Below are positions 1-64,000 of a stretch of DNA of 64,000 nucleotides, piece by piece. Made by a program: the position numbers and the translations under genes. Position 1 is the first letter of the stretch; each line of letters opens with the position of its first letter. Source of the DNA: Lachnospiraceae bacterium. Lineage in GTDB: Bacteria > Bacillota > Clostridia > Lachnospirales > Lachnospiraceae. The notes beneath the pieces were generated by a model. It made no database searches. It saw only the letters and a list, made by a program, of their open reading frames with translations, and was not told the origin of the DNA. Location: positions 62,001 to 126,000 of the forward strand of contig JAFVSN010000004.1 in assembly GCA_017503735.1 (NCBI GenBank), written 5' to 3'.

Positions 1-5
1 CTGAT

Positions 6-425
6 TTATTTTGCGTCCTTCGGTCTCTTAGCACCGTACTTGGAACGCGCCTGGCGTCTCTTAGCAACACCTGCGGTATCCAAGGTACCTCTGATGATAT
101 GATATCTGGTACCCGGAAGGTCCTTTACACGGCCACCACGGATCAACACAACGCTGTGCTCCTGAAGGTTGTGACCTTCACCCGGGATATAGCTGGTTAC
201 TTCGATACCGTTGGAAAGACGTACTCTGGCAATCTTTCTTAATGCGGAGTTCGGCTTCTTCGGGGTCGTCGTTCTTACTGCGGTACATACACCACGCTTC
301 TGCGGGGAGGAAGTATTCGTACTCTTCTTCTGCAAAGAGTTAAATCCCTTCTGTAATGCCGGAGCAGTAGACTTCTTCTCTAAGGACTTTCTGCCTTTTC
401 TTACTAACTGATTAAATGTAGGCAT
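6..425 (-). CDS. rpsL: 30S ribosomal protein S12
   Basis: The 139-residue product is the S12 protein of the small ribosomal subunit, located at the decoding centre. It begins [14 protein letters not shown] and carries the family blocks [42 protein letters not shown] and SKYGAKRP. The lysines that mutate to streptomycin resistance (in PKKPNS and GRVKDL) are wild type. A longer in-frame ORF exists upstream, but the start chosen here has an AGGAGGTG ribosome binding site 9 nt before it. It is preceded by a strong promoter; rpsG would be expected next, beyond the left edge of the window. Confidence 0.98.
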
Positions 426-543
426 TAATTTTTCACCTCCTATAATTTTAAGAAAAAAACTATGTGGCTGCCTGACAGACTTAAAATCTGCATTATTCTG
501 CGTTTGCACGCAAAAATAACCGCGTTTAGCACGCGCAATCTAT

Positions 544-572
544 ATTATATCTTTGGAAAATAATCTTGTCAA
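544..572 (-). promoter_or_regulatory. sigma-A promoter of rpsL
   Basis: The minus strand reads TTGACA, a 17-nt spacer, then TATAAT: both boxes match consensus perfectly. The predicted start lies about 110 nt before the rpsL start codon, leaving a leader in which I see no clear attenuator. Confidence 0.85.
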
Positions 573-605
573 GCATTTTTTTCGTATTTATTCTATAGAG
601 TAAGA

Positions 606-646
606 AGTCCCGGAGCCGCTACTGTTTCGTAACGTTCTCCGGGACT
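606..646 (-). terminator. hairpin between mcp and rpsL, possible terminator
   Basis: Ten-base-pair perfect stem (AGTCCCGGAG / CTCCGGGACT) with a 21-nt loop, located just downstream of the chemoreceptor gene. The following minus-strand bases are only moderately T-rich, so termination is plausible but not textbook. Confidence 0.5.
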
Positions 647-682
647 CCTTCTTGTCTGCTTCGCAAAGCAAGTATGGTGATA

Positions 683-2740
683 TTATAAGGTAAATCTGTT
701 TACAATCTCGTCCAGACTGTCTGCCATGTTCTTGTTCTCTTCGGACTGCTTCTGGATTTCCAGTGCAATATTGGCGGTGCTCTCGCTCTTCTCCACAATC
801 ACTCCGATTGCAGTCTTATTTCCGTGGGAGATATCCTGTACATTCTCGATATTTCCGGAAATCTGCTTAATGGACTGCTCCAGATTCTCCATAAAGCTGT
901 TCAGTTCTTCAATGTCTCTCTTGATTGCCTCTACGGAAACACTATATTCATTGGACTTATCCGCAAACACCTCGAAGTTTGCCAAAACATCCTTTTCCAT
1001 AAACTGCATAATCGTCTGTACACATTCGTTTACGGCATGAATACTCTGATTTGAGGAATCACACAGCTTCTGGATACTGGATGCTGTATCCTCGGAGGTT
1101 TCTGCAAGCTTTCCGATTTCCTCCGCAACTACCGCAAAGCCACGTCCCGCTTCACCGGCTCTTGCCGCCTCAATGGATGCATTGATGGACAAGAGATTCG
1201 TCTGACTTGCAATATCCAAAATACTGGATGCCATGACATTAATTTCAGAAAGATTATTGAGACTCTCCAATGCTTCCTTAACAGATTCCTTGGTCTCCTC
1301 AAGACGCTGCTTGCTGGCAAGGAAGGTAGTATCCGCCATATCCCTCATCTGCATTGCACCCGCCAGAATAACATCACTGGCATCGGAGCTGTTTTTCAAA
1401 TTACCGGATACACCATTAATCGCATTATGAATTCCCGTAATCTCTTCATTCACCTTCTCAATTGCTTCATTTACATTTTCAAGACTTGCGGAAAGTTCTT
1501 CTGTTGTGGAGATATTATCCGTTACACAATCAACCAGATAGGTGGAAGAATCCTGCAAGGTATATACCTTGTCATTCAACTGTACACAACAATCCTTCAA
1601 GGTTGAAACGATACCGCGGAGAGAGGATATTACAATACCGGATGCCTTTGCGATTCCACCAAGGTCGTCATTACGCTTAATATACTTCTTTACTTCTTCA
1701 TCATCACTGATATCACATTCCGCAATATGTAACAACGTTCTTCCGATCGGGCTTAACGGCTTCATACATACCGTAATCGTAATATAGGTTACAAAAAGCA
1801 ATACAAGCAATGCCACTACACAAAGAATCAACAAGGTCTGCTTTGTCTGATCTGCGGAAGCAAATATCTCATCCGCATTATCCGCCAACAGGAAAATCCA
1901 GTCTCTGTCTGCGATATAGTGATAGGTTGCAAGACTTTCCGTTCCTGTTTCATCCGTATACTCCAAAGAATCCGTATAGGCACCGGCAGCTCCCTTTTCC
2001 TTCGTTGCCGCAATAATATCCGTCACATACTTTTCCTCGGAAACCACACCTAACATTTCCTCGTTCTCGTGGAAGATGTATTCACCGGTATTTGCATTAA
2101 TCAAATAGTATTTTGCCTGTTTCAAATCCGCTACCGGAAGACTGTCCAGCTCTTCCTTTAAGCCGGAGATGAAAATACCGCCGCCGACCAAACCGATCGG
2201 ATCTCCGTTCTCATCATACACAGCACGATACATGGATACAATCTGCTTGCCGGTAGCCGGAGAGAAAATAAAACCGGTATTATATACACCGTCGGCTGCC
2301 AGCATGGAATCCTGTAATGCCTTCAATCCGTCACCGGTTCTGGTGGTAATACCCACAACCCCCGCGCTGGTATGCGCCAACACATGTGTGTTCCATTCAC
2401 TGGCGTAAATACCTTCCAGATTTTCCATATCCGAACTGTAGACTTCCGTAAACTTCTGTGCCGCCGCTACCGCTTCCGGGTCTGTCGGATTCTTTAACAA
2501 ATCTCTGATTTCTCCCGCGCGGCTGTAAGCAGTCAGATATCGCTCCGTTTCTCGTACATAGTTTTCAATAATCAAGGAGCGTTCTTCTACCATTGTTTTC
2601 ATACTTGCCACGGTATTTTCCCGGATATTCTTCGTAATTGCGCCGTTTACGAACAGGAAAACAACCACCAATGCGACCGTCTGAATTACCAGAAGAAGTA
2701 CGGTAATCAACCAAGAAACCTTAATTTTTCTCTTTCCCAT
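683..2740 (-). CDS. methyl-accepting chemotaxis protein with extracellular dCache-type sensor
   Basis: A 685-residue membrane chemoreceptor. An N-terminal membrane segment (about residues 8-32) is followed by roughly 270 extracellular residues resembling a double Cache ligand domain, a second membrane segment rich in L/V/I (about 305-328), a HAMP-like linker and a long coiled-coil cytoplasmic domain. The highly conserved MCP hairpin tip is present ([19 protein letters not shown]), which docks CheW/CheA. The start MGKRKIK is chosen because AGGAGG lies 9 nt upstream; an alternative ATG sits directly against the ribosome binding site. It is monocistronic with its own promoter. Ligand unknown. 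It fits the flagellar genes elsewhere in the window. Confidence 0.93.
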
Positions 2741-2801
2741 AACTATCATCCTCCTATCGAACTGTAAAACATTAAAACATCCCGCCTCTTTTATAGTTCG
2801 T

Positions 2802-2830
2802 ATTATACCATTTATGGCGCATTTTTGCAA
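2802..2830 (-). promoter_or_regulatory. sigma-A promoter of the chemoreceptor gene
   Basis: TTGCAA, 17-nt spacer, TATAAT on the minus strand, placed about 60 nt upstream of the chosen start codon. Confidence 0.75.
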
Positions 2831-2887
2831 GTCTTTTTATTATTTTTCATAAATTTGTATGTACAATATCTGTAGTCCAGTCCGTTT

Positions 2888-4684
2888 TTACGTAGAAATA
2901 ATAAATTTTTTATATTTTTCTATGAAAATTTTTGAATTCTTCTCTCCACGGTACTCATCAACCCCCGGTGAAAACGCCAAAGTAAGCCGTATTTTCCTTC
3001 GTCCGCGATAAAGCTCCCGCACCGTATCCGCTCCGAACTCCTCTGTCAAATAGTCTTCCAGTCCGTCCGCATCTTGAAAAAAAAGTCCCGTCAGTGAGAT
3101 TCCCTGCGTGTCCGTCAATTGAAGCCGCATGGAATTCCCGTCCTTCCCGATACGACGTATTCCGCTTACCGTTACACCGCTTGATGCAAACACCGGCTTC
3201 GGATTTCCGTTTCCGAAGGGCTCCAGTCGTTCCAGCTCCCCCATCAAATCTTCCGTTATTTCCGCAAAGGGTAGAACCGCATCCAGGTACAGCTTCGGTG
3301 TCAGTTCTTCCTGTGTAAGTCCCGCTGCTTCATTTAAGCGTTCCGCCAGCAAACTCACATTCTCCTCCGGCAAGGATAATCCCGCTGCCATAGGATGTCC
3401 TCCGAAAGCAAGCAACAGCTCCTTCTGCTCCGAAAGCTTTTCAAACATGGAATACCCCTCGATGGAACGGGCCGACCCCTTCACACAATATTCTCCCTTC
3501 GTCAGAACAACCGTAGGCCGGTAAAATTTCTCTCTGATACGCCCTGCTACAATCCCTGCCAGGCTCTCATGACATTCCGGCAGATACAGCACCAGCACCT
3601 GCGCATCTGTTTTTGCAAGCTGCGCCTCTGCCAGTGCCTCCGCTTGTCTCGTTGCCGCCAAGGTCATTTCTTTTCTGGTATCGTTCAGCTCCTTCAAATG
3701 GGCTGCCCTTTTTTTTGCCTCCGTCTCATCCTCACAAAGCAACAGCTCCAGCCCCAAAAGGGCGGTATCCAGTCTTCCTGCCGCATTAAAGCACGGTCCG
3801 ATTAAAAAGCCCGCATGATAAGCACTAAGCTTCTTGTCCTCCAGTTCATATGCCTGTAAAAGCGCACGAATCCCCTGATTGTCGCAGCTGCCTGCCAGGG
3901 CAAGTCCCTTTGCAACCACAGCCCGGTTTTCTCCGGTCAGCTCCATTACGTCACAAATCGTAGCAAATGCCACCGGAACCAGAAGCTCCGTAAGGAGTTC
4001 TTCCCTCTCTTCCTTCGACAATCGTCCTTCTGCCTCTTTAAGTAAAAGACAAACCACCTTGTATGCCACCATTGCCCCGCAAATTCCCTTTTGCGGATAG
4101 GTTTCTCCCGGCTGCTTCGGATTCACGATAACATCTGCCGACGGCAATTCATAACAAGTCTGCTCCCCCACCGTGGAACAGGAAATCTCATGGTGATCCG
4201 TAACAATCACCTCCATCCCGGCTTCCCCGGCGCGGGCAATCGGCTCCATTGCCGCAATTCCGTTATCACAAGTAAGAAGCAGAGCAATGTGATCCTGCTC
4301 TGCTTCTTCTACCATCCGCATATTCATGCCGTATCCGTCCTTAATACGGTCCGGAATACGGTAATCTGCCTCTGCCCCCAGAACATGAAGTACTTTATAT
4401 AGAAGAAACGTTGCCATAATGCCGTCCACATCATAATCTCCGATGATGCGAATTCTGCGTTTCTTGCAAACGGCACGCCATAACCGCTTTGCAGCTTCCC
4501 CGGCATTCTTTAATAAAGAAGCGTCATGTAACGGTACCTCCTTCGGATTCAGATACGCCCGTATCTGCTCCGGCGTCGTCACTCCCCGATTTACCAGCAC
4601 CCGGCAAATCACCTTGGAAAGTCCTACCTTATGTTCTGATACATCAAACTCAGCCTTTTTATTTTTCAATATCCATTCTGTCAT
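2888..4684 (-). CDS. recJ: single-stranded-DNA-specific exonuclease RecJ
   Basis: A 598-residue RecJ, the 5'-3' ssDNA exonuclease of recombination and mismatch repair. Phosphoesterase motifs of the DHH superfamily are visible: DYDVDG (residues 83-88), CDNG (about 139-142), DHHE (163-166), and later the DHHA1 signature FGGHPMAAG. A C-terminal OB-like region (GVTVSGIRRIGKDGNSMRLQ) completes the usual order, so the gene is full length. The chosen start overlaps the end of the upstream lipoprotein gene by 26 nt and has a GAGGAAG ribosome binding site inside that gene, so the two are probably translationally coupled. Confidence 0.95.
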   Translation of the reverse strand: MTEWILKNKKAEFDVSEHKVGLSKVICRVLVNRGVTTPEQIRAYLNPKEVPLHDASLLKNAGEAAKRLWRAVCKKRRIRIIGDYDVDGIMATFLLYKVLHVLGAEADYRIPDRIKDGYGMNMRMVEEAEQDHIALLLTCDNGIAAMEPIARAGEAGMEVIVTDHHEISCSTVGEQTCYELPSADVIVNPKQPGETYPQKGICGAMVAYKVVCLLLKEAEGRLSKEEREELLTELLVPVAFATICDVMELTGENRAVVAKGLALAGSCDNQGIRALLQAYELEDKKLSAYHAGFLIGPCFNAAGRLDTALLGLELLLCEDETEAKKRAAHLKELNDTRKEMTLAATRQAEALAEAQLAKTDAQVLVLYLPECHESLAGIVAGRIREKFYRPTVVLTKGEYCVKGSARSIEGYSMFEKLSEQKELLLAFGGHPMAAGLSLPEENVSLLAERLNEAAGLTQEELTPKLYLDAVLPFAEITEDLMGELERLEPFGNGNPKPVFASSGVTVSGIRRIGKDGNSMRLQLTDTQGISLTGLFFQDADGLEDYLTEEFGADTVRELYRGRRKIRLTLAFSPGVDEYRGEKNSKIFIEKYKKFIIST

Positions 4685-5687
4685 TTTCTTCCTCATCCGT
4701 TTGCATAAGCTCGGCGGTCTTTGTCGCAATATGATTCCTCTTTTTCAGCTTCAGCTTTTTCCTTACAAAGAGAATCACTACGACAAAAATCGCAACCCAA
4801 ATCACCAGATACAGGAAGTTCGATACCAACCAGACAAGGAAATTTGCTCCCCCTTCTTTCATCTGATACCAGGTATTTGAAAAACCGTCTTTCATCCTGG
4901 TAAGTAAGGTAGGATTCTGCTCCACCGGTGTGGTACGCTTCACTTCCGAAATATCCAAAGTTACCGTAGAATAATCTACCTTGTTATCATAAATCTTAAG
5001 CATGGAAGCATGCGATTCTATTTCGTATCGGAGTTGCGTCAGATGCTCTTCCAATACGATAATGGAATCTACCGTATCTGCCTTTTCAAGCAGGGCCAGA
5101 AAACGTTCCTGCTCAATTTGCAAAGATTTCAATCTTGCTTCCGTATCCGCATACTGCAATGTAACATTTTCCGCATTCTCCGACTTACGGACTACATTTG
5201 CGTTCTCACTGACACCGGACACGAACAAATCCAGCTTACTCTGCGGAATGCGAAGGGTAAGCGTCGCATAGCGATATCCGTAAGAATCCATACTGTTTCC
5301 GCTAATCTGTGAATTCTGTATGTAACCTCCAAGCTCTGCCACCTTTCCGTCTAAATAGGAAAGTAAAGTTTCGAACTCCTTTGTTTGCAACGACATGGTA
5401 ACTGTACGAATCAGTTTTTCCCCCTGTGTGTTATACAATTCCGTCTCCGCATAGCCCTGTTCACCAAACCCGATTCCACTGTTTCCGGTAGCGGAATCCA
5501 TGGTTGATTCGAACTCCATATCTGCCATGGATTCGGACTTTGAATAATACATATCACCGACGGAATTTGTGACATACTCTCCTCTGCCGTCAACCGCCTC
5601 CATCATCATGTCGCTTGCTTTTCCGCCGCATCCGCCAAAAAGCAGAACTCCGATGGTTCCCATAACCAACCAAATCTTCTTTTTCAT
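4659..5687 (-). CDS. DUF4349 domain lipoprotein
   Basis: A 342-residue predicted lipoprotein. The N-terminus MKKKIWLVMG is followed by a hydrophobic stretch and the lipobox LFGGC. The body has the DUF4349 character: paired beta-rich segments (RTVTMSLQTKEFETLLSYL, YATLTLRIPQSKLD) around a long helical coiled-coil region (about 180-260), then a single strong membrane segment near the C-terminus (VWLVSNFLYLVIWVAIFVVV) and a basic tail. This makes it anchored at both ends with its main domain outside. Function of the family is not established. The start is supported by GGAGAGGAG upstream. It shares 26 nt with recJ. Confidence 0.85.
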   Translation of the reverse strand: MKKKIWLVMGTIGVLLFGGCGGKASDMMMEAVDGRGEYVTNSVGDMYYSKSESMADMEFESTMDSATGNSGIGFGEQGYAETELYNTQGEKLIRTVTMSLQTKEFETLLSYLDGKVAELGGYIQNSQISGNSMDSYGYRYATLTLRIPQSKLDLFVSGVSENANVVRKSENAENVTLQYADTEARLKSLQIEQERFLALLEKADTVDSIIVLEEHLTQLRYEIESHASMLKIYDNKVDYSTVTLDISEVKRTTPVEQNPTLLTRMKDGFSNTWYQMKEGGANFLVWLVSNFLYLVIWVAIFVVVILFVRKKLKLKKRNHIATKTAELMQTDEEENDRMDIEK

Positions 5688-5809
5688 AAAAACTCCTCTC
5701 CGCACAAACTTCTGTGCTCTAATCAATTAAAGTCCTGTGTTACAAAGAAGTAATACCCTCTCTATTGATTAGACGAAAGGAATCCGGATTCGGTTCCGTT
5801 TTTTTATTT

Positions 5810-7195
5810 TTATTCAAGTCCCGTCAAATGATCTTTATCCCGCAAAAGCCCGTCTTCCGTGAAAAACATGCCTGCATTCCACAACAGCCACTCATCATAG
5901 CCTGCGGAATAAGTAGCGGATATCTGGGCACGGATTTCCTGGGCACCGTAGGTTAGATATTTCCCTTTTCCGAGATAGCTGGCGGTAAAATCCTGCAACC
6001 AAGGGCGAACCTCTGCTTTATGTTCTCCCTCCGGAATCACGGACAATTTCTTTACGGAGGATTTCATTTCCATCAAAATAAGCTGGAACGGTTTGGTATC
6101 CGGATACTTTATTCCGCCGTATCCCGAACTGTAATGGGACGGATATATCATCGGACAAATATAGTCCAGATAACGGCTCAGTTCCACATAGCTCTGACCG
6201 ATACTCTCACCGTCTAATCTGCTGTTTATAATCGTTCCGAACACATCACCGCTGACAAAGACACCCATCGGCTTTAATTCCTGACATGCATATTTCACAA
6301 ATCCGGTAATCGCATCGATTTTCGTCATACCTTCCGGAATCTCGCCCAGATCCGCAGAAGAAAACGAACCGGATGCGGAGGTACGCAAATAGTCGAAGTT
6401 AATCTCGTCAAATCCCGCTTCCGCAGCTTCCTTTGCCACTTCTACAATATATTCCCAAGCGCCTTCATTGTACGGGTTCAACCAGCGTTCCCCTTCTTTA
6501 TCTTTATAAATAGAACCATCTTTGTTACGCACCGCAATTTCCGGATTGTTTCTTGATGCCACATGGTCCTTAAAAGCCACGATACGAGCAATACAATAAA
6601 TATCATGCTCCTTAAGCTTCGCTACAAACGCCGGCAAATCCGCAATGTAGATGTTCTCCGCACCCATTTCCTCCAAGAGCGGATGTTTTACATCAAACAA
6701 AAGATTCCCGTAATCATCTTTGATATCAATTACCATAGCATTTAATTCCGTCTTATCCAAAAGCTCGATTAACTCATCTATGGTTGCATAGTTTTCCTTT
6801 CCCAAATAAGTCGTATTCACATAAATACCCTTTGCATCGGTTCTTACTCTGGTATCCACAAAATCTGCCAAAAAGCCATCCGGATACACCGTCTGCTGTA
6901 CTGTCGGTTGCATCGGCACATCGGTTGGTTCCGGAGTAAGTTCCGGTGTCGGGCTAGGCTCCGGCGTAGGCGTTGCCTCCTGGGTTTTTACTTCCTTCCT
7001 TTCCATAAAAAAATCAACCGCCAGATAAGTTCCCAAACCAAGCATAACAGAAATCAAAAGCACCACAAAAAAGCCCAACAGGCGGTTGCTTTTCTTTTCC
7101 TTATATAATTTCCCGAAGTCAGGACCGGCTGTTTTATTTTTCTTACGCCGGCTCTTTTGTCCCGTATACATTCGTCTTCTTCTCATATCCTTCAT
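5810..7195 (-). CDS. membrane-anchored putative glycoside hydrolase (DUF4015)
   Basis: A 461-residue single-pass protein: a strongly basic N-terminus (RRRRMYTGQKSRRKKNK), one membrane segment (about 40-62), a proline/threonine/glutamate linker (TPTPEPSPTPEL, typical of wall-crossing spacers), then a TIM-barrel-like domain of the DUF4015 family. Family blocks include NAMVIDIKDDYGNLLFD, YCIARIVAFKD, FDEINFDYLR and YICPMIYPSHYSSGYGG. The family is grouped with glycoside hydrolases by fold; substrate is unknown, though a wall-associated glycan is a reasonable guess. The start could be either of two nearby ATGs (MKDM); the first has AGGAAAG upstream. Confidence 0.82.
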   Translation of the reverse strand: MKDMRRRRMYTGQKSRRKKNKTAGPDFGKLYKEKKSNRLLGFFVVLLISVMLGLGTYLAVDFFMERKEVKTQEATPTPEPSPTPELTPEPTDVPMQPTVQQTVYPDGFLADFVDTRVRTDAKGIYVNTTYLGKENYATIDELIELLDKTELNAMVIDIKDDYGNLLFDVKHPLLEEMGAENIYIADLPAFVAKLKEHDIYCIARIVAFKDHVASRNNPEIAVRNKDGSIYKDKEGERWLNPYNEGAWEYIVEVAKEAAEAGFDEINFDYLRTSASGSFSSADLGEIPEGMTKIDAITGFVKYACQELKPMGVFVSGDVFGTIINSRLDGESIGQSYVELSRYLDYICPMIYPSHYSSGYGGIKYPDTKPFQLILMEMKSSVKKLSVIPEGEHKAEVRPWLQDFTASYLGKGKYLTYGAQEIRAQISATYSAGYDEWLLWNAGMFFTEDGLLRDKDHLTGLE

Positions 7196-7304
7196 CCCAT
7201 CTTTCCTGACATGATTTCCGCATGTCACACTATCCTATCATTATCTTATTGCAAAGCCCTGTATTTGTCAAGGTGAAAGACCTTCTTCCCACTCTTAAAA
7301 AGAA

Positions 7305-7333
7305 AAAAGACAGCCACATCGAAGCTGTCTTTT
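7305..7333 (-). terminator. rho-independent terminator after the SEC-C gene
   Basis: Ten-pair stem (AAAAGACAGC / GCTGTCTTTT) with a 9-nt loop; on the minus strand it is followed by TTCTTTTT. It lies 30 nt beyond the stop codon of the SEC-C gene. Confidence 0.85.
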
Positions 7334-7362
7334 CCTTATTTGTTTCAATCAACACACAAACC

Positions 7363-7869
7363 TTATGCATTTGCACCGCAACACTTCTTATACTTCTTAC
7401 CGGAACCGCAAGGACACGGATCATTACGACCGATTTTCTTATCCTTTACTACCGTACCGGACTTCTTCTGCTGTAAATACAGTTCTTTTCTACGTTCAAC
7501 GGTCAATAGGTTATCCCACTGCGGAAGTTCATACAACCATTCGGCATCTGCGCCTACCATATTATAGTAAAGCTTTTCCTTATCCCATTCAAGACGTACC
7601 TTCGTATCCTCCGTCATCTCCTCGATCGGATTCGGTGTTACAAGGCTCTCGTTAATTCCGTCTAAAAATCCTACCATAATCTGAAGCGGAGTTTCGTATT
7701 TTTCAGCCAACTCTTTTACCGTACCTTCTTCCACCATTTCCGGATTGGAAAGAAGCTTCTCATAAATTCCTGTCTCAATTACAAAATAATTATTCCAGAA
7801 CATCTTTCCTTCTTTGGAATTGATGTCAAGCGAATACGCACTTTCACGCCATTCCTGTAATAAACCCAT
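7363..7869 (-). CDS. SEC-C motif protein
   Basis: A 168-residue soluble protein ending in a classical SEC-C zinc motif ([18 protein letters not shown]), the same metal-binding tail found at the end of SecA. The N-terminal 130 residues are acidic and helical ([25 protein letters not shown]) and are seen in many clostridial genomes as a stand-alone SEC-C protein; function unknown. The ribosome binding site is GAAAGGAACGAGG just before the start. Monocistronic between two terminator-like hairpins. Confidence 0.85.
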
Positions 7870-8070
7870 AACCTCGTTCCTTTCAAAAAAAAATTTAAAT
7901 CTTTTGTATAAGCCGGAAAACTGCGGCTATACTATACTCAGGTACAAGATTTCCAAAACGGAATCCTGTACGTCCGGTATCTACCGGAGTCCTTCTTTTC
8001 TGATTCCCCCTCAGAAAAGAGAGCTTACAAAAGAAAGCAAAAAAACTTATCCTCCCCTTTTATATCGAGC

Positions 8071-8102
8071 AAAGACTGTTATTCGAAAGAATAACGGTCT
8101 TT
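8071..8102 (-). terminator. terminator-like hairpin downstream of the Suf pair
   Basis: Fourteen-pair stem with one G-U pair, closed by a GAAA tetraloop (AAAGACTGTTATTC-GAAA-GAATAACGGTCTTT). It lies 50 nt past the end of the SufBD-like gene. The plus-strand side is followed by the more T-rich tract (GTTTATTTT), so it may work in both directions. Confidence 0.65.
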
Positions 8103-8151
8103 GTTTATTTTAACCGCGGAACCTGCTTTTGTCAAGTATGCGGTCATTTCC

Positions 8152-9069
8152 TTACTTCAAAAAGCCGTTTACAATTTGCGCTTCCGCTTCTTCCTCCGTA
8201 AGCCCTAACGTCATCAGCTTAATGATCTGCTCGCCTGCAATCTTACCGATAGCAGCCTCATGAATCAGGCTTGCTTCCAAATGATTTGCGGTAATCTCCG
8301 GAATCGCACGAACACTGGCAGAGTCCATAATAATGGCATCACACTCCGTATGTCCCGCACAGGCATTGTTTCCGTTAATCTTTGATAAGAACACCTGATG
8401 GGAAGTGTCCTTTGCCACGGAACGTGAAATAACATTTGCGGAAGAACCGGCACCGTTTAAGTCTACGGTAAACTCCGTTTCTGCAAACTGCTTCCCGTGA
8501 GTCATCAGCTTTTCTTTGATTACAAGCGTTGCTCCCTCGCCCAGTTCAGCCTTTGTCACACGCTTTGTGGAATCCACACCCTTAATCTGCACCGTGTCCA
8601 TTTCCATATAAGCGCCTTCCTCAAGCACCATTTCCGTAGTCGGATTCATAATCCGCTCTCCGGTGCCTTCTCCGCTGCCGTAATGCTTTTCTACATATTT
8701 AATCTTAGCATTCTTCTTTAAAAAGAAGCGATGAATTCCGGAATGCTCGGAAGCAGCATCACCGCCGTTATGGATGCCGCACCCTGCCACAATGGTCACA
8801 TCGCAGTCCTCCCCGATATAAAAGTCGTTATATACCAATTCTTTTAAGCCGGTTTGACTAAGAAGTACCGGAATGTGTACGCTTTCGTTTTTGGTTCCCG
8901 GCTTAATAATAATGTCAATGCCGGAAACATCCTCCTTCGGCACAATATCGATATTTGCAGTCGTATTTCTGCCACCGAGACTACCGTTGATGCGAAGATT
9001 ATAAGCACCTTCCGGCACCTCATGAAGCCCTGCGATCTGTTCCAGTAATGTTCTTTGTATTTCGTCCAT
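8152..9069 (-). CDS. SufB/SufD-like Fe-S assembly scaffold (single-gene, minimal SUF type)
   Basis: A 305-residue member of the SufBD family, about two thirds the length of SufB. The right-handed beta-helix core is recognisable in runs such as GIHRFFLKKNAKIKYVEKHYG and TNPTTEMVLEEGAYMEMDTV, followed by the C-terminal helical part (SVRAIPEITANHLEASLIHEAAIGKI) with the conserved HEA.IGKI element that contacts the ATPase. It is paired with a SufC-like ATPase 30 nt upstream and nothing else: no SufD, SufS or SufU is adjacent. This matches the minimal two-component SUF-like systems described in archaea and anaerobic bacteria. Ribosome binding site AGGAGAGG. Confidence 0.85.
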   Translation of the reverse strand: MDEIQRTLLEQIAGLHEVPEGAYNLRINGSLGGRNTTANIDIVPKEDVSGIDIIIKPGTKNESVHIPVLLSQTGLKELVYNDFYIGEDCDVTIVAGCGIHNGGDAASEHSGIHRFFLKKNAKIKYVEKHYGSGEGTGERIMNPTTEMVLEEGAYMEMDTVQIKGVDSTKRVTKAELGEGATLVIKEKLMTHGKQFAETEFTVDLNGAGSSANVISRSVAKDTSHQVFLSKINGNNACAGHTECDAIIMDSASVRAIPEITANHLEASLIHEAAIGKIAGEQIIKLMTLGLTEEEAEAQIVNGFLK

Positions 9070-9099
9070 AAAACCTCTCCTGTCTCTGCCTTACTCTGC

Positions 9100-9813
9100 T
9101 TACTTTACCTTAATACAGGCACCCGCTTTATTTAAAAGTCCCGGTAAAATTTCTTCCTTTGTTCCCACTTTATCAAGCTGTCCGCCGGCTATTACCACAA
9201 TCTTGTCTGCAATATTTAAAATGCGCTCCTGATGGGAAATAATCAAAATCGAGCCCTGTATCTTATCGTGCATCTCTTCAAATACACGAATAAGATTCTG
9301 GAAACTCCATAAATCAATACCGGCCTCCGGTTCATCAAAAATAGAAAGCTTCGTTCCTCTTGCCATTACCGTTGCAATCTCGATACGCTTTAACTCACCG
9401 CCGGAAAGACTGGCATTTACTTCACGATTCACATAATCTTTGGCACATAACCCTACCTCGCCCAGATAATTGCAAACCTCTGCTACGGTAAGCTTCTTAC
9501 CCGCAGCCAGACTGATTAAATCCTTTACGGTAATTCCTTTAAAACGCACCGGTTGCTGAAATGCAAAACTGATTCCCTTTTGGGCACGCTCTGTCACAGA
9601 TAATTCCGTAATGTCCTCTCCGTCAAATAAAATCTGACCGCTTGTGGGCTTAATAATACCCGCAAGCACCTTCGCAAGCGTAGACTTACCGCCTCCGTTC
9701 GGTCCGGTGATGGCCACAAAACGATCTTCTATGGTCAAACTGATATCTTTTAAAATGTATTTTTCCACGCCCTCATTTTCTACACAATAAGAAACATTTC
9801 TTAATTCAAGCAT
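9100..9813 (-). CDS. SufC-like ABC ATPase for Fe-S assembly
   Basis: A 237-residue soluble ABC ATPase with Walker A (GPNGGGKST, residues 37-45), signature LSGGELKR, Walker B followed by the SufC-type sequence FDEPEAGIDLW, and the switch histidine in ISHQ. The EAGID context and the adjacent SufBD-like gene identify it as SufC-like rather than a transporter subunit; it would energise the scaffold encoded immediately downstream. First gene of the two-gene operon, with a strong promoter upstream that is back to back with the YigZ promoter. Confidence 0.88.
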   Translation of the reverse strand: MLELRNVSYCVENEGVEKYILKDISLTIEDRFVAITGPNGGGKSTLAKVLAGIIKPTSGQILFDGEDITELSVTERAQKGISFAFQQPVRFKGITVKDLISLAAGKKLTVAEVCNYLGEVGLCAKDYVNREVNASLSGGELKRIEIATVMARGTKLSIFDEPEAGIDLWSFQNLIRVFEEMHDKIQGSILIISHQERILNIADKIVVIAGGQLDKVGTKEEILPGLLNKAGACIKVK

Positions 9814-9872
9814 AACAACAGGTCCTTTCTCTGTTTGTCAGGTCTTTCCTCCCTTTTCCCGCGTACCTTTAT

Positions 9873-9901
9873 AGTATATCCGTAGATTTTCGTTTTGTAA
9901 A
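9873..9901 (-). promoter_or_regulatory. sigma-A promoter of the suf-like operon
   Basis: Minus strand TTTACA, 17-nt spacer, TATACT, about 60 nt before the ATPase start codon. Confidence 0.75.
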
Positions 9902-9936
9902 GAGGTATTACAATTTTATTAAATCTCCTAATATTC

Positions 9937-9965
9937 TTGCAGTATTTTCCCGTTTTTGATATACT
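9937..9965 (+). promoter_or_regulatory. sigma-A promoter of the YigZ/PBP1/luxS group
   Basis: TTGCAG, 17-nt spacer, TATACT, located about 65 nt upstream of the YigZ-family gene. It is divergent from the suf-like promoter, whose -35 box lies 36 bp away. Confidence 0.75.
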
Positions 9966-10029
9966 AGCTGATATATAAAATAAGTACAGAGTTCTTTTCA
10001 GAGCTTCTGTTTTCGAAGGGAGAAACAAC

Positions 10030-10686
10030 ATGTCGGAGGCCTACCGAATCGTTTACCGGGGCGGTGTAGGAGAGATTATCGAAAAGAAATCCCGCTTTAT
10101 CGCTACCGTTATTCCGATTTCTTCGGAGGAGGAGGCTCTTGCCTTTATCGAACAAAAGAAAAAAGAGTACTGGGATGCTTCCCACAATTGCTCGGCATAC
10201 ACCTTAGGCATGCGCCACGAAACCGCACGTTGCAGTGATGACGGCGAACCGCAGAAAACCGCGGGACGTCCCATGCTTGATGTTTTATTAAACGAAGATG
10301 TCCACAATGTCTGTGTGGTGGTTACCCGCTATTTCGGCGGAACTCTTTTGGGCACCGGCGGACTTGTCCGGGCTTATCAGGCAGCAACAAAAGCCGGTCT
10401 GGATGCCAGCGTCATTACAGAAAAAATATACGGCATTCCGATTTCTGTCATTACTGACTATAACAGCATCGGAAAGCTTCAATATATTATTGCGCAGATG
10501 GAGCTGTTTACCCAGGAAACACTGTACACGGACGTCGTTACCGTCACGGTACTTACCACGCCGGACTCCTCCTCTGCTTTTATCAAAAAAGTTACGGAAG
10601 CAACTTCCGGCAAAGCCGTGATTACCGAACTGGACCCGGTATGGTTTTGTATTATCGATCATTCGCCTGTTTTCTTTTCCGAATAA
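10030..10686 (+). CDS. YigZ/IMPACT family protein
   Basis: A 218-residue member of the YigZ family (UPF0029 N-terminal domain plus a small C-terminal alpha/beta domain), related to eukaryotic IMPACT. Family blocks include KKSRFIATV, DASHNCSAYTLG, CSDDGEPQKTAGRPML and VTRYFGGTLLGTGGLVRAY. The biochemical role in bacteria is not settled. Start supported by GAAGGGAGAAA. It is probably co-transcribed with the penicillin-binding protein 78 nt downstream, since no terminator intervenes. Confidence 0.9.
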   Translation: MSEAYRIVYRGGVGEIIEKKSRFIATVIPISSEEEALAFIEQKKKEYWDASHNCSAYTLGMRHETARCSDDGEPQKTAGRPMLDVLLNEDVHNVCVVVTRYFGGTLLGTGGLVRAYQAATKAGLDASVITEKIYGIPISVITDYNSIGKLQYIIAQMELFTQETLYTDVVTVTVLTTPDSSSAFIKKVTEATSGKAVITELDPVWFCIIDHSPVFFSE

Positions 10687-10764
10687 TGTTCCGAAATTCG
10701 GAAAAAATTTCTAATAAGAACGGATGCTTGCATCGACACCAAAGTATGTAAGGAAGGGATTTGT

Positions 10765-13554
10765 ATGAATTTCAGCAGAGAAGAAACCAATAAAAAATTA
10801 AAAAATCTCAAAACCCGCTCCAAGCGGCTGTCCTCCAAGTTAAACGTAACGGTCTTCCGTTTGTTTTTGCTTGGAGTTGTCTTCGTTTGCGCGATGGGCG
10901 TTGCAGCCGTAGCCGGTATCGTAAACGGTTTGTCCGCCACTGTACCGAGCATTGATTTGATCAACGTGGTTCCTTCCGGTTACGCTTCCAACACCTACTA
11001 CCGGGACGGCTCCCATGCCCAAACCCTGGCAGGCGTTGAAGCAAACCGTGACTATATCGAAATCATCTACCTCCCGGAATATGTCAAATATGCATTTGTC
11101 GCAATGGAAGATGAACGTTTTTACGAGCATGACGGCATCGATGTACGAGGCATTCTCCGTGCCCTCGTTTCCAACTTAAAAGAAGGCAATCTTGATTACG
11201 GTGCCAGTACCATTACCCAACAGCTTTTAAAAAACCAGGTATTCGGCGGCGGTAACGAGGACAACCCAATTGTAAAAATTGTCCGCAAGGTGCAGGAACA
11301 ATTCCTGGCGGTAGAGCTGGAAAGCAAATTGTCCAAAGATACAATTCTGGAGTATTACATCAACACCGTAAACTACGGTAATACCGCTTACGGTCTTCAG
11401 ACTGCGGCAAAGGTTTACTTTGCCAAAGACGCAAAGGATTTGACCCTTTCCGAAGTCGCCGTCCTTGCCGCAATTCCGTGGTCTCCGACCTTACAAAATC
11501 CGATTCACTACCCGGAAGATAATGCGGAACGTCGTAAAAACTGTCTGAACCTTATGCTTGACAACGGTTTCTGTACCCAGGCGGAGTACGACGAAGCAAT
11601 GGCTGATGACCCATACAGTCGTATTCAAATGGTGGCACAGGAAAAGACCGAAAATTCCTATTACAGCTACTTTACCGATGCGGTAATTGATTCGGTCATT
11701 CATGATTTGGTAGAAAAGAAAGGCTATACTCAGGCACAAGCCACTTCCATGGTCTACACCGACGGTTTAAGTATTTATACCACGCAAGACCGTGAGATAC
11801 AAAATATTTGTGACGAAGTATATACTGACGAATCCATGTTCCCGCCTTTCGGAACCGGGGATAAGGAAGGTTCTCTTTATGAACTGAGTTATGCCCTTTC
11901 GGTACAGAAGGCGGACGGAACGGTAATTCATTATCAGTTATCCGACCTGATTTCCTATTTTGACAGCTTCAAAAATGACGATTCCGTTGTTGTACAACTG
12001 AACAAAGGCGTATATCAGTTACTTTGTAAAAGTGACGAATCCATGACCGCATATTTGGATGAATTTTATTCTGCCCATGTGGCACAGGCAAACGAAGAAA
12101 CCGGAGAAAAAGGAGATCTCGTTTTGGGTGAACGTCGTAACTTCACTGCCCAGCCGCAATCCTCCTTCTGTCTGATGGATCAATCCACCGGCCAGGTTCT
12201 TGCCCTTGTGGGCGGACGCGGCGAAAAAACCGGTAGCCGTACCTTAAATCGTGCTACTACCACAACCCGTGCGGTAGGTTCCACCTTTAAAGTTTTGGCC
12301 GCTTTTTTACCGGCAATCGATTCCGCCGGCATGACACTTACCACTCCGATTGATGACCTGCCGTACTATTATCCGAATTCCCAAAAGGAAGTGATTAACT
12401 GGTGGGCAAAAGGAAAGAAAGAATACTTTAACGGACCGTATTACGGGTTAAACACGGTCCGCCGCGGTATTTCATATTCCATGAATATCGTAGCGGTGCG
12501 GGCACTGGAAGCGGTTTCTCCACAAATTTCTTATAATTATTTAAAAAAGTTGGGATTCTCCACCTTAGTAGATTCCCGTTACGATGAAGCCAGCGGACAG
12601 ACCTTTACCGACATCAACCTTTCCCTGGCACTGGGCGGTTTAACCGATGGTGTTACCAACCTGGAACTTACCGCAGCTTATGCCACTGTTGCAAACGGCG
12701 GTGTATACAACAAACCTTATTTGTATACCAAGGTTCTGGACCATGACGGACGTGTGATTCTTTCCAACGAAACCGACTCTACGCAGGTCATTAAAACCTC
12801 TACGGCATATCTGCTGACCAGCGCCATGGTAGATACCGTTTCCGGCGGAAGCGGTGTAGGTACCGGTAGCCGTTTGAAATTCACGGACTACAAGATGCCG
12901 GTAGCCGGAAAAACCGGTACCGCATCTAACAACAATGACTTATGGTTCTGTGGATATACCCCTTATTATACCGCATCGATTTGGTCCGGATTTGATAATA
13001 ACTTCAGCCAAATAGACACGAAATATCAACAGATCATGTGGAGAACCATCATGGAACGAATCCATGCCGAGAAGGAGTTACCGTACAAAGAATTTACCGT
13101 GCCGGATTCCGTTGTAACTGCAAAAATATGTACAAAATCCGGAAAACTTGCCATTGACGGAATATGCGACCACGCAAGCGGCGGTTCCACCGTCCGTACC
13201 GAATATTTCGCAAAAGGTACGGTTCCTTTGGAAAAATGCGATGTTCACATCAAAGCTTCCATCTGTTCCGATTCCAAGAAGCTGGCAGGTGCCGGTTGTC
13301 CTCCGGAACATGTTGCCGAAAAAATATTGTTAATAAAGAACGAACCGGAGTTATTAGACTGGGAAGGCAATGTAATCGAGTACACCACAACGGATACACC
13401 AAACCTTCTTCCTACGGGAGAAGACGCAATCTGTGCACTCCATAACATGATTACACCGACCCCGGACCCGTTAAATCCGGATCTCCCTGTAACTCCGACG
13501 CCGGAGCTTACAGATACACCGAATCCGTTAACCTTGGACCCACTTCTCTACTAA
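10765..13554 (+). CDS. class A penicillin-binding protein (PBP1A-type)
   Basis: A 929-residue bifunctional peptidoglycan synthase. A short cytoplasmic N-terminus and one membrane anchor (about residues 30-55) precede the GT51 glycosyltransferase domain with EDERFYEHDGID and STITQQLLKNQV, then the transpeptidase domain with the acylation motif STFK (Ser506), SYSMN and KTGTAS (Lys716). A spacer of about 110 residues between the domains and a threonine/proline-rich tail (TPTPDPLNPDLPVTPTPEL) follow the clostridial pattern. Two CS..K-type cysteine pairs lie before the tail. Ribosome binding site AGGAAGGG. luxS follows 18 nt after the stop, suggesting one transcript. Confidence 0.95.
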   Translation: MNFSREETNKKLKNLKTRSKRLSSKLNVTVFRLFLLGVVFVCAMGVAAVAGIVNGLSATVPSIDLINVVPSGYASNTYYRDGSHAQTLAGVEANRDYIEIIYLPEYVKYAFVAMEDERFYEHDGIDVRGILRALVSNLKEGNLDYGASTITQQLLKNQVFGGGNEDNPIVKIVRKVQEQFLAVELESKLSKDTILEYYINTVNYGNTAYGLQTAAKVYFAKDAKDLTLSEVAVLAAIPWSPTLQNPIHYPEDNAERRKNCLNLMLDNGFCTQAEYDEAMADDPYSRIQMVAQEKTENSYYSYFTDAVIDSVIHDLVEKKGYTQAQATSMVYTDGLSIYTTQDREIQNICDEVYTDESMFPPFGTGDKEGSLYELSYALSVQKADGTVIHYQLSDLISYFDSFKNDDSVVVQLNKGVYQLLCKSDESMTAYLDEFYSAHVAQANEETGEKGDLVLGERRNFTAQPQSSFCLMDQSTGQVLALVGGRGEKTGSRTLNRATTTTRAVGSTFKVLAAFLPAIDSAGMTLTTPIDDLPYYYPNSQKEVINWWAKGKKEYFNGPYYGLNTVRRGISYSMNIVAVRALEAVSPQISYNYLKKLGFSTLVDSRYDEASGQTFTDINLSLALGGLTDGVTNLELTAAYATVANGGVYNKPYLYTKVLDHDGRVILSNETDSTQVIKTSTAYLLTSAMVDTVSGGSGVGTGSRLKFTDYKMPVAGKTGTASNNNDLWFCGYTPYYTASIWSGFDNNFSQIDTKYQQIMWRTIMERIHAEKELPYKEFTVPDSVVTAKICTKSGKLAIDGICDHASGGSTVRTEYFAKGTVPLEKCDVHIKASICSDSKKLAGAGCPPEHVAEKILLIKNEPELLDWEGNVIEYTTTDTPNLLPTGEDAICALHNMITPTPDPLNPDLPVTPTPELTDTPNPLTLDPLLY

Positions 13555-13572
13555 ATACAAAGGAGTCTTCAT

Positions 13573-14049
13573 ATGAAAACGATTGCAAGCTTTACCATTA
13601 ATCATTTGACCTTATTACCGGGCGTTTATGTATCCAGAAAGGATTCCGTGGGCGATTCCGTAGTAACTACTTTCGATTTACGTGTCACAAGACCGAATGC
13701 CGAGCCGGTTATGAACACGGCCGAAGTACACACCATTGAGCATCTGGCAGCAACCTTCTTACGGAACCACCCGGATTTCGGTTCCCGTATCGTCTACTTC
13801 GGACCCATGGGCTGTCGTACCGGCTTCTATCTCCTGCTTGCGGGAGATTACGAATCTGCGGATATCCTTCCGTTGCTTCGTGAATTATTTGCTTTTATAC
13901 GCGACTACAAAGACGATGTTCCGGGAGCTTCCGCAATCGAGTGCGGCAATTATCTGGACATGAACCTTCCGATGGCAAATTACTACGGTGCCCGTTATTT
14001 GGAAGTGTTGGAAAACATCACTCCGGATCGTCTGGTATATCCCGATTGA
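13573..14049 (+). CDS. luxS: S-ribosylhomocysteine lyase LuxS
   Basis: A 158-residue LuxS, which splits S-ribosylhomocysteine into homocysteine and the autoinducer-2 precursor in the activated methyl cycle. The metal site is intact: HTIEH (His53, His57), and Cys124 in AIECGNYLDM; catalytic Cys81 lies in GPMGCRTGFYL. Length matches the family. AAAGGAG precedes the start. It ends the YigZ-PBP-luxS transcription unit before a clear terminator. Whether AI-2 is used as a signal here or luxS is only metabolic cannot be told from sequence. Confidence 0.97.
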   Translation: MKTIASFTINHLTLLPGVYVSRKDSVGDSVVTTFDLRVTRPNAEPVMNTAEVHTIEHLAATFLRNHPDFGSRIVYFGPMGCRTGFYLLLAGDYESADILPLLRELFAFIRDYKDDVPGASAIECGNYLDMNLPMANYYGARYLEVLENITPDRLVYPD

Positions 14050-14079
14050 TTCTCCTTACGCAATCTCTATAAAGTAAAA

Positions 14080-14103
14080 AGAGAACGGTTTCGGCCGTTC
14101 TCT
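14080..14103 (+). terminator. terminator after luxS (bidirectional)
   Basis: Nine-pair G/C-rich stem (AGAGAACGG / CCGTTCTCT) with a 6-nt loop, then TATTTTG. It also lies downstream of the converging DUF4097 gene and has an A-run on its 5' side, so it can serve both. Confidence 0.85.
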
Positions 14104-14161
14104 TATTTTGCTCCTTATTCTATTATACCTATCGAATCCTCTCTACTCCCACCATTATTCA

Positions 14162-15160
14162 CTACTCGTTTTCCGGTGTATTAAATTCCACATTAACCGA
14201 GCCACTACCGGAGTCAATTAAAAACTCACCCTTTACATTGGAACCGTAACTTCCGTCATCCACTTTCTTTCCGTTGATACGAAACGTACCGGAACCGCAC
14301 TCTGCCTTCACACGATACTCCTCTTCACTTCCGTCAATCCGAAGATTCAGCGCACCGCTTCCGGTTTCAAATTCACAAGTCCCGGTCAATATTCCGGAAT
14401 AAGTAACCGCACCGGAACCGGTATCCACATTTGCCTCTGTTGCTTCCGTATTCTCCATCCGTACCGTTCCGGAACCGGTATCCAAGACAAGGATTCCCAA
14501 CTTCGAGTCATCTACCGTCACTCCGCCGGAACCGCTGTATATTTCCGTTTCAGACATCGTTGCGCCGGAGATCTTCACTCTTCCGGAACCACTGTCCACA
14601 TACATATGATCCGCTGTTACATTCTCTACCGTTACCCTCCCGGAACCGCTGTCCACGGTAAGATTCTCCGTCACAACATCCGTCATAGTTACGGCACCGG
14701 AACCGCTTAAAATCTTGATCTGTTCTGTTGAGAGTTCAGCCGGAATTGTTACAACCACGGTTTCCCTTTTCGATCCACCCGTAACTCCGAAATTAAAATC
14801 AAAAATGAAGTTAAACTTAGGAGTTTCCTCTACAATACTGAATTCTCCGTTTGCCTGACGAATCGTATAATCATCGGTTACATTTTCCGCATTGATTGCT
14901 AATACATCTCCCTTTTTTACCGTAATTTCCGCATTACAATCTATCAAAACACTTGTAATTCCCAGTTCTGTTGCCTTTTCTAAAGAATACTCTTCCGAAA
15001 GGCTGATTCGTTCTTTATCTTCTCCCGTTAATACACTGATTCCCGCAATCCCTGTCGTCACTCCCATCACAACCGATACAATCGTTCCTAAAATTACAAC
15101 CGATAAAAAGATGGCAAATGCCATGGCACAATATTTGATTACCTTTTGTATTCCGTTCAT
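14162..15160 (-). CDS. DUF4097-type membrane-anchored beta-repeat protein
   Basis: A 332-residue protein with one N-terminal membrane segment (about 8-40) and an extracellular beta-rich domain. From about residue 150 it shows a regular motif SGSG (or TGSG/CGSG) every 18-22 residues, eight or nine times, each followed by a short strand such as RVTVENV or AVTYSG. This is the pattern of a right-handed beta-solenoid of the DUF4097 family. Its start overlaps the stop of the LiaF-like gene as ATGA, with GGAGGAG upstream, so the two are translationally coupled. Envelope-stress sensing is a guess based on the partner. Confidence 0.85.
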   Translation of the reverse strand: MNGIQKVIKYCAMAFAIFLSVVILGTIVSVVMGVTTGIAGISVLTGEDKERISLSEEYSLEKATELGITSVLIDCNAEITVKKGDVLAINAENVTDDYTIRQANGEFSIVEETPKFNFIFDFNFGVTGGSKRETVVVTIPAELSTEQIKILSGSGAVTMTDVVTENLTVDSGSGRVTVENVTADHMYVDSGSGRVKISGATMSETEIYSGSGGVTVDDSKLGILVLDTGSGTVRMENTEATEANVDTGSGAVTYSGILTGTCEFETGSGALNLRIDGSEEEYRVKAECGSGTFRINGKKVDDGSYGSNVKGEFLIDSGSGSVNVEFNTPENE

Positions 15161-15813
15161 TTAATATCCACTCCTCCAAACAAACATATTGCATTTACAT
15201 ATAACACCGGACCGCTGTTCTGATTTGCTACATGACTTTTTGCTCCACCGAACAGTTCCGTTCGTTTTACCTTTACATCAACTCCTGCCGGTACCTTAAT
15301 ATCAATTCCTCCGAAAATCGCACAAGCCTCTATCACTGCACCATCCTCTATGGCAACATCCCTTAAATCCAAATCCAGTCCTCCGAACACCGCATCTGCC
15401 TCACACCCCATAAACGGTGACTCCGTTGCCGTAATCACATTTCCGGCAAACGTTGCCGAATATCCCTGAGTACCGTCATAATGCCGTCTCATTCCTCCAA
15501 ATAAACTTCGGAATAAAATACATAAACCGATCACAAAGAAAATTGCCGGCACTAAAATCTTACCGAGCATTCCTCTTTCAATGATACGGTTCCGTTCCAA
15601 TAACAAAAGAACACCGCATACCAGAAAAATGGAATTTACCGGACGTACGCCGTTTTTAATCATGCCGATTAAACTCGGAACAATAATAAACAAAGTCCAC
15701 CATCCCGGAAACAATACCGGTACCTCCCAAAATCCCATTACCTTACCAAACACGAAGACTCCGATGGCAATCCATAACAGCCCCCATAAAATATTCGCCA
15801 GTTTCTCTCTCAT
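15157..15813 (-). CDS. LiaF-like cell-wall-stress membrane protein
   Basis: A 218-residue protein with four closely spaced membrane segments in the first half (residues about 8-100) and a C-terminal LiaF-type beta-domain with the repeated GGxDxxL/V pattern (AVFGGLDLDLRD, AIFGGIDIKVPAGVDVKVK, LFGGAKSHV, CLFGGVDIK). LiaF proteins modulate envelope-stress two-component systems in Bacilli, but no LiaRS genes are adjacent here. First gene of a two-gene operon with the DUF4097 gene. Confidence 0.82.
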   Translation of the reverse strand: MREKLANILWGLLWIAIGVFVFGKVMGFWEVPVLFPGWWTLFIIVPSLIGMIKNGVRPVNSIFLVCGVLLLLERNRIIERGMLGKILVPAIFFVIGLCILFRSLFGGMRRHYDGTQGYSATFAGNVITATESPFMGCEADAVFGGLDLDLRDVAIEDGAVIEACAIFGGIDIKVPAGVDVKVKRTELFGGAKSHVANQNSGPVLYVNAICLFGGVDIK

Positions 15814-15944
15814 AAAAAATCCCCTTTCCTTGTTCTCTGACTTGACTTTATTTTACCCCACACCTTCTCAAAGTTCAAGTTAGAAGCTCATTAGTTTTTT
15901 CTAATCAATTTTTAATCTTCTCGTTAGCTCGTCGCCAGTCAAAA

Positions 15945-16302
15945 GAACGAAACGGGATATACTCTTATCATCCCGCTTTTTTATTATCTTTTCATATTAC
16001 AAACAACTGAAAAACACCCGTGTAAAGGTGAAACTTCGAACTTTGTGCAGGATATTAGACTTTCTTATTACTCCATACAAACATAGCAACGTTTGGACAG
16101 GACGTCCAAACGAGGTCGCGCGCGACACGGATGTCGCGTAATGACCGGTTGCGTCACTTTATAACATACCTGCCGGAGTAATTAGAAAGACTTATATCCG
16201 TAACACGAGAGAAGTTTCGCCTTTACACGGGTGTTTTTCAGGTCGGACATTCAAAAGATAATAAAAAACGGGATGTCCTTAAAGAACATCCCGTTTCGTT
16301 CA
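15945..16302. repeat. large imperfect palindrome (arms about 130 nt)
   Basis: The bases at 15945-16074 read again, reverse-complemented, at 16175-16302. Matching blocks in order are GAACGAAACGGGAT, ATCCCG, TTTTTTATTATCTTTT, CTGAAAAACACCCGTG with TAAAGG, GAAACTTC, GGATAT, AGTCTTTCT-like and ATTACTCC. Each outer end contains a terminator-like hairpin, so the right end doubles as the rplT terminator. The 100-nt centre holds a perfect hairpin CGTTTGGAC-AGGAC-GTCCAAACG and a second one, CGCGACA-CGGA-TGTCGCG. No ORF of note. The interval between liaF-like and rplT contains nothing else that I recognise. Confidence 0.85.
16259..16295 (-). terminator. rho-independent terminator of infC-rpmI-rplT
   Basis: Ten-pair stem AACGGGATGT / ACATCCCGTT with a 9-nt loop, followed on the minus strand by TTTTTTATT. 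It lies 13 nt beyond the rplT stop codon and forms the outer end of the large palindrome. Confidence 0.92.
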
Positions 16303-16307
16303 TAACC

Positions 16308-16664
16308 TTACGCTAACTTAGCCTTTGCAACTTCAACCAATGCTGCAAAACCTTCCGGATCGTTAATAGCCATCTCGGAAAGCATCTTTCTGTTTACCTC
16401 AACCTCAGCTAACTTCAAACCGTACATGAACTTGCTGTAGGAAAGACCGTTCATTCTTGCTGCTGCATTGATACGAGCAATCCATAACTGTCTGAACTGT
16501 CTCTTTCTTTCCTTTCTACCTGCGAAAGAAGAAGTGAGAGCTCTCATAACAGACTGCTTTGCAATTCTGTACTGCTTACTTCTGGCACCTCTGTAACCCT
16601 TAGCCAGCTTTAATACTCTATTATGTCTCTTTTTTGCGTTTAAACCGCCTTTAACTCTTGCCAT
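16308..16664 (-). CDS. rplT: 50S ribosomal protein L20
   Basis: A 118-residue L20, an early assembly protein of the large subunit and in Firmicutes the autogenous repressor of its own operon. The family pattern is clear ([53 protein letters not shown]). Last gene of infC-rpmI-rplT, 27 nt after rpmI. Confidence 0.98.
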
Positions 16665-16691
16665 TCTGTTTTGCCTCCTTTACACCAAATC

Positions 16692-16889
16692 TTAGAGATA
16701 AGGTAAAATCTTCTTCATATTCTTTTCGTTCGTCTTATCGGTCATGGTAGCTTTTCTTAAATCTCTCTTCGTCTTGGAAGACTTCTTGGTTAAGATATGC
16801 TGCTTACCGGTCTTCATTCTCTTTAACTTACCGGTTCCCGTCATTGTAAAACGCTTTGCTGCTGCCTTATTTGTCTTTAACTTCGGCAT
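16692..16889 (-). CDS. rpmI: 50S ribosomal protein L35
   Basis: A 65-residue basic protein beginning [14 protein letters not shown], the L35 signature, and containing [23 protein letters not shown]. An in-frame extension upstream is rejected because GGAGGATTTACC sits directly before this ATG. Lies between infC and rplT, the standard order. Confidence 0.98.
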
Positions 16890-16972
16890 GGTAAATCCTC
16901 CTTCATTGTACGGCTTAACACCGTAATAATTATTATCTGTCTGAAGCACAATCCTGTGCGTTCATGCATCTT

Positions 16973-17479
16973 TTACCGCTTCTCGGCAAGCACCATAATC
17001 ATGCTTCTGCCTTCTAACTTAGCCGGTTTTTCTACTACGGCAACATCGGAAACCTTCTCAAAAAACATATCCAAAACTTCCTTGCCGGTTGCCATATGTG
17101 CCATCTCACGACCGCGGAAACGAAGCGCAACCTTTACTTTATTGCCCTTTTCCACGAACTTACGCGCCTGATTTGCCTTCGTGGTCAAATCATTCACATC
17201 GATATTCGGAGATAACTGAATCTCCTTTACTTCGGTAGTCTTCTGCTTCTTCTTTGCTTCCTTCTCACGTCTTGCCTGCTCGTAACGGTACTTACCGTAA
17301 TCGACAATCTTACAAACCGGCGGCTTTGCGGTCGGCGCAATCTTAACCAGGTCAAGACCGGCTTCCTTAGCCATCTTTAATGCGTCTTTGGCAGACATGA
17401 TTCCAAGCTGCTCTCCGTCATCACCGATCAAACGGATTTCTTTGTCTCTGATTTGCTCGTTTAACATTAACTCGCTAAT
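16973..17479 (-). CDS. infC: translation initiation factor IF-3 with AUU start
   Basis: A 168-residue IF-3: N-domain LNEQIRDKEIRLIGDDGEQLG, linker rich in K/E, C-domain with RFRGREMAH and the ending MIMVLAEKR. The best start is the rare codon ATT: it lies exactly 8 nt after GGAGGT and reads ISELMLNEQIR, while the next ATG (four codons on) has no ribosome binding site. AUU starts are characteristic of infC, because IF-3 discriminates against non-standard start codons and so limits its own synthesis. First gene of infC-rpmI-rplT, behind a perfect promoter and an attenuator leader. Confidence 0.95.
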   Translation of the reverse strand: MSELMLNEQIRDKEIRLIGDDGEQLGIMSAKDALKMAKEAGLDLVKIAPTAKPPVCKIVDYGKYRYEQARREKEAKKKQKTTEVKEIQLSPNIDVNDLTTKANQARKFVEKGNKVKVALRFRGREMAHMATGKEVLDMFFEKVSDVAVVEKPAKLEGRSMIMVLAEKR

Positions 17480-17631
17480 GGTTTTGTACCTCCGTAATAA
17501 AAATATAAAGCGGATAATCACAGATTATCCGCCTAATAATCCCGTCACCGGGAAATCATCTTAACCAGACCTTTTTGCAGTACAATGTACGCGGAAGGTG
17601 AGAGCGGATACTCTGCTTTTGCTTACACAGC
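17480..17631 (-). promoter_or_regulatory. infC operon leader, L20-leader-like attenuator
   Basis: About 150 nt of leader between the promoter and the infC start. It ends with a ten-pair hairpin (GCGGATAATC-TGT-GATTATCCGC, 17510-17532) followed by TTTATATTTTTATT, a ready-made intrinsic terminator just before the infC ribosome binding site. Upstream lies CTCTCACCTTCCGCG and a small CCCGGTGACGGG hairpin. The arrangement matches the L20 autoregulatory leaders of Firmicutes; membership of that RNA family is inferred from position and architecture, not from a covariance model. Confidence 0.75.
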
Positions 17632-17637
17632 TCTTAA

Positions 17638-17666
17638 AGTATACCACGTGATTTCCTAGATGTCAA
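17638..17666 (-). promoter_or_regulatory. sigma-A promoter of infC-rpmI-rplT
   Basis: TTGACA, 17-nt spacer, TATACT on the minus strand; one mismatch to consensus. Confidence 0.88.
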
Positions 17667-17814
17667 GAAGTTTTTTGTTTTTTCACAACACGTCGTAAAA
17701 CTGAACTATTGCGCCATGCACAGATTGGATGTTGTGGCTCCGGCAAACTGAAAGTTTGCGTTGTTGAAGAAAATCATTATATTGAAAATTCGTTTCTTTT
17801 CTTACAGAAATCGC

Positions 17815-17843
17815 TTGAACATTTGTTCGATTTGTGGTATAAT
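17815..17843 (+). promoter_or_regulatory. toxin mRNA promoter
   Basis: TTGAAC, 17-nt spacer, TATAAT; predicted transcription start near 17850. The upstream stretch 17670-17810 holds no recognisable gene, only a small GCAAACT-GAA-AGTTTGC hairpin. Confidence 0.82.
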
Positions 17844-17873
17844 ATTCTTAAGCAACCGTGTACAAGGTGTTAG

Positions 17874-17900
17874 CCTCCCGTACTCATAGTAGAAGGGAGG
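17874..17900 (+). promoter_or_regulatory. ribosome-binding-site-sequestering hairpin of the toxin mRNA
   Basis: CCTCCC (17874-17879) is the exact complement of GGGAGG (17895-17900), which is the Shine-Dalgarno sequence of the toxin ORF. The fold would hide the ribosome binding site in the full-length mRNA, as is usual for type I toxins. Confidence 0.8.
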
Positions 17901-17908
17901 TGGTGCCA

Positions 17909-18007
17909 ATGATGACTGCATACGAAGCGATTTCTCTAATGATTGCATTTGCTATGATGCTCATTGCACTGCTTGCCTACATAGATAGGAACAACAAGCG
18001 AAAATAA
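17909..18007 (+). CDS. small hydrophobic type I toxin, holin-like (TxpA/BsrG/Fst-type)
   Basis: A 32-residue peptide starting MMTAYEAISLMIAFAMMLIA and ending in a charged tail DRNNKRK. One membrane helix (about residues 8-25) after a short polar start with the Y-E-A/S pattern, plus a basic C-terminus, is the signature of the putative holin-like toxins. The start has AGGGAGG 8 nt upstream, buried in a hairpin. Promoter, sequestering hairpin, tiny ORF, bidirectional terminator and a convergent antisense promoter together make a complete type I toxin-antitoxin locus. Which of the two adjacent ATGs is used is unclear. Likely membrane-depolarising when expressed, by family analogy. Confidence 0.85.
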   Translation: MMTAYEAISLMIAFAMMLIALLAYIDRNNKRK

Positions 18008-18103
18008 ATAAACTCACCTATGTACTTGGCCGGTCGTAGGTGAGTTTATTACTTACATAACGATGAAAGGCTAACCACCTTGTGTGGCGGTTGCTTTCTT
18101 TAT
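18000..18103 (-). ncRNA. antisense antitoxin RNA of the type I module
   Basis: Predicted transcript of about 100 nt from the minus-strand promoter at 18110-18138, running towards the toxin gene and ending after the shared 13-pair terminator. It overlaps the last codons and the 3' untranslated region of the toxin mRNA, so the terminator stem-loop is the region of full complementarity. Near its 5' end it can form AACCGCC-ACACA-AGGTGGTT. Its first ~30 nt closely resemble the first ~30 nt of the toxin mRNA. No transcript evidence is available; the call rests on promoter, terminator and position. Confidence 0.7.
18008..18049. terminator. bidirectional terminator shared by toxin mRNA and antisense RNA
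   Basis: Thirteen-pair perfect stem ATAAACTCACCTA / TAGGTGAGTTTAT with a 16-nt loop; T-rich tracts follow on both strands. The stop codon of the toxin lies directly before the stem. Confidence 0.9.
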
Positions 18104-18109
18104 GCTTTA

Positions 18110-18138
18110 ATTATAACATATGCTTTATCTTTTTTCAA
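18110..18138 (-). promoter_or_regulatory. antisense RNA promoter
   Basis: Minus strand TTGAAA, 17-nt spacer, TATAAT: as strong as the opposing toxin promoter, as expected for an antitoxin RNA that must be made in excess. Confidence 0.85.
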
Positions 18139-18209
18139 TGTCTTTTTACTATGTATTTGAGAGTCAAATTTTCAATCGCACCAAAAGGTGCAAAACTGAA
18201 ATTTGTGCA

Positions 18210-18704
18210 TCACTTTTTTATAATAAAATTCATATATCCATTGATAGTATGGATTATGAAAAATAATGAAGCTGTACCAACTAATAAATAATTGCTTTTC
18301 CACAATCCAAAAAATAAATAATACAAAGGAACAACTGCAAATTGACTAATTACAATCAACCAACCATATTGATATCCCAAATAATAAAATGTCCAACCCA
18401 CAAAATTTATTAATATCATACCAATAGTTAACGCAAAAAATGTCTTTTCTTTTGTTGTTGATATTGAAAAAAGTTTAATATCATCTCTAACAATCAACAT
18501 TAATAAAAACATTGAAAGCATACCAACCAATCCCTGTACTTTCTCAATCCATTGTATTTCATTTTGCATATTCATTATTGGATTTGATGTAGGTTTTATT
18601 AAAGGCATAATTATGTACGGAATTTCCTGAATAACAAATGCAATTATTCCAATAAAAGAAATGCCCAAATAATAATTTTTAAATAAATGAACAAACTTAA
18701 TCAC
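18210..18704 (-). CDS. hypothetical membrane protein (A/T-rich islet gene 3)
   Basis: A 164-residue protein with four or five membrane segments (about residues 12-35, 65-82, 92-112, 118-135, 142-160). I do not recognise a family. Codon use is much richer in A and T than in the surrounding genes. The start is taken as GTG because GGAGGAG lies 6 nt upstream; an ATG overlaps the ribosome binding site itself and a TTG lies further up. It is preceded by a leader sequence that is repeated before the next two genes, suggesting common origin or regulation. Confidence 0.6.
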   Translation of the reverse strand: MIKFVHLFKNYYLGISFIGIIAFVIQEIPYIIMPLIKPTSNPIMNMQNEIQWIEKVQGLVGMLSMFLLMLIVRDDIKLFSISTTKEKTFFALTIGMILINFVGWTFYYLGYQYGWLIVISQFAVVPLYYLFFGLWKSNYLLVGTASLFFIIHTINGYMNFIIKK

Positions 18705-18740
18705 ACCATTCTCCTCCATAAACTTCAAAGTTTCCGTTCC

Positions 18741-18959
18741 CTACAAATCGAAATTGCCTTGCTTATTTTTGTTTGTGTTAATCGTGGAAATAATTACACC
18801 TGTGCAGATAACCATTTCAAAAGCAAGGAATCCTCCCACACAAACAATAATACCGCTCAAGCTTCCACCACTCCCAATGTTAAACCAAGATGAGAATAGG
18901 ATTACTAATATCAACTCTAAAACAACAACACCCAAACCAATCAAAATATACTTCCACAT
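18741..18959 (-). CDS. hypothetical two-helix membrane protein (islet gene 2)
   Basis: A 72-residue protein with two hydrophobic segments (about residues 4-24 and 33-58) separated by a glycine/serine turn (GSGGSLSG). No family recognised. GGAGGAG lies 8 nt before the ATG. It is A/T-rich and shares a near-identical upstream block with its downstream neighbour. Could be a small transporter-like or bacteriocin-immunity-like protein, but nothing in the sequence decides that. Confidence 0.6.
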   Translation of the reverse strand: MWKYILIGLGVVVLELILVILFSSWFNIGSGGSLSGIIVCVGGFLAFEMVICTGVIISTINTNKNKQGNFDL

Positions 18960-19013
18960 TATTTATACTCCTCCGTCAACTTCAAAGTTTCTGTTCCTTA
19001 CAAAAGACAAAAT

Positions 19014-19190
19014 TCACCTTTTCTTTTTTTCAAAAATATTAGAAAAAACAAAATCGACAATAAATGCAACAATTGCATAGAGTCCTGATTTTACAAAAGA
19101 AAAATCCTCATTTTGCAAAATTGTTACCAATGTAATACCCAACGCAACTGTAATTGACACAAACAATGCCTTTAATAATCTTTCCTTCAT
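19014..19190 (-). CDS. hypothetical two-helix membrane protein (islet gene 1)
   Basis: A 58-residue protein: basic start MKERLLKAL, two membrane helices (about 7-25 and 35-51), basic end EKKKR. The start is chosen for GGAGGTG upstream; an in-frame extension of 18 residues lacks support. No family recognised. Likely the first gene of the three-gene A/T-rich group, although no convincing promoter is visible upstream. Confidence 0.6.
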   Translation of the reverse strand: MKERLLKALFVSITVALGITLVTILQNEDFSFVKSGLYAIVAFIVDFVFSNIFEKKKR

Positions 19191-19314
19191 TATTTTCACC
19201 TCCACAAACTTCAAATTTTCTTCTCTATTCCGCCATGCACTCATTCGGACTCCTACTCCTCCCTACGGGCTACTTCCACGTGTACGCGTCACCGTATACA
19301 GCAAAGCCGAATAA

Positions 19315-19357
19315 AATGTAAAAGGCCGGAAACCGCCATAGTTCCAGCCTCACATTT
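19315..19357 (-). terminator. terminator of lacZ-galK
   Basis: Inner stem GGCCGGAA / TTCCAGCC (one G-U) and outer pairs AAATGT / ACATTT; on the minus strand it is followed by TTTATTC. Lies 28 nt beyond the galK stop codon. Confidence 0.75.
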
Positions 19358-19385
19358 CTTATTTTAACATTCCCTTACTCTTCTG

Positions 19386-20669
19386 TCAAACCGTCACTTC
19401 CACGCCTCCAACCGGCCTGATTCGGAATACATAACAAGCACCGTCCCCGAATACCCGCTCCATCTCTGCCACATAAGTTTCTGCCAAAGGAAGGGGCACA
19501 AAGGCCTGTATCGTCCCGGCAAATCCGCCTCCGTGAACACGCACCGCTCCTTTTCCCGCAAGAATTCGTTTACTTATCATTACCCCCAAAGGAATCGCTT
19601 GTTCCGTCGGCACAGAAGTAGAATACAGGTTTTGAAGCAAGGCTTCCGAAGAATCTCCGGATTCCTGCACCAAAGAAAGGAACTTCCCTACCTCTCCCTT
19701 TTGTAATGCCTCTGCCTCTTCTCTCGCCCGACGGTTATCTCCAAAGAAATGTACCGCCCGCAACAAAGCCCGGTCGGAACAGTTTTTTCGCAGATTCGGA
19801 AGTTGCCTGTAAAACTCGGTTTCGTTTACCTGGCGCAGATATTCTTTCCCGAATTGTCTCGCCACTGTCTCCATTTCGGAACGTACCGCCACATAGTCCG
19901 GGGTCAGATTCACATGATTTCCCCCCGTATCTGTCACACAGATACAATAACCTGCTTGTTCGAAATCAAAGGAAAAAGGTTCAATCAGCGGGATTTCCGT
20001 ACTCATAAAGTCAATAAATACCAAACCACCCACGGAACTTGCCATCTGATCCATCAAACCGCACTTTTTCCCGAAATAAACATTCTCCGCATACTGACCG
20101 ATTTTTGCAATTTCCAATGCACCGACCCGTCCGTTATTATAATGAACATCTATTATCGTACCGATTAAAGTCTCAAAAGCCGCCGAGGAAGAAATCCCGC
20201 TGCCGGAAAGCACATCGGAGGTACAGTATACATCAAAGCCGCCTACCGTTACCCCAAGAGCTGCAAAACGTGCCACAATGCCCCGTACAATGGCATCGGA
20301 ACCTCTTTCACCTTCCTGTACCGATAGATCGGACAAATCTACCGTAAAGGGACGGTAGCCCTCGGAGCACACACGAATTACGCCGTCCTCATGGAAGCTC
20401 ACCGCTCCGATGACATCCAACTGCACCGCAGCCGCCAGCACACAGCCGTGCTGATGGTCCGTATGATTTCCGCCGATTTCGGTTCTTCCCGGTGCGGAAA
20501 ACAAAGAAATCTCCTCTCTCTCCGGGTACAGCTCCGCAAACCGCTCCACTGCCTTTTCATACCGTGCCTTCTGTGCAGAAAGCACTTCTTTCTTTGTTCC
20601 GTATAAGGTTTCAAACACCGGCAGAAATTCATCCTGCACAAGCTTTTGTTTCAGTTCTTCTCGTCTCAT
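19386..20669 (-). CDS. galK: galactokinase
   Basis: A 427-residue GHMP kinase that phosphorylates galactose to galactose-1-phosphate. The galactokinase signature GRTEIGGNHTDHQHG is at residues 61-75, and the ATP-binding glycine/serine loop (SDVLSGSGISSSAAFE) at about 150-166; the third GHMP motif is RVHGGGFAGT near the C-terminus. Placed 18 nt after lacZ, so the pair converts lactose to glucose and galactose-1-phosphate. galT and galE are not in the window. Confidence 0.95.
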   Translation of the reverse strand: MRREELKQKLVQDEFLPVFETLYGTKKEVLSAQKARYEKAVERFAELYPEREEISLFSAPGRTEIGGNHTDHQHGCVLAAAVQLDVIGAVSFHEDGVIRVCSEGYRPFTVDLSDLSVQEGERGSDAIVRGIVARFAALGVTVGGFDVYCTSDVLSGSGISSSAAFETLIGTIIDVHYNNGRVGALEIAKIGQYAENVYFGKKCGLMDQMASSVGGLVFIDFMSTEIPLIEPFSFDFEQAGYCICVTDTGGNHVNLTPDYVAVRSEMETVARQFGKEYLRQVNETEFYRQLPNLRKNCSDRALLRAVHFFGDNRRAREEAEALQKGEVGKFLSLVQESGDSSEALLQNLYSTSVPTEQAIPLGVMISKRILAGKGAVRVHGGGFAGTIQAFVPLPLAETYVAEMERVFGDGACYVFRIRPVGGVEVTV

Positions 20670-20687
20670 TTTATCTCCCCTTTGTTT

Positions 20688-23849
<3,162 letters not shown>

Positions 23850-23880
23850 TCAAAACATGCACAAAATGATACAAATACTA

Positions 23881-23909
23881 TTGCGTTCTTTTCCGTTATA
23901 CGGCATAAT
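23881..23909 (+). promoter_or_regulatory. promoter of the AraC-family regulator
   Basis: TTGCGT, 17-nt spacer, CATAAT. It lies in the 175-bp lacZ/araC divergent region; no equally clear lacZ promoter is visible on the other strand (a TACAAT-like -10 with a poor -35 is present), which would suit an activator-dependent lacZ promoter. Confidence 0.6.
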
Positions 23910-23937
23910 AATAGTATCAATCTATGGAGGTTATGCC

Positions 23938-24813
23938 ATGTTTACCAATGCCGCTTACCTACACAATTCTTTCATGGATCGTATGGACTTAAGCAAACCG
24001 CTGATTGTTACCTGCTGCGGTTACTATCGCATCCACAGTATGCCTTTTTTTGAAACAGAACGTCCTACGGGCCGAAAAGATTATCAGCTGCTATGTATCG
24101 CTTCCGGCAAAGCACACTTTGTTATTGAAGGAAAGGAATTGGTGGTAGGGGAAGGAACCATGATTTTATATCGTCCCGGAGTTCCTCAGCACTATTTTTA
24201 TCATAGCGAGGACAAAACCGAGGTTTACTGGATTCACTTTACCGGCTCCGAAGTAACGGCACTGTTAGACCAATATGAAATCCCTGCCGACAGTCCGGTC
24301 TTTTTCACCGGAACCTCTCCCGACATTCCGCAGCTCTATCAACAGATCATCAAAGAACTGCAGCTTTGCAGACCGGGGTACGAAGAACTGGTTTCCTACA
24401 AGCTGCGAAACTTGTTCCTGTTAATCTACCGTCTCTTAAAAGAAGGCAGAAAAAACGGCAGCGACCTTCAAAACGAAATTGAACGCGCTACCCACTATTT
24501 CAACGAACACTATGCCGAAACCATCTGTATCGAGGACTACGCAAAAGCAAGACACTTAAGTCCTTGTTGGTTTATCCGTAGTTTCAGGGAAATCGTAAAA
24601 ATTACCCCTTTACAATACATCCTGTCCCTTCGTATGATGAATGCCCAAAGTCTGTTAGAAAATACCGGCTATAACATCAGCGAGATTGCGGAGGCTGTAG
24701 GATACGATAACCCCTTATATTTCAGTCGACTGTTTCATCGTCACACCGGCATGTCTCCATCCGACTACCGCAAGAAACACGAAACTGCCGCCACGCCGGA
24801 TTCCCCGACGTAA
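23938..24813 (+). CDS. AraC family transcriptional regulator
   Basis: A 291-residue regulator: an N-terminal cupin-like sugar-sensing domain (TMILYRPGVPQHYFYHSEDKT, VYWIHFTGSE) and a C-terminal double helix-turn-helix (DYAKARHLSPCWFIRSFREI and ISEIAEAVGYDNPLYFSRLF, about residues 195-285). The start is set by GGAGG 7 nt upstream. Transcribed away from lacZ-galK, hence a likely activator of lactose or galactoside use; the inducer is not known. Confidence 0.93.
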   Translation: MFTNAAYLHNSFMDRMDLSKPLIVTCCGYYRIHSMPFFETERPTGRKDYQLLCIASGKAHFVIEGKELVVGEGTMILYRPGVPQHYFYHSEDKTEVYWIHFTGSEVTALLDQYEIPADSPVFFTGTSPDIPQLYQQIIKELQLCRPGYEELVSYKLRNLFLLIYRLLKEGRKNGSDLQNEIERATHYFNEHYAETICIEDYAKARHLSPCWFIRSFREIVKITPLQYILSLRMMNAQSLLENTGYNISEIAEAVGYDNPLYFSRLFHRHTGMSPSDYRKKHETAATPDSPT

Positions 24814-24833
24814 TGCGACAGTTCTTGTTTGTC

Positions 24834-26015
24834 CTAATAGATTACACGCTTTGCGCTATGCGGTGTACGATAATTATATTGTGAAATAATAACCCCGGTA
24901 TTATAGGTAGATGCATGAACCACTTTACCGTCACCGATGTACATCGCTACGTGATCAACCCGTCCGTCCGAAGCATAAAACACCAAGTCTCCGGCCTTTA
25001 GGTAGGTCTTATTCGGCGTAACGGAACGTAAGGAACTACTGGCTGCCATATCTCTGGATACTCTCGGAAGCGTATAGCCGTATTTTTTGTATGCCGCATA
25101 ACAAAGCCCCGAACAATCTACGCCGGATTTCATATTGGTTCCGCCCCAGACATAAGCGGTACCTACCGCGGTTTTTGCATACTCCGCTACTTGTTTTGCT
25201 TTCTCTCTTTTTTCCTTTTCAATGGCAGCCTTTCTGTCTTCTTCCGCTTTTTTTGCCGCTTCTTCCGCCGCTTTCTTCTCTGCGGCAAGTCGTGCTTTCT
25301 CCTCTGCCAGCGTTTCTCCGCACTTCGGTTCTCCCACCACCTTTACATATTTTGCAAAAACATAACCTACTTGTTTCGTTCCGCCCACAGGCACTCGGAT
25401 TTTCATCCACTCTTGCCCCTTTTCTAAAAGCTCGGCTTCCTCTCCCTTCGTAAACTTGTCAATTACGCTATACCCGGTTCCCGCTCCGGACCGGACATTC
25501 AATACATTTGCCGTCACCTGAATCTTCGGAGTATACTTTTTTGCAATTGCCTCTTCCGCATCCTCACCTAATAATAAATAATCCTTTATCACATATCCTG
25601 TTACATTTCCGGAGTTCACATAAACCCAATTTCCTTCTTCTTTGATTACAGTGGCTACGCAACCTCCGTAAAGCTTTCCTACAACATCTGAAGAAGTAGT
25701 CGCTTTTTTCCTCACATTCACATAATTATTTACATTGGCATAAACTCTGGTGCCTTCTAATCCTTTTGTCCTTGAAAACAAAACCAGCGATTCTTCCGGT
25801 GCTTCTTCACTTCCCAGAAGCGCCACCCTTGCTTTTGCCCGGTTTTGTAATACGCGCGTTTCGATTCCTTCCATCCCTTGTATGTATTTGTATGCTTCCG
25901 TAATAAGAGGATTCTCTTTTGTCACCGCCATTCCGGTTTTTCCGTTACTTAATACCCCTGCCAGTGCCACGACTCCCATACACAACACGATTCTGTTGCC
26001 TTTTCCGCTATTCAT
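24834..26015 (-). CDS. secreted NlpC/P60 peptidoglycan hydrolase with two SH3 domains
   Basis: A 393-residue secreted endopeptidase. Signal peptide (about 1-30), a short helical region, two bacterial SH3 domains (VNVRKKATTSSDVVGKLYGG and VLNVRSGAGTGYSVIDKF), an alanine/lysine/glutamate coiled-coil linker (about 238-272), then NlpC/P60 with catalytic Cys in GVDCSGLCYAAY and His in DHVAMYIGDG plus HAST. Such enzymes cut D-Glu-diamino acid bonds in wall peptides. AGGAGG precedes the start. It stands alone, converging on the AraC gene. Confidence 0.94.
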   Translation of the reverse strand: MNSGKGNRIVLCMGVVALAGVLSNGKTGMAVTKENPLITEAYKYIQGMEGIETRVLQNRAKARVALLGSEEAPEESLVLFSRTKGLEGTRVYANVNNYVNVRKKATTSSDVVGKLYGGCVATVIKEEGNWVYVNSGNVTGYVIKDYLLLGEDAEEAIAKKYTPKIQVTANVLNVRSGAGTGYSVIDKFTKGEEAELLEKGQEWMKIRVPVGGTKQVGYVFAKYVKVVGEPKCGETLAEEKARLAAEKKAAEEAAKKAEEDRKAAIEKEKREKAKQVAEYAKTAVGTAYVWGGTNMKSGVDCSGLCYAAYKKYGYTLPRVSRDMAASSSLRSVTPNKTYLKAGDLVFYASDGRVDHVAMYIGDGKVVHASTYNTGVIISQYNYRTPHSAKRVIY

Positions 26016-26077
26016 ACAATCATTGCCTCCTTTGAATTGTTACAAATTTATTACAAACTTGTAACATGATTATAACA

Positions 26078-26110
26078 AACCCCCGCACGTGTGTCAACAC
26101 GCCGGGGGTT
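26078..26110 (-). terminator. terminator after trxB
   Basis: Eight-pair G/C-rich stem AACCCCCG / CGGGGGTT with further pairing inside (CACGTGTGTCAACACG), followed on the minus strand by TTTGTTATAA. About 50 nt beyond the trxB stop. Confidence 0.75.
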
Positions 26111-26161
26111 CCAAATTCTTCCTTTTTCTTTTTTTGTCGAAGCAATGCAGCTTTTGTGTCT

Positions 26162-27070
26162 CTACTGCTGATTCAAAAAAGCCTCGATTTCGTAGATTGC
26201 GGTTGCTCCGTCCGCCGCTGCCGTTACCACCTGTCGCAAATGCTTTGTGCGCAAATCTCCGGCCGCAAAAATCCCCGGAACATCCGTCTTACAATCTTCC
26301 CCTGCAATAACATAGCCTGCCTCATTTAAAGAAACCAAGCCATTTAACAATTCGGTATTCGGCAACATTCCCACTGCTACAAACACACCGGAAACTTCCA
26401 ACGCACGTTCCTCCGTTTCCGACTTCACCACAAGGTGTTCCACCTTCCCTTGTCCTTCAATCCGTACCGGTGTCGCTTTTAGCACAAACTCAACATTCTC
26501 ACAAGCACGCAAACGATTTACCAATGTCTTTGCCGCTCTGAACTCATCCCTACGGTGTACCAAATATACTTTTTTACAAATACGTGCAAGAAACAACGCA
26601 TCTTCAATTGCCACGTCTCCGCCGCCTACCACCGCAACTTCTTTTCCACGGAAAAATGCACCGTCACAGGTTGCACAATAAGAAACACCACCGCCTGCAA
26701 ACTCTTCTTCTCCCGGAACCTCCAGTTTTCTGTGCTTTGCACCGGTCGCAAATAATACCGTTTTCGTAGAAACACTCTCCCCGTTTTCCAATTCCACCAC
26801 AAATCCGTCTTCCGTCTTTTCTACCTTGGTTACCTTACCGTCCCGGAACTGTACATTACATTCATCGCAATGTTCCCTGAATTTCATAGCCAGTTCAAAA
26901 CCGCCGATTCCTTTTAATCCGGGATAATTGTCCACTTCCGACGTATTAATAATCTGACCTCCGCTCATCAGTCCGCATTCCAATACCAAATGGGACAGTT
27001 CTGCGCGAGCCGCATAAATCCCCGCTGCCATTCCTGCCGGTCCCGCTCCGATAATTACTGTATCTAACAT
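26162..27070 (-). CDS. trxB: thioredoxin reductase
   Basis: A 302-residue flavoprotein: FAD-binding GAGPAGMAAGIYAAR at the start, redox-active CATC at residues 132-135, NADPH-binding GGGDVAIEDALFLA, and the closing FAD motif GIFAAGDLRTKHLRQVVTAAADG. Length and order match low-molecular-weight TrxB. It reduces thioredoxin with NADPH in the cytoplasm. AGAGG lies before the ATG. Monocistronic; its thioredoxin is not in the window. Confidence 0.95.
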   Translation of the reverse strand: MLDTVIIGAGPAGMAAGIYAARAELSHLVLECGLMSGGQIINTSEVDNYPGLKGIGGFELAMKFREHCDECNVQFRDGKVTKVEKTEDGFVVELENGESVSTKTVLFATGAKHRKLEVPGEEEFAGGGVSYCATCDGAFFRGKEVAVVGGGDVAIEDALFLARICKKVYLVHRRDEFRAAKTLVNRLRACENVEFVLKATPVRIEGQGKVEHLVVKSETEERALEVSGVFVAVGMLPNTELLNGLVSLNEAGYVIAGEDCKTDVPGIFAAGDLRTKHLRQVVTAAADGATAIYEIEAFLNQQ

Positions 27071-27104
27071 AAAAACCTCTTTCTGCGCTCTAAAACGCTT
27101 TTTC

Positions 27105-27133
27105 TTGCTTTTTTCTCCGTTCCGTGTTATACT
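27105..27133 (+). promoter_or_regulatory. promoter of the YjfB-like gene
   Basis: TTGCTT, 17-nt spacer, TATACT, about 60 nt upstream of the small ORF. Confidence 0.7.
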
Positions 27134-27197
27134 ATAACTATAGAAGAACGATTTTCAATCCGTTTCTTTTACGGTTTGAACGAAAGGAGGATGCCTT

Positions 27198-27374
27198 ATG
27201 GATATTTCTGCACTTTCTATGCAGGCTTCTGCATTACAAGCTTCGGATATGCTGAGTGTTGCCGTTTTTAAGAAAACACTGGAAACCATCGAAGGCTCCG
27301 GCGAAAACATGATTAAAATGATGGAACAATCGGTCAATCCGAATCTCGGTCAGAACATCGACCTTCGTGTGTAA
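27198..27374 (+). CDS. YjfB family putative motility protein
   Basis: A 58-residue protein, MDISALSMQASALQASDMLS to QNIDLRV, with AAAGGAGG 7 nt upstream. It matches the short YjfB family annotated as putative motility proteins: alternating Ser/Ala/Gln-rich N-terminus, a helix around KKTLETIE, and a C-terminal asparagine/leucine turn. The family lacks a defined biochemical role; in this genome it would accompany the flagellar genes near 34 kb. Confidence 0.75.
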   Translation: MDISALSMQASALQASDMLSVAVFKKTLETIEGSGENMIKMMEQSVNPNLGQNIDLRV

Positions 27375-27398
27375 AGCTCATGCGCCCGCATGGGCTTT
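27373..27398 (+). terminator. terminator after the YjfB-like gene
   Basis: Stem AAAGC-T-CATGC / GCATG-G-GCTTT with a 4-nt loop, then CTTTTATTG. Overlaps the last base of the stop codon and sits in the gap with the converging CPBP gene. Confidence 0.82.
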
Positions 27399-27412
27399 CT
27401 TTTATTGTACTA

Positions 27413-28291
27413 TTATATCAACATAAATACAATACATAATCCGATTCCAAGGATAAGTTCCGGTGAAACAACCCCGGCAAAATTTCCTTTTTCTTTTTTT
27501 CTCTCCAGCTCTTGTACCTCTGTCCTTTTTTTCCCGCAACGGAATAAAAAGTAAAACAAAATCCCGGCTCCCGCAACCGCAACCAAAAAGACCGGAAGCA
27601 ACCGGACACACTCTTCCTTAATACTATATTGTGCCTGCACCCCTTCCGCAGAATTTGCCATCAAAAACAAAAGTACCGTGGAACGACCGTTCATATACAA
27701 ATGCAAGAAAAACGAAGGCAAGATAGAACCTGTCACTTCGTTCACCAGTGCAAATATGATTCCCACCGCAAACGCATAAAAAAACTGATTCAGATTCATA
27801 TGCATAATTCCGAATAAAAAAGCTGACAAAAAAACCGCAACCCACAGCCCGTTCTTACGATAGCCTCGATACAACACACCTCGGAACAACAACTCCTCGC
27901 AAACTGCGGGAGTCACTGCAATCACAAAAAACGCAATCGGAAACGGATATGCCAAAATCAGTTCCAACATATGTTCCCCGATTCGGTTTTCCGTAAACAA
28001 TTGTGAAAGCACATTGATATATTGTGCAATTTTATCCACACAAACCGCAAAAGGAAGCAACAACAGCCAAGACTGCCAACCGATTGCGTTGATTTCCAGA
28101 CTCCTTTTTATTTCTTGTTTTTTCATAACAAGATAATAAAGTCCCGGAACCGCTAAAACCACTTCGTTCATAAACTGAAGCGACATCTCATCCTGCAGTC
28201 CCGTATATGCCAACGCATATATCAGACACTGAGACACTATGATGCTAACTAAAAATACCCGGTTCGCATCCACCGCATGCATTCGTTTCAT
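27413..28291 (-). CDS. CPBP family intramembrane metalloprotease
   Basis: A 292-residue membrane protein with about eight hydrophobic segments. The CPBP/CAAX-protease motifs are present: EELLFRGVLYRGYR (motif 1, glutamates plus arginine) and FLFGIMHMNLNQ (motif 2, catalytic histidine), with a third conserved segment in FALVNEVTGSILPSFFLHLYMN. Substrate unknown; in Firmicutes such proteins are often linked to small-peptide maturation or immunity, but no peptide gene is obvious here. GGAGG lies before the start. Confidence 0.88.
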   Translation of the reverse strand: MKRMHAVDANRVFLVSIIVSQCLIYALAYTGLQDEMSLQFMNEVVLAVPGLYYLVMKKQEIKRSLEINAIGWQSWLLLLPFAVCVDKIAQYINVLSQLFTENRIGEHMLELILAYPFPIAFFVIAVTPAVCEELLFRGVLYRGYRKNGLWVAVFLSAFLFGIMHMNLNQFFYAFAVGIIFALVNEVTGSILPSFFLHLYMNGRSTVLLFLMANSAEGVQAQYSIKEECVRLLPVFLVAVAGAGILFYFLFRCGKKRTEVQELERKKEKGNFAGVVSPELILGIGLCIVFMLI

Positions 28292-28438
28292 ACATTTCCT
28301 CCAAAGATACTCTCCCCTTATCAGTATACAATTTTTTCCTCTCTATTTCTAGCTTTTTTTCATAAAATATGCTATACTTGTGTGCATACGGAAAAAAGAG
28401 ACTGCCGCGGACCTTCCGACGGCTTATAAGGAGCGCAT

Positions 28439-29149
28439 ATGTATTCATTTTCAACAAGAGTCCGCTACAGTGAAGTCGATGCTTCTCTTCGCTTATCTTT
28501 TCCGGCAATCATAAATTATTTTCAGGATTGCAGCATTTTTCATTCGGAAGATTTGGGAATCGGCATTGATTTTTTAAAAGAGAAACATCGTGTATGGCTT
28601 ATGAACGCCTGGCAAATCGAAGTACTTCGATTTCCCCGCTACGGAGAACAGTTACACGTAAACACATGGCCTTACGATTTTAAGTCCATGTTCGGCTATC
28701 GAAATTTTACATTAACCGATGAAGCAGGAGAACCTTTGGTTATTGCAAACTCCATCTGGGTCTTTGCGGATACGGACAGCGGTCGCCCGGTAAAACCGGA
28801 TTCTGCGTACGCCTCCCGCTACCCGTTAGAACCGCCTTATCCGATGGAATGTGCCCCGCGAAAAATCGAACTTCCCACAGAGGCAACCCCGTTAGCTCCG
28901 ATACCGGTTACAGTCTCCCACTTAGACTCGAACCACCACGTAAATAACGGGCAGTATGTTTCCATGGCATCTGCGTTACTTCCGAATGCCGAATACACAT
29001 CTTTGCGGGTAGAGTACAAAAAATCCGCACAACTGGGAGATATCATTTATCCTCATCTTTCCCTACAGGACAACCTGTGCACCATAGTACTTGCCGACGC
29101 TGCCGGTTCTCCTTATGCGATTGCGGAATTCAAAAACAAACAACAGTAA
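28439..29149 (+). CDS. acyl-ACP thioesterase
   Basis: A 236-residue double hot-dog enzyme of the FatA/FatB-like bacterial family, releasing fatty acids from acyl carrier protein. Recognisable are MYSFSTRVRYSEVDASLRLS at the start, the NYFQDCSIFHSEDLG helix, VWLMNAWQIEV, and in the second domain HLDSNHHVNNGQYV, which holds catalytic residues. TATACT lies about 60 nt upstream with a weak -35. CvfB follows 34 nt after the stop. Confidence 0.9.
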   Translation: MYSFSTRVRYSEVDASLRLSFPAIINYFQDCSIFHSEDLGIGIDFLKEKHRVWLMNAWQIEVLRFPRYGEQLHVNTWPYDFKSMFGYRNFTLTDEAGEPLVIANSIWVFADTDSGRPVKPDSAYASRYPLEPPYPMECAPRKIELPTEATPLAPIPVTVSHLDSNHHVNNGQYVSMASALLPNAEYTSLRVEYKKSAQLGDIIYPHLSLQDNLCTIVLADAAGSPYAIAEFKNKQQ

Positions 29150-29183
29150 TACATCAACCATTTTATCAAAGAGAGGTTTTTCT

Positions 29184-30053
29184 ATGATTATGCTTGGACA
29201 AATGCAGACTCTTACCGTCTGCAGGTCAACCGAAAACGGTGTCTATTTGGAGAGTAAAACCGAGACAACTCCATCCTTTTCTACCGACACCGCCGCCATT
29301 ACAGAAACTCGTGTACTTCTTCCGCGCAATCAGGTTCCGGAAGGAATCAAACACGGAGATTCCCTTCGGGTCTTTGTCTATCGGGATTCTTTGGACCGTG
29401 CCATTGCAACTACCACCGTTCCTCCCCTCACCTTAGGAGAAACGGCTGTCTTAACGGTCAAAGAAGTTTCTTCCATCGGTGCTTTTCTAGACTGGGGATT
29501 GGCAAAGGATTTGCTCCTTCCCTTCAAGGAACAAACCGTAAAAGTAAAAGAAGGGGAACAAATCCTTGTTGCCCTTTATATTGACAAAAGCGGCAGACTT
29601 TGCGCCACCATGCACGTATATGATTATCTGGATGACCACGCGCCGTATCAAAAAGACGACCGTGTTACCGGTATTGTCTATGAAAACATTGATGAGTTCG
29701 GTACCTATGTAGCCGTAGACAATATCTACTCCGCACTGATTCCGCGACGTGAAGTCATCGCACCGCTCCGTCCGGGAACCGTCATTCAGGCCCGTGTTAC
29801 AAAGGTGCAGCCGGACGGTCGTTTGGAATTAAGTATTCGTGAAAAAGCCTATCTCCAGATGGATGATGATGCAGAACGAGTACTCACCATTCTAAAAGAA
29901 GCCGGCGGATTTCTTCCTTACCACGACAAATCTAATCCGGAAGCCATTAAAGCCAAGTTTCAATTAAGCAAGAACTCCTTCAAACGTGCCATCGGTCGTT
30001 TATACAAAGACAGCATCATCACTTTGGAAGAGGACGGCATCCGCTTAAAATGA
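29184..30053 (+). CDS. cvfB: CvfB family S1-domain RNA-binding protein
   Basis: A 289-residue protein with tandem S1-like OB domains (LTVKEVSSIGAFLDWGLAKDLLLPF; VTGIVYENIDEFGTYVAVDNIYSALIP; VIQARVTKVQPDGRLELSIREK) and a C-terminal winged helix (FQLSKNSFKRAIGRLYKDSII). This order is that of CvfB (YitL), an RNA-binding regulator known from staphylococcal virulence work. GAGAGG precedes the start; the next ATG two codons on is an alternative. Probably co-transcribed with the thioesterase. Confidence 0.9.
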   Translation: MIMLGQMQTLTVCRSTENGVYLESKTETTPSFSTDTAAITETRVLLPRNQVPEGIKHGDSLRVFVYRDSLDRAIATTTVPPLTLGETAVLTVKEVSSIGAFLDWGLAKDLLLPFKEQTVKVKEGEQILVALYIDKSGRLCATMHVYDYLDDHAPYQKDDRVTGIVYENIDEFGTYVAVDNIYSALIPRREVIAPLRPGTVIQARVTKVQPDGRLELSIREKAYLQMDDDAERVLTILKEAGGFLPYHDKSNPEAIKAKFQLSKNSFKRAIGRLYKDSIITLEEDGIRLK

Positions 30054-30113
30054 TCCGTCGTATCAGGCGACAACTTCCAATGCGCGCGAAGCGTTTTGTG
30101 CACTATAGGAAAT

Positions 30114-30139
30114 AAAAAGGGACCTGTCGGTCCCTTTTT
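30114..30139. terminator. bidirectional terminator between cvfB and the flagellar-associated gene
   Basis: Perfect 11-pair stem AAAAAGGGACC-TGTC-GGTCCCTTTTT; serves cvfB on the plus strand and the converging recD2-comF group on the minus strand. Confidence 0.92.
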
Positions 30140-30144
30140 GTTTC

Positions 30145-30552
30145 CTACTTACGGTCCAGGAAACGCATCTGCGGTCCCTGCCCCTTTACTACCTTCTTCT
30201 CCGGCTCCGGCTTCGGCTTCGTAAGCGCAGAAAAACCGTTGATGTATTTTGCTTTACACATCTCGCAAAAACGTCCGGTTCGAATCATTTTCCCGCACCC
30301 TTCGCATTCCAATCCCACCTGGGCATCATCACTGAATGCCAGACGTTCTTCACGAATCCACCGTTTAATCTGAGCAACCGACACATCATTCTCCTCTGCC
30401 ACCTGCTGCATGCCGGCACGCGGATGATCGTAAACATAATCACGAACTTCATCAAACTTTACATCCAATGCCTTTATGCACTCCGGGCAAAGCGGTTGTC
30501 CGCCGATATAGTTAAACAAACGGCTACATCCTTTACAGTTTCTAACATCCAT
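30145..30552 (-). CDS. flagellar operon-associated zinc-finger/HTH protein (YvyF-like)
   Basis: A 135-residue protein with an N-terminal zinc pair (CKGCSRLFNYIGGQPLCPEC), a MerR-like helix-turn-helix (DNDVSVAQIKRWIREERL) and a second four-cysteine knuckle (CEGCGKMIRTGRFCEMC). This layout is that of the TIGR03826/YvyF family, found near comF and flgM in Firmicutes, as here with comF 33 nt upstream. A regulatory role in motility is inferred from that context. Confidence 0.85.
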   Translation of the reverse strand: MDVRNCKGCSRLFNYIGGQPLCPECIKALDVKFDEVRDYVYDHPRAGMQQVAEENDVSVAQIKRWIREERLAFSDDAQVGLECEGCGKMIRTGRFCEMCKAKYINGFSALTKPKPEPEKKVVKGQGPQMRFLDRK

Positions 30553-30584
30553 TTTGTTATCCTCCTCGCATACTTCTTATTATC

Positions 30585-31277
30585 TTATCCTATACCGATA
30601 CTGATACAAATACCATACACCGACAAAATCCCATTTGCTTGTAACACCTTGGTACACAGTTCCATTGTCGTTCCGGTAGTAAAAATATCATCCACAAGAG
30701 CAACCGTCTGCGGCAGTCTTGTCATGCTCTTTGCTTCTGCTTCATTCCATAGAAATGAATCTTTCAAATTTCTTTTCCGTTCTTCCGGAGACAACCCGTT
30801 CTGTGGTAATGTATCACGTCCCCGATTCAATAATCTTACCGAAGGAATCCCCATTCGTTTTGCAAGACCGTCCGCCAAAAGTTCCGCCTGATTATATCCG
30901 CGCCCGCGTCTTCTCTTATCGGAAATCGGAACCGGAACAAACGCCTCTATGCCATACCGTAACAAGTACGTTCCGAACAACTGTACCATATGCCTGATAT
31001 AAAACTCCGCATATTCCTTTCTACCGTTATATTTAAAATCAGCAATGGATTTTTTCATCCATTTATCATATTCCCATACGGCAAAATTTCGCTGAAAGGA
31101 CATTGGATGTAATCTGCATTGTACACAATACTCCTGTTGCTCATCCGTCAGTTCCCGACCGCAACACATGCAAACCGGTTCCTGTATCCTATGCAGTTTC
31201 CCAATACACTCTGTACAAGTACCGCTTTCCCACGGAATTCTTAATTCTCCGCATACCGGACACCGTGGCGGAAACAC
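30585..31277 (-). CDS. comF: ComF family protein (phosphoribosyltransferase-like)
   Basis: A 230-residue ComF homologue: an N-terminal zinc ribbon (FPPRCPVCGELR, CTEC, CMCC, CVQC) and a C-terminal phosphoribosyltransferase-like domain with VPVPISDKRRRGRGYNQAELLA and the PRPP loop VALVDDIFTTGTTM. ComF supports DNA uptake in competent Bacilli; in non-competent anaerobes its role is open. The start is uncertain: the annotated GTG has no good ribosome binding site, and reading frame continues upstream to a CTG behind a G-rich stretch, which may be the true start. Confidence 0.88.
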   Translation of the reverse strand: MFPPRCPVCGELRIPWESGTCTECIGKLHRIQEPVCMCCGRELTDEQQEYCVQCRLHPMSFQRNFAVWEYDKWMKKSIADFKYNGRKEYAEFYIRHMVQLFGTYLLRYGIEAFVPVPISDKRRRGRGYNQAELLADGLAKRMGIPSVRLLNRGRDTLPQNGLSPEERKRNLKDSFLWNEAEAKSMTRLPQTVALVDDIFTTGTTMELCTKVLQANGILSVYGICISIGIG

Positions 31278-31393
31278 ACTTGCAACAAGTAAGTTTTCCC
31301 TATTTAAACGCTTCAGGCACGCTTCCCCCTTCTCCCTTTTCTTTATCTTACAATATTTTTGTTACAATTACAAGCATTTCTCAAAAGATTTCC

Positions 31394-33613
31394 TTACTGC
31401 GCCATTTCCTCCAAATGTCTTCCCAATCCCGAATAACGTTTCATCTCATCCGTATTTTCAATCATTGCAGTTACCGTAGCCGCATTTCCGATAATGGTTA
31501 CACATTGCTTTGCTCTGGTCACTGCCGTATAAAGCAGATTCCGGTTCATCAGAAGCCTCGGTCCCGTAAGCAACGGAATCACCACCGCCGGATATTCACT
31601 GCCCTGAGACTTATGTATCGTAGCCGCATACGCAAGTTCCAACTCATCCAGCTGGGAAAACGGATATTCCGCCACACGGCCTTCCTCAAACTCAACGCTT
31701 ACCCGTTCGGAGAAGAAATTGATTTCCCGGATTCTTCCGCAATCTCCGTTAAACACACCGGTTCCCGATTCTACCGGGATCCCGTATCTGCTCCGAATCT
31801 CCCATTCCAGTTGATAGTTGTTTTTGATTTGCATTACTTTATCGCCTTCGCGGAATACCCCTTTGCTGTGCTCTTTTTCCTTCTTTCCTTCTTCTGCCGG
31901 ATTTAAATGCTCCTGTAACAAAACATTTAACCGTTCCACACCCAATTCTCCCTTTCGCATCGGCGTCAGCACCTGCACTTCCTGCGGTTTCACATGCAAA
32001 TGCTTTGCCAACTTTTCCTTCACCAGATACAAAATCGACTGTTGGATTACCGAAAGGTCATCTCTTTGCAGGAAGAAAAAATCCTTACTTTTATTATCCA
32101 GGCGTATTTCCTCTCCGGCATGTATCTTATGGGCATTGGTAATAATATCACTTTCCTGTGCCTGTCGAAAAATCTTATCTAACGTTACGACGGAAAAACA
32201 ATGGGAGTCAATAATATCCCGCAACACATTTCCCGGTCCTACCGACGGTAACTGGTTTACATCCCCTACCAACACAAGACGGGTGCCGATAGGAATCGCT
32301 TTTAGCAATGCATGCATCAAATAAATGTCCACCATAGACATCTCATCAATAATAATCAAGTCACATTCCAACGGATTTTCCTCATTCCGCTCAAAATGCA
32401 TCCGATTTCCCATGGTTTCCGACACCTTCAACTCCAACAAACGATGAATGGTTCTCGCTTCTCTTCCGGTTGTCTCCGTCATACGTTTTGCCGCCCGTCC
32501 CGTAGGAGCCGCCAATAAAATATCCAGACCTTCCTTTTCAAAAAACTGTAACATGGTACGAATGGTTGTGGTTTTACCGGTTCCCGGTCCACCGGTTAAA
32601 ACAAAAACACCGTGTCTTGCCGTCTCAAAAACCGCCCGTTTCTGTAACTCGTCCAGTTCGATTTCCTCGTGTCGTTCCAAGGACTGCAGTCTCGTTTCCA
32701 GTACAGAATCCGATAATTCATACGCTACATTTAAGTCCAACAGCATCCGGGCCGTATTTAACTCCGTATAATACGCCACAGAACTATACAAAAAGCGCTC
32801 TCCGTCCACCTCTTTTACAATCAGTTTCTTCTCCATTTGTAAAAAATCAATCTGACGCTTTATCGGTTCCCGTCCCAATTCCAGTAATTCACAAGTACTT
32901 TGCAAAATTTCCTCTTCCGGTAAATACACATGTCCGCTGCTTCCCGCCTGCGTCAAAACATAAAAAATAGCAGCACGAACCCTGTATTCGGAGTCCCCAC
33001 GAAGCCCCACGCGGTTTGCAATCTCATCCGCAATACGAAACCCGACTCCGTCGATATCCTCTGCCAGACGGTATGGATTCTCTGTTAAAACCAATTCCAT
33101 CTGCCCCTTATACCGTTCATAAATTTTTACAGCAAGGGCATTGGATATCCCGTACTGTTGCAGGAACAGCATCGCATGCCGTAATTCACGTTTTTCTACA
33201 AACTGCTCGTAAATGGCATGGGCCGACTTCTCACTGATTCCCGAAACTTCCGCAAGACGTTCCGGCTCCTCCTCCATGATCCGAAAGGTATCCTCTTTAA
33301 AACGGCGCACAATTCTGGCTGCCAGCTTTGCTCCCACACCTTTGATTGCTCCCGAAGCCAGATAACGTTCCATTGCCACCGCATCTTCCGGTTCCTGTAC
33401 TTCGTAGTGCTCTACCAGAAATTGTTCTCCGTACACATTATGTACCGTATAAGAACCGGAAACCGACAGGAGCTCCCCTTCACTAACCGCGGAAAAAATA
33501 CCGACGCAGACTACATCGTCCTCCTCGGTTTCCAACGTAAGTATCGTATACCCGTTTTTCTCATTGCGATACTTAATATGGGTCACATACCCCTTGATTC
33601 TCTCCTGTTCCAT
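31394..33613 (-). CDS. recD2: ATP-dependent 5'-3' DNA helicase RecD2
   Basis: A 739-residue SF1 helicase of the RecD2 type. An N-terminal OB-like domain and tandem helix-hairpin-helix motifs (IKGVGAKLAARIVRRF, VSGISEKSAHAIYEQF, VDGVGFRIADEIANRVG) precede the motor: Walker A TGGPGTGKTTT, Walker B IIDEMSMVD, motif III GDVNQLPSVGPG, and late motifs YAATIHKSQGSEYPAVV and YTAVTRAK. Acts in repair and replication-fork maintenance without RecBC. AAGGAG precedes the start. The comF and YvyF-like genes follow on the same strand. Confidence 0.95.
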   Translation of the reverse strand: MEQERIKGYVTHIKYRNEKNGYTILTLETEEDDVVCVGIFSAVSEGELLSVSGSYTVHNVYGEQFLVEHYEVQEPEDAVAMERYLASGAIKGVGAKLAARIVRRFKEDTFRIMEEEPERLAEVSGISEKSAHAIYEQFVEKRELRHAMLFLQQYGISNALAVKIYERYKGQMELVLTENPYRLAEDIDGVGFRIADEIANRVGLRGDSEYRVRAAIFYVLTQAGSSGHVYLPEEEILQSTCELLELGREPIKRQIDFLQMEKKLIVKEVDGERFLYSSVAYYTELNTARMLLDLNVAYELSDSVLETRLQSLERHEEIELDELQKRAVFETARHGVFVLTGGPGTGKTTTIRTMLQFFEKEGLDILLAAPTGRAAKRMTETTGREARTIHRLLELKVSETMGNRMHFERNEENPLECDLIIIDEMSMVDIYLMHALLKAIPIGTRLVLVGDVNQLPSVGPGNVLRDIIDSHCFSVVTLDKIFRQAQESDIITNAHKIHAGEEIRLDNKSKDFFFLQRDDLSVIQQSILYLVKEKLAKHLHVKPQEVQVLTPMRKGELGVERLNVLLQEHLNPAEEGKKEKEHSKGVFREGDKVMQIKNNYQLEWEIRSRYGIPVESGTGVFNGDCGRIREINFFSERVSVEFEEGRVAEYPFSQLDELELAYAATIHKSQGSEYPAVVIPLLTGPRLLMNRNLLYTAVTRAKQCVTIIGNAATVTAMIENTDEMKRYSGLGRHLEEMAQ

Positions 33614-33634
33614 CTTCGCTCCTTATCATACAAA

Positions 33635-33664
33635 GGGCGCTACGGGATTCTGCCCGTAACGCCC
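33635..33664 (-). terminator. terminator after the mbl-flhO-flhP-flgJ cluster
   Basis: Twelve-pair stem GGGCGTTACGGG / CCCGTAGCGCCC (one G-U) with a 6-nt loop, followed by TTTGTAT on the minus strand; 22 nt after the rod-binding gene and 22 nt before the recD2 start. Confidence 0.82.
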
Positions 33665-33685
33665 GTAACATGTTTCGTTCCTATA

Positions 33686-34111
33686 TTAATTTTCCTCGTC
33701 ATAAAACGATTTCGTTTCTTCCACGTTTTCTACCGTTTCACCGGAGTTTTGTAAACTCTCCTGTACCGGAGTCACCGTATTCCGTTTCATAGACTCGTAT
33801 AACTGCTGTGCAAGACCCAACTCACCGTTCTCCGTAATCTGCTTTGCATATTCCTGATACATCATATCTCCGAAATATGTAAGATAATCACTTTCTTCCT
33901 CTTCACTGTCCGTAAGGGCATCTTTCATACGGTCAAAAACCTTTTCCACCAAATATGCTTCAAACTCCTTGCAAACTTCCATAATCTCTTCGTCGGAACT
34001 TTCCCCGGTGTTTATACTTGTCAGCTTGTTTTGCAACCCAACGGCCTTGCTGTCATTTTTGCTCTTTTGCATCTGTGCATAGAGAAGATCACTGCTTAAT
34101 CCGATACTCAT
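33686..34111 (-). CDS. flagellar rod-binding protein (FlgJ N-terminal domain)
   Basis: A 141-residue protein corresponding to the FlgJ rod-binding domain alone (CKEFEAYLVEKVFDRMKDAL, YFGDMMYQEYAKQITENGELGLAQQLYESM). The muramidase half of enterobacterial FlgJ is absent, as is usual in Firmicutes. It would cap and assist rod assembly in the periplasm-equivalent space. AGGAGG precedes the start; the C-terminal 25 residues are acidic and low complexity. Last gene of the cluster. Confidence 0.88.
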   Translation of the reverse strand: MSIGLSSDLLYAQMQKSKNDSKAVGLQNKLTSINTGESSDEEIMEVCKEFEAYLVEKVFDRMKDALTDSEEEESDYLTYFGDMMYQEYAKQITENGELGLAQQLYESMKRNTVTPVQESLQNSGETVENVEETKSFYDEEN

Positions 34112-34160
34112 TGCTTCCTCCTATCGTAAGGCTTCGCATTCCCTATCGTTATTTCAATAC

Positions 34161-35072
34161 CTATCCTCTTAAGTTATTTGCCTGTTGTAACATCTGGTCG
34201 GATGCCGTAATCACTTTCGAATTCATTTCATAGGCACGCTGAGCCACAATCAGATTTACAATTTCATCCACGGTCTGTACATTGGAAGCTTCTAAATAAC
34301 CGGAACGAATCGTACTACGCTTTAATGCCGTATCTTCCACTTCCATACGCGGTTCACCGGAAGCAGCCGTCACCTGATACAAACTGCCGGAAACCTTCTC
34401 AAGGCCGGAAGGATTATTAAACTGAACAATACCGAGCTGAGCCCGTTCCACAAACTCCGTCTTATACTTCTTCTCGGTATCCTGCACCGGAGTTTCCTGT
34501 TCTCCTTCCGTCTGCTCACCCTCTGCCGGCGGCGTAGTCACCGTAGTATCCTTTATCTCTACTCGTACCTCTTCAAAAATCCTTCCGTCTACGTCCACCG
34601 ACAACTTGGTAACATCCGTCTGTGCCGGAAGAATAATCGCAGAGCCGTTCTTATCTAACAACGGGTAGCCTTCGGAATTGGTTAAAGCCAAACCATCGGA
34701 CGCAATCGCAAACAATAAGGAGCCGTTACGGGTATATGCAGTTTCACCGCTCGGCGTCTGTAATGCAAAGAACCCGTCTCCGTCAATCGCCAAATCAAAC
34801 GGATTATCCGTTTGGTTCAGATTTCCTTGGGTAAAGCGGGAAGTAATGGCACCGGTACGCACACCGGAACCCACCTGGCCGATGACCGGCTTCGGATCTC
34901 CGTTGTTGTCCGTTGTCTCTGTCTGAAGCTTCTGGTACAAAAGAGAGCGGAATTCCACCGTCTCTTTTTTATATCCGACTGTATTTACATTTGCAAGGTT
35001 ATTGGAAATCGTATCTACACTGGTCTGCTGTGCAATCATTCCCGATGCACCGGTCCACAAAGATCTTAACAT
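34161..35072 (-). CDS. flhP: flagellar basal-body rod protein, FlgG-type (FlhP-like)
   Basis: A 303-residue distal-rod protein. N-terminus MLRSLWTGASGMIAQQTSVD with ISNNLANVNTVGYKK, central RFTQGNLNQTDNPFDLAIDGDGFFAL and C-terminus SGYLEASNVQTVDEIVNLIVAQRAYEMNSKVI are those of the FlgF/FlgG family. It is about 40 residues longer than usual because of a polar insert (VTTPPAEGEQTEGEQETPVQ) near residue 178. Follows flhO by 20 nt. Confidence 0.92.
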   Translation of the reverse strand: MLRSLWTGASGMIAQQTSVDTISNNLANVNTVGYKKETVEFRSLLYQKLQTETTDNNGDPKPVIGQVGSGVRTGAITSRFTQGNLNQTDNPFDLAIDGDGFFALQTPSGETAYTRNGSLLFAIASDGLALTNSEGYPLLDKNGSAIILPAQTDVTKLSVDVDGRIFEEVRVEIKDTTVTTPPAEGEQTEGEQETPVQDTEKKYKTEFVERAQLGIVQFNNPSGLEKVSGSLYQVTAASGEPRMEVEDTALKRSTIRSGYLEASNVQTVDEIVNLIVAQRAYEMNSKVITASDQMLQQANNLRG

Positions 35073-35092
35073 AATGTCACCTCTTTCTTACG

Positions 35093-35869
35093 CTATACAC
35101 GTCCAATGGAATTTGCGGAATTCTCCAAAGTCTGGTCTACCGACTGAATTACCTTTTGGTTTGCTTCATAGGCTCTGGTAATCGCAATCATATTCACCAT
35201 CTCGGTTACTACATTTACATTGGACTGCTCGGTATAGCCCTGACGAATCAGCCCTGTGGCATCCTTTTCCACAGCACCGTCCACCGGCTCATACATCACG
35301 TCTGCGTACTTTTTCAGATAATTATAATCTTCAAAGTCAAACAAATTAATCTTGTCCACATACTCACCGTCAGCATAAATACTACCGTCGATATCCACTA
35401 AAATCTCGCCGGCATCAATCGGCACCAAAACATCCCCCGACTCGCCCTGCAAATGATTCCCTTCGGAATTCACTACATAGCCGTCGCTTGTCATATGGAA
35501 ACTTCCCGCCCGGGTATACCTCATATGGGTATCACCGTTCCGATCCGTTACCGCCACCTGAAAAAATCCGGTACCGTCCAAAGCCAAATCAAAGGTATTC
35601 CCGGTTTCTCTTAAAGAGCCACCGGAATAATCCGTATAAACCTCACCGATTTTCACGCCGAGACTCATACTGCCGATCATACGGTCTCCCGTAATCGGCT
35701 CGGATCTGTCCTTGATTTTAATGGTTAGCTGCTCGTCAAAAGACTGAGAGGTTACACCTTCCTTTTTGTAGCCTACTGTTGCCGAGTTCGCCAAGTTATT
35801 CGAGATAACATCCAGACGTTTCTGCTCGTTTGCCATACCTGTCCATGCTGTATATAATCCTCGAACCAC
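35093..35869 (-). CDS. flhO: flagellar basal-body rod protein, FlgF-type (FlhO-like)
   Basis: A 258-residue rod protein with MVRGLYTAWTGMANEQKRLD, ISNNLANSATVGYKKEG, YSGGSLRETGNTFDLALDGTGFFQV and the C-terminal QGYTEQSNVNVVTEMVNMIAITRAYEANQKVI helix. The mbl-flhO-flhP order matches the Bacillus subtilis cluster, which guides the naming. These proteins are exported by the flagellar type III system and polymerise in the rod. Confidence 0.92.
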   Translation of the reverse strand: MVRGLYTAWTGMANEQKRLDVISNNLANSATVGYKKEGVTSQSFDEQLTIKIKDRSEPITGDRMIGSMSLGVKIGEVYTDYSGGSLRETGNTFDLALDGTGFFQVAVTDRNGDTHMRYTRAGSFHMTSDGYVVNSEGNHLQGESGDVLVPIDAGEILVDIDGSIYADGEYVDKINLFDFEDYNYLKKYADVMYEPVDGAVEKDATGLIRQGYTEQSNVNVVTEMVNMIAITRAYEANQKVIQSVDQTLENSANSIGRV

Positions 35870-35937
35870 TTTTTTCTCCTTTCTGTAAAAAGCTCTATCT
35901 CGCCTCCATGCAGGTTACGGACAGCTTCATTGCTGTC

Positions 35938-36927
35938 TTAATCACGTTTTCCGCTTAAAAACTCAACATACTTTCCGGTACCGATTGCCACAGCGGTCAT
36001 CGGATCTTCCGCCGTCATGGTCGGAATACCGGTCTTTTCTTCAATCAACTCTTCCAAACCGTATAACAAGCTTCCGCCACCGGTTAATACAATACCACGC
36101 TCTGCGATATCCGCAGCCAGTTCCGGCGGAGTCTTCTCAAGTACGGAGTGTACCGCTTCCACAATCTGGGAAGTGGTTTCCCGAAGAGCTTCTTCCGTTT
36201 CCTCTGAAGTTACGGAAATGGTCTTCGGAAGGCCGGAAACTAAGTTACGTCCCTTTACGTCGATGGAGATAGACTCCGGACGACGATACGCGGAACCGAT
36301 ACGAATCTTAATGTCTTCTGCGGTTCTTTCACCGATTAAAAGACTGTTCTTCTTCTTCATGTAACGAACGATGGCTTCGTCAAAATCATCGCCCGCAATC
36401 TTAATGGAGGTACTTACTACCGTACCGCCGAGAGAAATTACGGCAATATCCGTAGTACCGCCGCCGATATCCACTACCATGTTACCGCACGGTCTGGCAA
36501 TATCAATCCCTGCACCGATGGCCGCCGCAATCGGTTCTTCAATAATCGCCACTTCCTTTGCTCCCGCCTGTAAGGTAGCGTCTTCTACTGCCTTCTTCTC
36601 AACTTCGGTAACACCGCTCGGCACACAAACGCTGACACGTCTTCCGCGGAAACGACGCTTACCTACCGCCTTCTGTAAGAAATACTTTAACATCTTCTCC
36701 GTTACGGTATAGTCGGAAATAACACCGGCACGAAGCGGACGTACCGCAACAATATTCCCCGGTGTACGACCAAGCATAAGTCTTGCTTCTTCACCGATTG
36801 CCTTAATCTTATTCAAATCACGGTCAAACGCCACTACGGACGGCTCTTTTAATACCACACCCTTGCCTTTTATATATACAAGAACACTTGCGGTTCCGAG
36901 ATCAATTCCGATATCACTGCTTAACAT
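35938..36927 (-). CDS. mbl: MreB/Mbl actin-like rod-shape protein
   Basis: A 329-residue bacterial actin with phosphate loops IGIDLGTASVLVY and MVVDIGGGTTDIAVISLGG, the connecting EEPIAAAIGAGIDI and the adenosine loop GIVLTGGGSLLYGLEELI. It polymerises under the membrane and guides lateral wall synthesis. The association with flhO and flhP points to the Mbl paralogue rather than MreB of an mreBCD operon. First gene of the cluster, with its own strong promoter. Confidence 0.93.
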   Translation of the reverse strand: MLSSDIGIDLGTASVLVYIKGKGVVLKEPSVVAFDRDLNKIKAIGEEARLMLGRTPGNIVAVRPLRAGVISDYTVTEKMLKYFLQKAVGKRRFRGRRVSVCVPSGVTEVEKKAVEDATLQAGAKEVAIIEEPIAAAIGAGIDIARPCGNMVVDIGGGTTDIAVISLGGTVVSTSIKIAGDDFDEAIVRYMKKKNSLLIGERTAEDIKIRIGSAYRRPESISIDVKGRNLVSGLPKTISVTSEETEEALRETTSQIVEAVHSVLEKTPPELAADIAERGIVLTGGGSLLYGLEELIEEKTGIPTMTAEDPMTAVAIGTGKYVEFLSGKRD

Positions 36928-36977
36928 CTTCCCATTCTCCTTTCACATAACCGGAGTGCATCTATGCCTCCGTTTCT

Positions 36978-37006
36978 ATTATATACATATTTGGGAGATT
37001 TTTCAA
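36978..37006 (-). promoter_or_regulatory. sigma-A promoter of the mbl-flhO-flhP-flgJ cluster
   Basis: Minus strand TTGAAA, 17-nt spacer, TATAAT, about 50 nt before the mbl start codon. Bases between here and 37125 hold nothing I recognise. Confidence 0.8.
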
Positions 37007-37125
37007 AGCCTTTTTTCAATAATATGATTTTTTTTTACGTTATTTATTATATCGGTCAAAAAAGCCGATTTCTTCATAGTTTTTTCGACATTTTTCCTGT
37101 CCGTCTCAGGCTTTTTGCTTCCGTT

Positions 37126-37154
37126 TTGACAAGACCTCCCGTTCTGTGTTACAC
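37126..37154 (+). promoter_or_regulatory. promoter of the small membrane-protein gene
   Basis: TTGACA, 17-nt spacer, TTACAC; the -35 is perfect, the -10 weak. Confidence 0.65.
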
Positions 37155-37182
37155 TAAGGATATTCCGACCGGGAGGTGCATT

Positions 37183-37674
37183 ATGAAAACACGGCAATCA
37201 TCTCAATCATCCTGTAACGAGCGACAGATACTTTTTACTCTCTGCCGCTTTCTTTCCGCGCGTTTTCTTTATCGTTTTATGCTCCTTTTGTTGTCCGGAA
37301 TCGGTATTCTTTTATCCATACTCGGACGCACACAGTTTGCTCCTTACGGTATCTGTGTGGTTTGTCTGTTACTCCCGTCTTTTTTACACGATTCCTTAGA
37401 AAAAAAACAAAAAAAGGAGAATAGCGATTCTCCTCTTTTTTACCTGTATAAACAGTATCGTTATTCCCCTGTTTTGTTCGCCGAATATCGTATTTCCCTT
37501 ACCATTTGCGCCGTTATGTTATTCATATGGTACCTTTTGCAACCGTCTGCGCTCCGGCTTTTCGGACTCTCGGTTCCTCTTTTGTGTACCCTTTTATGCC
37601 TCGCTCTCTATCCCCTCGTCAGCCGAATTCTGTTCTTTCGGTTCCACCACAGGATGATGAACGGTATTTTGTAA
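37183..37674 (+). CDS. hypothetical four-helix membrane protein
   Basis: A 163-residue protein with a basic, serine-rich start, hydrophobic segments at about 32-52, 55-68, 108-126 and 130-152, and a lysine-rich loop (KKQKKEN) between the pairs. No family recognised. GGGAGGTG precedes the ATG by 5 nt and a promoter lies upstream, so I take it as real although its last 81 nt are read on the other strand as the C-terminus of the EAL protein. Confidence 0.6.
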   Translation: MKTRQSSQSSCNERQILFTLCRFLSARFLYRFMLLLLSGIGILLSILGRTQFAPYGICVVCLLLPSFLHDSLEKKQKKENSDSPLFYLYKQYRYSPVLFAEYRISLTICAVMLFIWYLLQPSALRLFGLSVPLLCTLLCLALYPLVSRILFFRFHHRMMNGIL

Positions 37675-39930
37675 ACAACTCTGGCCCTTATATAAAACCT
37701 CAAACTCCTTTAACGGCATCGGCCTTGCATAATAATATCCCTGAATCATATCACAGCGGGCATTTTGTAAAAACTCTTTTTGTCCCTTTGTTTCAACACC
37801 CTCTGCCAACACTTCCATTTTTAAATCCTTTGCCATGGAAATCACATGCATCACAATTCTCTTTCCGCGGGTTTCGTCCGCATCCCCATCGCAATCTTCC
37901 AAAAATACCTTATCTAATTTTAACACATCCACCGGAAGTCGGCGAAGTAAGTTAAGAGAAGAATAACCGGAACCGAAATCATCCATGGACAAACGAAATC
38001 CTGCTTGTTTGATCTCCGCCATCACTCGAAGGAGACTCTCCGTTTCTTCATAAAAAGCCGACTCTGTCAATTCAAATTCGATATACTCCGGTGACACATT
38101 ATGCTTATGTACCACTTCCAATAAACGCTCTGTCAGATTCTGCTCATGCAGATGAACCCTTGACAGATTTACGGAAATACAAATCGGACAAAGTCCTTCT
38201 TTCAACCAGTTTTCTATCAATCCGCATACCTGATCCAGTACAAACAAATCCAATTCAACCACAAATCCGTTAAATTCAAATACCGGAATAAAGGAATTCG
38301 GGGAAAGCACTCCGCGAACCGGATGATTCCATCTGACCAAAGCCTCCGCACCGATGATTTTTTCATTTTCCACATCGTATTTCGGCTGGAAATATACTAA
38401 AAATTCATGATTTTTTAAGGCTTCCTTTGCTTCATATTCCAGCTCTTTTTCTTCTACCCGGCGCTGTTTCATTTCTTCGTCATAATATACCACATCTTCC
38501 AGCACTCTCTTTTTACATTCGGTACGTGCCAGATTTGCATTTGCACGAATCATGTTGATATCGGTAATATCATCAACCCGATAAACTCCGCAGGAAAACT
38601 TAAGTTCGCAAACCGTAAGCGTTTCCTCCGGCTCCCGGTATTGAATAATTTGCTGAAACAACTCCCGGATTCGGGCGGTAAGCTCGTTCTTTGTTCCGGT
38701 ATCTTCCCATAACATGGCAAAATTATCTGCGGAAATACGCGCGTATAATTCATCCTTCTTGGTAAAATGCCGGAGTACCTTACCGATATGAATCAAAATC
38801 TGATTTCCGTATTCATAATCAAACATTTCATTAATGTACTTAAAGTTATCCACATCAAAGGTCACATAAGCGTAACGGGTTTCCTTCCTGTAAATCAACT
38901 CCTGCGCATCCATCTTATGCTTTGTCTTTGACGGAATTCCGGTCAATGCATCCACATAAGCCGCATTGTAAACTTCTTTACGGTTTTTCAAATACGAAAT
39001 TACGGCATACAGCACAATACATACCATAAATACCGCCATAAGTGCCATCAACAAATACGTCCGGACCATCTCGTCCCGAATCTCTTTTTCAACCACTTCG
39101 GAGCTGGTGAGCCGTACCACAAAAAAGTCTTTGTGACTGTCCACCTGTGCGGCCGCAAAATAAATTTCCTTACCGAATCTGTTTGTAGCTGCGGCTACAG
39201 CGCATCCCTTGACTTTCATATCCTCATCAAAAGCGGATTTTCCCTTCCATTCTTCTCCGGCTTGTAAAAAATCTTCCCAGGATATTTCCTCTAAATAGTT
39301 CCCTAAATCATCCCCCATAAGAACCATCCGACCGGCACTGTCCACTACAATCTCCGTCCCGTCCTGCGGCTTAACACTTAACTCTGCCAGTAACTTCTCC
39401 CTCTCATACTTCGCATAGAGAATGCCTACAACCTCATCCTTTTCTAAATACGGAAGAAAAAACACAACCCCGTCTCCTAATACATCGTCTTGAGAACGGG
39501 CAACTACATAATTTCCCTCCATTGCCAAATCAATATTCTTCGTCCTGGTATTCGGTACGACATCCCCTTCGTTGTCATAATAAGTATAGTCACGGTCAAT
39601 AATCCCAAGCGCACCCATATTATATCTGTTTTTTGATGTTTCCAATACCGTTACCGCCTCCGGGCCGAATCCGTAAGAAAGGCTTACCATCTCTTGTATG
39701 GTTTCCAATGCAGTAAACTTAGTCTCTATACTTTCCGAAATCTCCTTTGCACTCAACTGCACTTCCCAAAGCAGATTGTTTTCACACTCCACTATCATTT
39801 CTTTCCGCAATTCGTTTAATCCAAAAAATGCCATTCCGCATAACACAAGCAAAAGAACGCACAAAAACAAGAACCCTTTTGTGCGTCTTTTCTGTATCCC
39901 TTTATTTGCACTTTTTGAGTGTTTCCCCAT
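37594..39930 (-). CDS. membrane c-di-GMP phosphodiesterase (dCache-like + degenerate GGDEF + EAL)
   Basis: A 778-residue protein: membrane segment (about 20-40), an extracellular sensor of about 270 residues resembling a Cache domain, a second membrane segment (about 312-335), then GGDEF and EAL domains. The GGDEF site is degenerate: where RxGGDEF is expected it reads RISADNF, so cyclase activity is unlikely. The EAL domain keeps EALVRW, MDDFGSGYSSL, VDVLKLDKVFL and AEGVET, consistent with active hydrolysis of c-di-GMP. The start was chosen for AGAGGAT upstream. Its 3' end overlaps the converging small gene. Confidence 0.92.
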   Translation of the reverse strand: MGKHSKSANKGIQKRRTKGFLFLCVLLLVLCGMAFFGLNELRKEMIVECENNLLWEVQLSAKEISESIETKFTALETIQEMVSLSYGFGPEAVTVLETSKNRYNMGALGIIDRDYTYYDNEGDVVPNTRTKNIDLAMEGNYVVARSQDDVLGDGVVFFLPYLEKDEVVGILYAKYEREKLLAELSVKPQDGTEIVVDSAGRMVLMGDDLGNYLEEISWEDFLQAGEEWKGKSAFDEDMKVKGCAVAAATNRFGKEIYFAAAQVDSHKDFFVVRLTSSEVVEKEIRDEMVRTYLLMALMAVFMVCIVLYAVISYLKNRKEVYNAAYVDALTGIPSKTKHKMDAQELIYRKETRYAYVTFDVDNFKYINEMFDYEYGNQILIHIGKVLRHFTKKDELYARISADNFAMLWEDTGTKNELTARIRELFQQIIQYREPEETLTVCELKFSCGVYRVDDITDINMIRANANLARTECKKRVLEDVVYYDEEMKQRRVEEKELEYEAKEALKNHEFLVYFQPKYDVENEKIIGAEALVRWNHPVRGVLSPNSFIPVFEFNGFVVELDLFVLDQVCGLIENWLKEGLCPICISVNLSRVHLHEQNLTERLLEVVHKHNVSPEYIEFELTESAFYEETESLLRVMAEIKQAGFRLSMDDFGSGYSSLNLLRRLPVDVLKLDKVFLEDCDGDADETRGKRIVMHVISMAKDLKMEVLAEGVETKGQKEFLQNARCDMIQGYYYARPMPLKEFEVLYKGQSCLQNTVHHPVVEPKEQNSADEGIESEA

Positions 39931-40128
39931 GTTTTTATCCTCTGCTTTCCTGCTTTTCAAGCCATGTCTTTGGTGCCAAAAACCATTTCTCCCCATTTTT
40001 ATATATTCTATCACATTTTTTTGACAATTACAAGATTAGCTATCGTTTTTTTACAAAAAAAGCAAGAAAAAGCAAATTCTGCTGTTTTCTTGCTCATCTG
40101 TCTGAACCATCTTATTTCGACCATAGAT

Positions 40129-40500
40129 TCACCGGTCCTCACCTTTTTGGAGCATTGCACCTTCCTTTTGTGCTTCCGATACCATCTCATTTACTGCCTG
40201 CAACACCCGTGCATATTGCACGGTATAATCTCCCGGCATATCCCGTAAAATGTGGTCCAACGGATTCTTTAACTTATCGTTTTTTAATTCTCCCAATACA
40301 AGATAATCTGCGGACATATCACTGTTACTGCAAATTTTATAAATACTTTCGGCAGACAATCCTTTCTTTCCGTTCTCTGCTTCTGCCAGAAACTGCGGAG
40401 ACAATCCGACTTGTTCCGAAAAGGATTCTCTGTTCATTCCGAGGCTTTCCCTATAGGCGCGGATTCGCTTTCCGATTGTTATATTCAACTCTTTTGACAT
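40129..40500 (-). CDS. XRE family transcriptional regulator
   Basis: A 123-residue protein with a Cro/CI-type helix-turn-helix in the first 70 residues (IGKRIRAYRESLGMNRESFSEQVGLSPQFLAEAENGKKGLSAESI) and a helical C-terminus of unknown function (DYTVQYARVLQAVNEMVSEAQ). Targets unknown; it lies alone between the EAL gene and aroC. Confidence 0.88.
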   Translation of the reverse strand: MSKELNITIGKRIRAYRESLGMNRESFSEQVGLSPQFLAEAENGKKGLSAESIYKICSNSDMSADYLVLGELKNDKLKNPLDHILRDMPGDYTVQYARVLQAVNEMVSEAQKEGAMLQKGEDR

Positions 40501-40653
40501 CCTCCGCTCCTTCCCGAACCGAACTTCGTTCTTTTTCTGAATTCCTTTTTATTATAACGATTCTGCATTTATTTCAACATAGTCTATAGGAGATTTTTTC
40601 TGCTATAGCAACAGAATTTATAAAAAAAGCAAAAAAGCCCGTCATGCTTTTAC

Positions 40654-40682
40654 TTGCATTTTCACCTTGTTTGAATTACAAT
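40654..40682 (+). promoter_or_regulatory. promoter of aroC
   Basis: TTGCAT, 17-nt spacer, TACAAT, 30 nt before the start codon. Confidence 0.7.
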
Positions 40683-40712
40683 ATTTTTAGTATGCATTTC
40701 GGAGGTTTTTTT

Positions 40713-41852
40713 ATGAACGGATCATCTTTCGGAACTTATTTTAAAATTACAACATTCGGTGAATCCCACGGTGCGGCATTGGGCGTTGTTGTGGACGGAT
40801 GTCCGGCAGGGATTCCGCTTTCCGTTGACTATATTCAAGGGTTTTTGGACCGTAGAAAGCCGGGGCAGAATATCTACTCCACCCCGCGCCAAGAAAACGA
40901 TTCGGTAGAAATATTATCCGGTGTGTTCGAAGGAAAAACAACCGGCACTCCCATTGCCCTTCTCATCCGCAATGAATCCCAGCGTTCCGGGGACTATTCC
41001 GAAATCGCCTCCTATTATCGTCCGGGACATGCGGACTTTACCTTTGACCAAAAATACGGCTTCCGTGACTATCGGGGAGGCGGTCGGTCCTCCGGTCGGG
41101 AAACCGCAGCCAGAGTGGCTGCCGGTGCCGTTGCCTGTGCGTTACTTGATACATGCAACATCAAAGTTTGTGCTTATGCAAAATCCATAAATGAATACGT
41201 TTGTTTTGATACCAAAGAGTATTTAGCAGAACGTTTCTCCGCAGAAGAACTTGCATCCCTCCGGAATAAGAGCCCGCTCAACATGCCGGATGCCGATGTT
41301 TCCGCAAAAGCAGAAGCGTTCTTAGCACAATTAAAAGAAGAACATAATTCTGCCGGTGGCACCATCGAATGTGTTCTCACCGGACTTCCGGCAGGCTTAG
41401 GCGACCCGGTATTTGAAAAATTCGATGCCCGCCTTGCCCATGCCATGCTTTCCATCGGTGCCGTGAAAGGATTCGAACTGGGCTCCGGCTTTGAAGCTGC
41501 CTTTCTTACCGGTACGGAACAAAACGATCCGTTTTATACCGACGAAGCAGGTAATATCAGAAAACGTACCAATCACGCCGGCGGTGTTCTGGGCGGCATG
41601 ACCGACGGTTCTGATGTATTGTTCCGCGTAGCGGTAAAACCGACGCCGTCTGTCTACGCACCGCAAGAAACCGTGAAAAAAGACGGTTCTACCTATACCT
41701 GTCAGATTACCGGCCGCCATGACCCGATTATCGTGGCCCGTGCCGTTGTGGTGGTGGAATGTATGGCTGCTCTCACCGCTGCGGATGCTTTGCTTGGTAA
41801 TCTAGGAAGCAAGTTGGAGCACTTAAAATCGGTTTATGGCTTTGAAGGCTAA
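40713..41852 (+). CDS. aroC: chorismate synthase
   Basis: A 379-residue enzyme converting EPSP to chorismate with reduced FMN, the last shikimate step. Signatures: GESHGAALGVVVDGCPAG near the start, FRPGHAD-like YRPGHADFTFDQKYGFRDYRGGGRSSGRETAARVAAGA, and AGGVLGGMTDGSDV. The start is set by GGAGG 7 nt before the ATG. A LytTR regulator follows after 57 nt without an obvious terminator. No other aro genes are in the window. Confidence 0.96.
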   Translation: MNGSSFGTYFKITTFGESHGAALGVVVDGCPAGIPLSVDYIQGFLDRRKPGQNIYSTPRQENDSVEILSGVFEGKTTGTPIALLIRNESQRSGDYSEIASYYRPGHADFTFDQKYGFRDYRGGGRSSGRETAARVAAGAVACALLDTCNIKVCAYAKSINEYVCFDTKEYLAERFSAEELASLRNKSPLNMPDADVSAKAEAFLAQLKEEHNSAGGTIECVLTGLPAGLGDPVFEKFDARLAHAMLSIGAVKGFELGSGFEAAFLTGTEQNDPFYTDEAGNIRKRTNHAGGVLGGMTDGSDVLFRVAVKPTPSVYAPQETVKKDGSTYTCQITGRHDPIIVARAVVVVECMAALTAADALLGNLGSKLEHLKSVYGFEG

Positions 41853-41909
41853 CCATTGTTGCTTCAAAATTTACAATATCACTTACACCTTTTAGGGAGG
41901 GACCTTCCC

Positions 41910-42611
41910 ATGAAGCTGAAACTGGCCATTTGTGATGATGATGCCAAACAGCGGGACTATCTGACCGATATCGTCACCGCCTGGGGAAAGAAAAACAGAC
42001 ATCTTATTGAACTAAAACAATACATCAGTGCCGATTCCTTTCTCTTCGACTATGAAGAAGAAAAAGACTTCGACATTTTACTCCTTGACGTGGAAATGCC
42101 GGGACGTAGCGGTGTGGAGCTGGCAAAAGAGGTCCGAAAGGACAATCAGGCCGTACAACTGATTTTCATCACCGGCTTTTACGAATACTTCAGTGATGGA
42201 TTTGATGTATCTGCCCTGCACTATTTAATTAAGCCGGCAGATGCCGGTAAACTCACTCCGGTGCTTGATAAGGCAGTAGGAAATCTGACCAACCGGATGC
42301 GCTCTGTTCTTCTCTCTACCTCGGAAGGAGATATAAAGCTTTCTCTTGCGGACATTATTTATGTGGAAGCGGAAAATGTATACCTTAACATTCACGCCAT
42401 CCACGGAGATTACCGCACACGCATGACCTTAGGAAAGTTTTTTGAGGAGCTGGACGATACCTTTTTCAAGGCACATCGTTCCTTTCTTGTGAATTTGAAA
42501 TATGTAAAACTGATTACCCGCACCGACGTTACCATGACAAACGGTGCCGTTGTTCCTTTAAGCCGCGGCGTTTATCATGACATTCACGCTGCTTTGGTTA
42601 AATACTTATAA
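41910..42611 (+). CDS. LytTR-family response regulator
   Basis: A 233-residue AgrA-like regulator: a receiver domain (acidic pocket AICDDD, phosphoacceptor Asp60 in LLLDVEMPGRSG, lysine in YLIKP) and a C-terminal LytTR DNA-binding domain (IYVEAENVYLNIHAIHG, FFKAHRSFLVNLKYVK). GGGAGGG precedes the start. The kinase gene follows after 9 nt. Direct repeats of a kind such regulators bind occur before the downstream ABC genes. Confidence 0.93.
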   Translation: MKLKLAICDDDAKQRDYLTDIVTAWGKKNRHLIELKQYISADSFLFDYEEEKDFDILLLDVEMPGRSGVELAKEVRKDNQAVQLIFITGFYEYFSDGFDVSALHYLIKPADAGKLTPVLDKAVGNLTNRMRSVLLSTSEGDIKLSLADIIYVEAENVYLNIHAIHGDYRTRMTLGKFFEELDDTFFKAHRSFLVNLKYVKLITRTDVTMTNGAVVPLSRGVYHDIHAALVKYL

Positions 42612-42620
42612 GAGGTTACC

Positions 42621-43265
42621 ATGTTATTTGAAAAACTCATCGCAAAAAAAGTTGCCGCCTTTGAAACGGAACTGATTCAAAAATATTATCTGGAAGTAGA
42701 AAACATGTACCAAAAGATGCGGGGCTGGCGTCACGACTACCGTCATCACATCCAGACCATGAAGGTACATATGGCAAACGGTGAAATCAAAGAAATCGGC
42801 ACATATCTGGACATGCTGGATGACGATTTAACCAACGTAGAAACCGTAATTAAAACAGGAAACCGTATGGCAGATGCCATCTTAAACAGCAAACTATCTC
42901 TGGCAGCCCAAAAGGAAATCAAGGTAAAAGCAGAGGCAAATATCCCGGTAGCCCTTACCATTTCGGAACTGGACCTTTGCACCGTCATCGGCAATCTGTT
43001 GGACAACGCCATGGATGCCTGCATGGAACTCCCGGTATCGGAACGCCTCATTCGAATTTATATGGAAATGAAAGGCAACTACTTATACATTTCCGTCATC
43101 AATACCGCAGGTGGCAAGAAAAAGACAAACTACCGTACCACAAAAGGTGAGGGACACGGGTTCGGGCTGAAACGAATTGACATGATTGTTAAGAAATACG
43201 GCGGGTATATTACAAGAGCTTCGGAAGATGAAGCTTTTTCCACAGAAGTACTGTTACCGCAGTAA
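42621..43265 (+). CDS. soluble GHKL-type histidine kinase without a sensor domain
   Basis: A 214-residue kinase of the AgrC/CitA-like GHKL class. The H-box RHDYRHH is at residues 37-43, the N-box NLLDNAMDA at 125-133, and the glycine box GHGFGLKRI at 178-186, followed by the usual GGYITRASE end. The five to seven membrane helices normally preceding this core in AgrC-type kinases are absent: only 36 helical residues precede the H-box. The start has only a modest ribosome binding site (AGAGG). Either a cytosolic kinase or one relying on another protein for input. Confidence 0.88.
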   Translation: MLFEKLIAKKVAAFETELIQKYYLEVENMYQKMRGWRHDYRHHIQTMKVHMANGEIKEIGTYLDMLDDDLTNVETVIKTGNRMADAILNSKLSLAAQKEIKVKAEANIPVALTISELDLCTVIGNLLDNAMDACMELPVSERLIRIYMEMKGNYLYISVINTAGGKKKTNYRTTKGEGHGFGLKRIDMIVKKYGGYITRASEDEAFSTEVLLPQ

Positions 43266-43268
43266 AAC

Positions 43269-43521
43269 TTGCGTGCAAAATGCACCATACACCTTCTATA
43301 CACGACAACCGGTCCGCATATAAAATCAGCAAACCATTTAAACTGCGCTTTTAGCGACTTGCGAAATCCACATGTTACGCAGACTTTGCCGTGAGGACGC
43401 TACCGAAACGGCAAAATAGTCGGAGTTACATATTAGTTTGCAAGCGCGTTGCAGTCGTTTGCGGTTTTATATGCGGACCGGTTGTCGATTGTACATTAAC
43501 ATGGTGCATTTTGTCACGCAA
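43269..43521. repeat. large imperfect palindrome (arms about 115-120 nt)
   Basis: From 43269 to about 43392 the sequence recurs reverse-complemented up to 43521. Shared blocks: TTGCGTG, CAAAATGCACCAT, CGACAACCGGTCCGCATATA plus AAA, GCAAAC/GCAAAC-like, CTTGC, ATGT(T)AC and TTTGCCGT. The centre is only about 15 nt (around GAGGACGCTACCGAA). Unrelated in sequence to the palindrome at 15945. It starts 4 nt after the kinase stop codon and could act as a strong transcript-end structure. Confidence 0.85.
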
Positions 43522-43530
43522 CAAAAAAGT

Positions 43531-43566
43531 GCATTTGGCATCAAATTTTTGCATTTGACAACAAAT
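43531..43566 (+). promoter_or_regulatory. tandem direct repeats, putative LytTR regulator site
   Basis: GCATTTGGCATCAAAT and GCATTTGACAACAAAT start exactly 20 nt apart (13 of 16 identical). Pairs of direct repeats about two helical turns apart just upstream of a weak promoter are typical of LytTR regulator sites, and a LytTR regulator is encoded 1 kb upstream. The same bases lie in a longer hairpin (AAAAAGTGC / GCACTTTTT, 43525-43575) that could also act as a terminator. Confidence 0.5.
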
Positions 43567-43567
43567 C

Positions 43568-43596
43568 GCACTTTTTCTTTTTTCATTTGGTATAGT
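43568..43596 (+). promoter_or_regulatory. weak promoter of the ABC exporter genes
   Basis: A good -10 TATAGT lies 17 nt after GCACTT, which is a poor -35; the tandem repeats end 1 nt before it. Consistent with an activator-dependent promoter. Confidence 0.45.
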
Positions 43597-43682
43597 AAAG
43601 TCAAGCAAAGGGCAAACGCCTGAAGCAAATACATACCGGCAGAACGAAACACACACTTCTGTCGACTTAACGGAGGGGAATT

Positions 43683-45518
43683 ATGAGACAAAACAACAAG
43701 GAAACAAAGAAGGAGAAGAAAAAGTATTCCAAAATCGGAAGTCTTGTCTGGGCATTAAAAAAGCTCTGGCGACTGGATAAGATGTTTGTATTTTTCATGT
43801 TTGCGGTGGTGCCGATTGCAGTGGTACAGCCGTTGCTAAACTCCTTCTTTTCCAAAGAACTGATTGACCGCATCGGAGGTGGAGCAACCTTTTCGGAACT
43901 GACCCGGTTCACTGTAAGTTTCCTGCTGCCACTGGTGCTCCTGGAACTGTTACGAGGTTTTATCAACTCTCGTTGCAGAGCCAGACAATACTATCCGACC
44001 GGCATCTACCAGATGGAAATGGGACACATCTACCATTACGAAACCGACTTTGAAAACACGGAAAAGCAGGAATATCGGAAAATACACGAATATGCCTCCG
44101 GTGACTCCTGTCAGGGTAACTGTGCTTTAGAATTTCTTTGGCTGGATTTAAGTGATGCATTGATTAATTTCCTCGGTATTTTCACCTACGCTTCACTCCT
44201 CATTGTACTGAATCCGATTATCTTCGCCGTGGTTGCCGTGGTATCCGTCCTGTCCTACTTTACCACCCGCTGGCAACCGACCTACTTTGAAAAGAACAAG
44301 CACCATTGGGAGAAGGAAGTCCGAAAGAGAAATTACTTACGGAGTCTTTCCGAAAACTTCTCCATGGCAAAAGATATTAAGCTGTACAACTTAGAGGGCT
44401 GGCTTGACAAAATGATGCGGGATTATCAAAGCTACCTTCTCATGTGGAATAAGCGCTGCACCCTTAGAGGACTGTTTGCTTCTATTCTTGCGGGACTGAT
44501 GACCTTTGTACAAAACGGTGTGGCATACGTTGTGTTAATCGGACTGCTCCTTGCCGGAAAACTAACCGTGGGTGAATTTGTGTTTTACTTCGGTCTCACC
44601 GGCAGCATTGCAGGCTTTTTGCAGGGCATCATCGGCAGTGTGGCAAAGTTAAACACAAGAGCCGAAAAAATTGCTTACTACCGCGACTTTTACAACTATC
44701 CGAACACCTTTAACCACGGAGAAGGCTGTCCTCTCCCGACGGGTCCGGTGACCATCGAGTTAAAGGATGTACACTACCGCTACGACGGTGCGGAAAAGGA
44801 TACCATCAACGGACTGAACCTTACGATTTCCGCCGGAGAAAGTCTTGCCCTTGTGGGAATGAACGGTGCCGGAAAGACCACTTTAATCAAGCTGATTTGC
44901 GGTTTGTACGCACCGACCTCCGGTGAAATTTTGGTAAACGGAAAGCATATCAGCGAATATAACATTGAGGAATACTACTCCATGATTTCCGCGGTATTTC
45001 AGGACATTAAAACCATTGCTTTCTCCATGTTTGAATTTGTGGCAAGTGTGGACCTTACCCGTCCTACCGCAAGAGAAGATGCCGTTGCTGCCATGAAGCT
45101 TGCCGGGATTTACGAAAAAATCGAAAAGCTTCCAAACGGCATCGATACCCATTTAATGAAAGGCATTCACGATGACAGTGTGGATTTATCCGGCGGTGAA
45201 ATGCAAAAGCTGGTGTTGGCTCGTGCCATTTACAAAAACGGTTCCATATTAATTCTTGACGAACCGACCGCAGCCTTAGACCCGATTGCGGAAAATAACT
45301 TATATTTACGTTACAGAGAATTAACCGAAGGAAAAACTTCTATCTATATTTCCCACCGTTTTGCCTCCACCCGCTTCTGTGACCGCATCATTTTACTGGA
45401 AGACGGTGTAATTTCAGAATCCGGAACTCATGAAGAACTGATGGCTACCGGTGGCAAATACGCAGAAATGTTCAATGTACAAAGCAAATACTATAAGGAG
45501 GGCGAAGTTCATGCATAA
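43683..45518 (+). CDS. ABC exporter half-transporter, subunit 1
   Basis: A 611-residue half-transporter: six hydrophobic segments between residues about 35 and 330, then the ATPase with Walker A GMNGAGKTT, signature LSGGEMQKLVLARA, Walker B ILILDEPTAALDP and the H-loop ISHR. No C39 peptidase domain, so it is not a classical leader-cleaving bacteriocin exporter. Ribosome binding site GGAGGGG. It overlaps the second subunit by 8 nt and is most likely a heterodimer with it. Substrate unknown. Confidence 0.92.
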   Translation: MRQNNKETKKEKKKYSKIGSLVWALKKLWRLDKMFVFFMFAVVPIAVVQPLLNSFFSKELIDRIGGGATFSELTRFTVSFLLPLVLLELLRGFINSRCRARQYYPTGIYQMEMGHIYHYETDFENTEKQEYRKIHEYASGDSCQGNCALEFLWLDLSDALINFLGIFTYASLLIVLNPIIFAVVAVVSVLSYFTTRWQPTYFEKNKHHWEKEVRKRNYLRSLSENFSMAKDIKLYNLEGWLDKMMRDYQSYLLMWNKRCTLRGLFASILAGLMTFVQNGVAYVVLIGLLLAGKLTVGEFVFYFGLTGSIAGFLQGIIGSVAKLNTRAEKIAYYRDFYNYPNTFNHGEGCPLPTGPVTIELKDVHYRYDGAEKDTINGLNLTISAGESLALVGMNGAGKTTLIKLICGLYAPTSGEILVNGKHISEYNIEEYYSMISAVFQDIKTIAFSMFEFVASVDLTRPTAREDAVAAMKLAGIYEKIEKLPNGIDTHLMKGIHDDSVDLSGGEMQKLVLARAIYKNGSILILDEPTAALDPIAENNLYLRYRELTEGKTSIYISHRFASTRFCDRIILLEDGVISESGTHEELMATGGKYAEMFNVQSKYYKEGEVHA

Positions 45519-47313
45519 TTACAAAACCACACGACGGGCGTTTAAGCTGTATCATTCCTACAATCCGCATTACTTTCCGCTTCGCCTGTTTCAGATTATT
45601 TTTACAAACCTGACTCCGTTTTTTACTCTTTGGATGTCTGCGGAAATCGTTACCGCATTATACGAAAAGAAAACCAAGGAAGAACTGTTCCTGTTGGTAG
45701 CCATCACCTTATGCGGAGCTCTGTTTATTCACATCATGGGTGCTCTTTTGGGAAGATGTGTGGACAATGCACAGAAACAACTGGAAAACAACGAAGCCGC
45801 AGCTTTTAACAAAAAAACGTTATCCTTAGACTACGACAAGCTGGAGAATCCGGAGATTCGGCATCTGCGACGTAAAATTGTGGAAAACAGTTGGATTAAC
45901 TACTACGGTGTCAAAAACATGTGCATGTGTATAGAAAACATTGCAACCTACTTGGTCAACATCCTCTATTGCATTATACTATTTGCGGAGATGGTATCCT
46001 TAATCCTGAAACTGTCCTTTGACCTGCGCGGTATTCTGCTTTTGGTTGCCATTATTGTCTGTGTTATTCTCACGATTATCATTCAGTCCCGTTGTGGCAA
46101 GAAACAGGCAGAAACCTGGAATCTCGGCGGCGACTTAATGCTCCGTGAAAACCGCCTTAGCGGAGGTTACAGCCAGTCCGGCATGGACAGCCGTTTCTAC
46201 AAGCAGCAGGCAATTGTAGAAGAAATCGACAAAAGTCTTGCAAAAGAACACAAAGCACTTTACAGCAAAATCAACCACATTGACTTTTTGCTTCGTATTC
46301 CGATTTTTCTGTCTACAAAAGCCTCTGAGCTTTGCTCCTATCTCCTAATCGGATTGTATTGTACACTTGGCGCGTTTCCGGTGGGCAGTGTCATTAAATA
46401 CGTGGGATATCTTAGCATCCTGACCCAAAACATTGCCGGCTTATTTTATAACTTGGGTGCATTAAAAACCAATGAGCAATTCCTTGAGACTTACTTAGAG
46501 TACTTTGATATCCAAAACGATATGTACCAGGGCAGCCTGACCGTGGAAAAGCGCAGTGACAAACAGTTTGACATCGAATTTAAGAATGTCAGCTTCCGCT
46601 ATACCGGTTCCGAGGACTTTGCCTTAAAGGACATTAACCTGAATCTTAAAGTCGGAGAACGTCTTGCGGTAGTGGGACAAAACGGTAGCGGAAAAACCAC
46701 CTTTATCAAGCTTCTTTGCCGTCTCTACGATCCGACGGAAGGCGAAATCCACATGAATGATTTCAACATCCGCAAGTATGATTACAGACAATACCTGGAT
46801 TTATTCTCTGTGGTATTTCAGGACTACAATCTCCTTGCCATGCCGTTAGGCAACAACGTGGCTTCCGCCGCCAATTGGGACGCAGTAAAAGCCGAGCAAA
46901 TGTTAGATGAGGTAGGATTTGGGGAACGCTACAAGGAAATGCCAAAGAAACTGGAAACCTCCCTTTATAAAAACTTCGACGAAGAAGGAGTCAACGTCTC
47001 CGGTGGTGAAGCCCAAAAAATCGCCTTGGCAAGAGCACTTTACAAAGACGCGCCTTTCATCATCTTAGATGAACCGACCGCCGCCCTGGACCCGATTGCG
47101 GAAGCGGAAATCTACTCCAAATTCGATGAAATCGTAGGAGACAAAACCGCCATCTACATCAGCCACCGTCTTTCCTCCTGTCGTTTCTGCGACAAGATTG
47201 CGGTATTCGACAAAGGCCGGATTGTACAGGTGGGAACCCACGAGGAACTTCTTCAAAACGAACAGGGCAAATACTACGAACTCTGGAACGCACAAGCGTG
47301 TTACTACTCGTGA
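45511..47313 (+). CDS. ABC exporter half-transporter, subunit 2
   Basis: A 600-residue partner with about six membrane segments and an ATPase domain: Walker A GQNGSGKTT, signature VSGGEAQKIALARA, Walker B FIILDEPTAALDP, ISHR. The chosen ATG follows AAGGAGGG and lies inside the last codons of subunit 1. Both subunits have glutamate after the Walker B aspartate (DEP), so both sites look competent. With the LytTR regulator and kinase upstream the group resembles peptide- or antibiotic-responsive export modules. Confidence 0.92.
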   Translation: MHNYKTTRRAFKLYHSYNPHYFPLRLFQIIFTNLTPFFTLWMSAEIVTALYEKKTKEELFLLVAITLCGALFIHIMGALLGRCVDNAQKQLENNEAAAFNKKTLSLDYDKLENPEIRHLRRKIVENSWINYYGVKNMCMCIENIATYLVNILYCIILFAEMVSLILKLSFDLRGILLLVAIIVCVILTIIIQSRCGKKQAETWNLGGDLMLRENRLSGGYSQSGMDSRFYKQQAIVEEIDKSLAKEHKALYSKINHIDFLLRIPIFLSTKASELCSYLLIGLYCTLGAFPVGSVIKYVGYLSILTQNIAGLFYNLGALKTNEQFLETYLEYFDIQNDMYQGSLTVEKRSDKQFDIEFKNVSFRYTGSEDFALKDINLNLKVGERLAVVGQNGSGKTTFIKLLCRLYDPTEGEIHMNDFNIRKYDYRQYLDLFSVVFQDYNLLAMPLGNNVASAANWDAVKAEQMLDEVGFGERYKEMPKKLETSLYKNFDEEGVNVSGGEAQKIALARALYKDAPFIILDEPTAALDPIAEAEIYSKFDEIVGDKTAIYISHRLSSCRFCDKIAVFDKGRIVQVGTHEELLQNEQGKYYELWNAQACYYS

Positions 47314-47341
47314 TGCAACGAGCTAGATAGAACATAAAAAA

Positions 47342-47373
47342 GGCCGACGAGAACCGCAGGTTCTTAGTCGGTC
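47342..47373 (+). terminator. terminator after the ABC exporter genes
   Basis: Stem GGCCGAC / GTCGGTC continued by AGAACC / GGTTCT around a 3-nt loop, then TTCTTTTGTG; 28 nt past the stop codon. Confidence 0.82.
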
Positions 47374-47392
47374 TTCTTTTGTGTTCTTATCG

Positions 47393-47663
47393 CGGCGACT
47401 GCCGCGGGCTAACGGTTACGCAGGAACCGTTAGACTCAGCTCGTTGCACACCTTGCCCTCTTATCGGCGACTGCCGCGGGCTAACGGTTACGCAGGAACC
47501 GTTAGACTCAGCTCGTTGCATACCCTGCCCTCTTATCGGCGACTGCCGCGGGCTAACGGTTACGCAGGAACCGTTAGACTCAGCTCGTTGCATTTTTGCC
47601 CTCTTATCGGCGACTGCCGCGGGCTAACGGTTACGCAGGAACCGTTAGACTCAGCTCGTTGCA
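47393..47663. repeat. four tandem 72-bp repeats with hairpins
   Basis: A 56-bp unit, starting CGGCGACTGCCGCGGGCTAA and ending CTCGTTGCA, occurs at 47393-47448, 47465-47520, 47537-47592 and 47608-47663 with no differences that I can see. Spacers of 15-16 bp (CCTTGCCCTCTTAT-like) are nearly identical too. Each unit contains a perfect 9-pair hairpin CTAACGGTT-ACGCAGG-AACCGTTAG. An 11-nt inverted fragment (TGCAACGAGCT) also follows the ABC stop codon at 47315-47325. The last unit covers the final codons of the converging XRE gene. Confidence 0.92.
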
Positions 47664-48331
47664 ACTCTCACCTTTATTTCTGCCACTTCTTCTGTATTAA
47701 TTTCCTTTCCGGCCATAATCACAACTCTCTCTGCGGAAAACTCCAACACCGGCACATCAATAAATTCCTTTTCCCGGAAGGAAAAATCAATCAGCTTCTC
47801 ATCTATAAGCCATATACTTCCGATCTTTCCCACAAAAAAATTGCGATCTATGAACGGCCAACTCTCCTTTGACACCGGCTTACGTTCCTTCTCTTCCTTA
47901 ACCGCCACAACGGTTGTTTTCCGTACCGCCCCTATTTCAGCCGTTTTCTTTTTCGGAATCACATAGAATAAATAATCTCTGTCTTCTCCTACAATATAAC
48001 CGTCCACAAACCCGTTATTCCAACCGGAAAGCTCCACCGAACATTTTTTCAGATAGTACGGCTCCAAGGTTCGTTCCTCCGGTATCACTTTGTATCCCAC
48101 AGAATCGCTCGTTTCCCCCTGCTGTTCATCTTCCCTCTTCTCTACACCCAGCAGTTCATCTATAGATATCTGAAATACACTTGCCAATGCTTTGATGTTC
48201 TCAACATCCGGCGTACCTTTTCCCGTCTCCCATTTTGCAATTGCCGACCGGGATACACACAACATTCCGGCAAGCTGCTCCTGCGATAAGGAAAGCTCTG
48301 CCCTCTTTTTTGTAATCATTTCACCTATCAT
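47651..48331 (-). CDS. XRE family regulator with C-terminal beta-domain
   Basis: A 226-residue protein: a Cro/CI helix-turn-helix at residues 3-62 (RAELSLSQEQLAGMLCVSRSAIAKWETGKG) followed by about 150 residues of beta-rich sequence of unknown family (SVELSGWNNGFVDGYIVGED, ENVIMAGKEI-like). The start follows GGAGG by 8 nt. Its last three or four codons and stop lie inside the fourth tandem repeat, so the repeat array has supplied the protein's C-terminus. Confidence 0.85.
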   Translation of the reverse strand: MIGEMITKKRAELSLSQEQLAGMLCVSRSAIAKWETGKGTPDVENIKALASVFQISIDELLGVEKREDEQQGETSDSVGYKVIPEERTLEPYYLKKCSVELSGWNNGFVDGYIVGEDRDYLFYVIPKKKTAEIGAVRKTTVVAVKEEKERKPVSKESWPFIDRNFFVGKIGSIWLIDEKLIDFSFREKEFIDVPVLEFSAERVVIMAGKEINTEEVAEIKVRVATS

Positions 48332-48448
48332 AAGAAAATCCTCCGATTTTATACTCGTGATCACACTATTACCATACCTCAATCTGTCGAAGAACACAAG
48401 TTACTTTTTGTTACGCTTCGTAACATCCACGATTTATAACCTCTTACT

Positions 48449-48617
48449 ATAACTTCCCGTTATATCCTTTCTCCGAAGGTTTTCCGATACTTTCTCCGAC
48501 AACCATACGCCACTCCCCAGATTTCTATAATTTTTTCCATTTTCCCCTTGCTTTCTTATAATTCCTCTGCTATAATCAAAATATATATTATGTTTTCATA
48601 TTATAACTTTTGGTTAT
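48449..48617 (+). promoter_or_regulatory. two ATAAC-N5-GTTAT dyads in the XRE/LysR intergenic region
   Basis: The perfect dyads ATAACTTCCCGTTAT (48449-48463) and ATAACTTTTGGTTAT (48603-48617) lie on both sides of the lysR promoter. They fit the ATAA-N7-TTAT box known for the LysR-type regulator CcpC and, more generally, the interrupted dyads LysR proteins bind; autoregulation is inferred. The rest of the 360-bp region shows no gene. Confidence 0.5.
48548..48576 (+). promoter_or_regulatory. promoter of the lysR-type gene
   Basis: TTGCTT, 17-nt spacer, TATAAT; leaves a leader of about 110 nt containing one of the dyads. Confidence 0.75.
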
Positions 48618-48691
48618 ATTTCAAAAGTATATTTCTCGTCCCCTTTTTTCTGTTTTTTCAAATACGGGGACTTACAAATGAAGGAGGGAAC

Positions 48692-49612
48692 ATGGAAGTC
48701 GAATCTACCCTGTCCTCCTACCGCATTTTTAATGCAGTCGCAGAAGCGGGCAATCTTTCCAAAGCCGCGAAGGAACTCTTCATCAGCCAACCGGCCATCA
48801 GTAAAGCCGTCAGCAAATTGGAGCAGAACCTTTCGGTAAAGCTTTTTACCCGTAATTCCAGAGGCGTTAAATTAACGGAGGAGGGTGCCCTGCTGTACGA
48901 GTACACCTGCTCTGCTTTCGAATCTTTGCGTCGGGGTGAGGAGAGTATCCGCAAGATACATACACTCGGCATCGGGCATATTAAAATCGGAGTCAGCACC
49001 ACGCTCTGTAAGCATCTGCTACTCCCTTATTTACAGAATTTCATTGAAGCTTATCCACATATAAAGGTTAGTATTGAATGTCGTTCCACATTTGAAACAT
49101 TAGCACTGTTGGAAGACGGAAAACTTGACATCGGTTTAATCGGAAAACCGTCCGGTTCCCGAAGTATCGATTTTTTCCCGATAGGAACCGTTCAGGACAC
49201 CTTCGTTGCAGCTCCTGCTTATCTTTCAAATCTGCGCGAACGGGAATCCGGAATTTCCGACAGATTTGAGGATTTACTAAAACAATCAAACCTGATGATG
49301 CTGGACGAAAAAAATGTAACCAGACAGTATATGGATCAGTTCTTTTTAAAGCATGAGATTCTTACCGGTCAAGTCCAAACGGTCAGCAATATGGACTTAC
49401 TGATTGATTTTTCAAAAATCGGAATGGGAATCGGATGCGTCATCCGGGACTTCGTAGAACAAGAAATAGCAGACGGTACCTTAACCGAATTAGTACCACC
49501 CTATTCTCTTCCGAAACGAACCGTAGGATTTGCCTACAATAAGATTGCTGCTCAAAATGATTCTATAAAATGCTTTATAGACTTTTACAAAGGAGAAAAA
49601 CACCTATGCTAA
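48692..49612 (+). CDS. LysR family transcriptional regulator
   Basis: A 306-residue LysR regulator: N-terminal winged helix (YRIFNAVAEAGNLSKAAKELFISQPAISKAVSKLEQ) and a periplasmic-binding-protein-like effector domain (IKIGVSTTLCKHLLLPYLQNF, LEDGKLDIGLIGKP). AAGGAGGG precedes the start; a longer in-frame reading upstream is not used. Its stop overlaps the start of the next gene by 7 nt, so the pair is coupled. Confidence 0.93.
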   Translation: MEVESTLSSYRIFNAVAEAGNLSKAAKELFISQPAISKAVSKLEQNLSVKLFTRNSRGVKLTEEGALLYEYTCSAFESLRRGEESIRKIHTLGIGHIKIGVSTTLCKHLLLPYLQNFIEAYPHIKVSIECRSTFETLALLEDGKLDIGLIGKPSGSRSIDFFPIGTVQDTFVAAPAYLSNLRERESGISDRFEDLLKQSNLMMLDEKNVTRQYMDQFFLKHEILTGQVQTVSNMDLLIDFSKIGMGIGCVIRDFVEQEIADGTLTELVPPYSLPKRTVGFAYNKIAAQNDSIKCFIDFYKGEKHLC

Positions 49613-50628
49613 AACGAATTTCTCATATAATTCGGTTATACAAAAAAAAGGTCCGACGAAAAATAAAGCAATGGATTTACCGTTTTTTGGTTGCATTGCA
49701 CGAAGGTGAGATTCGCATTTCCTTCTTTTTCATTGTTTGCACCTTATTTGTCGGATTTTTATGCGTCGGATTCTTCTTCCGTTCCGACATCAATAAAGAA
49801 ACGCCTACTACTCCTTCCGTTTTCGGAAGTGAATTAACCCATGCATTGCGTCATACGGCAGCACAAAACCGGCGGGCGGATTTAAATGCCGATCTCACCT
49901 TGTTTTTACTTCCGGATATCGAAGATGACAATGCACTATCCTCTTTTCTTGATACCCCGCTTTACGGATTTTACCTTACCGGAAAGGAAGTCTCCTATTT
50001 ACCGGAGTTTACTGCTTCTCTTTCCGACTCATTCGTAGCGGGTACGCCATATGTCGGTGGATTGTCGTTTTCCTACAATCCAAAACGATTTTTATATAAC
50101 CGTGCTACCGATATTACCGTTTTCACAGAGGAAGGAACTTATCTTCCGGTTACCGATACTACTTTGTACTATGTTGTCGGCACCGAATCCGTATTCCGTA
50201 TGTTCGAATACTTGTCAGAGCGTACCTTCCATCTGATTCACATCCGGCCGAAGGATGCAACAGGACTTCCGATTTCACAGCCTTCCGACGTTGTTTTGCG
50301 CGGTGCCGACGGAGCTTATACATTTTCTGATATTTACGGAAACTACTTATCCTCTTCGGCTTCCGAACAAAAAAGAGAAAATGCAGGAGAAGTCTTTCTT
50401 TGTACTTCGATCAATACTGCACAGTTGTTTTCCCAATTGAATATTGCGGGATATTTTCTGGTGGGATGCACGTTCCTTTTCCTTGTACTGGCCGCCTCCG
50501 TCAGAGCCCCGCTCCGGCGTACCTTTATTTGGTTCCGAATTTTCCTGTTTCATCAAAAAAAGCGTGGAAAAGCTTCTTTACGAAGACGAATCTATACCGC
50601 TCGGACCGCACGGCGCCACGCCGCATAA
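49606..50628 (+). CDS. membrane protein with 5'-nucleotidase C-domain-like region
   Basis: A 340-residue protein with a basic cytoplasmic start, one membrane segment at about 38-62, an outer region, a second membrane segment at about 292-312 and a very basic tail (RAPLRRTFIWF, KKRGKASLRRR). The outer region recalls the C-terminal domain of UshA/CpdB-type 5'-nucleotidases: LYGFYLTGKEVSYLPEF, then GLSFSYNPKRFLYNR, then TDTTLYYVVGTESVFRMF, in the family's order. The metallophosphatase half is missing. Resemblance is by eye and moderate; no function is claimed. Coupled to the LysR gene (7-nt overlap). Confidence 0.6.
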   Translation: MLKRISHIIRLYKKKVRRKIKQWIYRFLVALHEGEIRISFFFIVCTLFVGFLCVGFFFRSDINKETPTTPSVFGSELTHALRHTAAQNRRADLNADLTLFLLPDIEDDNALSSFLDTPLYGFYLTGKEVSYLPEFTASLSDSFVAGTPYVGGLSFSYNPKRFLYNRATDITVFTEEGTYLPVTDTTLYYVVGTESVFRMFEYLSERTFHLIHIRPKDATGLPISQPSDVVLRGADGAYTFSDIYGNYLSSSASEQKRENAGEVFLCTSINTAQLFSQLNIAGYFLVGCTFLFLVLAASVRAPLRRTFIWFRIFLFHQKKRGKASLRRRIYTARTARRHAA

Positions 50629-50642
50629 AAAAGCCTCCTCTG

Positions 50643-50692
50643 ACTGCCTTTCTGTTTTTTGTCCTCCAAAATACAGAAAGGCAGTTTTTTTT
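50643..50692 (+). terminator. terminator after the lysR pair
   Basis: Twelve-pair perfect stem ACTGCCTTTCTG / CAGAAAGGCAGT with a 19-nt loop and a run of eight T. Confidence 0.92.
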
Positions 50693-50701
50693 AAAAAGTA
50701 G

Positions 50702-50730
50702 TTGACAGAATCCATTTCATAGGTTATAAT
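50702..50730 (+). promoter_or_regulatory. consensus promoter of tRNA-Gly
   Basis: TTGACA, 17-nt spacer, TATAAT: both boxes perfect, as is usual for stable RNA genes. About 30 nt before the tRNA. Confidence 0.92.
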
Positions 50731-50760
50731 GTTCCTTGCTTGAAGAAAGCAATACATCAT

Positions 50761-50832
50761 GCGCAAGTGGCTCAGTGGTGGAGTATCGCCTTGCCAAGGC
50801 GAGGGTCGCGGGTTCGAATCCCGTCTTGCGCT
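50761..50832 (+). tRNA. tRNA-Gly (anticodon GCC)
   Basis: Cloverleaf is complete: acceptor GCGCAAG / CTTGCGC, anticodon stem TCGCC / GGCGA around loop TTGCCAA, T stem GCGGG / CCCGT with TTCGAAT loop, discriminator T. The 3' CCA is not encoded. It has its own promoter and terminator. Confidence 0.95.
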
Positions 50833-50843
50833 CTAAGAAAAGA

Positions 50844-50878
50844 ACAGGACAGTATCATCGATACTGTCCTGTTTTTTT
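50844..50878 (+). terminator. terminator after tRNA-Gly
   Basis: Twelve-pair perfect stem ACAGGACAGTAT / ATACTGTCCTGT with a 5-nt loop, then seven T. Confidence 0.94.
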
Positions 50879-50881
50879 CGT

Positions 50882-51040
50882 GAGCGCAAGCGCTCACGTC
50901 CCCGAGGTTCGAAGTCTCCGCTTCGCTCCGGTCCGCCCAAAACCGGCATCCACCGGATGCCGGTTTTGGGCCCCGTCTTGCGCCTTATTCTAGTCAAGTT
51001 TATAAAGCGCAAGCGCTCACGTCCCCGAAGGTTCGAAGTC
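50882..51040. repeat. tRNA-adjacent element: two 33-bp direct repeats around a 17-bp hairpin
   Basis: The sequence starting GCGCAAGCGCTCACGTCCCC and ending GGTTCGAAGTC occurs at about 50884-50915 and again at about 51007-51040, with one inserted A in the second copy. Between them lies a perfect 17-pair hairpin with a 3-nt loop (50935-50971, arms beginning GCCCAAAACCGGCATCC) and a 12-nt copy of the tRNA-Gly 3' end (CCCGTCTTGCGC, 50973-50984). No ORF. Confidence 0.8.
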
Positions 51041-51107
51041 GTCATTTATAATGCTTTTCTTTTTTAGGTCTTTGTATTATAATGGTGATTGCATGGAGGT
51101 AAGTACA

Positions 51108-51677
51108 ATGGAGACTACGAGACGAATTCGTTTTGCAACCCCGGAGGATGCGGAAGCAATTCTTTCGATTTACAGCGAATATATTAAGAATACGGCAGTT
51201 ACTTTTGAAATTGAAGTTCCTTCTCTTGCGTCCTTTCGCGACAGAATAGCACGGATTACGGAACATTTTCCATGGCTGGTTTGCGAAATTGACGGCGTGA
51301 TTGCAGGATATGCCTTTGCGTCAAAGCACGGAGAACGGGCTGCCTACCGGTGGTCTGCGGATTTATCGGTGTACATTCACGAACGTTTTCACAGAAATCA
51401 TATTGCTTCGGAGTTATACGAAGCGGTGATTGAGCTTCTTCGAACGCAAGGCTATTACACGGTATACGCCGGGGTTTCCACACCAAACCCGAAAAGTGAG
51501 GCCTTTCATCACGCCTATGGCTTCCGATGTCTGGGTGAGTTTAAAAATGTGGGCTACAAGCTGGGCGAATGGCGCGGAGTTGCCTGGTATGAACTACCGA
51601 TTGCGGAATACGGCAAGGCCCCATCGGAGCCAAAATCCATCAGAGACATTACAAAAAACATCTCAACACATTTTTAA
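51108..51677 (+). CDS. GNAT acetyltransferase, phosphinothricin-acetyltransferase-like
   Basis: A 189-residue GNAT protein: RIRFATPEDAEAILSIY, then VCEIDGVIAGYAFASKHGERAAYRWSADLSVYI, the CoA-binding helix HRNHIASELYEAVIELL (in place of RGxGIG a less usual HRNHIA), and the end FHHAYGFRCLGEFKNVGYKLGEWRGVAWYEL typical of the Pat/Bar family. Substrate uncertain: amino-acid analogues such as methionine sulfoximine are common for the family. GGAGGT lies 7 nt before the start. Confidence 0.88.
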   Translation: METTRRIRFATPEDAEAILSIYSEYIKNTAVTFEIEVPSLASFRDRIARITEHFPWLVCEIDGVIAGYAFASKHGERAAYRWSADLSVYIHERFHRNHIASELYEAVIELLRTQGYYTVYAGVSTPNPKSEAFHHAYGFRCLGEFKNVGYKLGEWRGVAWYELPIAEYGKAPSEPKSIRDITKNISTHF

Positions 51678-51701
51678 CACATTTACCTGCTATGCTATAG
51701 T
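51674..51701 (+). promoter_or_regulatory. promoter of the cyclophilin lipoprotein gene
   Basis: TTAACA, 16-nt spacer, TATAGT, overlapping the end of the GNAT gene. Confidence 0.55.
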
Positions 51702-51738
51702 TACTTTGTGCGGTTACGCACTTATTTAGGAGGATTTT

Positions 51739-52452
51739 ATGAAAAAGAAATTGTTATCGCTTGTTTTTATTACCGCTTGCGTTTTATGTGTCTGCGCTTG
51801 CGGTAAAAAGGAAGACAAAAAGGGAGATACGGATGTCAAGGACGGCACATTCACCTCTACCGACTCCACTTCCGATGCTTCCGGAGATGCTTCCGTCGAG
51901 ATTCCTTCTCTTTCGGAAGAAGGCTTACTGACCCGGGAATCGGAAAATCTTTTATCCGGAAAACACAACATTGAAATTGAAATCGAAAATTACGGTACCA
52001 TTGCTCTTACATTAGATGCCGATCTGGCACCGGTTACCGTTACCAATTATTTGGATTTGGTAAAGGACGGCTTTTACAACGGTCTTACCTTCCATCGTAT
52101 TATCAACGGCTTTATGATCCAGGGTGGTTGTCCGTTAGGTCTCGGTTATGGAGATTCCGGCAGAAATATTGAGGGTGAATTTTCCTCCAACGGAATTAAG
52201 AATGATTTAGCTCATACCCGCGGTGTTATTTCTATGGCTCGTTCCGGTGACCCGAACAGTGCCAGCTGTCAGTTTTTCATTATGCACGAAGATGCACCGC
52301 ACCTTGACGGAGACTATGCTGCTTTCGGTCAGGTAACAAGCGGAATCGAAGTGGTAGATGCTATTTGTAAAAACACTCCGGTGGTAGATATGAACGGCAC
52401 CGTATTGGCTCCAAACCAGCCGAAAATCAAAGAGATTCGTATTGTAAAATAG
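51739..52452 (+). CDS. cyclophilin-type peptidyl-prolyl isomerase lipoprotein
   Basis: A 237-residue predicted lipoprotein: signal MKKKLLSLVFITACVLCVCAC with a lipobox at the last cysteines, an acidic Ser/Thr linker (about 22-60), then a cyclophilin domain with GLTFHRIINGFMIQGGCP, GVISMARSGDPNSASCQFFI and LDGDYAAFGQVTSGIEVVD. Acts outside the membrane on proline bonds of secreted proteins. AGGAGG precedes the start; single gene before a strong terminator. Confidence 0.95.
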   Translation: MKKKLLSLVFITACVLCVCACGKKEDKKGDTDVKDGTFTSTDSTSDASGDASVEIPSLSEEGLLTRESENLLSGKHNIEIEIENYGTIALTLDADLAPVTVTNYLDLVKDGFYNGLTFHRIINGFMIQGGCPLGLGYGDSGRNIEGEFSSNGIKNDLAHTRGVISMARSGDPNSASCQFFIMHEDAPHLDGDYAAFGQVTSGIEVVDAICKNTPVVDMNGTVLAPNQPKIKEIRIVK

Positions 52453-52469
52453 TTTTGTAACTCATTACA

Positions 52470-52528
52470 GCCCTGAGACTTATTGTGTCCATGCTACATT
52501 TTGTAGGTTCCACCATAAGTCTCAGGGC
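52470..52528. terminator. terminator after the cyclophilin gene
   Basis: Perfect 14-pair stem GCCCTGAGACTTAT / ATAAGTCTCAGGGC with a long 31-nt loop, then TTCTTTTTT. Confidence 0.85.
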
Positions 52529-52645
52529 TTCTTTTTTCCTTTTTTTACTCAAAACCAATATTTTCCAACTTTCTTCTAAACTAAATGTATGAGAAAAATG
52601 CAACTTCACATACTATGAAAAACAGAAATGAAAGGTGATGAACTT

Positions 52646-52942
52646 ATGTCTCATATAGAAGACAGTACGCAAACTCACAGCGCACCGCAAAAACTCAAAA
52701 GTGCGCGCCAAAAACAACGGGATAATGTTAACCGCACCGTGGAGGTATTCGAGGCATCCACGCCTATGGAGGATGATTTTCCGGATATTGACACCATGAA
52801 TGTCAGCTCTGCCACAGAACTCACCGGTATGATGTACCGCCCACCGATGAACACCGCGGAACTGGAATCCTACCATGACTTGTATGATATTGAATACGAA
52901 CCGGCAGCAGCCAAAAGAAGCACTAAGACAGAAGTCAAGTAA
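52646..52942 (+). CDS. hypothetical acidic protein
   Basis: A 98-residue hydrophilic protein, probably largely disordered at its N-terminus (SHIEDSTQTHSAPQKLKSARQ), with a conserved-looking centre (DDFPDIDTMNVSSATELTGMMYRPPMN) and a Tyr/Glu-rich segment (SYHDLYDIEYEP). AAAGGTGATG lies upstream. No family recognised; no membrane segment or signal peptide. Confidence 0.6.
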   Translation: MSHIEDSTQTHSAPQKLKSARQKQRDNVNRTVEVFEASTPMEDDFPDIDTMNVSSATELTGMMYRPPMNTAELESYHDLYDIEYEPAAAKRSTKTEVK

Positions 52943-52988
52943 CCTTCGTACAAGCCACGTGCTCCATGACTGATTTTCGTACACGCAC

Positions 52989-53022
52989 AAGGAGCCTCCT
53001 GCTTGTCCACAGAAGGCTCCTT
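52989..53022. terminator. hairpin between the acidic protein and purC
   Basis: Nine-pair stem AAGGAGCCT / AGGCTCCTT with a 16-nt loop between converging genes. Neither side is followed by a proper T-run, so its strength is doubtful. Confidence 0.45.
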
Positions 53023-53043
53023 AAAAATTACTTTATTCTCTTA

Positions 53044-53727
53044 TTATCTGTTTAAGATAAGCTTGGTCAACTCAACCGGCTCTACAATCTTGCCGTCCTT
53101 GTAAACACGCATGTTACCGGAAGCGATTTCATCGATCAAGATAACTTCGTTGTTGTTGTAACCGAACTCAAACTTAATGTCCCAAAGATCAAGACCGATG
53201 GACTTTAAGTCATCAGCAACAATCTTGGTAATCTTTAAGGTCTGCTCCTTCATGCTTGCAAACATCTCCGGAGTCATAACGCCGAGAGCTGCAAGACCCT
53301 CACCGGTTACAAGCGGATCACCTAAAGCATCGTTCTTAAAAGTACACTCAACATAACCACCCTCTAAAACGGTACCGTCAGCCATGTACTCACCGTATCT
53401 GCGAATAAAGCTGCCGGTAGCAACCAGACGGCAAATAACCTCAAGACCATGACCGAATACAGTAGCAGGAAGAACTTCCATGGTAGCGTTCTCTACATCA
53501 GCGCTTACATAATGAGTCTTGATGCCGGCCTTCTTTAACAATTCAAAATAGTGAATGGAAGTCTGAAGATTAGCCTTACCGATACCCTCGATGGTCAAAC
53601 CTACGGTATTCTCGCCCGGATCAAAAACGCCGTCCTTACCGGTACAGTCGTCCTTGAACTTTAACATTACATTGCCGTTGTCGAGAGCATAAACATCTTT
53701 TGTCTTACCTTCATAAACCTTTTTCAT
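53044..53727 (-). CDS. purC: phosphoribosylaminoimidazole-succinocarboxamide synthase
   Basis: A 227-residue SAICAR synthetase, joining aspartate to CAIR in purine synthesis. Signatures: [12 protein letters not shown] at the start, [44 protein letters not shown]. Three candidate ATGs lie close together; the last is preferred because AGGAGG lies 8 nt upstream. Own promoter. The other purine genes of the window are 4 kb to the right on the same strand. Confidence 0.96.
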
Positions 53728-53777
53728 TTTCATATCCTCCTGCGTTGGGAATAAAGATTGTTTCAAATAACATAGAT

Positions 53778-53806
53778 ACTATATCACACTTTTTTCGGCT
53801 TGACAA
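53778..53806 (-). promoter_or_regulatory. promoter of purC
   Basis: Minus strand TTGTCA, 17-nt spacer, TATAGT. No PurR box or purine riboswitch is visible in the short leader. Confidence 0.7.
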
Positions 53807-53841
53807 TTTATTTTTTTACAGAAATATAATTTTTTTTAAGA

Positions 53842-53870
53842 TAGACAGTTCTTCCCCCTTATGATACAAT
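53842..53870 (+). promoter_or_regulatory. promoter of the MATE exporter gene
   Basis: TAGACA, 17-nt spacer, TACAAT, 36 nt before the start codon. Confidence 0.65.
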
Positions 53871-53906
53871 ATTTCTTGTGCAAAATTACAAGAAGAAGGT
53901 TTTATT

Positions 53907-55283
53907 ATGAAGAAAGAATGGAAATTAAAAGAGTATCTGGGTGACAAAGAACTCTATTTGAAAATGGTAAAAATCGCAATTCCGATTTCACTGCAATCCT
54001 TAATTACCGTCGGTATCAATCTGATGGATACTATCATGCTGAGTAAAATGGGAGATGCACAGATTTCTGCCTCTTCTCTGGCAGGCCAGTTTATTAATTT
54101 GTTTATGATATGTTGTATGGGGATCGGAATGGGTGCTTCCGTACTGACCTCCCGGTTCTGGGGAATGCAGGATAAACATTCCTTAAAGAAAACAATTACC
54201 ATTATGCTACGCTTCGTGGTAGTGTTCTCCTCTATTTTTACCGCCATTACCATTATTTCGCCGGAATGGATTATGCGGATTTATTCCGAAGAAACAGCAA
54301 TTATCACCCACGGAATTACCTATTTAAAGTGGATGATTCCGTCCTATATCTGTACTGGTCTTTCCCTGACCTGCACCATTGTATTGCGTACCGTAGGACA
54401 GGTGCGGATTCCGCTGTACTGTTCCATCTCGGCGTTTTTCGTCAATGTATTTTTTAACTGGGTATTTATTTTCGGTAATCTCGGCGCACCGCGTATGGAA
54501 ATCGGCGGAGCCGCACTGGGAACTTTGATTGCCCGTGTATTTGAACTTTGCTTCATCTGCGGCTACTTCTTCTTTATTGATAAGCGTATCCGCTATCGTC
54601 TGAAGGATATTTTCATGAAGTGTCGGGACCTTTTAGGCGAATACATACGTATCAGTATTCCGGTTTTAATCAGCGACGGCCTTTTGGCCTTCGGTAATAA
54701 CACAGTAGCCATGATTATGGGGCGCATCGGTGAAACCTTTGTAGCGGCCAACTCCGTTACCATGGTAGTACAACAGTTAAGCTCCGTCCTTACTACCGGC
54801 GTCTGTAACGCCAGCGGTATCATTACCGGTCATACCATGGGAGAAGGCGATATTGACAAAGCGCAAAGACAAGGCTATACATTCCTGTTCATAGGCTTTA
54901 TCATCGGATGTTTCTCCGCACTTCTCATCTTCCTGTTACGTGGTCCGATCATAAATTATTACGATGTATCACCGGAAGCAAAAGCAATTGCATGGGATTT
55001 GATGAATGCGATTATTATCATCAACATCTTCCAGTCCATGAACTCCATTTTAACCAAAGGCGTACTCCGGGCCGGTGGCGACACCACCTTCCTGATGGCC
55101 GGCGACATCCTCTTTTTGTGGGTAGCCTCCATTCCGTTAGGTTACCTTGCCGGTCTGAAATGGGGCTTACCGTCCTTCTGGATTTATACGTTCTTAAAGA
55201 TCGATCAAATTATCAAATGTATCTGGTGTTACTTCCGCCTACGAAGCGGCAAATGGTTAAAGAAAATCAAAGGACAGGCGTAA
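53907..55283 (+). CDS. MATE family efflux transporter
   Basis: A 458-residue membrane protein with twelve hydrophobic segments in two homologous halves, starting ALPISLQSLITVGINLMDTIMLS-like (residues 18-40) and with the second-half counterpart SIPVLISDGLLAFGNNTVAMIMG. Na+- or H+-driven export of drugs or metabolites is the family role; substrate unknown. Start preceded by AGAAGAAGG. Confidence 0.92.
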   Translation: MKKEWKLKEYLGDKELYLKMVKIAIPISLQSLITVGINLMDTIMLSKMGDAQISASSLAGQFINLFMICCMGIGMGASVLTSRFWGMQDKHSLKKTITIMLRFVVVFSSIFTAITIISPEWIMRIYSEETAIITHGITYLKWMIPSYICTGLSLTCTIVLRTVGQVRIPLYCSISAFFVNVFFNWVFIFGNLGAPRMEIGGAALGTLIARVFELCFICGYFFFIDKRIRYRLKDIFMKCRDLLGEYIRISIPVLISDGLLAFGNNTVAMIMGRIGETFVAANSVTMVVQQLSSVLTTGVCNASGIITGHTMGEGDIDKAQRQGYTFLFIGFIIGCFSALLIFLLRGPIINYYDVSPEAKAIAWDLMNAIIIINIFQSMNSILTKGVLRAGGDTTFLMAGDILFLWVASIPLGYLAGLKWGLPSFWIYTFLKIDQIIKCIWCYFRLRSGKWLKKIKGQA

Positions 55284-55294
55284 GCCTGTCCTTT
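55269..55294 (+). terminator. terminator overlapping the MATE stop codon
   Basis: Eleven-pair perfect stem AAAGGACAGGC-GTAA-GCCTGTCCTTT; the stop codon lies in the loop. Followed by CGCTTT, a weak T-run. Confidence 0.7.
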
Positions 55295-55308
55295 CGCTTT
55301 AAATTCAC

Positions 55309-55782
55309 TTATACTCCGTAACAGGAAAAAGATCCGGATGTGGTCGGAGTGATACGGAAGTCAATGGCATAGCGCCAGGTATACGCCTCATCATAAATCA
55401 CAACCCGGTCTCCCGTAGTATAACTTAAACTGCCGTCCGTATTTACAATACTGCCATAAGTCCGATATGAGGTATAATTTGCAGTGCCTATAGTACTGAT
55501 CGTACGATTATACAAATGTACCTTCCCATCCGAATAATGCCATACCTCACATTCCGCCGTAGCAGTGGCAATTACAACTCCGTCCATTTTAAATGTAAAG
55601 GTCTGGCTGTACTCATACGGTGTATAAGACACTTTGGAATCAGACTGCGTCCGAGGCAATTCCACCACCGTCAATTTTCCTTGTTCCACTGTCAATGTCG
55701 GTTGTGCTGCCTTCACAGTAACTCCTTGGGTCAACGTTGTCATCATTATTATCATCGAAAAAAAAGCCAGTACTTTTTTCAT
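55309..55782 (-). CDS. hypothetical secreted protein, linked to the BlaR1-like gene
   Basis: A 157-residue protein with a clear signal peptide (MKKVLAFFSMIIMMTTLTQG, cleavage near VKA-AQ) and a mature part of about 130 residues rich in Tyr, Thr and Ser with alternating strands (YEYSQTFTFKMDGVVIATATAECEVWHYSDG). No family recognised. AGGAG lies before the start and the gene begins 28 nt after the M56 peptidase, so it is probably co-transcribed and may be its target or signal partner. Confidence 0.65.
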   Translation of the reverse strand: MKKVLAFFSMIIMMTTLTQGVTVKAAQPTLTVEQGKLTVVELPRTQSDSKVSYTPYEYSQTFTFKMDGVVIATATAECEVWHYSDGKVHLYNRTISTIGTANYTSYRTYGSIVNTDGSLSYTTGDRVVIYDEAYTWRYAIDFRITPTTSGSFSCYGV

Positions 55783-55810
55783 AAAACCTTCTCCTTTCGC
55801 ATCAATCTTC

Positions 55811-56761
55811 TTATTTTACCACTTCGGTACCGATTTTTATTTTGATTTTGCTTTGCTCTACTATCACAGAAGGACTTCCGTCCAAAGAGAATTCCTTTTT
55901 CACAACCTGCGGAACACTCCAAGATAGCGGGATCATCAATGCCACAAACAACACAAAGCACAAGAAAGTAGCCACATAAACACCAAATCTTGCCCGTTTA
56001 TACCGTAATACATTCTTTACCCTGTTTTTCACTTCTCCGCCACCGTAACCGACAGCAACTCCTTTTAGCTTCCCTGCCTGATAAGAAACCTCTACCAGAA
56101 CTTTGGCATACTCAGAGGAATACTCCTCTCCCTTTTCCTTTAACACCGCTTCGTCACAGGCTTCTTCCATATCGTTTACAAACAACCGATAAGCAAGCCA
56201 AAGCAAAGGTTGAAACCAAAACAACGCCAGAAAGAGAAGTGCGAAATTTTTCATCCAAATATCTTTTCTCCGGATATGTACCTGCTCATGAAGAATCACT
56301 GCTTCGTGATATTCCTGCTTTACAGAGGTCGGCAAATAGATTTTCGGCCATAACAAGCCTATCGTAAAAGGGGTTGTTATCCGGCTGGCAAGGTAAATAT
56401 TCTTTCTCAAACGAATACTGCCCACCAACCACCGCCGAAACTGTAAATGCGTTAAGAGAAGCGTGATTAAAAATGTAACCAGGCCAAGTAACCAAATTAA
56501 TTTCACAACCGCAAGGAAATTCTTACTCATTTCTAACGGCGACGATAACGAAAGGTATATAAGTCTTTGAACAGAAAAATTTGACACCATTCGCAATAGA
56601 AAATTACACAACACTGTCACCGGCAACGTACACCAAAGCAGATAAGAAAACAACCTTGGCGCAGTTCTCCGCAGTATTACGCGGAGAAGTATCAGACAAA
56701 GAGTAACTAATCCTAATTCTATCCCTTGGTTCACCATCCATAGAAACGCAGCATTCGACAT
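55811..56761 (-). CDS. BlaR1/MecR1-like M56 membrane metallopeptidase
   Basis: A 316-residue membrane protein with four membrane segments and the zinc motif HEQVH (in AVILHEQVHIRRKDIWMKN) plus the downstream glutamate in DMEEACDEAVL. This is the BlaR1/MecR1 signalling protease core that destroys BlaI-type repressors. Instead of a penicillin-binding sensor domain it ends with a membrane helix and about 40 extracellular residues (WSVPQVVKKEFSLDGSPSVI), so it cannot sense beta-lactams in the classical way. Confidence 0.9.
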   Translation of the reverse strand: MSNAAFLWMVNQGIELGLVTLCLILLRVILRRTAPRLFSYLLWCTLPVTVLCNFLLRMVSNFSVQRLIYLSLSSPLEMSKNFLAVVKLIWLLGLVTFLITLLLTHLQFRRWLVGSIRLRKNIYLASRITTPFTIGLLWPKIYLPTSVKQEYHEAVILHEQVHIRRKDIWMKNFALLFLALFWFQPLLWLAYRLFVNDMEEACDEAVLKEKGEEYSSEYAKVLVEVSYQAGKLKGVAVGYGGGEVKNRVKNVLRYKRARFGVYVATFLCFVLFVALMIPLSWSVPQVVKKEFSLDGSPSVIVEQSKIKIKIGTEVVK

Positions 56762-56958
56762 ATCGGCACCTCATTTGTACTTTTTAATTTCTCCGGCTTT
56801 TACTCCTTCGTCGGATACTCCATCGTTCTTACGTAAAAACGTATTGCATGCAACTAAAGTTTAACACATTTCAAAGATTCCGTCAATCTTCCATAGTTTG
56901 GTTTATCTGCCATCGCTTGCAATTTCCCATAAAAAGACAAAGAATATGGCGTAAAAAT

Positions 56959-56984
56959 CCCCGGTTACAAAACTGCAACCGGGG
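56959..56984 (-). terminator. terminator between blaI and the M56 gene
   Basis: Eight-pair stem CCCCGGTT / AACCGGGG with a 10-nt loop, followed by ATTTTTACG on the minus strand. It would end most blaI transcripts before the M56 gene. The following 200 nt show no ORF and no clear promoter. Confidence 0.8.
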
Positions 56985-56995
56985 TCTTGCACATC

Positions 56996-57355
56996 TTACT
57001 TATCAGCCTTATCGATAATCGCCAATAACTCATCTCTATCCTTCTTGGACAGCTTGTTCTTTCTCGTAAATGCAGCCACAAACATCGGAAGGGAACCGCC
57101 AAACTTATCGTTTACCAACTCCGTACCAACCTTTGCCTTATAGTCATCTTCGCTCATTACAGAAGTAACCACGCTGTTTACATTCTGAAACAAACCGTGC
57201 TCACAAAGTCTGCGAAGCATCGTATAGGTAGTAGACTTCTTCCAACCGAACTCCTCCGCACACAACTTAACCACTGCACCGGAACCGATTCCTTCTCTAT
57301 CCCAAAGCAGCTTTGCCATCTTCATTTCCATTTCACCAATTCCAAAACGTTGCAT
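56996..57355 (-). CDS. BlaI/MecI family repressor
   Basis: A 119-residue penicillinase-repressor-type protein: winged helix GEMEMKMAKLLWDREGIGSGAVVKL and KKSTTYTMLRRLCEHGLFQ, then a dimerisation helix pair (GTELVNDKFGGSLPMFVAAF, DRDELLAIIDKADK). AAAGGAGG sits before the start. A partial dyad (TACTGTTAATGTAGT) overlaps its promoter (TTGACG, 17 nt, TACTGT), suggesting self-repression. No beta-lactamase or PBP gene is adjacent. Confidence 0.9.
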   Translation of the reverse strand: MQRFGIGEMEMKMAKLLWDREGIGSGAVVKLCAEEFGWKKSTTYTMLRRLCEHGLFQNVNSVVTSVMSEDDYKAKVGTELVNDKFGGSLPMFVAAFTRKNKLSKKDRDELLAIIDKADK

Positions 57356-57452
57356 AATATCCTCCTTTAGAAAACAACTTCCCACTACATTAACAGTAAC
57401 ACAATTTACTTTTTTCGTCAATCCTCTATGGCGTATTTTTACAACCGAAATT

Positions 57453-58631
57453 TTAGTGGTGGAACAAACGAATTCCGGTGAAGCACATTACCATGTTATG
57501 CTTGTCCGCTGCTTCGATCACAAGATCGTCTCTAACGGAACCGCCCGGCTCTGCAATATACTTAACGCCACTGCGGAATGCACGCTCAATGTTGTCGGAG
57601 AACGGGAAGAATGCGTCGGAACCGAGAGCTACGTCGGTCATGGTATCAAGCCAAGCACGCTTTTCTTCTCTGGTAAATACTTCCGGCTTCTCCTTAAAGA
57701 TACGCTCCCAAGCACCGTCAGCCAATACATCCATGTAATCCTCACCGATGTAAAGATCAATTGCATTGTCGCGGTCTGCTCTGCCGATTTTATCTAAGAA
57801 CGGAAGGTTCAATACCTTCGGGTTCTGGCGAAGATACCAGTTATCTGCCTTGCTGCCTGCAAGTCTGGTACAGTGAATTCTGGACTGCTGTCCCGCACCG
57901 ATACCGATTGCCTGACCACCCTTTACATAGCACACGGAGTTGGACTGGGTGTACTTTAAGGTAATAAGGGAAATGATAAGGTCAATACGAGCAGACTCCG
58001 GTAAATCCTTGTTTGCGGTAACGAAGTTGGAAAGGAGCTCATCGTCTACCTTTAACTCATTTCTGCCCTGCTCGAAGGTAATTCCGTAAACTTCCTTGCG
58101 CTCAAGCGGCTTCGGAACATAATTCGGGTCAATCTGAATTACGTTGTATCCGCCCTTCTTCTTCTCCTTTAAGATAGCGAGAGCCTCCGGAGTATAGCCC
58201 GGAGCGATAACGCCGTCGGAAACCTCACGCTTAATGATGCGTGCGGTGCATTCGTCACAAACATCGGAAAGAGAAATAAAATCACCGAAGGAAGACATAC
58301 GGTCAGCACCTCTTGCTCTTGCATAAGCACTTGCCATCGGGGTAAGCTCTCCCATGTCATCTACCCAGTAAATCTTTCTCTCCACTTCGGTAAGCGGAAG
58401 ACCTACTGCTGCACCGGCCGGGGAAACATGTTTAAAGGAAGTTGCAGCCGGAAGACCGGTTGCCTTCTTTAACTCGTTTACCAACTGCCAGCCGTTAAAT
58501 GCATCTAAGAAATTGATATAGCCCGGTCTGCCGTTTAATACGGTAATCGGGAGTTCACTGCCGTCTTCCATGAAAATTCTGGACGGCTTCTGATTCGGGT
58601 TACATCCGTACTTTAATTCGAATTCGTTCAT
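57453..58631 (-). CDS. stand-alone AICAR transformylase (PurH C-terminal domain type)
   Basis: A 392-residue protein equal to the AICARFT half of bifunctional PurH, using 10-formyl-THF to formylate AICAR. Recognisable are [13 protein letters not shown], the substrate segment [58 protein letters not shown] and [16 protein letters not shown]. The MGS-like IMP cyclohydrolase half is absent, and the cyclisation is instead supplied by the PurO-type gene immediately upstream. AGGAGGC precedes the start. Confidence 0.93.
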
Positions 58632-58689
58632 AATGTGCCTCCTGTCAATCTCTGCTTTCTTAAACTTTCTATCCTGTATTCGGAACGTC

Positions 58690-59403
58690 TTACTTGTTCT
58701 TATTTACAATTCTGGTTTCGGTAGTACCGGTTACGATATCAATGTAGCGAACAAACAAGGAAACCTTATTCTCTTCGTTTAAGTTCGTCCACAAAAGCTC
58801 GGTGTAAGCATCGATATCATCTACAGTATCCACAAGCTTCGGCTCACCCTCAAAGCTCGGAAGCGGATTACCGTCTCCCATGTAAGTATGGATAAAATGT
58901 CCCTCGCCCGCCTTCGGATCATTGTATGCAAAGTTGTAACGATGGCAGCTGCTCGGATCACCGTTGTTGCTCTTTAAGATAGACATTGCATAGTTATATG
59001 CACCGGCTCCCGTATGTAAAATACCGGAAATACGAGGAGTGTAGTTCGGAGCATCCGGCTCGAACTCTCTGGTACGAAGCGCCTGCTCAAAGGTCTGCTG
59101 CTTATCCATCAATTCATAGATGGTGTCGGTCTGGTCACCGTTGGTAACGATGGTCTTGTTGCCAAGAACGCGTACCGGAGCATAGATAATTAAGCTCGGA
59201 TCACTTAATTTGCTCGGATCAAAGGCTTCCGTACGGATGCCGTCACCTTCGGTAACAAACACACGATTTCTGCTGTTCTCACTTCTACCCATGATAAAAT
59301 ACGCGGTCACTGCATACTTTCCGTTCGGAGACTTACCGATAATAATACCTCTGCCCGGATAAGAATTGCTGCTCAGTTCCTTTTGAATGGATTTCATTTC
59401 CAT
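58690..59403 (-). CDS. purO: IMP cyclohydrolase, PurO type
   Basis: A 237-residue protein of the archaeal-type IMP cyclohydrolase family, closing FAICAR to IMP. Family blocks: [75 protein letters not shown] and [10 protein letters not shown]. It precedes the AICAR transformylase by 58 nt, together replacing PurH. First ATG chosen, 8 nt after GAGG. Confidence 0.9.
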
Positions 59404-59456
59404 AACGTTACCTCTTTCCCCGCCTTCCGGCGTTATGTTATCAAAAAACTACTCTT

Positions 59457-59485
59457 ATCATACCATTTCTTTTTCGTTTCGGCAA
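59457..59485 (-). promoter_or_regulatory. promoter of the purO-AICARFT pair
   Basis: Minus strand TTGCCG, 17-nt spacer, TATGAT; a short hairpin (CGCCGGAAGGCG) lies in the leader. Confidence 0.6.
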
Positions 59486-59525
59486 TGTCCCTTTTCCAAT
59501 TTTCTTAAAAATTTTGCATGAAAAA

Positions 59526-59568
59526 AACTTGCACAGCTTATTAGTATCACTAATAAATCATGCAAGTT
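59526..59568 (-). terminator. terminator of the pfl operon
   Basis: Outer stem AACTTGCA / TGCAAGTT and inner stem TTATTAGT / ACTAATAA around a 3-nt loop, with a run of seven T on the minus strand; 13 nt past the pflA stop. Confidence 0.9.
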
Positions 59569-59580
59569 TTTAATGAATCT

Positions 59581-60402
59581 TTATTTTTTCATTTCGCGGC
59601 TGCGATAATTTCGTATTCCCTGTAAAATCAATTGCCGCTTTTGTTTTGCAAGCTCCACATCCATTTCCGGTACCCCTTCCAACCGGTAGTGAATTCCCAG
59701 TTCCTTGTATTTGGAAGATCCCATCGTATGATACGGCAATACTTCTACTGCCTGCAAATTGGAAAACCTGCCGATGTATTCTCCCAGACGAATCAACTCT
59801 TCTTCCTCGTCGGTATATCCCGGAACCGCCACTCTGCGAACCCAGACCGGAACATTTCTTTCCTCTAAAAACTCCAAGAACGCAAACACCGCTTCATTGG
59901 AATGGCCGGTCAGACTACGATGGACTTCCGTATCCATGTGCTTGATATCCAGCAACACCAAATCCGTCACAGCCAAAAGATCTTCAAACTCCTTTAGCGA
60001 CATTCCTGCACCGTAGTTTCTGATTTCTTCATGGATTCCGTTCTGCGCTTTTTCCCATCCGTTTGAATTTTTCCGAAAAGAAAACAAAATACCGGAGGTA
60101 TCCAGGCAGGTAGAAATACCCTTCTTCTTTGCCTTTTGAAACAATTCCGTTACAAAATCCGACTGAGAAAGCGGTTCTCCTCCGGAGACCGTAATTCCGC
60201 CGTTTCTGTAATAGGTTTGATTCCGAAGAAACTTCTCAATCAGCTCTTCGGAAGACATCAAAGTCCCCCGTTTCTCTGCCCAGGTATCCGGGTTATGACA
60301 GTAAGCACACCGCATCGGACACCCTTGCAGAAAAATAACCATCCGGAGCCCCGGACCGTCTACCGTTCCGAAACTTTCCACAGAATGAATCCATCCCTGC
60401 AT
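59581..60402 (-). CDS. pflA: pyruvate formate-lyase activating enzyme (radical SAM) with insert
   Basis: A 273-residue radical SAM activase that makes the glycyl radical on pyruvate formate-lyase. The cluster motif CPMRCAYC (Cys28, 32, 35) follows the typical start WIHSVESFGTVDGPGLR; also HNPDTW, ITVSGGEPLSQ, TDLVLLDIKHMD and PVWVRRVAVPGYTD. Compared with Escherichia coli PflA about 27 extra residues (FSFRKNSNGWEKAQNGIHEE and on) lie between CLDTSG and LLAVTDLV. Its ATG overlaps the stop of the glycyl-radical gene by one base (TAATG), so translation is coupled. Confidence 0.93.
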   Translation of the reverse strand: MQGWIHSVESFGTVDGPGLRMVIFLQGCPMRCAYCHNPDTWAEKRGTLMSSEELIEKFLRNQTYYRNGGITVSGGEPLSQSDFVTELFQKAKKKGISTCLDTSGILFSFRKNSNGWEKAQNGIHEEIRNYGAGMSLKEFEDLLAVTDLVLLDIKHMDTEVHRSLTGHSNEAVFAFLEFLEERNVPVWVRRVAVPGYTDEEEELIRLGEYIGRFSNLQAVEVLPYHTMGSSKYKELGIHYRLEGVPEMDVELAKQKRQLILQGIRNYRSREMKK

Positions 60403-60644
60403 TAAATCACCTCATGGAAGGTACGAGAAATCACCTCGTCCTGCTGTTCTTTTGTAAGCTTATTAAAGTTTACCGCATAGCCGGACACACGTACCGTAAG
60501 CTGTGGGTACTGTTCCGGATGCTTCTGTGCATCCAAAAGCATTTCGCGGTTTAACACATTCACATTTAAATGATGACCGCCTTGCTCTACGTATCCGTCC
60601 AATAACGCTACCAAATTATCGATTTGATTCAAATCTGCTGCCAT
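60402..60644 (-). CDS. separate glycyl-radical domain protein of pyruvate formate-lyase
   Basis: An 80-residue protein equal to the C-terminal domain of PFL and to GrcA/YfiD spare parts: [18 protein letters not shown], then [19 protein letters not shown] with the radical glycine at Gly55, then [16 protein letters not shown]. The start MAADLNQ is set by AAAGGGG 7 nt upstream, 14 nt after the stop of the catalytic gene. It is in a different frame from that gene, so it is not a readthrough product. As the upstream chain lacks this domain, the two must act as a complex. A sequencing frameshift is an alternative, but the ribosome binding site and start argue against it. Confidence 0.85.
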
Positions 60645-60658
60645 AGGTCTGCCCCTTT

Positions 60659-62755
60659 CTATTCTGAGGTGCCGTAGTCCGGTTCTGCCGGCTGACACGC
60701 CGGACCGCAACACCCCTCACCAAGTTCCAGTGCCAAATCACCGGAAAGCACAACACTTTCTTTACCAAGTGCTCCCGGAATTACCGTAAAGGTATTGGAA
60801 ATGCCGTCCTGCGCATCCCGGAACGGAAGCTTAGATACAGACGCCAAAGATGCAATCGCACCGAGCTTGTCTCTTCCGTGCATCGGATTTGCTCCCGGTG
60901 CAAACGGTTCTCCTGCTTTTCTTCCGTCCGGTGTAGAACCGGTATTCTTACCGTACACTACATTAGACGTAATGGTAAGAATGGAAGTGGTCGGAATACC
61001 ACCGCGATAAGTGTGGTTTCCCTTAATATACTGCATAAACGTGTGAACTACTTCTCTTGCGATTTCATCCACGCGGTCATCATCGTTTCCGTACTTCGGG
61101 AAATCACCTTCCACTTCATAATCCACCGCAATACCGTCGGCATCACGGATTACCTTTACTTTTGCATACTTAATTGCAGAGAGGGAGTCTGCCACAACGG
61201 AAAGTCCCGCAATACCGGTAGCAAACCAACGGGTCACTTTCTTATCATGAAGCGCCATCTGCAATTTTTCATAACAATACTTGTCATGCATAAAGTGAAT
61301 AATATTTAAGGTGTTCACATATACACGGGCAAGCCATTTCATCATCTCGTTGTACTTATGCATTACCTCGTCGTAATCCAAATACTCGGAAGTAATCGGT
61401 CGATATTCCGGTGCTACCTGCTTTTTCGTAATCTCGTCCACACCACCGTTGATGGCATAAAGCAGACACTTTGCAAGGTTTGCTCTTGCTCCGAAGAACT
61501 GCATTTCCTTTCCGACACGCATGGAGGACACACAACATGCAATCGCGTAATCGTCGCCGTGGGTTACACGCATCAAATCGTCATTCTCGTACTGAACCGA
61601 AGAAGACTCAATGGAAACCTTTGCGCAGAACCGCTTAAATGCCTGCGGAAGTCTGGTGGACCAAAGCACGGTCATATTCGGTTCCGGTGCCGCCCCCAGA
61701 TTCTGTAACGTATGCAGATAACGGAAAGACATCTTTGTTACAAGCGGTCTTCCGTCGATTCCGATACCGCCGATGGACTCCGTCACCCAGGTCGGGTCGC
61801 CGGAGAACAATGCATTGTATTCCGGTGTTCTTGCAAACTTCACCAGACGAAGTTTCATAATGAAATGGTCTACCATTTCCTGTATTTCATCTTCTGTAAA
61901 GGTTCCTTCCGCAAGGTCACGCTGTGCATAGATATCAAGAAACGTGGAGGTTCTTCCGAGAGACATCGCCGCACCGTTCTGTTCCTTTACCGCAGCAAGA
62001 TAGCCGAAATACAACCACTGGATTGCCTCCTGTACATTCTTTGCCGGTCTTCCGATATCAAAACCGTAAATCTCACCAAGTTTTTTCAAATCCTTTAGGG
62101 CACGAATCTGCTCGGACAGTTCTTCACGGTCACGAATTACGTCGGAATACATAATCGTACGGGTGGAATTCTTCTGATCTTCCTTATCTTCAATCAAACG
62201 ATCTACACCGTAAAGTGCCACACGTCTGTAATCGCCGATGATCCGTCCTCTGCCGTAAGCATCCGGAAGTCCCGTGATAATATGACTGGAACGGCATGCA
62301 CGCATCTCCGGGGTATACGCATCAAATACACCCGCATTATGGGTTTTACGATGTATGGTAAAAAACTCTTCCACCTGCGGGTCAAGGGTATAACCGTTGT
62401 CGCTGCAAGCCTTTGCCGCCATACGGATTCCGCCGTACGGTTGCAAAGAACGCTTAAACGGCTTGTCCGTCTGAAATCCTACAATTTTTTCTTTCTCTTT
62501 ATCTAAATAGCCCGGACCATGGGAAGTAATGGTTGAAATCACGCTGGTGTCCATCTCCAGCACACCACCGGCTTCCAGCTCTTTCTTCGACAACTCCAGT
62601 ACCTGTTCCCAAAGTGCCTTTGTCGCCTCCGTCGGCCCTGCCAGAAAGGATTCATCACCTTCGTAAGAATCGTAATTTTTTTGAATGAAGTCTCTTGTGT
62701 TTATTTCCCGTTCCCAAACACCTGATTTAAAACTTCTCCATTCTTCGCGCATCAT
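60659..62755 (-). CDS. pflB: pyruvate formate-lyase catalytic chain lacking the glycyl-radical domain
   Basis: A 698-residue chain covering the PFL barrel. Signatures: [15 protein letters not shown], the pyruvate site with Cys407-Cys408 in [25 protein letters not shown], and [37 protein letters not shown]. It ends shortly after [17 protein letters not shown] with a cysteine-rich tail ([19 protein letters not shown]) and TAG, just where the C-terminal radical domain (about 80 residues) should begin. That domain is encoded next as its own ORF. A promoter (TTGCTT-N17-TATAGT) lies upstream; AGGAG precedes the start. Confidence 0.92.
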
Positions 62756-62808
62756 TCTGCTCTCCTTTCCTGTGCTTTGCCTGCGTTATCACTTCTTAAC
62801 GCGACTCT

Positions 62809-62837
62809 ACTATACACCATTTCCAAACAAAAAGCAA
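62809..62837 (-). promoter_or_regulatory. promoter of the pfl operon
   Basis: Minus strand TTGCTT, 17-nt spacer, TATAGT, about 55 nt before the start. A Rex-type operator was looked for in the TTGT..ACAA form and not seen. Confidence 0.7.
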
Positions 62838-62886
62838 TCATTCTGATTGAAAAAAACATCGAATTTTGCTGGTTAAAATGTTAACA

Positions 62887-63438
62887 TTATCTTCTCTTTC
62901 CAAGCAGTTCCATACGGATGTAGGAAAAGGTTGCTTCTTCCCCTTCCTCTGCCAACATGACCAAAAGTTTTTCCAACAACGCCACGGTTTCCGGATGCAT
63001 GAGATACTTTCCTTCTCCTCTCCTATAATAAGCCAACGGATCTTTTTGTGTATACCTTTCTTTGTTGTACACTTTACTGGCTGCTACCCGGTCACAAAAC
63101 ATTTCCAACACATAGGGGAGAGGCATTTTCATACCTGCAAGTTCACATTCCGCATCCTTCTTATAATCAATCCAGTACTCGTAGTGATGTTTGTTGCGCC
63201 CCTTGTGATGCATCCAGGCCGTTGCCACTCCTTCTACCTCACGTTGAATATTATTGGGACTCACATTCCCACGGAAATATTTTACACCCACAAAAAACTC
63301 AGCCGGAGAATACTTTGACAAATCATGAAGCAGTCCTCGTTTATACAATCCCAACTTAAAACAGTGTTTCATCACCATACGCTTATGTTTATTGATGGTA
63401 TGAAGATGTCCGAAAAAACGCTGCATCACGTTTGCCAT
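62887..63438 (-). CDS. DUF5662 family protein
   Basis: A 183-residue basic protein with many histidines in family-like positions: MQRFFGHLHTINKHKRMVMKHCF, LLHDLSKYSPAEF, and WMHHKGRNKHHYEYW. The pattern HD...HH.K..HH recalls a metal-dependent HD-like phosphohydrolase and matches DUF5662, which is common in Firmicutes and phages; no activity is established. Promoter TTGACA-N17-TAAACT lies upstream. Confidence 0.82.
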   Translation of the reverse strand: MANVMQRFFGHLHTINKHKRMVMKHCFKLGLYKRGLLHDLSKYSPAEFFVGVKYFRGNVSPNNIQREVEGVATAWMHHKGRNKHHYEYWIDYKKDAECELAGMKMPLPYVLEMFCDRVAASKVYNKERYTQKDPLAYYRRGEGKYLMHPETVALLEKLLVMLAEEGEEATFSYIRMELLGKRR

Positions 63439-63482
63439 GGTAGTATCCTCTCATTTCCGAAAAAAATTCTGTTCTTATCTTA

Positions 63483-63511
63483 AGTTTATGAGTTTCCGTA
63501 TCACTTGTCAA
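63483..63511 (-). promoter_or_regulatory. promoter of the DUF5662 gene
   Basis: Minus strand TTGACA, 17-nt spacer, TAAACT, 45 nt before the start. Confidence 0.72.
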
Positions 63512-63642
63512 TCACAGAAAAAAAAGATGGCAAATTCCACAAAGTATGATATACTATTCCCTGTGGCAATTTGCCTTTTGCACAAGACACTCCGCTTCCG
63601 GAGGTCTGCCTATATTTTGTTTTTCAATCCAAGGAGGATATT

Positions 63643-63828
63643 ATGAGTACACAATACAGTTGCGATACCTGCAGCAATTTCCGTTACGATGACGATTACG
63701 AAGAATATGTATGCATGGCAGGCGGCATGGACGAGGATGATTATTCCCGTTTAATGTCCGGCACCGTAAGAGAGTGCCCGTACTACCACTTTGACAATGA
63801 ATACGATATCGTAAAGAAACAGATGTAA
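63643..63828 (+). CDS. small four-cysteine protein (DUF6472-like)
   Basis: A 61-residue acidic protein with a zinc-ribbon-like cysteine set: CDTC near the start, C in EEYVCMAGG and C in RECPYYHFD. The pattern matches the small DUF6472 proteins common in Lachnospiraceae. AAGGAGG lies before the ATG and an extended -10 (TGATATACT) lies about 90 nt upstream. Role unknown; a metal-binding or nucleic-acid-associated function is possible. Confidence 0.75.
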   Translation: MSTQYSCDTCSNFRYDDDYEEYVCMAGGMDEDDYSRLMSGTVRECPYYHFDNEYDIVKKQM

Positions 63829-63860
63829 AACTTGCCACGCAGTAAAAAAAATGACACTTT

Positions 63861-64000
63861 CTATTTATACTCTCTATTTATCAGCGCACTGCATATCTCC
63901 GTCTGTATCACAGGAACCGTCAATCCTCTGATTATTTTACTTATCATTTTCTCTTTTCTTTGCAAATTTCCTTTTGCCAAACGATAGTCCCGCACGATTT
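63861..64000 (-). CDS. C-terminal fragment of an unidentified gene, cut by the window edge
   Basis: An open frame runs from the right edge to a TAG, giving 45 residues (IVRDYRLAKGNLQRKEKMIS and on to INREYK). Basic and helical in look, no motif recognised. Real coding status cannot be decided from so little. Confidence 0.35.
   Translation of the reverse strand, partial: IVRDYRLAKGNLQRKEKMISKIIRGLTVPVIQTEICSALINREYK

Follow-up and report, generated by a model that had tools for sequence, protein, structure and literature searches.

A pyruvate formate-lyase encoded in two chains

The window, which is the whole 64,000-nucleotide stretch of Lachnospiraceae DNA that was analysed, carries on its minus strand, in this order, the gene of a pyruvate formate-lyase (PFL) large chain, a small glycyl-radical gene and pflA. 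The large-chain gene (60659..62755, minus strand) encodes a PFL catalytic chain of 698 amino acids with a mass of 78.2 kDa. The chain scores 1097.5 bits against TIGR01255 (cut-off 994.2), and this score together with an adjacent catalytic cysteine pair places it in that family. Its match to PF02901 has an E-value of 9.4e-221. The cysteine pair, Cys407-Cys408 (codons at 61532..61537, minus strand), aligns with Cys418-Cys419 of E. coli PFL (1h16) and is invariant in 34 split chains (alignment A1). The TIGR01255 match runs from model position 2 and stops at 667 of 744, and the radical glycine is absent from the large chain. Past the PFL core lies a C-terminal tail (60662..60757, minus strand), which includes an acidic segment and a Cys module (GCCGPAC).

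The small gene (60402..60644, minus strand) encodes a GrcA3-type protein of 80 amino acids in a reading frame different from that of the large chain. The product is a stand-alone glycyl-radical domain with an intact RVSGY motif, in which Gly55 (codon at 60480..60482, minus strand) is the counterpart of the radical glycine. It belongs to NF038360 (GrcA3), exceeding the curated cut-off with 162.3 against 158 bits. The small chain spans positions 665-743 of the 744 in TIGR01255, and the Gly_radical Pfam model (PF01228) is divided between the chains, with positions 1-49 on the large and 50-106 on the small one. Numbered by E. coli PFL (1h16), the large-chain core extends to about 677, and alignment of the small chain starts at 683.

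The initial annotation had described a catalytic ORF ending in TAG before the radical domain, followed 14 nt later by an 80-residue ORF in another frame, and a base-by-base check agreed with this description and with the RVSGY and Gly55 that it had named. The 14 nt between the TAG (60659..60661, minus strand) and the ATG of the small gene include a Shine-Dalgarno-like site, AAAGGGG (60652..60658, minus strand), and the stop of the small gene overlaps the start of pflA in TAATG (60400..60404, minus strand). PflA (59581..60402, minus strand; 273 amino acids) scores 287.5 bits against TIGR02493, above the curated cut-off of 231.75, and is thus a member of this family of PFL-activating radical SAM enzymes. 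A promoter and terminator scan of the window stretch gave results near chance.

Conservation of the split and search for another PFL

Ten genomes of the genus were examined, including that of the window. The junction is kept in 8 of the 10, with the same TAG, the 14-nt spacing, ATG, and AAAGG[G/A]G and an identical TAATG in all 8 split loci read, while other bases vary. GrcA3 was not found in the genus genomes G007 and G008 (88 and 87% complete), and G008 has a fused PFL of another subtype. Because eight of the ten genomes share the stop, the spacing, the Shine-Dalgarno-like site and TAATG, the split is not a sequencing error, as judged by comparing genomes rather than reads. A likely true frameshift is found in the fused PFL of G247 (locus L278), where the frames overlap and there is no new tail, unlike the window junction. 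The window does come from a draft assembly of 58 contigs, but an assembly error or a decaying pseudogene is extremely improbable given the shared junction, the invariant catalytic residues of the 34 split chains and the presence of the split in named isolates (Blautia caecimuris, Claveliimonas bilis and Ruminococcus albus). The comparison confirms that the split in the window is real and results neither from chance nor from a frameshift. It also goes against two of the three objections that the initial annotation had raised to itself, a sequencing error and a gene fused in all close relatives.

In the window genome (94.6% complete), PF02901 matches once and PF01228 twice, each time within this operon. 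No other PFL was found with these models, and a hidden second PFL, such as the full-length pflB that the initial annotation had asked about, was rejected for this genome. The radical glycine can therefore come only from the separate 80-residue chain. The earlier statements that no intact PFL exists here and that the radical is carried in trans are thus supported for the window genome. The further statement that it must always be so does not extend to the fused PFL of G008 or to fused genes nested in the split clade (see below).

Distribution in the order

Among 294 genomes of the order with completeness of at least 90%, no fewer than 73 had a stand-alone copy of the small gene (open frame of 80-141 amino acids). 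This count excludes G159, where a small ORF of 68% identity lies near a contig end and locus L279 has no large chain. Eighty genomes were searched with TIGR01255 at E 1e-60, namely the 73, three more of the genus and four with fused genes. All 76 split genomes contained a truncated PFL chain or pieces of one, which was broken by contig ends in G161 and G031. At this threshold no intact PFL was found in 74 of the 76, and only G295 and G318 have one alongside the split. Outside the order, two split cases, G684 and G700, were seen in a phylum-wide draw of 398 genomes (matches of E 1e-25 or better). Named records with the split also include [Clostridium] citroniae and a Holdemania. The split is not confined to one organism: it occurs widely in the order, and NCBIfam already lists the small protein as GrcA3.

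YfiD/GrcA uses the same domain to rescue oxygen-cleaved PFL (PMC8683613, PMC12338860), and GrcA3 might be no more than a repair part of this kind, with the large chain made whole by read-through or frameshifting at the TAG. This is very unlikely, since the small gene lies in the other frame with its own start and Shine-Dalgarno-like site, many relatives have pflA, or a long gap with another gene, between the large-chain gene and grcA3, and 74 of the 76 split genomes have no intact PFL to repair. A Shine-Dalgarno-like site precedes 156 of 157 small genes by a loose test in which duplicate loci are counted.

Two stand-alone grcA3 copies occur in 8 genomes, among the matches listed, and the neighbours of the extra copy were read in six of them. 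In G214 thioredoxin and rubrerythrin genes follow closely downstream of the extra copy; that of G223 is divergent from desulfoferrodoxin, thioredoxin and rubrerythrin genes. These two neighbourhoods are the place expected for a spare part and fit a replaceable subunit. No recognised oxygen-defence gene was found near the other four of these six. In G137, a further genome with two copies, the extra one forms a cassette with pflA and the gene of the third protein described below.

A third protein with a Cys module

The gap between the two genes exceeds 140 nt in many relatives. A protein of 60-86 amino acids is encoded in the gap or nearby in 65 loci; typically it has about 70 residues and lies between the large-chain gene and grcA3. 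Its first half, with the pattern I/V-D-x-L-V-x-M-L-D ... G-H-x-N, corresponds to that of GrcA3 (hhalign probability 96.8, E 2.6e-10), and the glycine loop is missing, with RVSG or VSGY in 0 of 65. The second half, a Cys module with C-x(1-7)-AC in 64 of 65, is related to the tails of large chains that are closely followed by grcA3 (probability 96.9, E 1.4e-10). The third protein is thus the N-terminal half of GrcA3, without the radical glycine, joined to a Cys module.

A profile of 20 third proteins (alignment A2, some sequences trimmed to a later Met by eye) was run against 26,058 ORFs of the loci and gave 65 full, 232 N-half and 32 tail-only matches (domain E up to 1). In all 32 tail-only matches, no more than 12 residues separate the match from the end of a long ORF, and reversed and shuffled ORFs gave no match to the profile. 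The third gene starts with ATG in 63 of 65 loci and is preceded by a Shine-Dalgarno site with 5 or 6 of 6 matches in 51 of 65, the start having been chosen partly by that site. Among 20 greedy pairs, dN/dS was 0.05-0.20 in 10 and 0.32-0.80 in the other 10, which were mostly from distant loci; these values point to purifying selection on the third protein in close pairs. Three members that were scanned belong to no Pfam or NCBIfam family and have no credible PDB match. Only the N-terminal half touches NF038360 (E 1.5e-4 to 5e-3, far below the cut-off), and weak CobW-like matches are also below the cut-off.

The long gaps of the relatives are explained by this protein reading. Across 20 loci, Rfam at gathering scores gave a single match, to an SRP RNA that lies outside the gap. 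A hairpin followed by T (a home-made terminator test) was found in 12 of 66 gaps against 5.4 in mononucleotide shuffles, and promoters in 8 of 66 against 8.7 in shuffles; structured RNA, terminators and promoters were all set aside as explanations.

The initial annotation had noted the Cys-rich tail at the break. The tail is indeed on the large chain, as one version of a module that is found on the third protein in relatives. The window is a cis case, and its GCCGPAC is interpreted as a worn, degenerate version of the C-x(n)-AC-x-x-P module seen in relatives; the seven genus mates retain only the CC.

The Cys module lies in cis or in trans

A tail with at least two Cys is present on the large chain in 79 of 153 distinct split loci, and the window is of this type. 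The third gene was found in none of these 79, and in 61 of the 74 split loci without such a tail (Fisher p 3e-30, kinship ignored). In the loci read, the Cys module is in cis or in trans, never both. The other 13 loci have neither a tail with two or more Cys nor a complete third gene nearby. In L087, L094 and L128 (order pfl-pflA-grcA3) and in L154 the third gene is elsewhere in the genome, L108 and L153 have a shortened copy, L257 and L258 have a one-Cys tail, and L278 is the frameshift artefact. No module was found in L144, L204, L218 and L237, where the records of L204 and L237 comprise only 1.1-1.2 Mb.

The third gene was absent from 62 fused loci, 19 of which are short loci. Among the matches listed, those reaching the second half of the third protein occurred in 53 of 73 split genomes and in 0 of 221 other genomes of the order; the copy in G021 is cut by a stop. 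The tail was read in 17 of the remaining 20 split genomes, 16 with the module in cis and G193 with neither, while G188, G224 and G240 lie outside this reading. The re-fused G273 and G149 gave no third-protein match, and the re-fused G229 and G320 gave only an N-half match from their own fused protein. It could be argued that the third protein is a by-product of grcA3 duplication that plays no part in PFL, perhaps an independent small Cys protein that happens to be co-transcribed, and in four genomes (G279, G299, G322 and G011) it does lie away from the PFL genes. Its restriction to split genomes, its absence beside tails with two or more Cys and the purifying selection in close pairs make such an origin improbable.

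Changes between the cis and trans states on the trees numbered at least 9 among 29 rows, or 8 among 39, and 200 shuffles of the 39-row tree gave a mean of 12.5 changes with a lowest value of 9. The swap thus seems to have happened repeatedly, although weak branches inflate such counts. The Cys tail had also been compared with gap length. Tails with at least two Cys accompany 71 of 74 short gaps (75 nt or less, an arbitrary cut) against 13 of 83 longer ones, and a tree-aware pair test of this association had only 4 pairs (median p 0.25). This comparison is superseded by that of cis and trans.

Splits and probable re-fusions

Trees were built on the large-chain cores with the junction left out. 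Cores below 560 amino acids and L278 were excluded, and representatives taken at 86-88% identity gave 85 rows. A tree of 46 hand-picked rows was also made; a first FastTree was poorly rooted and was left out. In the 46-row tree, a branch (99/97) sets 31 of 32 split rows apart from the rest, along with five fused rows, which are L143 and a group of four. Placing the group of four outside the split clade was rejected (AU p = 0.0006), as was placing L143 outside it (AU p = 0.005). The L143 test on the quickly searched 85-row tree gave p = 0.057, which is above 0.05. L237 lies elsewhere on the tree, and a single origin of the split including L237 was not rejected (p 0.30).

The tree requires at least four changes between split and fused. 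The fused genes that fall within the split clade have the appearance of re-fusions. The fused protein of L143 keeps a Cys-rich stretch between the joined parts, as expected of a re-fusion. On the simplest reading, the history would comprise one or two splits and two re-fusions, but several independent splits are conceivable. The fusion of both chains in kin argues that they work together. Two lineages apparently re-fused the chains, and therefore their separation is not indispensable. The initial annotation is accordingly supported in part: it was right about the trans arrangement here, but too narrow.

Discussion

PFL is destroyed by oxygen, which cleaves it at the radical glycine, and E. coli has a spare part for it. 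Taken as a whole, our data are best explained, with good confidence, by an obligate two-chain enzyme with a replaceable GrcA3 as the sole PFL of the cell. The large chain would supply the substrate site and Cys407-Cys408. GrcA3, docked in the gap of the barrel, would contribute the glycine loop together with the last strand and the C-terminal helix. The PflA of the same operon would put the radical on Gly55, from where it would pass to Cys408, following the mechanism of E. coli PFL as generally understood and as given in PMC12338860. If oxygen cleaves at Gly55, only a 9-kDa part would be lost, and it could be replaced. Complex formation and activity of the two chains and exchange of the small one are predictions drawn from genome sequences and profile searches.

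In E. coli, truncation of PFL to residues 1-695 cut YfiD activation 32-fold, and residues 696-733 of the cut PFL help YfiD to dock (PMC8683613). The large chain of the window ends even earlier than 695, and docking must therefore work differently from that of YfiD. The split large chain lacks the docking stretch and the third protein repeats, in its first part, the helix and the barrel strand without the radical loop, so we propose that the third protein may stand in the socket. The Cys module, in cis in the window or on the third protein in relatives, might occupy or mark the docking site and govern the loading of GrcA3; such a role is a tentative suggestion, possible though not probable. For a large part of the Lachnospirales-like Firmicutes we put forward, with considerable doubt, a PFL that may comprise as many as three components: the catalytic barrel, GrcA3 as a disposable radical plug, and a dummy plug that lacks the glycine and bears the Cys module. 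The dummy plug and Cys module could then fill or mark the socket while the radical plug is charged, lost to oxygen or absent from one half of the dimer, which is likewise speculative. An equally uncertain part of this proposal is that in other species, including that of the window, the Cys module has been fused to the barrel.

For the Cys module, the leading alternative is a metal or disulfide switch that would respond to oxygen or redox state and, once oxidised, shut the barrel or let GrcA3 go. The two or more Cys in 79 of 153 tails, the C-x(1-7)-AC in 64 of 65 third proteins and the occurrence of the module with split PFL and the re-fused L143 only are consistent with such a switch. The number and spacing of the Cys vary, two loci keep one Cys and four have no module that was found, and a switch is conceivable but doubtful.

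If the two-chain reading is correct, these organisms offer a natural test of glycyl radical passage between polypeptides, of radical-subunit turnover in cells and of the recovery of obligate anaerobes from exposure to air. The third protein offers a tangible starting point for asking how the open barrel of PFL is protected and loaded again.

Comparison with known systems

The split itself is not new. The small chain of the window is by score a member of NF038360, 'autonomous glycyl radical cofactor GrcA3', an entry whose name and scores contain nothing on a truncated partner PFL, a Cys module or a third protein. Two PDB entries named 'Formate acetyltransferase', 38la and 38lb (687 and 739 residues), match the window chain up to where split large chains end, 38lb having about 45 residues more, and two such large chains thus seem to have been solved already. 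Among PDB sequences, neither a radical subunit belonging to these entries nor a third protein was matched. Among the matches listed, our literature search found no paper describing a split PFL or the third protein. What is new here is the Cys-rich tail as a module and the uncatalogued third protein, which were not found in the Pfam, NCBIfam, PDB or literature searched.

The large chain resembles PflB (TIGR01255; E. coli 1h16) in core sequence, in the catalytic Cys pair and in the neighbouring pflA. The stretch from about residue 683 to 757, which includes Gly734, belongs to the same chain in E. coli but to another polypeptide in the window. YfiD/GrcA (TIGR04365; 6owr) shares the C-terminal radical domain with GrcA3, and the two probably work alike; GrcA takes hydrogen from Cys419 (PMC12338860). 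The small chain of the window is not a member of the YfiD family (98.4 bits against a cut-off of 170, matching positions 66-124 only) and lacks the 60-residue N-terminal region of YfiD. The PFL-like part of GrcA3 begins further upstream, at E. coli position 683 compared with about 693 for YfiD (PMC8683613). YfiD/GrcA repairs an intact PFL, whereas in the window genome no intact PFL was found to repair. In these anaerobes the spare part seems to have become the regular one. If the three-part proposal is true, the dummy plug and the Cys module would turn the one-off repair of YfiD into routine exchange.

Results and discussion

One locus in a related genome (L138; G024:C118:62500-71500, minus strand, features at 2829-3107, 3122-5458 and 6207-8477 of that region) is, as judged from its sequence, a predicted split glycyl-radical enzyme of a second kind, besides the split PFL. 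It encodes two large chains, both of which stop short of the radical domain, and one 93-aa radical protein, which lies behind the second large chain. The closest family of the large chains is TIGR01774 (PFL2/glycerol dehydratase type), and their scores are under its cut-off. Among the matches listed (E 1e-16, 294 genomes of the order), there was no other stand-alone radical protein of the L138 kind, and GrcA3 was the only other stand-alone radical protein.

The arrangement of the split PFL genes differs among relatives. The order is pfl–pflA–grcA3 in L087 (G279), L094 (G322) and L128 (G299), and the third protein, about 70 aa long with a GrcA3-like first half, is encoded elsewhere in these three genomes. 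G137 has a second cassette, in the order third protein–grcA3–pflA (L135; G137:C97:1000-3834), and no large chain was seen beside it on this short contig. Extra grcA3 copies also occur near other genes. Thioredoxin and rubrerythrin genes lie downstream of one (L134, G214), and another (L131, G223) is oriented divergently to genes for desulfoferrodoxin, thioredoxin and rubrerythrin. Those at four further loci (L098, L129, L130 and L133) are near what we take to be a spoIIIA operon. A split PFL also occurs in a record that bears the name of the spirochaete Pleomorphochaeta (L223); either the genes crossed between phyla or the contig was binned wrongly.

In the window, a DUF5662 protein is encoded upstream of the PFL gene (62887-63438, minus strand). 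Directly downstream of pflA (57453-59403, minus strand), AICAR formyltransferase (NF005492) is encoded as a stand-alone protein and a PurO-like IMP cyclohydrolase (PF07826) has a gene of its own, and these family assignments indicate that purH is likewise two-part here. A fused PFL interrupted by an apparent frameshift (L278, G247:C4) provides a useful contrast to the true split PFL.
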